From NCBI GenBank assembly GCA_001767605.1, contig MELM01000012.1:81018-117488 (forward strand): 36,471 nt of DNA, written 5' to 3'. Of the stretch, positions 1 through 36,471 are shown in pieces; the first letter of the stretch is position 1, and the number at the start of each line of letters is the position of its first letter. Position numbers and translations under genes: made by a program. The notes under the pieces are model-generated. The model saw only the letters and a list, made by a program, of their open reading frames with translations, searched no databases and had not been told where the DNA came from. Source of the stretch: Candidatus Solincola sediminis. Its GTDB lineage: Bacteria; Actinomycetota; Geothermincolia; Geothermincolales; RBG-13-55-18.

Positions 1-2
1 TC

Positions 3-1691
3 CTCCTACACGCGCCAAGCGTCTATGATTTTCGCCGCCTTACAACGGTTCCCAGCCCGTTAAGCGACCTCATACCGTCGACGCCTGCATTCGAGATCTA
101 TCCCATCGGATTCACCTTCCTGGGTGAATACCTCGAGCGCAATCACATCAACACCCGCATCGTCAACTTGGCTCAGAGAATGATAGAAGACCCTAAATTC
201 GACGTTCCCCGCTTCCTCTCAGAGCTCGAACCAATCGCTTTCGGGATTGATTTCCATTGGCTTACGCATGCGCAAGGAGCCCTCGAGATAGCACGCTTGT
301 TAAAGGAGATACACCCCTCCATTCCTGTTATTTTCGGTGGTTACTCAGCCACATACTTCCATCGCGAATTAATGGAATATCCACAGGTAGATTATGTTCT
401 ACGGGGGGATTCGACCGAAGAGCCCCTGCGTATGCTTGTGGAAGCAATCGGATTGAAGGGATTCCTTGGCGATATCCCTAACCTTACTTTCAGGGACAGC
501 AGCGGTCAGGTAATGGAAAATTCTTTGACTTATATACCGGCGAGCCTTGAGTATCTGGGCAACAACTACAAATACATGATCAGTTCGGCGCTGAAGTATG
601 GCGACTGGAAAAGCCTGTATGCTTTCTGGAACTGGCACGAATACCCAATTACAATGGTTCCGACCTGCCGGGGCTGTAGCAGCGATTGTGCATTTTGTGG
701 GGGATCGAAGACTGCCGTCGCGGACTATTGCGGCCGCGAGCAGATTGCCTTCAGGCCTCCGGAGAAGATCGCCTATGATATCGAGCTTTTATCGCACTTT
801 AGCTCGGCACCCATCTTTATCGTCGGAGATCTGCTTCAAGCCGGCAGGGATTATGCTATGGAGACACTCGAGTTAATCAGCCACCTCGACCCCAAGAATC
901 ACATCATATTCGAGCTGTTCGCGCCGGCCCCCCGCGAGTATTACGAACGTATCGCTTCGGACCTGGACCACTTCGACTTTCAGATATCCCCCGAAACGCA
1001 CGACGAAGAAATCCGGGCCTTCATCAACAAGCCCTACTCAAATGAAGAGCTGGAACACAATATTGCATGGGCGTTGGAGGCTGGCGCAGAAAGGTTCGAT
1101 ATTTTCTTTATGATAGGGCTGCCGGGGCAGACGCGTGATTCCATTATGGAGACGGTGAATTATTGCGGCGAATTGTTGCGGAATTTCGGTCCCCGCCTCA
1201 ATCCTTCAATCGGACCCCTGGCGCCCTTCATAGACCCGGGATCCGCTTATTATCGCCGCCCGGAAAGATATGGATATCATCTCATCCACAGGACGCTTGA
1301 CGATTACGTCCGGGCATCTTACTCTCCACACTGGAGAGACATGCTTGGTTATGAGACGCGCTGGCTTAGCAGGCAGGATATTGTAGATGTGACGTATGAG
1401 GCATTGCTCGCCCTCAATACGATCAAGGCTAAGAACGGGCTGGTTTCGCCTGAGCACGCGGCCCTTAACGATCGCCGTCTCAAGGACACTATCTCTCTCC
1501 TTAAAATGGTTGACGACATCATGAATATAACCGACTCGAAGCTTCGCCTGACCGAATTGGAGAAAGTCCACCAAGAATCACAGCAGTTGGCACAGCAACT
1601 CTATCTGCCAAAGGAGGAGCTGATGTGGCCGCTGACCGGAGCCCGCTTCAAGAGGATAAACATACTGCGTATCCTGATGGGCTGGATATAA
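3..1691 (+). CDS. B12-binding domain radical SAM protein, 5'-truncated by window edge
   Basis: Frame is open from base 3 through the listed ORF (168..1691). CxxxCxxC-like motif 'PTCRGCSSDCAFCGG', GGYSAT B12-binding-like region, 'FMIGLPGQT' typical of radical SAM methylthiotransferase-like proteins. Confidence 0.85.
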   Translation, partial: LLHAPSVYDFRRLTTVPSPLSDLIPSTPAFEIYPIGFTFLGEYLERNHINTRIVNLAQRMIEDPKFDVPRFLSELEPIAFGIDFHWLTHAQGALEIARLLKEIHPSIPVIFGGYSATYFHRELMEYPQVDYVLRGDSTEEPLRMLVEAIGLKGFLGDIPNLTFRDSSGQVMENSLTYIPASLEYLGNNYKYMISSALKYGDWKSLYAFWNWHEYPITMVPTCRGCSSDCAFCGGSKTAVADYCGREQIAFRPPEKIAYDIELLSHFSSAPIFIVGDLLQAGRDYAMETLELISHLDPKNHIIFELFAPAPREYYERIASDLDHFDFQISPETHDEEIRAFINKPYSNEELEHNIAWALEAGAERFDIFFMIGLPGQTRDSIMETVNYCGELLRNFGPRLNPSIGPLAPFIDPGSAYYRRPERYGYHLIHRTLDDYVRASYSPHWRDMLGYETRWLSRQDIVDVTYEALLALNTIKAKNGLVSPEHAALNDRRLKDTISLLKMVDDIMNITDSKLRLTELEKVHQESQQLAQQLYLPKEELMWPLTGARFKRINILRILMGWI

Positions 1692-1700
1692 CTCCAACGG

Positions 1701-1759
1701 ATTGCCTACACAAAGGTGTCTGCCTACACAAAGGTGTCAGGCACCTTTGTGTAGGCAAT
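1701..1759. repeat. REP-like palindromic element: tandem TGCCTACACAAAGGTGTC x2 followed by its inverse
   Basis: attgcctacacaaaggtg (1701-1718) is the perfect reverse complement of cacctttgtgtaggcaat (1742-1759). Direct repeat at 1703-1720 and 1721-1738. Confidence 0.85.
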
Positions 1760-1825
1760 CTCCATAAAGGGTTTGCATCTTTGGTAGGAGCAGCCTTGCT
1801 ATAATGTTTACAGGAGGTGACGAAA

Positions 1826-2101
1826 GTGCCTGTATACGAGTACAAGTGCCCCGATTGCGGACACCGCTTTGATTTGCTCCAACCCATGGATACGGAGCGG
1901 ATTGCAGATTGTGATAAGTGCGGCGCCAAGTCCAAACGAGTTTTCAGCTCCAGGATTGTCGTCAAGTACGAGGGTTGGGGTTTTGATGCTACTGATAAGC
2001 TGCTTCCTGAAGCAAGTCGCAGTAAGCGCGACTTCAAACAGCTGAAGGAGAAGGCCGACCAGATAATGGACGGCGACTACAACCCGAAATCCTGGGAATA
2101 A
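1826..2101 (+). CDS. FmdB family zinc-ribbon protein
   Basis: 'VPVYEYKCPDCGHRFDLLQPM...CDKCGAKSKRVFS' is characteristic of the FmdB putative regulatory/zinc ribbon family. AGGAGGTG lies upstream of the GTG at 1826. Confidence 0.85.
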   Translation: MPVYEYKCPDCGHRFDLLQPMDTERIADCDKCGAKSKRVFSSRIVVKYEGWGFDATDKLLPEASRSKRDFKQLKEKADQIMDGDYNPKSWE

Positions 2102-2110
2102 TCATTCTTT

Positions 2111-2131
2111 ATGGCGCCTGATTAGCGCCAT
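2111..2131. repeat. Inverted repeat ATGGCGC-N7-GCGCCAT upstream of ABC transporter
   Basis: atggcgc ctgatta gcgccat read directly. Confidence 0.6.
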
Positions 2132-2159
2132 CCAGCCCGGCATGGGATAATACTTTACC

Positions 2160-3062
2160 ATGGCTGATAAGGCAATTGAAACTCATGGATTGACAAAGTA
2201 TTACGGAAAAAGCCCGGGTGTTCTCAACCTTGATCTCGAGGTAAATACAGGAGAGATATTCGGCTTCCTGGGCCCGAATGGGTCGGGAAAGACCACGACC
2301 ATTCGGCTGCTGGTGAGCCTTCTCTATCCCACTTCCGGCAGCATACGCATTTTGGGATATGATATCGCATGCAGCTCACTCGACATACGCCGCCGTATCG
2401 GCTACATCCCGGGCGAGGTCCGTCTCTTTCAGGAGCTGACTGGCACCGAAGCCCTGCGCTTGCTCGAATCCTTTCAACCCGACCGGCCTTCGATCTTCAA
2501 AGACGACCTCATCCAAAGGTTCGATTTTGACCCATCTCGCAAGATTAAGCAATATTCTTCGGGCAACAAGCAGAAACTCGCCATAATTCAGGCTTTTATG
2601 CAGGACCCGGAACTGCTTATTTTGGATGAACCGACGGCTACTCTCGACCCCTTGATGCGCCATCTCTTCTACGAACTCGTGAAAGAATTCAGAGACCGGG
2701 GCCGCACCATCTTCATTTCATCGCATATCCTTCCTGAGATGGAGGACACCTGCGACCGCGTCGGCATTATCCGAAAGGGACGTCTGGCAACCGTTGAAGA
2801 TGTCAAAAGCCTGGAAGCCAAGAAATTGCGGCATGCGGAATTCGTCCTCACATCAGAACCGATGCCTGAAGAGCTGCATTTTTCGAGCGCCAAGATAAGC
2901 CGCATCGACGGCCCGAGATTCAGAGCAGACATATCCGGCGATATGGATCTATTTATAAAGGAGCTCAGCCGACTCCAAGTCAGCGACCTTCAAGTGGACC
3001 ATGCCAGCCTCGAGGAGGTATTCCTGGAGTTCTATCGGGAGGAGGAGAACGATCAACCTTAA
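2160..3062 (+). CDS. ABC transporter ATP-binding protein
   Basis: Walker A 'GPNGSGKTT', signature 'YSSGNKQKLAI', Walker B 'LLILDEPTATLDP'. Confidence 0.95.
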   Translation: MADKAIETHGLTKYYGKSPGVLNLDLEVNTGEIFGFLGPNGSGKTTTIRLLVSLLYPTSGSIRILGYDIACSSLDIRRRIGYIPGEVRLFQELTGTEALRLLESFQPDRPSIFKDDLIQRFDFDPSRKIKQYSSGNKQKLAIIQAFMQDPELLILDEPTATLDPLMRHLFYELVKEFRDRGRTIFISSHILPEMEDTCDRVGIIRKGRLATVEDVKSLEAKKLRHAEFVLTSEPMPEELHFSSAKISRIDGPRFRADISGDMDLFIKELSRLQVSDLQVDHASLEEVFLEFYREEENDQP

Positions 3063-3855
3063 TCTCTTCCGTTATCAGATTCGCAGCAAACGGAGAAGTC
3101 TCCTGTATTTCTCCGTAGGGATGGTTGTTTTTGGCTTTCTGATAAGCGCGCTATACCCTTCGCTATCCAAGATGACCGCTTTTTCCCAGTACTGGGAGCA
3201 ATTCCCTAAGAACCTGAAGAACCTTTTCGGGGGCAGTAATGTAAATATCCTGACGCCTGAAGGATTCCTCACCCTGGAATACTACCAGATGATTCTCATA
3301 ATAATACTCGCGGCCTTCACCCTTGGCTTTACAGCCTCCTGTATAGTGAAAGCACGTGAGAACGGCACGCTGGAACTCATCCTCGCGCACCCCATTGAAA
3401 GGTGGAAATATACCCTGACTTCCTCCGTATCCCTTGCCACAGCACTCGCGGGTCTCTCTCTTCTCGCGGTCGCTACGATAATGGCAGCCTCCCCTGTCTT
3501 CGACATGGGCATCTCATTCGCCGGTCAACTGAAATTACTCGTTATCTTATGGTTCATGATGCTTGCTCTGGGCAGCATCTCGCTTTTCGCCTCGGCTGCC
3601 TTCAATTCGACCGGCCAGGTGTATGGTTTGGGAATTGGAATATTAATCGCGTCCTACCTCATCAACTACCTTGGCAACAATTGGTCTGCCTTCAAGTTCA
3701 TTGACCGCGCCTTCCTGTACCATTACTACGCTCCTTACTCAGCCATGACGGAGTCGGGTTTCCCTTGGGCCAGCCTTCTCTATTACGCCCTTGTCTCCGT
3801 CGCCTTCACTACACTGGCCGTGATAGTCTTACAAAGAAGAGACATATCGGTTTAA
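3001..3855 (+). CDS. ABC transporter permease (ABC-2 type); true start probably near 3050, after the ATPase stop
   Basis: Multi-TM hydrophobic protein immediately downstream of the ATPase and overlapping its 3' end. The N-terminal ~17 residues of the called ORF overlap the ATPase and are doubtful. Confidence 0.8.
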   Translation: MPASRRYSWSSIGRRRTINLNLFRYQIRSKRRSLLYFSVGMVVFGFLISALYPSLSKMTAFSQYWEQFPKNLKNLFGGSNVNILTPEGFLTLEYYQMILIIILAAFTLGFTASCIVKARENGTLELILAHPIERWKYTLTSSVSLATALAGLSLLAVATIMAASPVFDMGISFAGQLKLLVILWFMMLALGSISLFASAAFNSTGQVYGLGIGILIASYLINYLGNNWSAFKFIDRAFLYHYYAPYSAMTESGFPWASLLYYALVSVAFTTLAVIVLQRRDISV

Positions 3856-3876
3856 CAGGGAAGGGAGGAGCCGGCA

Positions 3877-4665
3877 ATGGGGTATGAAACCCTTTCGATC
3901 GACATCAACGAAGGCGTGTGCTTGTTGACCCTCGACCGCCCGGAAGTCCATAACGCGATGAACCTTACGATGTTTATGGAATTGAGTGCCGCGGCCAGGG
4001 AACTCGAGGCTAACGACGATGTCAAAGTGATAGTCTTGACCGGGGCGGGAAAATCGTTCTCCAGCGGTCTCGATCTTGGCAGTTTCGCCGGCTTGGAACA
4101 GCTCTCGGCACTGCAATTCTATAAAATGCTCAAGGGTTTTCAATCGACTTTTCTTGCCTACGAGATGATGAACAAGCCCGTCATAGCGGCGGTAAACGGC
4201 TTGGCCCTGGGTGCGGGGACTGAAATAATTCTTGCCTGCGATATTCGTTTTGCCTGCCCCGAAGCGAGCTTTGGGCTTCTTGAAATAAAGTTCGGGATTA
4301 TCCCCGATCTGGGCGGATGCAGGCGCCTCTCACGGCTGATCGGCATGGGATATGCAAAAGAGCTCATTTACACCGGTGACACTATTAGGGGCGAAGAGGC
4401 GCACCGCATAAGCATGATTGAGCACCTGTCGCCGCAGGACCAGGTGTTGGCCGAAGCGATGAAGCTGGCACGCCGGCTGGCGGAAGGACCTATTCTAGGG
4501 ATAGCCGTAGCCAAGCAGGTAATAAACCGAGCCTGGGGTACGGATGCGGAGACTGCATTGGAATTCGAAGCCATAGCACAAACGCTCTGCCTCATCTCTA
4601 AAGACCACAAAGAAGCCGTCAGCGCCTTCATGGAACAAAGAAAGCCCAACTACACTGGCGACTAG
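3877..4665 (+). CDS. Enoyl-CoA hydratase/isomerase family protein
   Basis: Crotonase fold motifs 'TLDRPEVHNAMN', 'SSGLDLGSF', 'AAVNGLALGAGTEIILACDIRFA', 'FGIIPDLGG'. SD-like gggaggag upstream. Confidence 0.93.
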   Translation: MGYETLSIDINEGVCLLTLDRPEVHNAMNLTMFMELSAAARELEANDDVKVIVLTGAGKSFSSGLDLGSFAGLEQLSALQFYKMLKGFQSTFLAYEMMNKPVIAAVNGLALGAGTEIILACDIRFACPEASFGLLEIKFGIIPDLGGCRRLSRLIGMGYAKELIYTGDTIRGEEAHRISMIEHLSPQDQVLAEAMKLARRLAEGPILGIAVAKQVINRAWGTDAETALEFEAIAQTLCLISKDHKEAVSAFMEQRKPNYTGD

Positions 4666-5831
4666 CGCCGCAGCTGCTTAAGTTCGACCAGAGCCAGGTT
4701 TCCGGCCTCGCCTCCGGGATCCAGTTGGGTGGCCTTGGCTAGCGCGAACTCGGCCTCCTCCGATTTCCCCAGGATTCCCATGCAGCTCCCCAAAATATAG
4801 TACGCCCAGGGATCACCGGGACGCAGCTCGATATAGTGTCGCATGGCCGATGCCGCTTCATCACATCTCTCCTCGTGGGCAAGGAGCCTCCCTAACGAAA
4901 ACCACGCCAGCGGATAATCCTCATCATAAGATATGGCCTTCCGGTAATACGCCTCTGCCTCGGCCATCATATCTTGCACGGAATAAGCAGCACCCAGATT
5001 GCATAAGGCCTCGATGTGATCTTCCTGTTGGCTGAGCGCCCTTTGCCATACTTTTACCGCTTCATCCCACATACCCATATTCATGGTGGCCACTCCCAAT
5101 AGATTAAGGATATCCGGCTCGAGCGGACTACCCTTCAGGTTGCTCTCCGAGCGGAGTAACATGCGCATGGCCTCCCCATACCTGCCTTCGCCGAGAAGCA
5201 GTTGTGCGCAGTTGACATAAGCCGAAACAAAATAAGGGTCGCTTGCGATTGCCTTTAAATACAGGCGCAACTTTGATTCGGGATCCTCGGCTACCCTCAA
5301 AGCATAAACGAAATAAGTCATGGCCTTGTCCGAATGGGTCAAACCCTCCCCGATTCTTTCCATATCCAACTGCTCCGGATCGAGATCCAGGAAGTCACTG
5401 ACCGACAGCAGCATTTCCTCGATGGTATCCTCAAGAGTGGGGATGTTTACGCTGAGATTCGCTGATTGCAGTTCTCCCGTCAATCCATTATATAAAAACT
5501 TGTAGGCCGCGCGGGGCTTATCAGGACTCGATAAAAACATCTCTATATCGCAACTCTCAATGGCTGCTTTTCCCCGAGCCTCGAAAGCGAGGCCCCCCCA
5601 TATGGAAAATTCCGCTCCTACCCGCTCGGTCGCTTCCAGTACTTCATCCTCCTCGAGAATCTGGGTAAGCGATATTATTTCGCCCCCCAGGCCGGGCGGA
5701 TTCAAGTCTATTACCTGCAACTTCATAGACTTCTCCATCCCATTGATGAGATAGAGCGTGAGCATGTTTTCAAAAACCGCCGGCACTTTTCCGACCGCAT
5801 TTGTAGCAAATTGAAAAAGGGCTACTTTCAA
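4662..5831 (-). CDS. TPR-repeat protein
   Basis: Multiple TPR units, e.g. 'EALCNLGAAYSVQDMMAEAEAYYRKAISYDEDYPLAWFSLGRLLAHEERCDEAASAM'. Confidence 0.85.
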   Translation of the reverse strand: MKVALFQFATNAVGKVPAVFENMLTLYLINGMEKSMKLQVIDLNPPGLGGEIISLTQILEEDEVLEATERVGAEFSIWGGLAFEARGKAAIESCDIEMFLSSPDKPRAAYKFLYNGLTGELQSANLSVNIPTLEDTIEEMLLSVSDFLDLDPEQLDMERIGEGLTHSDKAMTYFVYALRVAEDPESKLRLYLKAIASDPYFVSAYVNCAQLLLGEGRYGEAMRMLLRSESNLKGSPLEPDILNLLGVATMNMGMWDEAVKVWQRALSQQEDHIEALCNLGAAYSVQDMMAEAEAYYRKAISYDEDYPLAWFSLGRLLAHEERCDEAASAMRHYIELRPGDPWAYYILGSCMGILGKSEEAEFALAKATQLDPGGEAGNLALVELKQLRR

Positions 5832-5948
5832 ATGGCTTTCCCTCCGCTAGATAGATACCCCCTATTTTACCCGCTAAAGCCCTTGCCGCGTCTTCCGAAG
5901 CCAGTAATAATCGAGGTGAGTTTACACAACTTTATGGAGGTGCTTGGA

Positions 5949-6173
5949 ATGGAACAAAACGTGGGAATGATGGACAAGGCGGGAAGGCTGGCGCTGGCTG
6001 CCATTCTTTTCGGAATCGCCTGGCATAAGCCGGGAAAAATCAGAGTGCTGGCGGCCTTCGAAGCCGGTATGTTGACCATGTCGGCTGCCTCCGGCTACTG
6101 CCCCTTATATAAGGTAATAGGCATGAACACCGCATGCAGTTCCGACCAGTCATGCTGTTCGGATTGTAGCTAA
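5949..6173 (+). CDS. DUF2892 / YgaP-like inner-membrane protein
   Basis: 'MEQNVGMMDKAGRLALAAILFG...LTMSAASGYCPLYKVIGMNT' matches the YgaP-type membrane domain pattern. Cys-rich tail. GGAGGTG upstream of ATG at 5949. Confidence 0.8.
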   Translation: MEQNVGMMDKAGRLALAAILFGIAWHKPGKIRVLAAFEAGMLTMSAASGYCPLYKVIGMNTACSSDQSCCSDCS

Positions 6174-6182
6174 AATGAAGGA

Positions 6183-6198
6183 GGCCGTTTTCACGGCC
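6183..6198 (-). terminator. Probable bidirectional terminator between DUF2892 gene and rrn operon
   Basis: Hairpin GGCCGT-TTTC-ACGGCC. On the - strand it is followed by tccttcatttt. Confidence 0.55.
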
Positions 6199-6211
6199 CC
6201 TTAAAAGAGTT

Positions 6212-6326
<115 letters not shown>

Positions 6327-6360
6327 ACATTTTATTCAATTATCAAGTTTTGAAGCTAAT

Positions 6361-6382
6361 TATACCTTCAAAACTGCACAGC
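6361..6382 (-). other. 3' half of 23S processing stem
   Basis: tataccttcaaaactgcacagc is nearly complementary to 10185-10204 (actgtgcagttttcaaggta). Confidence 0.75.
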
Positions 6383-6691
6383 AACCTCTGAGATTTAGTA
6401 CCAAGCCCTCGACCTATTAGTACCGGTCAGCTCCACACGTTGCCGTGCTTCCACTTCCGGCCTATCAACCTTGTGTTCTTCAAGGGGTCTTACCCGGTTT
6501 CCCGGTGGGAGAACTGATCTTGGGGTCAGTTTCCCGCTTAGATGCTTTCAGCGGTTATCTGATCCAGACGTGGCTAACCAGCAGTGCTCTTGGCAGAACA
6601 ACTGGCACACCAGAGGTCTGTTCACCCCGGTCCTCTCGTACTAGGGGCAAATTCCCTCAATTCTCCTACGCCTGCAGCAGATAGGGACCGA

Positions 6692-7428
6692 CAGTTTTGT
6701 TACTCCCGATCGGCGTTGCCGGCCGATTCGAGGGTCCGGTCATTTCTGCCGGACTCTGCATGTCGCCATGCAGCTCGGACTATATCTTCATCCCCTGATC
6801 GGGATGTTCGGCGTATAGTCTCTGAGGATTCTAGACCAGAGAGTATCTCTCCGAGACTCGCTCTTCGATACCGTCCTCCACCATTCACGGAGAACACTAT
6901 CTCTAGCAAGCCAGCCAATCCTTCCTTTGTCCGATGCTCTCCCCTCCCCAGCGCTATCACGATCGCGCTGAACTTGGTGAAGTCATCTTGCTTGGACAAA
7001 AGAAGCGGGTTGCGCTGGAAGAATGGAATTACTTTCCTCGTCAAATCCTCGCAGTTGCGCACCACGAAGACCGAGATCGATCATTCGATCTCAACCGGTG
7101 GTTGGGCTTGATATATCCGCATCCCAACCGTTCCTTCATCCTCTCCAGAACCGAGCTTCGCTCTTCATTCTGGCTTACATGGAATTCCGGAACCAGCTGA
7201 ATCCCTAATTGGCAACTGGGATTCCGCTCCACCGCGACGTGGAAGCTTCCTTCCCCGTCAGCGTACCCTGCTAAATAGGCATCTAGCCTTTCCTGCTGGT
7301 TGTCTGCAGTCATGACATTTTCACTGGCTCCAACGATTAGTGCTTTTTTACACATTCATTGCAACCGAGTAGTCTGACATTCTCAGGGTTTCCAGCATTT
7401 AGCCGAATTTATAGACAGCAATTCCCTT
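6692..7428 (-). mobile_element. Group I intron in 23S rRNA
   Basis: Exons rejoin uniquely to the canonical 23S ...GTGAGACAGT|TCGGTCCC. Last exon base U, last intron base G. P1: exon AGACAGU pairs with internal guide GCUGUCU (7413-7419) with a terminal U.G. P7: GACUA (within 7370-7377) pairs with UAGUC in AAGAUAUAGUCC (6777-6788). P9-like hairpin CUGCAUG-GCGA-CAUGCAG (6756-6773). Confidence 0.93.
6700..7355 (-). pseudogene. Intron-encoded LAGLIDADG homing endonuclease, reading frame apparently broken by a 1-nt shift near 7068-7080
   Basis: First frame (7041..7355): 'LDAYLAGYADGEGSFHVAVERNPSCQLGIQLVPEFHVSQNEERSSVLERMKERLGCGYI'. Second frame: 'VFVVRNCEDLTRKVIPFFQRNPLLLSKQDDFTKFSAIVIALGRGEHRTKEGLAGLLEIVFSVN' continuing to a stop at 6700. 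Together they form one single-motif LAGLIDADG protein. Confidence 0.85.
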
Positions 7429-7462
7429 ACTGTCTCACGACGTTCTAAACCCAGCTCGCGTA

Positions 7463-7499
<37 letters not shown>

Positions 7500-7503
7500 A
7501 CTC

Positions 7504-7555
<52 letters not shown>

Positions 7556-7559
7556 ATGG

Positions 7560-7614
<55 letters not shown>

Positions 7615-7763
7615 CGGCTCTCCCACATGAAGCCGCCGGATCACTAGGCCCTGCTTTCGCACCTGCTCGACTTGTGAGTCTCGCAGTTAAGCTCCCTTCT
7701 GCCCTTACACTCTACAGCTGATTGCCAACCAGCTTGAGGGAACCTTTGGGCGCCTCCGTTACA

Positions 7764-7801
<38 letters not shown>

Positions 7802-8054
7802 ACACTGTCCCGCAACCGGATAACGGTTGTCGGTTAGAGCCCCAGCACATCAAGAGTGGTATCCCAAGGACGGCTCCACGAGAACTAGCGTCCCCGCTTC
7901 AAAGCCTCCCACCTATCCTGCACATGATGAACCAAAGCCCAATATCAGGCTACAGTAAAGGTTCACGGGGTCTTTCCGTCTTGCTGCAGGTAGCCCGCAT
8001 CTTCACGGGCAATGCAATTTCGCCGAGTCCCTCGTTGAGACAGCGCCCAAGTCG

Positions 8055-8144
<90 letters not shown>

Positions 8145-9107
8145 AGGTTCAGAGCTTCGCGGCCGAAGCCGCTAACCCTTCCCCTTAACCTTCCGGCACC
8201 GGGCAGGCGTCAGCCCCTATACGTCGTCTTACGACTTAGCAGAGACCTGTGTTTTTAGTAAACAGTCGCTTGGGCCTATTCACTGCGGCCCTCTCACGCT
8301 TAGGGAGTAAATCCCCTTACGTTATCAGGGCGCCCCTTCTCCCAAAGTTACGGGGCTAATTTGCCGAGTTCCTTAACGAGGGTTATCTCGATCGCCTTAG
8401 TATTCTCTACTCGCCCACCTGTGTCGGTTTGGGGTACGGGCACCACGTTAACTAGATAGGGACTTTTCTAGGCGGCATGGATTCGGCGACTTCCCCTATA
8501 AGCGGGTCGGCATCACGCCTCAGGCTTAATGCCGCCAAGCATTTAACTCGGCAGCGCCCTACACGTTTACCCGCGGTCTACCAGCGCCGCGGTTCGCTTA
8601 TCCTTCCGCGTCCTCCCATTTCTAAATGATTAACATGGTGGTACCGGAATATAAACCGGTTGTCCATCGACTACGCCTTTCGGCCTCGCCTTAGGTCCCG
8701 ACTGACCCTGGGTGGATTAACCTTCCCCAGGAACCCTTGGGCATTCGGCGGACGGGTTTCTCACCCGTCTTTCGCTACTCATGCCGGCATTCTCTCTTCC
8801 TTGCGGTCCATCGATAAATCCCATTGATAGGAAACCTATAAATGGGAAACCCTTACGGGTCAACTTCACTCCCCAAGGAATGCTCCCCTACCCATCTTGC
8901 CCGAAGGCAAAATGCCGCAGCTTCGGTGTCGTGCTTGAGCCCCGCTACATTATCGGCGCGAGACCACTTGACCAGTGAGCTGTTACGCACTCTTTAAATG
9001 GTGGCTGCTTCTAAGCCAACATCCTGGCTGTCTGGGCGGTTTCACATCCTTTCCCACTTAGCACGAATTTAGGGACCTTAGCTGGCGGTCTGGGCTGTTT
9101 CCCTCTC

Positions 9108-9138
<31 letters not shown>

Positions 9139-9550
9139 CCCAGGCTCTAAAGCATTGGCATTCGGAGTTTGACTGGGTTTGGTAACCGGTGAAGGCCCCT
9201 AGTCCAATCAGTGCTCTACCACCAATGCAAAACACCTGAGGCTAGCCCAAAAGCTATTTCGGGGAGAACCAGCTATCTCCGAGTTTGATTGGCCTTTCAC
9301 CCCTATCCACAGGTCATCCCCTCCGTTTTCAACCGAAGTGGGTTCGGTCCTCCACGAGGTCTTACCCTCGCTTCAACCTGCCCATGGATAGATCACTCGG
9401 CTTCGGGTCTACGGCACGCAACTAAAACGCCCTATTAAGACTCGCTTTCGCTTCGGCTCCGGGTATATCCCTTAACCTTGCTGCGTACCGGTAACTCGCC
9501 GGCTCGTTCTACAAAAAGCACGCCATCACGGAATTACCCGCTCTGACGGT

Positions 9551-9585
<35 letters not shown>

Positions 9586-9591
9586 CCTCCC

Positions 9592-9636
<45 letters not shown>

Positions 9637-10184
9637 TGCCAGGGAGTATTTAGCCTTGCGGGGTGGTGCCCGCAGATTCCGACGGGATTTCTCCGGTCCC
9701 GCCGTACTCAGGATCCCTGCCGGGAGGCCTATTCCTTTCGCCTACGGGGCTGTTACCCTCTATGGCAGATCTTTCCAGAATCTCTCGACTAGAAATAGAC
9801 TTTGTAACTCCCTGGTGTCTCCACAGCGACACCAGGCAGGTCCTACGACCCTCAACGGACAACGCCTGTGAGCTTATGCATCCGTTGAGTTTAGGCTGTT
9901 CCCGTTTCGCTCGCCGCTACTCGGGGAATCGCGCTTGCTTTCTTTTCCTCGGGGTACTTAGATGTTTCAGTTCCCCCGCTTACCTCCTCACGCCCTATGT
10001 GTTCAGGCGTGGGTACCGGCGCATTACCACCGGTGGGTTCCCCCATTCGGACATCTCCGGATCAAAGCCTGTTAGGCGGCTCCCCGAAGCTTTTCGCAGC
10101 CTACCACGTCCTTCATCGGCTCCTGGCACCAAGGCATCCACCGTATGCCCTTAGTAGCTTGGTAATTTAACAATCTCTTCAATC

Positions 10185-10205
10185 ACTGTGCAGTTTTCAA
10201 GGTAC
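10185..10205 (-). promoter_or_regulatory. boxA-like element and 5' half of 23S processing stem
   Basis: - strand gtaccttgaaaactgcacagt. CTTGAAAACT resembles the TTTGAAAACT boxA form of Bacillus-type rrn leaders and pairs with 6361-6382. Confidence 0.65.
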
Positions 10206-10224
10206 AAAAAGTTTCAGTTTAAGA

Positions 10225-10246
10225 GCGCACCATACGGATGGTGCGC
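10225..10246 (-). other. Strong hairpin in 23S leader
   Basis: GCGCACCAT-N4-ATGGTGCGC perfect 9-bp stem. No convincing U-run directly after it. Confidence 0.6.
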
Positions 10247-10256
10247 CCAAAGATTG

Positions 10257-10285
10257 AGTATATTATTCTAGTACAGCCAGGTCAA
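10257..10285 (-). promoter_or_regulatory. Sigma70-type promoter upstream of 23S
   Basis: - strand TTGACC-N17 (TGGCTGTACTAGAATAA)-TATACT. Confidence 0.65.
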
Positions 10286-10325
10286 GACTTTTTCGGACTT
10301 ATTTTTGCTTTTCAAGCCCTATTTT

Positions 10326-10844
10326 TCAGCCCTGCTGTTGCTTCAGGTAACCGCCGGCTATCGGTGCCAACGAAAGGATAATAGCGATTATCCAGATTGG
10401 CCAGTTCATTCCCATCTTGACGCCGACTCCAAAGCCAACCGAAGGCTTGATCAATATCGCGAGAAGGGTCGTAATCGTGCCCAGCGCTCCAACCACGAGA
10501 TATATCGTCCCGACGGGAAGGCTCAAATCTACAAGGTTGAACATCTCATTGGCAATCATGAATCCGGCGAAAAGGAACAGCAGGAGTTCAATGAGGCGCG
10601 GAAGCCATTGCCAACCACCACTCCCAGTGGCCGATGCTCCGAATCCCAGATAGTCAACTGACGCCTTATACCAGCCTATCATGGCAAAAATGAAGGTCAA
10701 AAGGGCGCCCGCCGCTACTACTATGTCCGGTATCGGGAGCCTGGATGTGTCTACCTGTGGCCTCTGCCGCATAGGCGCCTGCGGAGGTCCCATGGGAGGC
10801 GGTTGCATCCCTCCCGGGGGCGGTCCTGGCGGTTGCTGTACCAT
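10326..10844 (-). CDS. Uncharacterised membrane protein with Pro/Gln-rich N terminus, located in the 16S-23S spacer
   Basis: 172-aa ORF with four hydrophobic segments, 'MVQQPPGPPPGGMQPPPMGPPQAPMRQ' head, SD AAAGGAG upstream (ggaaaggagttagcgATG). Confidence 0.8.
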   Translation of the reverse strand: MVQQPPGPPPGGMQPPPMGPPQAPMRQRPQVDTSRLPIPDIVVAAGALLTFIFAMIGWYKASVDYLGFGASATGSGGWQWLPRLIELLLFLFAGFMIANEMFNLVDLSLPVGTIYLVVGALGTITTLLAILIKPSVGFGVGVKMGMNWPIWIIAIILSLAPIAGGYLKQQQG

Positions 10845-11050
10845 CGCTAACTCCTTTCCTTTCTCAAGACCTTTCTTTAATTATCTTGAAATGTAAGCCA
10901 AGCAAGCATGATTAACTCAATAACCAAAACAAAACATAACCTATTGAAAGCGCTTTTGCCAGCCCTGGTGGTCTTTTTTCTCACACGTCTATTTATGTAT
11001 ATCTATTAATTCCCTTTTTACATAAAAATAATTCGGTGCCTGTAACACCA

Positions 11051-11073
11051 TTCCTTCAAAACTAAACAGCGCA
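11051..11073 (-). other. 3' half of 16S processing stem
   Basis: ttccttcaaaactaaacagcgca is nearly complementary to 12794-12816 (gcactgtttagttttcaaggaac). Confidence 0.75.
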
Positions 11074-11119
11074 CAGATGAGAGAGGATGGTTCTTGCCGT
11101 ATGCCATACGGCTTTTCCC

Positions 11120-12673
<1,554 letters not shown>

Positions 12674-12793
12674 AAATGCAGTCCTTGCGGACTTACATAC
12701 TTTCGAAGTTCGTCTTGGCTCCAAATTCGGCTGGTTTACCTTTCGGTATACCTGTACGGAATTGATTGGAGCTTAATTCACTCTCTCTCTGAT

Positions 12794-12816
12794 GCACTGT
12801 TTAGTTTTCAAGGAAC
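12794..12816 (-). promoter_or_regulatory. boxA-like element and 5' half of 16S processing stem
   Basis: - strand GTTCCTTGAAAACTAAACAGTGC. Confidence 0.7.
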
Positions 12817-12842
12817 GTGATTCAAGCACCGAACAATGCTAA

Positions 12843-12871
12843 AAGGTAGCACGCGCAATTTTTGCTGTCAA
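12843..12871 (-). promoter_or_regulatory. rrn promoter P2
   Basis: - strand TTGACA-N17-TACCTT, about 170 bp before the 16S 5' end. Confidence 0.75.
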
Positions 12872-12884
12872 TGCGGCGGCAATC

Positions 12885-12907
12885 AAAAAAACCGCCTTTT
12901 GCGGCGG
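12885..12907 (-). terminator. Rho-independent terminator between rrn P1 and P2
   Basis: - strand CCGCC-GCAAAA-GGCGG-TTTTTTT. Confidence 0.75.
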
Positions 12908-12996
12908 CATCCAAGAGCCAAAATCTTCGTCAAAATTTCGCCCTCTTTCCGGATTACCGCCTCCTCTTATCAAATCGGGTCTGAACCCGCTAGATC

Positions 12997-13025
12997 ATAG
13001 TATCACTGCGGTTCAGGCATGTCAA
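12997..13025 (-). promoter_or_regulatory. rrn promoter P1 (distal)
   Basis: - strand TTGACA-N17 (TGCCTGAACCGCAGTGA)-TACTAT. Confidence 0.75.
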
Positions 13026-13148
13026 GCCTGTTTTCGCAGCTCAGAAGGGGTATTTTAGTAAATTGTTTGTACCCCGCCAGTCCCTTGCTCGTCTATTCGT
13101 CTTGCAGGAATACCATATATTGCCATATGGTCAAGTCATTATTACTAT

Positions 13149-14387
13149 TTAAGACAGTTTTATGCGGCGAAAATGGCGTTTTCCCTTTTGAATCACTTCG
13201 CCATCCAGGTAATCCGCAGGTAGTTCGAGATCCGGATTCTCGACTATCTCCTCCGCGATTCTTATGCCCTTCTGATTAATCAAGCGCCGGCCTTCACTGG
13301 TGGAAGCCGCAAGGTTGGCCAGTACTAATAGTCGGGGAATCCATATTTTACCATCAACAAACTCAGCCGCGGGCACTTGTATATCGGGAATATCGTCGGG
13401 CCGTTCACGTTCCTTATGTACGCGGTCGAACCTTTCCTCCGCGGCCTTGGCCGATTTCTCGTCCCAATATAGCTTTACGACATCGCCGGCCAGGCGTCTT
13501 TTGGCCCGGGCGGGATGTAAATCGGCGGATTCAATATTGCGAAGTATTTCTTCGATCTCGTATGGTCCTTCACCGCTTGCCAAGCGAAAGTATTCGGGCA
13601 TCAATTCATCCGCTAGAGACATCAGCTTGCCGAACATTTCCTCCGGGGGATCTGTCAATCCTATGTGATTCCCAAGGCTCTTGGACATCTTCTTTTCACC
13701 GTCCAACCCGACCAGGATAGGAAGCGTGAGCACCGTCTGCGGTTCCTGGCCCAGAGCCTTTTGCAGTTCCCTGCCCGCAAGCAGGTTGAATATCTGGTCG
13801 GTCCCCCCTATTTCAACATCCGCCTCTAGAGCCACCGAATCGTACGCCTGCATCACCGGGTAGAGGAATTCATGCAGACCGATCGAAGCGCATTCGCTAT
13901 AACGTTTCGAAAAATCCTCGCGCTCCAGGAGTCTGGCTACGGTAAAATACGCTGTCAATCTCAGTAACTCCTCGAAGGTCAGTGGCGCCAGCCACCTGCT
14001 GTTATAATCCAGTACCGTTTTGTCCTTGTCTAATATGTGGAAGGCTTGCTCGGCGTAAGTCTCCGCGTTTTCTCTTACTTCCTCGACCGAGAGTTGCGGC
14101 CTCGTGATGTCCCGCGCCGAAGGGTCGCCAACAAGCGCGGTGAAATCGCCGATGAGCAGAATAGCTGTATGCCCCAATTCCTGGAACTGGCGCAGTTTGC
14201 GTAGGGGGACGGCGTGACCCAAGTGAAGGTCGGGACGGGTGGGATCGACCCCGAATTTGATCTTGAGGGGCTTGTCTTTCGCGATCGCCCTCTCAACCTT
14301 GGCACGCATATCGCCTTCGGGAAGGCATTCCGCCGTCCCGGCTGCGATTACCTTCATCTGGTGATCAATGTCTTTTATCAATGCCAC
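13149..14387 (-). CDS. tyrS: Tyrosyl-tRNA synthetase
   Basis: Class I motif 'DPTRPDLHLGHAVPLRKLRQFQELGH', 'KMSKSLGNHI' (KMSKS), C-terminal S4 domain. GTG start chosen with GGAGGAGG upstream; the ORF call to 14600 is too long. Confidence 0.93.
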   Translation of the reverse strand: MALIKDIDHQMKVIAAGTAECLPEGDMRAKVERAIAKDKPLKIKFGVDPTRPDLHLGHAVPLRKLRQFQELGHTAILLIGDFTALVGDPSARDITRPQLSVEEVRENAETYAEQAFHILDKDKTVLDYNSRWLAPLTFEELLRLTAYFTVARLLEREDFSKRYSECASIGLHEFLYPVMQAYDSVALEADVEIGGTDQIFNLLAGRELQKALGQEPQTVLTLPILVGLDGEKKMSKSLGNHIGLTDPPEEMFGKLMSLADELMPEYFRLASGEGPYEIEEILRNIESADLHPARAKRRLAGDVVKLYWDEKSAKAAEERFDRVHKERERPDDIPDIQVPAAEFVDGKIWIPRLLVLANLAASTSEGRRLINQKGIRIAEEIVENPDLELPADYLDGEVIQKGKRHFRRIKLS

Positions 14388-14472
14388 TAAGATATCCTCC
14401 TCCAGTTGGAAAGAATACAACACGGATAACAAGGGGTAAAGGCAGTTCAAGGCAAGGGGATAACCGAAGTTA

Positions 14473-15990
14473 TTAAATCGTTCGATCTTCCTTCTCGATA
14501 TTATCGAAGACGGCCACCATTCTGATCGCGATTCTGGCAGCGCCATTCTCAGCATTCCAGGCTTGAAAACCCACTCCGCCCTTCGCCAGAGAAGGATCAA
14601 TGGCTATCGGCTCCGAGATAGATTTATCATCGACTCTGCACTGAATGGCGTTGCCCTTGAAATCGAGCTCAATCAGATATTCGCCCTGGTGTTTCAGTGG
14701 TATGGACTTCAGGATATAGTTATTGCCCCCTACCTTTTGGCCCAATACGATCTCACCGTCTGTAATGTGGCAAAAAGCGAAGTTGTTATCGTTAACATAA
14801 CGCCCTATTATGTGTGCCGCGCCCGACTCGATGGCTATGCGGGCTTTCAGGGTGTAGTCGTGCCAGTAATGCGCCCCATAGAGGGCGATTTCGGCTCCGG
14901 ATTGGTTCTTTTCGCTGGCGAGCTTTATCGCGCCGTCTTCGATGTAGGCCTGGCCCCAGTTGCAGAACCAACCGCTCAACTGGTCGGGCCCGAATTCCGG
15001 AATTACATATGGGAGTTTCGTCAACTTGGATTGCTTCAGTTTCTTGATCAAGTCCTCGGCGGTGATGTAACTCGTAACCTCGAAGCGGCGGAGAAGGGCG
15101 CAGTCCGAATCCTGGAAGTTGTTGAAATCCGAACCGCTGCTGTTCAACTCAAATGATAATCCATAAATGCTTTTAACGACATTCAGGTAGGTGGGAATCG
15201 CTTCCTTCTTATCGATATTGGCGGCCCACTGGCCGTAGTCGCCCCATGGGAAAGCGAGAGCATCGACATTAATACCCGGAATGTTATTCTCCAAGTCCTG
15301 CCTTATTCTCAGAAGTTCCTCAGATAGCCGGCCCTTGTACTCCTCGCTCGTCTCGAGTCTATTCTCAGCAACCAGCCACATCTTATTGCTGGCAAAATAT
15401 CCGGTCTCTCCGTTGGGCCCTATGGATATCTCGTCATGCCCTTGCCAGGCGTGTGCCTGTATGTCCCAGCGACCGCTATCATGCATCCGGCGCAGTTCGT
15501 CCCAATTGAGGAAGAAAGGATCCTGCTCATCCTGCTTGCCGGTGACATCGAACATAACCGCTTTGAATCCAAGTTCTTCGAAGATGGGCTCGGCATTGTA
15601 ATAACTGTCTTTTCGACCATCATCAAAAGATATCATCACGGATTTATCCGGCAGCCTCGCTCCATACTCGTAATAGGCAAACAAATCATGGGTATCGATC
15701 GTCGTATAATTGTTTTCGTTCAGGGCTATCATCTGTTCCCGGAAGTTATCGACCGTCACATTGACGCCGTCATCCTCATCTACCAAGCCGTGATAACAAA
15801 GAATAGGGACGGATACCTCGGATGCGACTCCGATCACCGGATTTATCGCCGCCGCTTCGATTCTCTTTGCCTTTACCTGAATGGCTTTCTCAACGCGGAA
15901 GAATCCAATAAGGCCTGCCGACCATGCCAGCACCAGGATGAATATTAAAATCCATTTCCTCTTCCTCTTGGTAATCACCTGGTCCCCCAT
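14473..15990 (-). CDS. Polysaccharide deacetylase with C-terminal concanavalin/LamG-like domain
   Basis: 'VPILCYHGLVDE', 'SVMISFDDGRKDSY', 'WDIQAHAWQGH' NodB-type motifs; N-terminal TM anchor; beta-rich C-terminus. Start MGDQV at 15990 overlaps the upstream GT stop. Confidence 0.85.
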   Translation of the reverse strand: MGDQVITKRKRKWILIFILVLAWSAGLIGFFRVEKAIQVKAKRIEAAAINPVIGVASEVSVPILCYHGLVDEDDGVNVTVDNFREQMIALNENNYTTIDTHDLFAYYEYGARLPDKSVMISFDDGRKDSYYNAEPIFEELGFKAVMFDVTGKQDEQDPFFLNWDELRRMHDSGRWDIQAHAWQGHDEISIGPNGETGYFASNKMWLVAENRLETSEEYKGRLSEELLRIRQDLENNIPGINVDALAFPWGDYGQWAANIDKKEAIPTYLNVVKSIYGLSFELNSSGSDFNNFQDSDCALLRRFEVTSYITAEDLIKKLKQSKLTKLPYVIPEFGPDQLSGWFCNWGQAYIEDGAIKLASEKNQSGAEIALYGAHYWHDYTLKARIAIESGAAHIIGRYVNDNNFAFCHITDGEIVLGQKVGGNNYILKSIPLKHQGEYLIELDFKGNAIQCRVDDKSISEPIAIDPSLAKGGVGFQAWNAENGAARIAIRMVAVFDNIEKEDRTI

Positions 15991-17246
15991 TTTGCGTCTC
16001 GGAGGGTCAGGATCGCGTATGGCAACTGCCAGATCATAACGATTGCGTAGAACCAGGCGGCGGCCGCCCCCCACCACCACGATTTATTTCCCGTTTTTAT
16101 GTAATAAAACAAGGCATAAACGAAGGATATGAGGATCAATCCCATCAGGTATAAAAAAGGAACCGTTTGGTGGATCGCCGGATCCCAGAAGAAAGCCTTG
16201 ATCAATACGATGGGGCTCAAGAAGGTCAGGAGTATCTCGGCGTAGAAACTGAGGGCCATCAGCGGGTTCTTTTTCCAGATAAAAAGCATTGCCCGAAAGC
16301 TCTCCGCTACCCAGGACTTTTTCCATCGCAATTGCTGCTTGAAGAATTGCTTGGTTGTGTGCGGCGCGATGGTCGAAGCCCTTGCCTCCGGGGCATATTT
16401 CATCTTGTATTTCCTGAGGAGGTAGTTGGTGAGGCTCCTGTCATCTCCATAATGGCAATCGACTCCGAGCGTTTTCTGCATAACCCAATCATCGAGAACC
16501 TCGAGGACGTATTCCCTTCTGTAAGCCGAAAAGCAACCGGCGCAACAGGTGACGCAGCCAAACAATCCTTCAGCACTCTTCTCAACGTCAAAAGATATGA
16601 AATATCGGGCCGCCTGCATCTTGGTAAGATAATTCTCTTTCCAATTGTAGACATCGGTATGACCGGTAACGGCTCCGACTTCCCGGTCTTGGAAATATTT
16701 CACAAGCGGTTTTATCGAATCGCGATGGATAAAGCTGTCGGAATCGATAAAGACTATTATTTCACCCCGGGCGAGCCTCACCCCTTTGGCCATCCCGCGT
16801 TTCTTGCCCTTGTTCTTCCTCCAGTTGACGACGATCAGCTCGGGGTGCTCGCGCTTGACTTCCCGCATCTTGTCCAGGGTATTGTCCGTCGATCCATCAT
16901 TTATAGTGATAACCTCGATTTTTTCCCTGGGGTAATCCGCTTGATATATATATTCAAGCGTCTTCTTTATGGCGCCTCCTTCATTCATGGCCGGCACTAC
17001 AAAAGTGACGGAAGGTTCATAATCGTTATCGGGGATAGCCTCGTAGAAATATGAAAGCAGGAAACGAGAGAGTATATAGCCGGTAACTATGATTCCATAG
17101 GTGGCCAGAAGCATGGAGTTCTTCAGCTGCCTGGTCGTTATGGCCATGAAGACCAGAACCAGATATATCGCGAATACGAAAAGAGCCCATCTATTTATGT
17201 TTTTCGCAATAAAAAGGCGAAATGCTTTCTTTATCGGTTTAGGCAC
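15975..17246 (-). CDS. Family 2 processive glycosyltransferase (IcaA/PgaC/NodC-like)
   Basis: 'VTFVVPAMNEGGAIKKTLEYIYQADYP', 'INDGSTDNT', 'IDSDSFIHRDSI', 'QQLRWKKSWV' (QxxRW), flanking TM helices. Confidence 0.9.
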   Translation of the reverse strand: MPKPIKKAFRLFIAKNINRWALFVFAIYLVLVFMAITTRQLKNSMLLATYGIIVTGYILSRFLLSYFYEAIPDNDYEPSVTFVVPAMNEGGAIKKTLEYIYQADYPREKIEVITINDGSTDNTLDKMREVKREHPELIVVNWRKNKGKKRGMAKGVRLARGEIIVFIDSDSFIHRDSIKPLVKYFQDREVGAVTGHTDVYNWKENYLTKMQAARYFISFDVEKSAEGLFGCVTCCAGCFSAYRREYVLEVLDDWVMQKTLGVDCHYGDDRSLTNYLLRKYKMKYAPEARASTIAPHTTKQFFKQQLRWKKSWVAESFRAMLFIWKKNPLMALSFYAEILLTFLSPIVLIKAFFWDPAIHQTVPFLYLMGLILISFVYALFYYIKTGNKSWWWGAAAAWFYAIVMIWQLPYAILTLRDAKWGTR

Positions 17247-17383
17247 ATTTACCCCCCCGATTCCCCGGAAACGCTTGGCCCCACCCTATCTCGACTATAA
17301 CCATTCACTACCATCTTTCTTCATGACATCCAAAGTTCCTCGCGGTTCCCTACCGTGTCTAGAACGACCGGGCTATAATTAGC

Positions 17384-17690
17384 AGTAGGGTATGCAAAGG
17401 CCTGACCGGGTTCGACGTGTACCTTAGGGGGTAGTTACCGCTACCCCCGCCCCTAGATTCTTTCGTCCCGAATGCAGCGCTCCGCCACTGTTGGCCTCAA
17501 ATAGGGGTATCGGCTCTTGATCAATAGCCGGAGATCCGGCGACAAAGGAATTTTAAGAAGAGTTTACCCCCACACCTGCCCATTCAGGGTTTTTGTTGCC
17601 TTTGGCCCTCCTTCTCTTCGCTGCAAATAAAGCCCGCTCGCTCAATCGACGGGCTGATCTCACCGTGTTCACCCTACCCTGGTGCCCTCT
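17384..17690. ncRNA. Candidate structured RNA of unassigned family (strand uncertain)
   Basis: ORF-poor interval with hairpins GGGGGTAG-TTACCG-CTACCCCC, GCCGG-AGAT-CCGGC, AGCCCG...CGGGCT, and a long-range GTAGGGT/ACCCTAC pair spanning nearly the whole region. TATAAT at 17374-17379 on +. Confidence 0.4.
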
Positions 17691-17840
17691 TAACAGATCT
17701 ATCGTTTAGCCCAAAATTCCCGTTGGACAATGCCCCCGAAATATATTGGATTCTTCAAGGATTCATCCCGATCATTATACCCAGGAAGCCTATCATTAAA
17801 CCCCTTCCCTCCGCCTGTAATCGCATCAATAACCATCAAT

Positions 17841-18152
17841 TTAACCCGCTGTTGCCGAGATAAGGAGACCCTTCAAGGCGTTTCCGGTTGTTCTTCTATA
17901 GAGCCCCCTTTCCTGGTTCTTACGATTCTCAAGAACTGGGCCGTAACCGCCGTCACCCGGCTCTATTCGGCCGGCTTTCTTGGTATCGAGTAGGACGAGG
18001 TCGCCCTTTCGTAACGTGGGTTTCATGCTGTCGTTATTCATTGTAAGAATGAGATAATTTTGGGAAACGGCAAAGTACAGGACGAAAGGGCCCGCGCGGG
18101 AGAAACCGAGAACCGGATAAAGGAAAATCTTAAACCATGATTTCCAAGTCAT
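17841..18152 (-). CDS. Short S26/S24-like (signal peptidase-type) protein, possibly truncated
   Basis: N-terminal membrane segment then 'NDSMKPTLRKGDLVLLDTKKAGRIEPGD'. The expected downstream catalytic-Lys segment is not recognisable. Confidence 0.5.
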   Translation of the reverse strand: MTWKSWFKIFLYPVLGFSRAGPFVLYFAVSQNYLILTMNNDSMKPTLRKGDLVLLDTKKAGRIEPGDGGYGPVLENRKNQERGLYRRTTGNALKGLLISATAG

Positions 18153-18397
18153 TGTCCAGCCCTATCCGCCGAATTCGTGTAAAACTTCACCCAGCCGCCC
18201 GCCGCTCGCTTCCATCGTCCTTTATTTTTCCCTCGCTTATCTCACCCACGCAGGTTTTTTCAAAAGGTAAATCGATGGCTAACGGCGAAGAAAAAACCCA
18301 GCTGACGGAACAAATCCAGCTGTTTTCAAGGTCATAATATCGGCTACAATTCTTTAGAGGCGCTTACAAACGGGATTCAGACTCGGAAGGGCACCGA

Positions 18398-20824
18398 ATG
18401 AGAATACTTTTTAGGATTTTTCTGATACTGATCCTTTGTTTCGGCATAATGGCCGGCGGATTCTTCCTCTGGTTTTATTCAGGCTTCGGTCTACCCAATA
18501 TTGAAGATCTCGAAGCACACGTCATGGCCCAGACATCGAAGGTCGTGGCGGCGGACGGAACTCTGATTACCGAGCTCCACGGAGAGCAAAACCGCGAAAT
18601 GGTTTCACTGGGCGAGATCTGTCCCGACCTGCAGCATGCGGTTATCTCAATCGAAGACGAGCGCTTCTATCACCATGGAGGCGTCGATTGGGAGGGCATA
18701 ATACGAGCCTTTTGGACGAATGTCGTGCAAGGAAAGGTAGTGCAGGGAGCTTCCACCATCACCCAGCAATACATCAAGAACAACTTGACCAGTTCGGAGC
18801 GTACTTATTGGAGGAAGGTCGAAGAGGCGAGCCTTGCCAGCCAGATGGAGAGAAAGTATTCCAAGGATAAGATTCTAGAAATGTATCTCAACGACATCTA
18901 TTTAGGCCAGGGTTGCTATGGCGTCAAGAAGGCATCCGAAACCTTCTTTGGCAAGAAGCCCTCCGAGCTTACGCTTGATGAATCCGCACTCCTCGCCGCC
19001 ATTATCCGAATTCCCAATTACTACTCGCCGTACCTTTATCCGGACCGCGCGGTTCAACGCCGAAACGTGGTCTTGGATAAGATGCAGGAGTTGGATTATA
19101 TAACTGTGAACCAGGCGGAGGAGGCCAAGGCCAAACCCGTCCAGGTCAAGGAGATACCCGAGGTAGCACCAAGCCAGATGGCTCCATATTTCGTCGAGTA
19201 CGTTAAAAAATATCTCTATGGTGCCTTCGCCGCTGACCCCGCACTGCGCGCAAAGTTCGGTGACCTTTCTCCTGACGATATTATTTTCCGGGGCGGTCTG
19301 CGGGTTTATACGACACTCGATCCCAGACTGCAGCAGTTTGCCGAGGATGCGGTCAGATCCACACTGGACGAGCCGGGGGATCCCAGCGCCGCGCTCTGTG
19401 CAGTTGACCCGCGCAGTGGCGAAATAAAAGCCATGGTGGGAGGTAAGGACTATACAGAGCAGCAATACAACATAGCAGCCCAGGGAGGCCGCCAACCAGG
19501 TTCCGCCTTCAAAATATTCGTTTTGACAACCGCCATCAGCAACGGTATTTCTCCCTATAAGTACTATGACTCCTCGCCCACGACCCTTCAATTCCCGGAT
19601 GGAACGAAGTGGAAAGTCAGTAACGCCGAGGGCAGCAGCTACGGAGAGATAGACGTATATACCGCGACTGTTAGATCTGTAAATGTCGTATTCGCCCGCA
19701 TTATAAAAGATCTCGGTGCCCAGAAGGTGGCTTCGATGGCGCAGCAGATGGGCATTACAACCCCTATAGATCCCTATCCGTCCATCGCCCTGGGAGCCCT
19801 GACCAATGGCGTTAATCCTCTGGAAATAGCGAGTGCCTCAGGGACGCTTGCAAACGGTGGGATTTATGTGCCTCCTATTTGCGTGACAAAAGTAACCGAC
19901 GCGGAAGGTAACGTACTCATTGAAAACCAGCCGGCCGGCAAGCGTGTGGTCAGGGAAGACGTGGCCGCGGTTGTCAACTCGATCCTTGAGGACGTGGTTC
20001 GGCACGGCACCGGCCGTTCCGCCCGCATCGGACGTCCGCAGGCGGGAAAGACGGGAACTACGGACAATTACGCGGATGCATGGTTTGTAGGATACACGCC
20101 GGAGCTGTCGGCGGCCGTGTGGGTCGGCTATCCTCAGGGACTTGTTCCCATGCGAAGCGTACACGGGATTACCGTTTACGGAGGGACTTTCCCGGCCCAG
20201 ATATGGGCGAGATTCATGAAGAACGCCATGGCTAATATCCCGCCCAGTCAATTCCAGCAGGCGACCTTTGGTGAGGAGGAGGAAGACGACGGGGAATGGG
20301 TTTCCTCCAATATTTGCACGGAAACCGGCCTGCTCGCCACCCCATACTGCCCCAGCACCGAAACGCGGTACTTCCGGCCGGGTGACGAACCCACCGAGAA
20401 ATGCCAGATTCACAGCAAGGCCCGTAAGAACAATGTTCCTTCGATAATCGGGATGGAGGAATATGCGGCATCCGCGGCCATTCGGGCGGCCGGGCTTGTT
20501 TCCTCTGTCTCTTATGCTTACTCCAGCTCAGTCCCCGCCGGCCATGTAATAAGCCAGACGCCGATTGGCGGAACCACGGCCAGCCCCGGATCAACGGTAA
20601 TCATAACCGTGAGCACGGGGTCGCGGCCACAACAAGGCGTTCCGAATGTCATCGGAATGAGCGAGACTTCGGCCAAGCAGTCGTTGTCCAGCGCCGGTTT
20701 TACCTACCGGGTGGTCTACAGTCCGTCGGATCAAGCTGGTATCGGTAATGTGATAAGCCAATTTCCAGCAGGTGGGGTATCCGCAGCACCAGGTTCACAA
20801 GTGATAATAACCGTAGGTAAGTAG
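18398..20824 (+). CDS. Class A penicillin-binding protein (transglycosylase/transpeptidase) with two C-terminal PASTA domains
   Basis: 'ISIEDERFYHHGGVDWEGIIRA', 'GASTITQQYIKN', 'GGRQPGSAFKIFV' (SxxK), 'GKTGTTDNYADAWFVGY' (KTGT), PASTA repeats 'VPNVIGMSETSAKQSLSSAGF'. Confidence 0.95.
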   Translation: MRILFRIFLILILCFGIMAGGFFLWFYSGFGLPNIEDLEAHVMAQTSKVVAADGTLITELHGEQNREMVSLGEICPDLQHAVISIEDERFYHHGGVDWEGIIRAFWTNVVQGKVVQGASTITQQYIKNNLTSSERTYWRKVEEASLASQMERKYSKDKILEMYLNDIYLGQGCYGVKKASETFFGKKPSELTLDESALLAAIIRIPNYYSPYLYPDRAVQRRNVVLDKMQELDYITVNQAEEAKAKPVQVKEIPEVAPSQMAPYFVEYVKKYLYGAFAADPALRAKFGDLSPDDIIFRGGLRVYTTLDPRLQQFAEDAVRSTLDEPGDPSAALCAVDPRSGEIKAMVGGKDYTEQQYNIAAQGGRQPGSAFKIFVLTTAISNGISPYKYYDSSPTTLQFPDGTKWKVSNAEGSSYGEIDVYTATVRSVNVVFARIIKDLGAQKVASMAQQMGITTPIDPYPSIALGALTNGVNPLEIASASGTLANGGIYVPPICVTKVTDAEGNVLIENQPAGKRVVREDVAAVVNSILEDVVRHGTGRSARIGRPQAGKTGTTDNYADAWFVGYTPELSAAVWVGYPQGLVPMRSVHGITVYGGTFPAQIWARFMKNAMANIPPSQFQQATFGEEEEDDGEWVSSNICTETGLLATPYCPSTETRYFRPGDEPTEKCQIHSKARKNNVPSIIGMEEYAASAAIRAAGLVSSVSYAYSSSVPAGHVISQTPIGGTTASPGSTVIITVSTGSRPQQGVPNVIGMSETSAKQSLSSAGFTYRVVYSPSDQAGIGNVISQFPAGGVSAAPGSQVIITVGK

Positions 20825-20856
20825 GGGTCAACAAAGGGGACGGGTACGTTTGTTAA
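20824..20856. repeat. REP-like palindromic element AACAAA-ggggacgggtacg-TTTGTT
   Basis: ggggtcaacaaaggggacgggtacgtttgttaa immediately after the PBP stop. Confidence 0.55.
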
Positions 20857-20859
20857 GGG

Positions 20860-21972
20860 TTATTCGAGTAGCTGGCGAAACGCTCCATTGCGCCTCAGGT
20901 TTTCCAGGCAGGTATCTCTTATTGCATCTTCTCTAAGAGCGGGGTCCAGTTCGAGGGCCATTCGTAAATAGGCAATACATAGTTCTTTCTGCCCACGGAC
21001 GGCGCACAGGCAAGCCAGGTTGTAGTAAGGCCAGGAATAAGCTCCGTCAACCTCGATTGCCCTGTGAAACAAGTTCTCCGCTTCTAAAAACATCCCCCTT
21101 TCCATCAATGCGGCGCCCTTGTTGCTCAAAGCATATTTATTCTTCGGATTTATGTTGAGACATTTCTCGAGGTACTCGATCTCCATCTCCATATTGCCCA
21201 TGCAGCCCAGGGCATATCCCTTCTCAAGGTACGCATTGTCATTTTCCGGATCTATGCTTATTATGCGGTCGAAATAGGCTGCTGCCCTCTCGTATTCGCA
21301 ATTATCCAGGTGCAAAGATCCCAAGCTGGTAAGCGCCTCCACATTGTCCAGGTCGAGCATGAGGATCTCGGCATAGGCTTCCATTGCCTTGGCGTCATCG
21401 AGGAGCTCTTCATAGATCGCGGCCAGTTCGAAGAGGACGTCAACCAGTTTTTCCTTCTCCGCCTTGTAGAGGCTCACGGCGGTCTCCAGATTGGATATGG
21501 CATCCTCGAATCGACCCTCCCGGGCCAGCAGGCGGGCCTTATTGTAATAGGGATAGCCGAAATTGGGCTCAAGCTCCAATGCCTTTTCATAAATGGCCAG
21601 AGCCGCCTCCTCGTCTCCCAACTCCTGGTAAGCGATTCCCAATTCATTCAAGAGATCCACATTCTCCGGATCCCTCTCCAGGGCCTCGAGATAGCAGCGC
21701 ACCGCAGTCTGAAACTCGCCCCTTTCCATCATGACAAGCGCCAAACCGTCATAAGCCCTAGCATCCATATGGTTAAGGGACTTGACGCGCTGAAACCTCA
21801 GCAAAGCTTCGTCGAGGTCTCCTCTTTCGTAGAGTGCAATCCCGAGCTTATACTGCCCTTCGGCATCGTCGGGATAATCGTCAAGAAAACGGCGAAAGCG
21901 CTCAATTGCTTCGTCGATCCTATTCTCGGCCAGGAGACGCTCCCCCTGATCGAGAAGTTGGTACCCCTCGTT
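20860..21972 (-). CDS. TPR-repeat protein
   Basis: Long tandem TPR array ('AEGQYKLGIALYERGDLDEALLRFQRV...'). Start MNEGYQ preceded by GGAGGGCGAA. Confidence 0.88.
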   Translation of the reverse strand, partial: NEGYQLLDQGERLLAENRIDEAIERFRRFLDDYPDDAEGQYKLGIALYERGDLDEALLRFQRVKSLNHMDARAYDGLALVMMERGEFQTAVRCYLEALERDPENVDLLNELGIAYQELGDEEAALAIYEKALELEPNFGYPYYNKARLLAREGRFEDAISNLETAVSLYKAEKEKLVDVLFELAAIYEELLDDAKAMEAYAEILMLDLDNVEALTSLGSLHLDNCEYERAAAYFDRIISIDPENDNAYLEKGYALGCMGNMEMEIEYLEKCLNINPKNKYALSNKGAALMERGMFLEAENLFHRAIEVDGAYSWPYYNLACLCAVRGQKELCIAYLRMALELDPALREDAIRDTCLENLRRNGAFRQLLE

Positions 21973-22169
21973 CATTTCGCCCTCCATGAATAACCGGCAT
22001 CTCAATATAGGTTACACTTTTTCCCTTTACGCATAAAGGATTTATTAATCTTTTTCAAGCAAGACGAACAATATGCCGTCTTTCGGTTTGATCGAGGAGG
22101 CGGCTTTGTGATGTGCATCAGTGCGTTGGCCTTCCGTGCGGTTAGCATAAAACTTAGGAGGTGAGAGCA

Positions 22170-22676
22170 ATGGCACAAGAAGAGATAAAAACTGAGGGTG
22201 CGATCGGACCTGACGGAAAGAGGATTGAATTGCCTGAAAAAGCGAAGGTGCTGCATAAGCTCATCGGTGAGTGGAAGATGACTGCGGTGGGCCATATGGG
22301 AGACCAAGAAATGAAGGCGAACGGCGCCTGGTCGGTGTCTGCGACAGCGGGAGGATTCGGGACCACGGGTCGCCAAAGCATGTTGGACCCCGAGGGTAAC
22401 CCCGAATATCTGGCAACCGATCTCTGGGGTTATGATCCCGCATCCGATGAGTATCACTATTTCTATGTGGACAACTTCGCGGAAGCCCATGACCTTAGCG
22501 GTAGTTTAGTGCACCCCGATAAGATGGAGTTGGTCTACGAGGGCCGGCAGGATGGCAAAAAATACGTGGAGCTTGCGGAAGTAGATTTCGTCAACGACAA
22601 CGAGATCAGGGTCAGAAGCAGCGGAAAAGTCGATGATGAATTTGTATGGGATTTTGATGCTACTTTCGCAAAGTAA
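22170..22676 (+). CDS. DUF1579-like protein
   Basis: 'LHKLIGEWKMTAVGHM...GAWSVSATAGGFGTTGRQSM...ATDLWGYDPASDEYHYFYVDNFAEAHDLSG' pattern. AGGAGGTG SD. Confidence 0.6.
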   Translation: MAQEEIKTEGAIGPDGKRIELPEKAKVLHKLIGEWKMTAVGHMGDQEMKANGAWSVSATAGGFGTTGRQSMLDPEGNPEYLATDLWGYDPASDEYHYFYVDNFAEAHDLSGSLVHPDKMELVYEGRQDGKKYVELAEVDFVNDNEIRVRSSGKVDDEFVWDFDATFAK

Positions 22677-22697
22677 TATTTAGAGGCTTTAAGCGGA

Positions 22698-22732
22698 AGA
22701 ACCCCCTCCTGAAAGAAGGGGGTTCTTTCGTC
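22698..22732. terminator. Bidirectional rho-independent terminator between convergent genes
   Basis: gaagaACCCCCTcctgaaagaAGGGGGTtctttcg strong stem followed by a T-rich run. Confidence 0.8.
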
Positions 22733-22737
22733 TTGGG

Positions 22738-23718
22738 TTAAGATTTCGAGCGCCCTTTCTTGGCGGCAGTCCTAGGTACCCTGATAAGACCGGATGTGGC
22801 CATGACGCTCACCCCTCGCTGCTGCACCTGATCGAGGATCAGGTTCATGCCTATGGAGTCGGAGGAGATATGGCCGGCAATTATCACGTTCATTTTCTGC
22901 TTTTCGGCTTCCTCTTTATGCCCCTCGGAATAGTGCATCGCAACGATTGTTCCTACTCCGGCGGCCGCCAGTTTCTCCAGTACTTCCTTCGGGCCTTCCG
23001 TGCCGCCCGTCATATCAACCATAATTTTTCCGGCGCGATTATCTTTGCTGCCGCATATGACCGCCGGCCCCGCCTGCAGCCGCGCCGCCGCCTGGTACTC
23101 CGGGATATCGAGCAGCAGGTCCATGACTTCGCCAACCGCGCGCGGCTTCTTGGCGGCAAGATAATCGGTGAGGAAGGCGTTGACCTGATTGTCGGCAACA
23201 GTGTGCATGGTCATAAAAGGGATTCCCAGCAAGCGGGCGGCATCAAGAGCCCTCTCATGATTGCGTGGCAGCAGGGCTCGATATATCTCCTGCATTCTCT
23301 TACCTATCAATGCTTCAGCGACGTTTATGGGCACTCCAAAGTTGTTCCATTCGTCCGCCTGCAGCGCCATAACCTTATCCAAGTTGACCAGGGCTTTGCC
23401 CTCGGGATGGTGCGCAATTATCATGTCTATCTTTTCGCCCTTTTCGCGCAGGCGATCGGTTAGTATTACTTCGGGGACTTCCATGTCTATGCCCGCAATC
23501 ACCGACTTCACATTTGTGCCGGGATCGCCCACCAGAATGCGGGTATCGGCGAAAGGATTGGTAAGACTGTCGGTGTCGAAATATTGCTTTTCCTCTTCCG
23601 GCAGCTTTTCGTACTTCTTCTTATTCCCCGTCAGAATACGCTTTATTTCGGCCTTGCCGCGCGGGTCTTTCTCGATCCCCATTTTCACGGCCATCTGATA
23701 GATTTCCTCGATTTTCAA
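22738..23718 (-). CDS. Nif3-like (NGG1p-interacting factor 3 family) protein
   Basis: 'IDMIIAHHPEGKALVNLDKVM', 'MTMHTVADNQVNAFL', 'IVAMHYSEGHKEEA...NVIIAGHISSDSIGMN'. Confidence 0.75.
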   Translation of the reverse strand: MKIEEIYQMAVKMGIEKDPRGKAEIKRILTGNKKKYEKLPEEEKQYFDTDSLTNPFADTRILVGDPGTNVKSVIAGIDMEVPEVILTDRLREKGEKIDMIIAHHPEGKALVNLDKVMALQADEWNNFGVPINVAEALIGKRMQEIYRALLPRNHERALDAARLLGIPFMTMHTVADNQVNAFLTDYLAAKKPRAVGEVMDLLLDIPEYQAAARLQAGPAVICGSKDNRAGKIMVDMTGGTEGPKEVLEKLAAAGVGTIVAMHYSEGHKEEAEKQKMNVIIAGHISSDSIGMNLILDQVQQRGVSVMATSGLIRVPRTAAKKGRSKS

Positions 23719-23760
23719 ATCTGACCTCCTTGCCGTATCAGACCCCGGCGTTTTCTTATC

Positions 23761-24159
23761 TCACGAAGTGAATAGCGACTCCTGATCGAAATCGTCCGGA
23801 TCTTCCTCCCTCGAAAGCATGCGTCTTATCCTGCTCATGAGATCATCCATGTCCAGGCCGGTCTCCTTGCGAATACTCGCCCGCAGCATCGGGCTGACTC
23901 TTTCCATCTCATGCAGGACTCGCTCCATGAGGTCGAAGGCAACCGACGCTTCAACCTCCTGCAGAGACATGACCATATCCCTGAGTATTGTGCCCTCGGC
24001 TCTCGAAGCCACAACCGGATCGGGTCTTCCCTCCACGTAGACGAAGGTGCGCCTGGCCGGTCCCCTTTCCTCGTATATTGGTTCCAGGCCTACTATCTTG
24101 TCTGAGCGGTAATATTTACCATATCCTAAGGCCACAATTTCGTTACGCCTGACTTCCAT
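23761..24159 (-). CDS. Uncharacterised protein with weak RemA/DUF370-like N terminus
   Basis: 'EIVALGYGKYYRSDKIVGLEPIYEERGPARRTFVYVEGRPDPVVAS' weakly resembles the IGFGN..S.RIIAI..P..AP.KR pattern; acidic helical C-terminus. Confidence 0.4.
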   Translation of the reverse strand: MEVRRNEIVALGYGKYYRSDKIVGLEPIYEERGPARRTFVYVEGRPDPVVASRAEGTILRDMVMSLQEVEASVAFDLMERVLHEMERVSPMLRASIRKETGLDMDDLMSRIRRMLSREEDPDDFDQESLFTS

Positions 24160-24237
24160 GCGCCACCCCTTCCCTCATAAAGACTGCGGGCTGTCATCCA
24201 GGGCATTATTATATAGCTTTGGCGTTTCTCCATGAAT

Positions 24238-25974
24238 TCAGGCCTTCTTGCGGCCCGCCCAAAGCCATTCGAGTAATCCGTCGAGTCCCATGGTGTTCAG
24301 TACATCATCTATTTCGAGCCATGCCCTTCTCGCCATAGCGACGCCATAAAACATGAACTCCAGCTGATTGCTGCGATGCGAATCGGTGCCCAGTGAAACC
24401 TTTGCACCAAGGTCTCGCGCCTGCCGCAGGTTTTCATCTTTGAGATCGAGGCGGTCAGGGAAGGAATTTAGCTCGAGTGCGGTTCCTGTCTCGGCCGCTG
24501 CCCGCATAATAGCTCGCAGGTCGATATCATAAGGCGCCCTCTGCCCGATTAACCGGCCGGTGGGATGTCCTATTATCTTTACATCGGGATTGCGAATCGC
24601 CTTTATTATGCGTTTGGTTATCTTTTCACGAGGCTGGCGCAATCCACCATGAATCGAGGCTATGGTCACGTCGAGCAGGGAAAGAAGCTCCTCGTCATAA
24701 TCTACATCGCCATCGTTATCGATATTCAGTTCGCTTCCCGTCAGCAACACCACCGGGGAATCGCCCCGTGCATTCAGCTCCCTTATGGCATGAACCTGCT
24801 CAATCAGACGCTCCCTCTCCAGGCCCCCTGCGATTTTCAATTTCATGGCATGATCCGTTATCGCCAGGTAGCGGTAACCCCGCGCCTCCGCGGCCGCCCT
24901 CATGCCTTCCAGATCATCCCGGCCGTCACTCCAATCGCTATGTGAATGTAAGTCTCCCTTAATGTCAGCGAGTTCCAGCAATGCGGGAAGTCTATCCTCG
25001 ATTGCGGCCTCGATTTCACCTTGATTCTCGCGCATCTCGGGTTTGGGAAAGGCCATGTCCAGCGCGGCATACACGCCTGCCTCATCTTCAGCAGCAATAC
25101 ACCGGTTGTCCTTTACTGTGAAGACTCCATACTCGTTCACCTTTAGACCGGACTTCCTCGCGATTTCCCTCACCCTTATATTGTGAGCCTGAGACCCCGT
25201 GAAGTATTGCAGCGCAGCCCCGTACTGCTCCGGCTTAACAACGCGCAGGTCCACCTGCAGACCCGCGGCTGTCATGATCGAGCTCTTGGTATCACCCTTC
25301 GCAATCACTCGCCTGGTAATCGGTAGGGACAGGAAAGTTTCCATTACCAGCCGGCTATTCTCGCAGCCGACCAGCAGATCGATATCCCCGATGGTCTCCT
25401 TCATACGCCTCAAGCTCCCCGCAGGATTGATCAGCAGACCGGGCAAAGCTTCAGACATCAGGGAGCAGATATCTCGCTGTATCTCATAGGCTTTGTGCAG
25501 CAGCATACGCCCGGAGATGTTTTCGATATGATCGATTCCTTCGAGGATGTTCTGTTCCGCTTTTGGCCCCAGGCCGCGCAGTTCCGCTAACTTGCCTGTC
25601 TCAGCCGCCTCACGCAACTCGTCGATGTTCTGAACGCCGAGCTCTTCATAAATCAGCTTGGCCCGTTTGGGACCGAGATTGGGTACCTGCAGCAGACTAA
25701 TGAGAGCGATCGGGACCTCGGTCTTTAGCTCCTCCAGCTTGGAGATTGTACCTGTTTCCTTGAATTCCAGAATCTTCTTAGCGATGCCCTCGCCTATCCC
25801 CGGAAACTGCCTGAGCTCTTTTACGTTGTCCTTTTCGAATATTTCATCGCCGATGGCGCGGATCAGCTCAGCCGCTCTTTCGTACGCATTTACTTTGAAG
25901 CGAACCTCGCCCTTTATTTCCAAGAGCTCCGCCAGGTAGGTGAAGGCCTGTGCAAGTTCATCGATCTTATTCAT
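24238..25974 (-). CDS. polX: PolX-type DNA polymerase/3'-5' exonuclease with C-terminal PHP domain
   Basis: HhH motifs 'FPGIGEGIAKKILE', 'VPNLGPKRAKLIYEELG'; 'GSLRRMKETIGDIDLLVG'; PHP 'DLHSHSDWSDG', 'HGGLRQ', 'LGTDSHRSNQLEFM'. Confidence 0.93.
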   Translation of the reverse strand: MNKIDELAQAFTYLAELLEIKGEVRFKVNAYERAAELIRAIGDEIFEKDNVKELRQFPGIGEGIAKKILEFKETGTISKLEELKTEVPIALISLLQVPNLGPKRAKLIYEELGVQNIDELREAAETGKLAELRGLGPKAEQNILEGIDHIENISGRMLLHKAYEIQRDICSLMSEALPGLLINPAGSLRRMKETIGDIDLLVGCENSRLVMETFLSLPITRRVIAKGDTKSSIMTAAGLQVDLRVVKPEQYGAALQYFTGSQAHNIRVREIARKSGLKVNEYGVFTVKDNRCIAAEDEAGVYAALDMAFPKPEMRENQGEIEAAIEDRLPALLELADIKGDLHSHSDWSDGRDDLEGMRAAAEARGYRYLAITDHAMKLKIAGGLERERLIEQVHAIRELNARGDSPVVLLTGSELNIDNDGDVDYDEELLSLLDVTIASIHGGLRQPREKITKRIIKAIRNPDVKIIGHPTGRLIGQRAPYDIDLRAIMRAAAETGTALELNSFPDRLDLKDENLRQARDLGAKVSLGTDSHRSNQLEFMFYGVAMARRAWLEIDDVLNTMGLDGLLEWLWAGRKKA

Positions 25975-26042
25975 ACGGATAATATTACTAAATCCTGGCT
26001 CAGAATAAGTGAATAGTCGCTGCCATATGGCGAAGGATCATC

Positions 26043-26110
26043 CATGTTTATGTTTAGGCACGACCCCATGTTTAGGCCTGGCACCATGTTTATGTTTAGG
26101 CACGACCCCA
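26043..26110. repeat. REP-like element: 26-bp direct repeat CATGTTTATGTTTAGGCACGACCCCA x2
   Basis: Identical copies at 26043-26068 and 26085-26110, separated by tgtttaggcctggcac. Confidence 0.85.
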
Positions 26111-27478
26111 TTTGTTGAGGTATTGGCGAGCTTGGCTAAGGGCTTTTTCGACCCTGCCCGGTGCCGTTCCCCCCGGGAGGTCCCTCGCACGAATACAGGC
26201 GTCAATGGTTAGCAATTCCCTAAGGTCTTCATCGATACGTGGTTCCACCTCGCGGTAGTCCTCCAGAGGAAGTTCCTCCAGCTTCAAACCCTTATCGATG
26301 CACATCCGCACCAACCTGCCCGCCTTCTCATGCGCTTCAAGGAAAGGAAGCCCTTTTCGCACCAGGTAGTCGGCTAGATCGGTCGCGTTAGTGAAACCCT
26401 CACCTGCCGCGTCCTTTAATTTTCCGGCATCAAAAGTAGCGGAAGCAAGGGCACCGGCAAGCACCTGGATCATCGCGTCCAGATTGTCTATGGTATCGAA
26501 AATCGCTTCCTTGTCCTCCTGCAGATCGCGATTGTAGGCGAGCGGCAAGCCCTTGAGCATCATCAGCAGGGACATCAAATGCCCGGTGATTCTGCCGGTC
26601 TTGCCTCGTACCAACTCAGCGACATCGGGGTTCGCCTTCTGCGGCATCATGGATGAGCCGGTGGCATAGGCCTCGTCCAGGCGTATAAACCCGAATTCCG
26701 GATTCGACCAAAGAACGATCTCATCGCTGAGCCGGCTCAGGTGTATAGCCAGGATGGCCGCGCAATACAAGAAATCGCAGGCGAAGTCCCTTTCGGAAAC
26801 GGCGTCGATCGAGTTTGCCGTTATGCCCTTGAAACCCAACTCTTCGGCCAAAAGACCACGGTCAAGCGAAAAAGTGACTCCGGCAAGGGCTCCGCTGCCC
26901 AGAGGGCAGTAAGACATTCTCTGCTTAGCCTCCCCAAGCCGCTCCACGTCCCGCTTGAACATTTCGAAGAAAGCGAGAAAGTGATGGCTCAAAAGAACCG
27001 GTTGCGCCGGCTGCAAGTGGGTCAGCCCCGGCATCACCGCTCCCATATTGGCGTCGGCCTGATCGGCGAGTGCCCGCATGAGGCTCATCAGCGCTTGGCA
27101 TATTTGGCCGCAGGTATCCATGAGATACAGTTTCAAGTCAGCCGCCACCTGATCGTTCCGGGAGCGGCCCGCCCGAAGTTTGGCCCCCGTCTCGCCCAGG
27201 CGTTCGACCAGTACCCTTTCGACGGCCGTATGTATATCTTCATCGTCGGCGAAGGGAAATTTTCCCAGCTCGAATTCTTCTTTCATTCTCTTCAGGCCAT
27301 TGCCTATCAGCTCTCTCTCCTCAGCGCTGATGACTCCGCATTCTTCCAGCGCCAAGGCATGGGCTTCGCTTACCCGGAGGTCATATAGGGCGAGGCGCCG
27401 ATCGAATGACAGCGATGAGCTGAAGGTCTTCATTAAGGCATCGATGTCTTTTTCGAACCGTCCTCCCCAGAGTTTCAT
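26096..27478 (-). CDS. argH: Argininosuccinate lyase
   Basis: 'KLWGGRFEKDIDALM', 'LRAGRSRNDQVAADLKLY', 'GSSMMPQKANPDVAELVRGK'. Confidence 0.97.
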   Translation of the reverse strand: MKLWGGRFEKDIDALMKTFSSSLSFDRRLALYDLRVSEAHALALEECGVISAEERELIGNGLKRMKEEFELGKFPFADDEDIHTAVERVLVERLGETGAKLRAGRSRNDQVAADLKLYLMDTCGQICQALMSLMRALADQADANMGAVMPGLTHLQPAQPVLLSHHFLAFFEMFKRDVERLGEAKQRMSYCPLGSGALAGVTFSLDRGLLAEELGFKGITANSIDAVSERDFACDFLYCAAILAIHLSRLSDEIVLWSNPEFGFIRLDEAYATGSSMMPQKANPDVAELVRGKTGRITGHLMSLLMMLKGLPLAYNRDLQEDKEAIFDTIDNLDAMIQVLAGALASATFDAGKLKDAAGEGFTNATDLADYLVRKGLPFLEAHEKAGRLVRMCIDKGLKLEELPLEDYREVEPRIDEDLRELLTIDACIRARDLPGGTAPGRVEKALSQARQYLNKWGRA

Positions 27479-27479
27479 T

Positions 27480-28682
27480 TCAGTCTCCTTTACCGCTTTG
27501 CCTTATTCCCCACACCTTGAGCGGCAATCCCCACAGCTCTATAAAGCCTTCGCTTGCCTGATGGCTGAAGGTATCGGCGCGATCGTAGGTAGCGAGCGAA
27601 TAATCGTAAAGGGAGTATTTCGACTCCCGTCCCACTACCATGCAGTTGCCCTTGAAAAGCTTCAGCCGCACCTTGCCGCTCACTTTTTCCTGGGTTGCCT
27701 CAATCGCAGTCTGCAGGCTTGAACGTAGAGGCTCGTACCAGAGTCCGTAGTACACCAGGTCAGCAAATTTTTGTTCGAGAATCGGTTTGAAGTGAAGTGT
27801 CTCCCTAGTCAAGGTCATCGACTCCAAAGCCTTATGAGCTTCGATCAGTATTGTCGCCGCCGGCGCCTCATAGGTTTCGCGCGACTTGATACCGACAAGG
27901 CGATTTTCGATCATATCGATGCGGCCGATACCATGAGATCCACCCAGTTGGTTGAGCCGCTTGATCATATCCACTAATTTCAGGTCTTCACCGTCCAGCT
28001 CGACCGGTCGTCCAGATTCGAATGCGATCTCGGTATAAACGGGAGCATCGGGTGCTTTTTCCGGTGAGATCGTCCATTCATGGGAATCTTCCGGTGGCTC
28101 TATCATAGGATCTTCGAGTATCCCCGCCTCACAGCTACGCCCCCAGAGATTCTCATCGACCGAATAGGGACTGCTTAGGGTAACCGGAACCGGGATGCCA
28201 TGTTCCCGCGCGTATTCGATCTCCTCCTCCCGGGACATTACCCATTCGCGCAAGGGAGCGATGATCTTGAGATCAGGTCCGAGAGCCATGGTCGTTACAT
28301 CGAATCGCACCTGGTCGTTCCCCTTGCCGGTGCAGCCATGTGCTACGGCTGAAGCGCCCCGCCGTCTCGCTTCCTCCACCATGACCGAAGCGATCAACGG
28401 GCGGCCAAGCGATGTCGCCAGGGGGTATTTGCCTTCGTAGAGCGCATTTGCCTTAAGCGCGGGCAGAATGAATTCCTCGGCGAAGGTTTCCTTGAGATCG
28501 AGCACGATGGCGTCGATCGCCCCTGTATCTATCGCCTTACGGCGTATCATCTCCAGGTCGCCCGGCTGCCCCAAGTCCGCCGCCAAGGCAACTACCTGCA
28601 GATCGTATTTGTCCTCCAGCCATTTTATGGCTACGGAGGTATCCAGCCCTCCGGAATATGCGAGAATTACCGTCTCCTTCAT
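27480..28682 (-). CDS. argG: Argininosuccinate synthase
   Basis: 'VILAYSGGLDTSVAIKWLE', 'HGCTGKGNDQVRF'. Confidence 0.97.
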   Translation of the reverse strand: MKETVILAYSGGLDTSVAIKWLEDKYDLQVVALAADLGQPGDLEMIRRKAIDTGAIDAIVLDLKETFAEEFILPALKANALYEGKYPLATSLGRPLIASVMVEEARRRGASAVAHGCTGKGNDQVRFDVTTMALGPDLKIIAPLREWVMSREEEIEYAREHGIPVPVTLSSPYSVDENLWGRSCEAGILEDPMIEPPEDSHEWTISPEKAPDAPVYTEIAFESGRPVELDGEDLKLVDMIKRLNQLGGSHGIGRIDMIENRLVGIKSRETYEAPAATILIEAHKALESMTLTRETLHFKPILEQKFADLVYYGLWYEPLRSSLQTAIEATQEKVSGKVRLKLFKGNCMVVGRESKYSLYDYSLATYDRADTFSHQASEGFIELWGLPLKVWGIRQSGKGD

Positions 28683-28697
28683 GTTCTCACTCCTGTT

Positions 28698-29150
28698 TTA
28701 AGTCATCAGGCTCAGCTTCTGCGCCAGCCTCTTCGCACTGTACTTTTCTCTTGCCACCATGATGATCGTATCATCCCCGGCCACCGTTCCCGCTACTCCA
28801 TCAAGCCTGGCTCTATCGAAGACAGCGGCAAGTGCGTGTGCATTACCTGGTGCAGTGTGAACGATAAGAATATTTCCACTTGCCTCAAGGCCCGTTACAA
28901 ACTCCCTCAGACCTCGTTCCAGATCACCCGGGGCCACTGCGGGCGCCTGCTCTCCCGGAAAGCCGTAGATATGCACGCCATCCGGACCCGGTAGCCTGAC
29001 CAGTCCCATTTCGCGCAAGTCCCTGGAAATTGTCGACTGATCCGCCTCTATTCCATGCGCCGCCAATTCCTTAACCACATCCGACTGGCTTGATAGCGGC
29101 TTGCTGCTCACCAGTTCCCTTATGACATCCCGGCGGTGTCGCTTATCCAT
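28698..29150 (-). CDS. argR: Arginine repressor
   Basis: 'SQSDVVKELAAHGIEADQSTISRDLREMGLVRL' wHTH; 'VAGTVAGDDTIIMVAR' oligomerisation motif. Confidence 0.95.
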   Translation of the reverse strand: MDKRHRRDVIRELVSSKPLSSQSDVVKELAAHGIEADQSTISRDLREMGLVRLPGPDGVHIYGFPGEQAPAVAPGDLERGLREFVTGLEASGNILIVHTAPGNAHALAAVFDRARLDGVAGTVAGDDTIIMVAREKYSAKRLAQKLSLMT

Positions 29151-30076
29151 CAGTCCAGCCCGATGAGAAGGTCGAGGAGTGCCGCTTGCGCATGCATCCT
29201 GTTCTCCGCCTGATCCCAGACCGCCGAGCGCGGCCCGTCTATTACTTCATCCGTTATTTCCTCGCCACGATGAGCGGGAAGGCAGTGCAGGACTATCGCC
29301 TCTGCATCGGCAACCGTCAACAAATCGCTGTTCAACTGGTAATGCCTGAGATCCCGCTTCCTGCGATGTTCTTCTTTCTGACCCATGGAGGTCCAGACAT
29401 CAGTGTATACGACCTGGGCTCCCTCGACCGCGTCTCGGGCATTGTGAACAATTCGGATTGAATCCCGACCAACCATACTGCGTGCCTGGCCGAGGATGCC
29501 CGCATCAGGCTCATATCCCTTCGGGCAACCAATGGTACAGTCCATGCCTGCAATGGCGCATCCCAAAGCCAGCGAATTGGCGACGTTATTACCGTCTCCC
29601 ACATATGCCAGCTTGATTCCCGAGAGATCGCCGAAATGCTCTCTTATGGTCATCAGGTCGGCTAGAACCTGACAAGGATGCTCGAGGTCGGTCAAAGCAT
29701 TTATGACCGGGACATCGGCCGCCTTTGCCAACTCTTCCACTTCCCAGTGACCGAAAGTTCTCAGCGCCATTGCCTGCACATATCGCGAAAGTACCCTTCC
29801 CGTATCCAGTATGCTCTCGCCACGGCCAATCTGGAGCTCGGAGCTATTCAGGGTGATAGGCCTTCCCCCCAGATGATAGATGGCCGCCTCGAATGAGACC
29901 CGTGTGCGTGTCGACGGTTTCTGGAAGATGAGCCCCACCAGTTGGCCTGTCAGGCTTGGCTTCACCCTCCATGCGCCTAATTCCCGCTTGAAATGCACCG
30001 CCCGCTCGAGGACACCGAGAAGCTCACCGGCGTTCAAGTCGGAAATACTTATAAAGTCCCTTCCCTTGATTTCCAT
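29150..30076 (-). CDS. argF: Ornithine carbamoyltransferase
   Basis: 'FQKPSTRTRVSFEAAIYHLGG' (STRT), 'HPCQVLADLMTI', 'LHCLPAHRGEEIT'. Confidence 0.97.
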   Translation of the reverse strand: MEIKGRDFISISDLNAGELLGVLERAVHFKRELGAWRVKPSLTGQLVGLIFQKPSTRTRVSFEAAIYHLGGRPITLNSSELQIGRGESILDTGRVLSRYVQAMALRTFGHWEVEELAKAADVPVINALTDLEHPCQVLADLMTIREHFGDLSGIKLAYVGDGNNVANSLALGCAIAGMDCTIGCPKGYEPDAGILGQARSMVGRDSIRIVHNARDAVEGAQVVYTDVWTSMGQKEEHRRKRDLRHYQLNSDLLTVADAEAIVLHCLPAHRGEEITDEVIDGPRSAVWDQAENRMHAQAALLDLLIGLD

Positions 30077-30097
30077 AATCTTCCTTCTTCCCGGAAG

Positions 30098-31303
30098 TCA
30101 GACGATCCCGCCGGATAGCAATTCTTCCAGCGTGGCAAGCAGTTCATCTACCTCACGCGTGGATATTGATAGCGGCGGAAGGAAGCGCAATATGGTCGGT
30201 CCGATATTGTTAACGACGTATCCGCGTTCGAGACACCGCTCGACGATTTCCCGCGCATCGTCCCTCTTGAGCTCTGCCGCGAGCATAAGCCCGATTCCCC
30301 GCACCTCTGCGATAGCACCGGTAGATTGTTGCAGGGCCTCCAGCTTTTCCTTGAAATAGGTTCCCACCCGGGCCGCGTTTTCCACCAGTTGTTCCTCCCT
30401 GAGCACGATCATGGTAGCGAGGGCCGCCGAGCATACGAGCGGATTCCCACCGAACGTGGTCCCGTAGTCTCCCGGGATAAAACCTTTGGCTACTTCTGCC
30501 GTGGCAAGCAAAGCCCCGATCGGGACTCCTCCCGCCAGACCCTTGGCGATAGTCATCATGTCAGGCGATATACCGTAATGCTCGTGCGCGAAGAGAGCTC
30601 CAGTCCGTCCCATGCCGCTCTGCACCTCATCCAGTATCAGGAGGGCTCCCTTTTCCCGGCAGAGCTCCCGCGCGCCCTTCAAGTAACCGGGATCGGCAAC
30701 ATAGACACCGCCCTCGCCCTGGATAGGCTCTAACAGGACAGCGCAGGTATCATCACTAACCGATTCTTCCAGTGCCGATAGGTCGTTGAATGGAACGTGG
30801 ATGAAGCCCTCGGGCATCGGGCCGAATAGCTTGGATTTCTCCGGCTGTCCGGTGGCCGCCATCGCTCCATAACCACGGCCATGAAACGAGCGCAAGGCTG
30901 AGACGATGATATAGCGCTCCTCTCCCCGCACGGTTCGCATGTACTTCCGCGCCAATTTTAATCCCGCTTCTATCGCCTCCGTCCCGCTATTGCAAAAGAA
31001 GATCTTATCGGCGAAGGTGAAACGCACGAGCATCTCGGCAAGCTCGCCTTGTGGCCGATTGTAGTAGAGATTGGAGACGTGTATGAGCTGGGAGGCCTGC
31101 CGTACAATGCCCGCTATGATTTCGGGATGGCAATGCCCGGCCACGCATGCTCCCAATCCTGATACGAAATCCACGTATTCCTTGCCGGTATCGTCCCAGA
31201 GACGGGTGCCGTGTCCCCTTACGAAAAGGACGGGCAGGCGAGCATAATTCGCCATGAGATAATCATTGTCCTGGCTTTTTGCTATTTCGAGATCGTAATC
31301 CAT
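30098..31303 (-). CDS. argD: Acetylornithine aminotransferase
   Basis: 'FFCNSGTEAIEAGLKLAR', 'LILDEVQSGMGRTG', 'MTIAKGLAGGVPIGA'. Start MDYDLE at 31303 avoids the long overlap with argB. Confidence 0.95.
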   Translation of the reverse strand: MDYDLEIAKSQDNDYLMANYARLPVLFVRGHGTRLWDDTGKEYVDFVSGLGACVAGHCHPEIIAGIVRQASQLIHVSNLYYNRPQGELAEMLVRFTFADKIFFCNSGTEAIEAGLKLARKYMRTVRGEERYIIVSALRSFHGRGYGAMAATGQPEKSKLFGPMPEGFIHVPFNDLSALEESVSDDTCAVLLEPIQGEGGVYVADPGYLKGARELCREKGALLILDEVQSGMGRTGALFAHEHYGISPDMMTIAKGLAGGVPIGALLATAEVAKGFIPGDYGTTFGGNPLVCSAALATMIVLREEQLVENAARVGTYFKEKLEALQQSTGAIAEVRGIGLMLAAELKRDDAREIVERCLERGYVVNNIGPTILRFLPPLSISTREVDELLATLEELLSGGIV

Positions 31304-31320
31304 TTCATCTCCCTTGGTGC

Positions 31321-32193
31321 CTAGGCTACCACCATTGTTCCGACACCGGCGTCCGTATATAGCTCGAGCAGCAGTGCATGATCGACGGTTCCGTTTATGA
31401 TGTGTGCTCGCCGGACTCCGCCGCGCAACGCTTCGATACAACTCTCGACCTTGGGAAGCATGCCGCTTCCCAATCCGCCGCTACCAATGAGCCGCACGGC
31501 CTCCCGGCTGTTCAACTCGGGAATCAGGCTGGAAGGGTCTTCCATATCCCGATAAATACCATCTACATCAGTGAGATAGATCAATTTATCCGCTCTGAGC
31601 GCGGAAGCCAAGGCACCAGCTACAAAATCGGCGTTGATATTATAGCTTTGGCCCGATTCGTCAGCGCCAATGCTCGCCACAACCGGAATGAATTCTTCTT
31701 TCATCAGGTTGGTGAGAATCCTTGTGTTGACTGCTGCCACCTCTCCGACAAAACCGAGATCGATCTGTCCCTTTCCCGTGGCTTGGCCTTTCTTTCGCGC
31801 GATCAAAAGGTTGCCGTCCTCGCCGGAGAGGCCGACCGCCAGCGTACCATGCCTGTTTATCATGGATACGATTTCCTTGTTCACCTTGCCTACCAGGACC
31901 ATCTTGGCCACATCCATGGTGGAGGCATCAGTCACTCGATGCCCGTCCACGAAACGCACTTCAAGCGACATACGCTCCATATATTCCGTGACCTGCGGTC
32001 CACCCCCGTGCACGATCACCGGGTTCATCCCCACATAACGCATGAGCACTACATCCGACGCGAACTTCTCCTTGAGGTCACCGTTCTCCATGGCGTTGCC
32101 GCCGAACTTCACAACAACCGTTTTGCCGTAATAATCCTTTATATACGGCAAGGCCTCCATAAGAACGCGTGCTTTATCTATAGCTTTTTCCAT
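31321..32193 (-). CDS. argB: Acetylglutamate kinase
   Basis: 'VVVKFGGNAM', 'VIVHGGGPQVTEYMERM', 'LIYLTDVDGIYRD', 'GSGGLGSGMLPKVESC'. Confidence 0.97.
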   Translation of the reverse strand: MEKAIDKARVLMEALPYIKDYYGKTVVVKFGGNAMENGDLKEKFASDVVLMRYVGMNPVIVHGGGPQVTEYMERMSLEVRFVDGHRVTDASTMDVAKMVLVGKVNKEIVSMINRHGTLAVGLSGEDGNLLIARKKGQATGKGQIDLGFVGEVAAVNTRILTNLMKEEFIPVVASIGADESGQSYNINADFVAGALASALRADKLIYLTDVDGIYRDMEDPSSLIPELNSREAVRLIGSGGLGSGMLPKVESCIEALRGGVRRAHIINGTVDHALLLELYTDAGVGTMVVA

Positions 32194-32230
32194 GCGTACT
32201 CCTTAGGGCTTGGGTTTATGAATCCACGTC

Positions 32231-33409
32231 CTATGTATGATATTCAGCGTTGATTCTCACGTACTCGTAGCTCAAATCGCTGGTCAGGAGCTCTATTACA
32301 GAGTCTCCTCTGCTGAGATCGATATCGATCTCTATCTCCTTCACAGCCATGATACCTTCCAAAGAAGCAGGATCGACCATGCCGCTCTCTCCGCGCTCGG
32401 CAACCGCGAGTCCGCCTATCTTTACGGAAACCTTGGACGGATCCAGGCGAGGCTCCGCAGCCCCCAGTGCCTGTACTATCCGTCCCCAATTAGGATCGCC
32501 TCCGAAGAAAGCGGTCTTGACCAGGGGCGACTCCGCAACCGCGGTCGCCAGCTTCTTGGCCTCGGCGTGATCGAAAGCTCCGCCGATTCGTATTTTGATC
32601 AGGCGCGTCGATCCCTCCGCATCCTCGACCAACATATGTGCAAGCGGTGAGCATACCTGTAATAGAGCCGCTGCGAAATCCTCGGCCTTGACCTTCGCCC
32701 GGGATGTCCCGCTAGCCAGTGCCAGAACCATATCGTTGGTGCTCGTACATCCGTCGATATTGACGAGATTGAAGCTCGCATCGACCGCTATGCGAAGAGC
32801 TGCTGAAAGATCTCGCGGGTCGATTTGCGCATCGCTCGTAAGAAAAGCAAGCATGGTCGCCATATTGGGCTTCATCATGCCGGCTCCCTTGGCCATGCCC
32901 CCTATAGAAAAATCCCCGAAGTCGAATGAAAGCTCTTTGGGATAGGTATCCGTGGTCATTATGGCCCGCGCCGCCTCACCGGCTCCGCCCTCATGAAGAG
33001 CCCCAATTGCATGCTTGATTCCTTCTTCGAGCTTTTGCATCGGGAGGTAGCCGCCTATCAGTCCCGTCGATGCCACGGCTACCTGCGAATCATCTATCCC
33101 GAGTTCGATGGCCACACTATGCGCCATGGCTCTTGCATCCGCCAACCCGCGCTCACCGGTACAGGCGTTGGCATTGCCGCTATTTATAACTGCCGCCTGC
33201 AACCGTCCATCCTCGAGATGCTCGATAGTTACTGCCACCGGTGCCGCCCGAAAAGCGTTGGAAGTGAAGGTGCCGGCCGCTGAACATTCCGCGTCCGATG
33301 CCAGTACACATAGATCGAGCTCCCCGCTCTCTTTCAATCCGCAAGCAACCCCGCTCGCCTTGAAACCGGGTGGAGCGCAAATCCCTCCGTAAATCATCTT
33401 GCCGTTCAT
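32231..33409 (-). CDS. argJ: Bifunctional ornithine acetyltransferase/N-acetylglutamate synthase
   Basis: 'GIGAMAKGAGMMKPNMATMLAFLTSDA'-type self-cleavage region (SIGGMAKGAGMMKPNMATMLAFLTSDA), 'NSGNANACTGERG'. Confidence 0.96.
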   Translation of the reverse strand: MNGKMIYGGICAPPGFKASGVACGLKESGELDLCVLASDAECSAAGTFTSNAFRAAPVAVTIEHLEDGRLQAAVINSGNANACTGERGLADARAMAHSVAIELGIDDSQVAVASTGLIGGYLPMQKLEEGIKHAIGALHEGGAGEAARAIMTTDTYPKELSFDFGDFSIGGMAKGAGMMKPNMATMLAFLTSDAQIDPRDLSAALRIAVDASFNLVNIDGCTSTNDMVLALASGTSRAKVKAEDFAAALLQVCSPLAHMLVEDAEGSTRLIKIRIGGAFDHAEAKKLATAVAESPLVKTAFFGGDPNWGRIVQALGAAEPRLDPSKVSVKIGGLAVAERGESGMVDPASLEGIMAVKEIEIDIDLSRGDSVIELLTSDLSYEYVRINAEYHT

Positions 33410-33418
33410 GGCTTCCTC

Positions 33419-34456
33419 CTATGGGAAGATACCTAAAGACTCGAGGCCGGTCGCCTCATCCCAATCGTTCATGATATTCATGCACTGGATCGCCTGCCCG
33501 GAGGCTCCCTTTACCAGGTTGTCTATGGCTGAAGCCACGATGAGCAGACGGCTGTCATCATCAAAATGCCATCCGATATGACAATAGTTTGTGCCCGAAA
33601 CCGCTTTCGTTTCCGGAAAATCACCTTCGCCCCGGATCACGATGAATTCGCTTCCTTTGTAGCAAGAGCGGTAAAGGGGTTCAATTGCGTCAGTCGAGAT
33701 CCCTTCGCCAAGCTTGGCATAACAAGTCGCCAGGATGCCCCGGTTCATGGGTATGAGATGGGGCGTGAAAACGACACTCGCCTTTTCCCCTCTCAGGGAT
33801 GACAGCACTTCTTCGATTTCCGGCGTATGACGATGAGAGCCGACATTGTAGGGTTTCATATTTTCGTCGGCCTGAGCGAAGTGGGTCGGCAGCGATAGAG
33901 CTCTTCCTGCCCCGGAGAGGCCTGACTTTGCGTCGATGATAATGGAAGTCCCGTTAGCCGGTATCTGATTCATAACCGGCGCTAATGCCAGTATGGAGGC
34001 GGTCGGGTAACAACCGGGGACCGCTACCAGGCGCGTGTCTCTGATTGCATCCCGATTGATCTCCGCAAGGCCGTAAACAGCTTCCTGCAACAGCTTGGGA
34101 GAACTGTGTTCTACTTGGTACCAGTTCTCATAGGTTTTTGGATCGGAAAACCGGTAATCGGCTGAGAGATCGCAAACCCTGCAATCGCCCTCGAGTAACG
34201 ATGAGACGGCGACCATCGCCTCTCCGTGCGGCAGGGCTATAAAAAAGAAGTCGGCTTCCTCGAGGGCTTCGCTAACCGAGAATTTCCGGAAAACAGAATT
34301 TGCATAGGGATGTAAGTGCGGATATACCTCTCCAACCGGCTTGCCTGCGTAGGTGTGGGCAGTGATGTAGGTCACCTGGGCATGGGGGTGGCAGTGGAGT
34401 AACCGCAGCAGTTCAACTCCCGTATATCCCGAGGCTCCGACTATTCCGATTCTCAT
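33419..34456 (-). CDS. argC: N-acetyl-gamma-glutamyl-phosphate reductase
   Basis: 'IGIVGASGYTGVELLRLLHCHP', 'VAVPGCYPTASILAL', 'SGLSGAGRA', 'GSHRHTPEIEEVL'. Confidence 0.97.
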   Translation of the reverse strand: MRIGIVGASGYTGVELLRLLHCHPHAQVTYITAHTYAGKPVGEVYPHLHPYANSVFRKFSVSEALEEADFFFIALPHGEAMVAVSSLLEGDCRVCDLSADYRFSDPKTYENWYQVEHSSPKLLQEAVYGLAEINRDAIRDTRLVAVPGCYPTASILALAPVMNQIPANGTSIIIDAKSGLSGAGRALSLPTHFAQADENMKPYNVGSHRHTPEIEEVLSSLRGEKASVVFTPHLIPMNRGILATCYAKLGEGISTDAIEPLYRSCYKGSEFIVIRGEGDFPETKAVSGTNYCHIGWHFDDDSRLLIVASAIDNLVKGASGQAIQCMNIMNDWDEATGLESLGIFP

Positions 34457-34482
34457 TACGCTCTCCCGGTTAAATTAATATA

Positions 34483-34507
34483 TATGCGTATTATTGCATA
34501 TTTATGC
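34483..34507 (-). promoter_or_regulatory. ARG-box-like operator upstream of argC
   Basis: - strand GCATAAATATGCAATAATACGCATA contains overlapping inverted repeats GCATA/TATGC and TATGC...GCATA in a 24-bp AT-rich promoter region. Confidence 0.45.
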
Positions 34508-34537
34508 CTTCGACCTCAATACCCTTTTTCTTTTCAT

Positions 34538-35512
34538 CTATCTGGGGAGACGGGAAAGCGATGATATGGCGAGTTCCAGCCCGAAGTCTTCGTCCATTTC
34601 CCCGGACTTGATGCCCATTTCAACCCTGACCAGAATGGACAGGGCTTTCCTCAGGCCCTCCTCGTTGAAACGGGCGGCCTGCGGCTTGAGCTTTTTAGCA
34701 AGCGTCCACTGCTGCTGCTTGGACATCTTCATACGGGCGGCGATATCCGGCTCTTGCCGCCCCTCTTCACGCAGCGCCTTATATAACAAGAGGTTACGAA
34801 AATGCCGGGAGAGCGCGAATAGCAGATAGCTCGCCTTTTCGCCTTGCTGAGTCAGTGCCCGCAACAGCTTTACCGCCTGATCGGAATCACCGATAGCGAC
34901 CCTATCCACCAGTTCGAAAACCGAACGCTCTGCGGTGGGCTTCACAAGGGGTACAACGTGATCGAGATCGATTTCCTCGATCCCTTCATTGTAAAGGACG
35001 GTTTTTTCGACCGCTGATTCGATGGCCAGCAAATCGTCACCCAGTGCATCGTGCAAGTAGGCTATTGCTTTCCCGGTGACTTTGGCACCCCTTTCCGTGA
35101 AGCGGCTACGGATCCAACCGGGGATTTGATCCCTCCTCTTGCTGACCTCTTTTACGCGGCCGCTCTTTTCTATAAGGCGAAGCAATGGGGCCGATTGTTT
35201 GAGACCGACGGCGGTGAGGATGAGCAGGCACCTCTCGGCAGGGTTTTCAGTGTATTTGCCCAGCGTTTTTACGTCGGATGCCGAAAGCTTGTGCGCTTCC
35301 TTCATGATTACGAAACGGCCCTCCGACCCCAGGGGAAGGGTGTCAGCCGCCTGCAGCACATCCTCGATCTTATCTTCTCCCGCCTCGAAGACATCCAGGT
35401 TGAAATCCTCGTCTTCCGCGGAGATCTTCGATTGCATCTTCTTCAATTCGTCTTCCACCAGGAGTCTCTGATTGCCATGGATCAGAAGCACCCCCCGCTT
35501 GCCGGACGGCAT
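34538..35512 (-). CDS. holA: DNA polymerase III delta subunit
   Basis: 'LLIHGNQRLLVEDELKKM', 'GLKQSAPLLRLIEKSGRVKE', 'YLHDALGDDLLAIESAVEKTVLY', 'LLFALSRHFRNLLLYKAL'; located downstream of comEC as is common. Confidence 0.88.
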   Translation of the reverse strand: MPSGKRGVLLIHGNQRLLVEDELKKMQSKISAEDEDFNLDVFEAGEDKIEDVLQAADTLPLGSEGRFVIMKEAHKLSASDVKTLGKYTENPAERCLLILTAVGLKQSAPLLRLIEKSGRVKEVSKRRDQIPGWIRSRFTERGAKVTGKAIAYLHDALGDDLLAIESAVEKTVLYNEGIEEIDLDHVVPLVKPTAERSVFELVDRVAIGDSDQAVKLLRALTQQGEKASYLLFALSRHFRNLLLYKALREEGRQEPDIAARMKMSKQQQWTLAKKLKPQAARFNEEGLRKALSILVRVEMGIKSGEMDEDFGLELAISSLSRLPR

Positions 35513-35570
35513 TCGTTCCTCCTTGTCGCTTTTCCAATGGCATGACTATATCACTGTGCCACCTGCTCGA

Positions 35571-36471
35571 TCACGGGTTTTGCTCGCATTCGACTTGATA
35601 GCCTCCCTGCCGCACCTCGATCACCACGTCTCCATTCAAGTCGGTCCTGTAAATTGAAGGACAGCAACGCTCAAGCGAACTCAGAGTGCGGGTTGAGGGG
35701 TGACCATAGGAGTTATCCTTGCCGACGCTGATCACGGCGATTTCCGGAGTAATGGCGGCAAAGAACTCCTCAGCTCCCTGCGAGAAGCCTCCATGATGGG
35801 GCACTTTTAAAATGTCCGTATCCAGTGAGTCCGGATCTCCCAGCAGCAATTCCTGGCCTTCCTCCTCCACATCCCCGGTTAGCAACAGGCTGAATCCCGG
35901 CCCTTCAGCTCGAATGACGAGCGCATAATCGTTTACGGGAGAGCCCTCCGGGACCTCCTGGGGCGGGCCGAGGGCCTCGAATTCGATCTCCCCTACCTTC
36001 AGGCTGTCGCCGCTCCGCATTATGTGGGTGGGTATCTCCAGTTCTTGTGCCTGACCGAGCAGTTTACCGGCCATCCCGCTCGATCTGGTGCCGGGATGAA
36101 CGAGCAAAGCGACCTCGCAATCGTCGAGCGCGGCCGGAAGACCACCGATATGATCCGATTCGCCGTGACTCACCACTATTGCATCGAGATATCGCAAGCC
36201 ATGCGATCGGATTTTGCGGGCAAGAATTCCTTCATCCACGCCCCCATCGATTAGTATGTTGGTACCACTTGTCTGTATAAGGACTGCGTCCCCCTGGCCG
36301 ACGTCCATGAAGGTGATGCGAATGTCCGAGCTGGCACCGAATGCGCTAAACGGAAGGATCCCCCCGGCTAGAACGCCGCTGACCAGCAGCCCTACAACCA
36401 TGTATCGTGTTATTTTCTTCCATTTACCTGCTCCTAGAAGCGAAACTGCGAGGGCCGGGTAGAAAAGAGCC
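35571..36471 (-). CDS. comEC: ComEC/Rec2-type DNA internalisation protein, C-terminal part, truncated by window edge
   Basis: Frame is open upstream of the listed start to the window end ('ALFYPALAVSLLGAGKWKKITRYMVV...'), followed by MBL domain 'FMDVGQGDAVLIQT', 'VVSHGESDHIGG', 'LKVPHHGG'. Confidence 0.88.
   Translation of the reverse strand, partial: ALFYPALAVSLLGAGKWKKITRYMVVGLLVSGVLAGGILPFSAFGASSDIRITFMDVGQGDAVLIQTSGTNILIDGGVDEGILARKIRSHGLRYLDAIVVSHGESDHIGGLPAALDDCEVALLVHPGTRSSGMAGKLLGQAQELEIPTHIMRSGDSLKVGEIEFEALGPPQEVPEGSPVNDYALVIRAEGPGFSLLLTGDVEEEGQELLLGDPDSLDTDILKVPHHGGFSQGAEEFFAAITPEIAVISVGKDNSYGHPSTRTLSSLERCCPSIYRTDLNGDVVIEVRQGGYQVECEQNP

Follow-up and report, generated by a model that had tools for sequence, protein, structure and literature searches.

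The rRNA operon and its spacer gene

The window, by which we mean the whole 36,471 nt stretch of Candidatus Solincola sediminis DNA analysed here, contains a single rrn operon, which cmscan places on the minus strand in the order 16S, 23S, 5S (Table 1). It is a linked operon, with the three genes ordered on one strand and with paired processing stalks. The spacers between 16S and 23S genes are usually regarded as sites of tRNA genes and processing signals, and normally contain tRNA genes at most. Here the spacer, which an earlier sequence-only reading had put at about 950 bp and found to be devoid of any recognisable tRNA-Ile or tRNA-Ala, measures 958 bp by cmscan (the 23S 5' end being at 10164), and ARAGORN, applied to the window and to 15 related operon loci, reports no tRNA gene. 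The spacer instead holds an ORF of 172 codons on the rRNA strand, which has an ATG start and is preceded by a Shine-Dalgarno sequence, as that reading had described.

Table 1. Coordinates of the rrn genes, the spacer gene and the associated signals within the window
Feature	Position	Strand	Basis or remarks
16S rRNA	11123..12673	-	RF00177, 1597.7 bits (cmscan)
23S rRNA, intron-split at about 6692-7428	6409..10164	-	RF02541; exon boundaries by comparison with an intron-free relative
5S rRNA	6210..6325	-	RF00001 (cmscan)
Type B gene for a 172 aa four-TM membrane protein whose N-terminal tail is Pro-rich	10326..10844	-	ORF and translation, dN/dS, homologues, structure model
Shine-Dalgarno sequence AAAGGAG, 6 nt 5' of ATG	10851..10857	-	Sequence; identical in 12/12 aligned relatives
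16S leader strand of processing stalk, TTCCTTGAAAACTAAACAGTGCA, also boxA-like	12793..12815	-	Complementary to trailer strand
16S trailer strand of processing stalk, CGCTGTTTAGTTTTGAAGGAA	11051..11071	-	TTAGTTTTGAAGG invariant in 12/12
23S leader strand of processing stalk, GTACCTTGAAAACTGCACAG	10186..10205	-	ACCTTGAAAACTGCACAGTG invariant in 11/11
23S trailer strand of processing stalk	6364..6386	-	Pairing with leader
rrn promoter-like P1, TTGACA-N17-TACTAT	12997..13025	-	Like sites about 280-366 nt 5' of 16S in 12/12 close relatives
rrn promoter-like P2, TTGACA-N17-TACCTT	12843..12871	-	Like sites about 116-203 nt 5' of 16S in 12/12 close relatives
Promoter-like P3, TTGACC-N17-TATACT, between ORF and 23S	10257..10285	-	Conserved in 11/11
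Terminator-like hairpin with T-rich tail, 3' of 16S stalk	11034..11050	-	Weak here, strong in many relatives

The intron that splits the 23S gene is an approximately 740 nt group I intron (RF00028, 36 bits, E 3e-7, under the gathering score) with a LAGLIDADG endonuclease ORF (7041-7355; PF00961, E 1.6e-10) that appears to be frame-broken, with the C-terminal half following in a different frame (6700-7065). Introns in 23S are frequent in the class; the insertions in relatives L022, L024, L025, L028, L033 and L074 lie elsewhere, at about positions 2045 and 2056 of the window's 23S, those of L022 and L028 being group I introns by Rfam, and some of the relatives' insertions contain LAGLIDADG ORFs. 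At the other end of the operon a gene for a YgaP-like small membrane protein (5940-6173, plus strand; PF11127, E 1.1e-13) adjoins 5S and is convergent to the operon, a position that is kept in relatives.

The spacer ORF is under purifying selection

The spacer ORF is a bona fide protein gene under purifying selection. Four close pairs give dN/dS values of 0.097, 0.065, 0.105 and 0.107, with changes falling mostly at third codon positions (13/4/38, 6/5/42, 17/6/54 and 24/8/65 for first/second/third positions), and these exclude neutral codon evolution, the first of two ways in which the sequence-only reading could have been mistaken. The second, an assembly break between 16S and 23S, is excluded by the presence of the gene at the matching place wherever the spacer of a class relative is assembled. 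In close pairs the ORF is 84-90% identical, whereas the adjacent spacer is only 67-75% identical and has many gaps; across the family the proteins share 50-72% identity. Both the Shine-Dalgarno sequence and the MVQQ start of the ORF are common to all 12 aligned genomes, while the remainder of the leader is not alignable. The gene is single-copy in its own 2.55 Mb genome, where it lies on a contig of 195 kb.

Residence in the spacer across and beyond the class

The gene is a long-standing resident of the 16S-23S spacer throughout the class, an actinobacterial one that has received little study. Our class sample comprises 31 genomes, in 16 of which a single contig links 16S to 23S (G000-G005, G008-G011, G017, G018 and G020-G023); the relatives' genomes appear to be metagenome-assembled, and the named ones are. 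In each of these 16 linked operons the 16S-23S spacer has a homologue in the same orientation as the rRNA genes, and G006 supplies a seventeenth case, in which the homologue lies 3' of 16S on a contig that then ends, so that homologues do occupy ITS regions as the sequence-only reading had invited one to ask. No class genome with an assembled linked 16S-23S pair is without a spacer copy; the sole linked pair that lacks the gene is on contig C127 of G006, which has a 16S just 84% identical and looks foreign. Contigs C127, C104 and C230 of G006 carry extra diverged 16S or 23S fragments that are probably foreign, and no class genome other than G006 shows more than one rrn operon. The linked spacers of the class have ITS lengths of about 0.8-1.7 kb. 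Named relatives in the class belong to Candidatus Solincola and Candidatus Geothermincola; a search of the named genomes' contigs with the window protein as single query gave no matches, and the same search with the alignment as query recovered eight named relatives.

Some class genomes have two or three paralogues per spacer. That of G008 holds two tandem copies with the MVQQ start; in G017, G018, G022 and G023 a second type (A), recognised by PVGDF close to the N terminus and mostly also by FRL.RSPGWVY mid-protein, precedes the type found in the window (B); and in G020 types A and B are accompanied by a third, C. Copies also occur away from rRNA genes, as type A in G014 and G028, and those of G018 and G030 adjoin shikimate-pathway genes (L078 4106-4606 and L079 4146-4553; names read from translations). 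In G029 a type-B homologue lies directly 3' of 5S on the rRNA strand (L075 678-1124).

In the phylum as a whole, homologues were found in 52 of 397 sampled genomes, the class included (profile A1, E<=1e-6). One other class has 22 linked genomes with spacers of 216-437 bp, the usual size there, which are empty and too short for the gene, and also has members with a homologue in the spacer (G252, 980 bp; G411, 861 bp) or adjoining 23S at a contig end (G410); the arrangement occurs there in two families. In a tree of 56 homologues, many of whose branches are long, these spacer copies fall outside the window's family, and there are eight changes of location, at least four of which are forced by well-supported branches. 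The tree leaves a single origin of spacer residence neither shown nor excluded.

The spacer protein

An AlphaFold2 model of the protein (mean pLDDT 77.6) consists of a disordered tail (residues 1-37) and helices at 38-54, 77-102, 111-131 and 148-171, the fourth of which is broken at 159; helices one and two are joined by a beta hairpin (59-74). The model supports the four TM helices and the Pro-rich tail of the protein, which the sequence-only reading had described as a four-TM protein with a Pro/Gln-rich N terminus. Residues M1, D40, W58, P110, L116, P134, G164 and G165 are invariant in a 16-row alignment, and the protein fits an unnamed actinobacterial four-TM family (profile A1) with a conserved tryptophan after TM1 and a GG close to the C-terminal end.

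The protein matches no family of Pfam, NCBIfam, PHROG or PADLOC above threshold, and a PDB sequence search identified no family. There is weak likeness, over part of the membrane region, to three Pfam families of multi-TM proteins of unknown function, with every score far under the curated cut-offs: Trp_oprn_chp (PF09534; residues 42-123, 8.7 bits, E 1.9, against a gathering score of 29.6), DUF5336 (PF17270; matched by 2 of 16 members, the window protein not among them, with E 0.013 at best) and DUF7937 (PF25592; partial similarity). The best Foldseek matches in the PDB are TARP and claudin proteins (E 0.014 or worse, TM-score about 0.4, 11-15% identity), which resemble the spacer protein in their four TM helices and in having a beta element within loop one; with no match at E<=0.001 and TMq about 0.4 a claudin-like fold was rejected, and to judge from the model the resemblance is one of topology only. 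The spacer matches no intron family and the ORF contains no nuclease domain; the ORF is thus not a homing endonuclease or intron ORF, and given also its vertical conservation we dropped a mobile origin of the gene. As a guess, a role in the envelope or as a membrane scaffold, scaling with growth, seems the most likely.

Processing stalks, promoters and hairpins

The ORF is situated in the linker between two processing stalks. In the window and its relatives the 16S leader TTCCTTGAAAACTAAACAG pairs with the trailer CTGTTTAGTTTTGAAGGAA, and the 23S leader and trailer pair too; the duplex energy of the 16S stalk is better than that of shuffled sequences in the window and in most relatives. The promoter matches in the window are by themselves not above chance, and the case for P1, P2 and P3 rests on their conservation. 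The position of P3 and its TTGA...TAGGAT pattern are kept in 11/11 relatives having the region, the form being TTGACC-17-TATACT in the window and TTGA(C/T)N-18-TAGGAT in the others, and P3 is not recognisable in class orders other than the window's.

Between 16S and the ATG lies a leader of 278-703 nt among relatives, in which only the stalk, the hairpin and the Shine-Dalgarno sequence are conserved. In 12 close relatives it contains no conserved promoter, although the method used readily reveals P1, P2 and P3; in one class relative (G021) TTGCAA-17-TATAGT precedes the ORF. A hairpin with a T tract follows the 16S stalk in most close relatives, among them G001, G002, G003, G006, G008, G010 and G011, and that of the window folds no better than shuffled sequences. 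Another terminator-like hairpin, with T6, lies between P1 and P2 (12891-12908, minus strand), and transcripts from P1 would need to pass it. By eye, the 16S leader (12816-12840, minus strand) repeats one arm of the post-16S hairpin (11032-11050), as TTCGGTGC versus GCACCGAA in the window and TTCGGCGC versus GCGCCGAA in relatives, so that a single strand could be claimed either by the hairpin or by the leader-trailer stalk.

Expression of the spacer gene

We favour, at a probability of roughly 0.6, an arrangement suggested by this layout in which the gene would be transcribed by readthrough from the rrn promoters, released by stalk cleavage, and translated to give attenuated membrane protein synthesis that follows that of rRNA. 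The gene would have no promoter of its own; RNA polymerase from the tandem promoters 5' of 16S would pass the 16S stalk and, in many relatives, the terminator-like hairpin as well. Such stalks are cleaved by RNase III in known bacteria, and as the ORF lies in the linker between them, cleavage of both would release it as a short mRNA that could then be translated. 23S and 5S could additionally be supplied from a separate promoter downstream of the ORF and 5' of 23S. Synthesis of the membrane protein would thereby track rRNA synthesis, and hence growth rate, at an attenuated level.

The sequence-only reading had gone further, in proposing that cotranscription would yield the mRNA at rRNA rates, and in this respect it is weakened. 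The codon adaptation index of the ORF (0.659) is close to the genome background (0.668 +/- 0.034) and below that of ribosomal proteins (0.721), and this average codon usage suggests a moderate rather than extreme level of expression. The terminator-like hairpin after 16S in many relatives and the conserved P3 between the ORF and 23S tell against it too; together they suggest that the operon may consist of two transcription units, the ORF being expressed as attenuated readthrough of the first.

The main rival to readthrough is a private promoter in the leader, the gene then being a mere lodger at a tolerated site with no link to rRNA. The length of the leader provides room for such a promoter, in several relatives the terminator-like hairpin after 16S would serve to insulate it, the G021 sequence is a candidate, and the average codon usage is as would be expected; a weak or non-sigma70 promoter might lie there. 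We nevertheless consider this rival unlikely, since no promoter-like element of the leader is conserved, and since a lodger would be expected to have departed in some lineage, yet 16/16 linked operons retain the gene, always on the rRNA strand. A second rival regards the product as incidental and the gene as marking the boundary of two independent transcription units, 16S and 23S-5S; it draws on the conservation of P3 in position and sequence and on the hairpin and T tract after 16S. It appears distinctly improbable, because the strong purifying selection on the protein and the retention of paralogues in the same spacer both show that the product matters, and P3 is unseen in other class orders. 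Least of all do we credit that the gene is an artefact of assembly or binning, or that the open frame is non-coding: although all of the genomes appear to be metagenome-assembled, the identical junction recurs in 16 genomes of different genera, on contigs of up to 305 kb and with synteny kept (tyrS upstream, the YgaP-like gene downstream), and the ORF has a coding signature.

Readthrough with stalk-cleavage release may be part of something broader, and we suggest tentatively, at somewhat less than even odds, a class-wide device in which the stalk cleavages that generate mature 16S and 23S would also excise the mRNA of a membrane protein from the rRNA precursor, the amounts being set by a conserved layout of promoters and terminators. 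Such a gene would be growth-rate-controlled and promoterless, and the device would have been adopted more than once by the same protein family.

Significance and comparison with known systems

The retention of a protein gene throughout a class, with up to three paralogues, and its presence in two families of another class imply that selection favours the site. The spacer gene would be a natural case of protein synthesis tied to that of rRNA, so that bacteria may link the production of a membrane protein to that of ribosomes, and whether an excised rRNA spacer serves as mRNA is now a directly testable question. The location also provides a functional clue to this membrane-protein family, whose role presumably either scales with ribosome production or tolerates such scaling. 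In a literature search that covered few subscription papers, we met no earlier account of an rRNA spacer with a conserved protein gene.

Two known arrangements are instructive. Unlinked or split rRNA operons, with an ITS of >1.5 kb, are prevalent in Deinococcus-Thermus and Planctomycetes according to the summary in one report (PMC11261877), and they resemble the present operon in that 16S and 23S are farther apart than usual and 23S possibly has its own promoter; they differ from it in that here the genes are linked, both stalks are intact and the insert is always of one gene family. The other is the ordinary rrn operon, as in Escherichia coli, which has tRNA genes in the 16S-23S spacer (PMC4696680). 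There, likewise, the stalks flank a functional gene that has the orientation of the rRNA genes and that processing would set free, but whereas the passenger in the ordinary operon is a tRNA, here one to three protein genes take that place and tRNA genes are absent.
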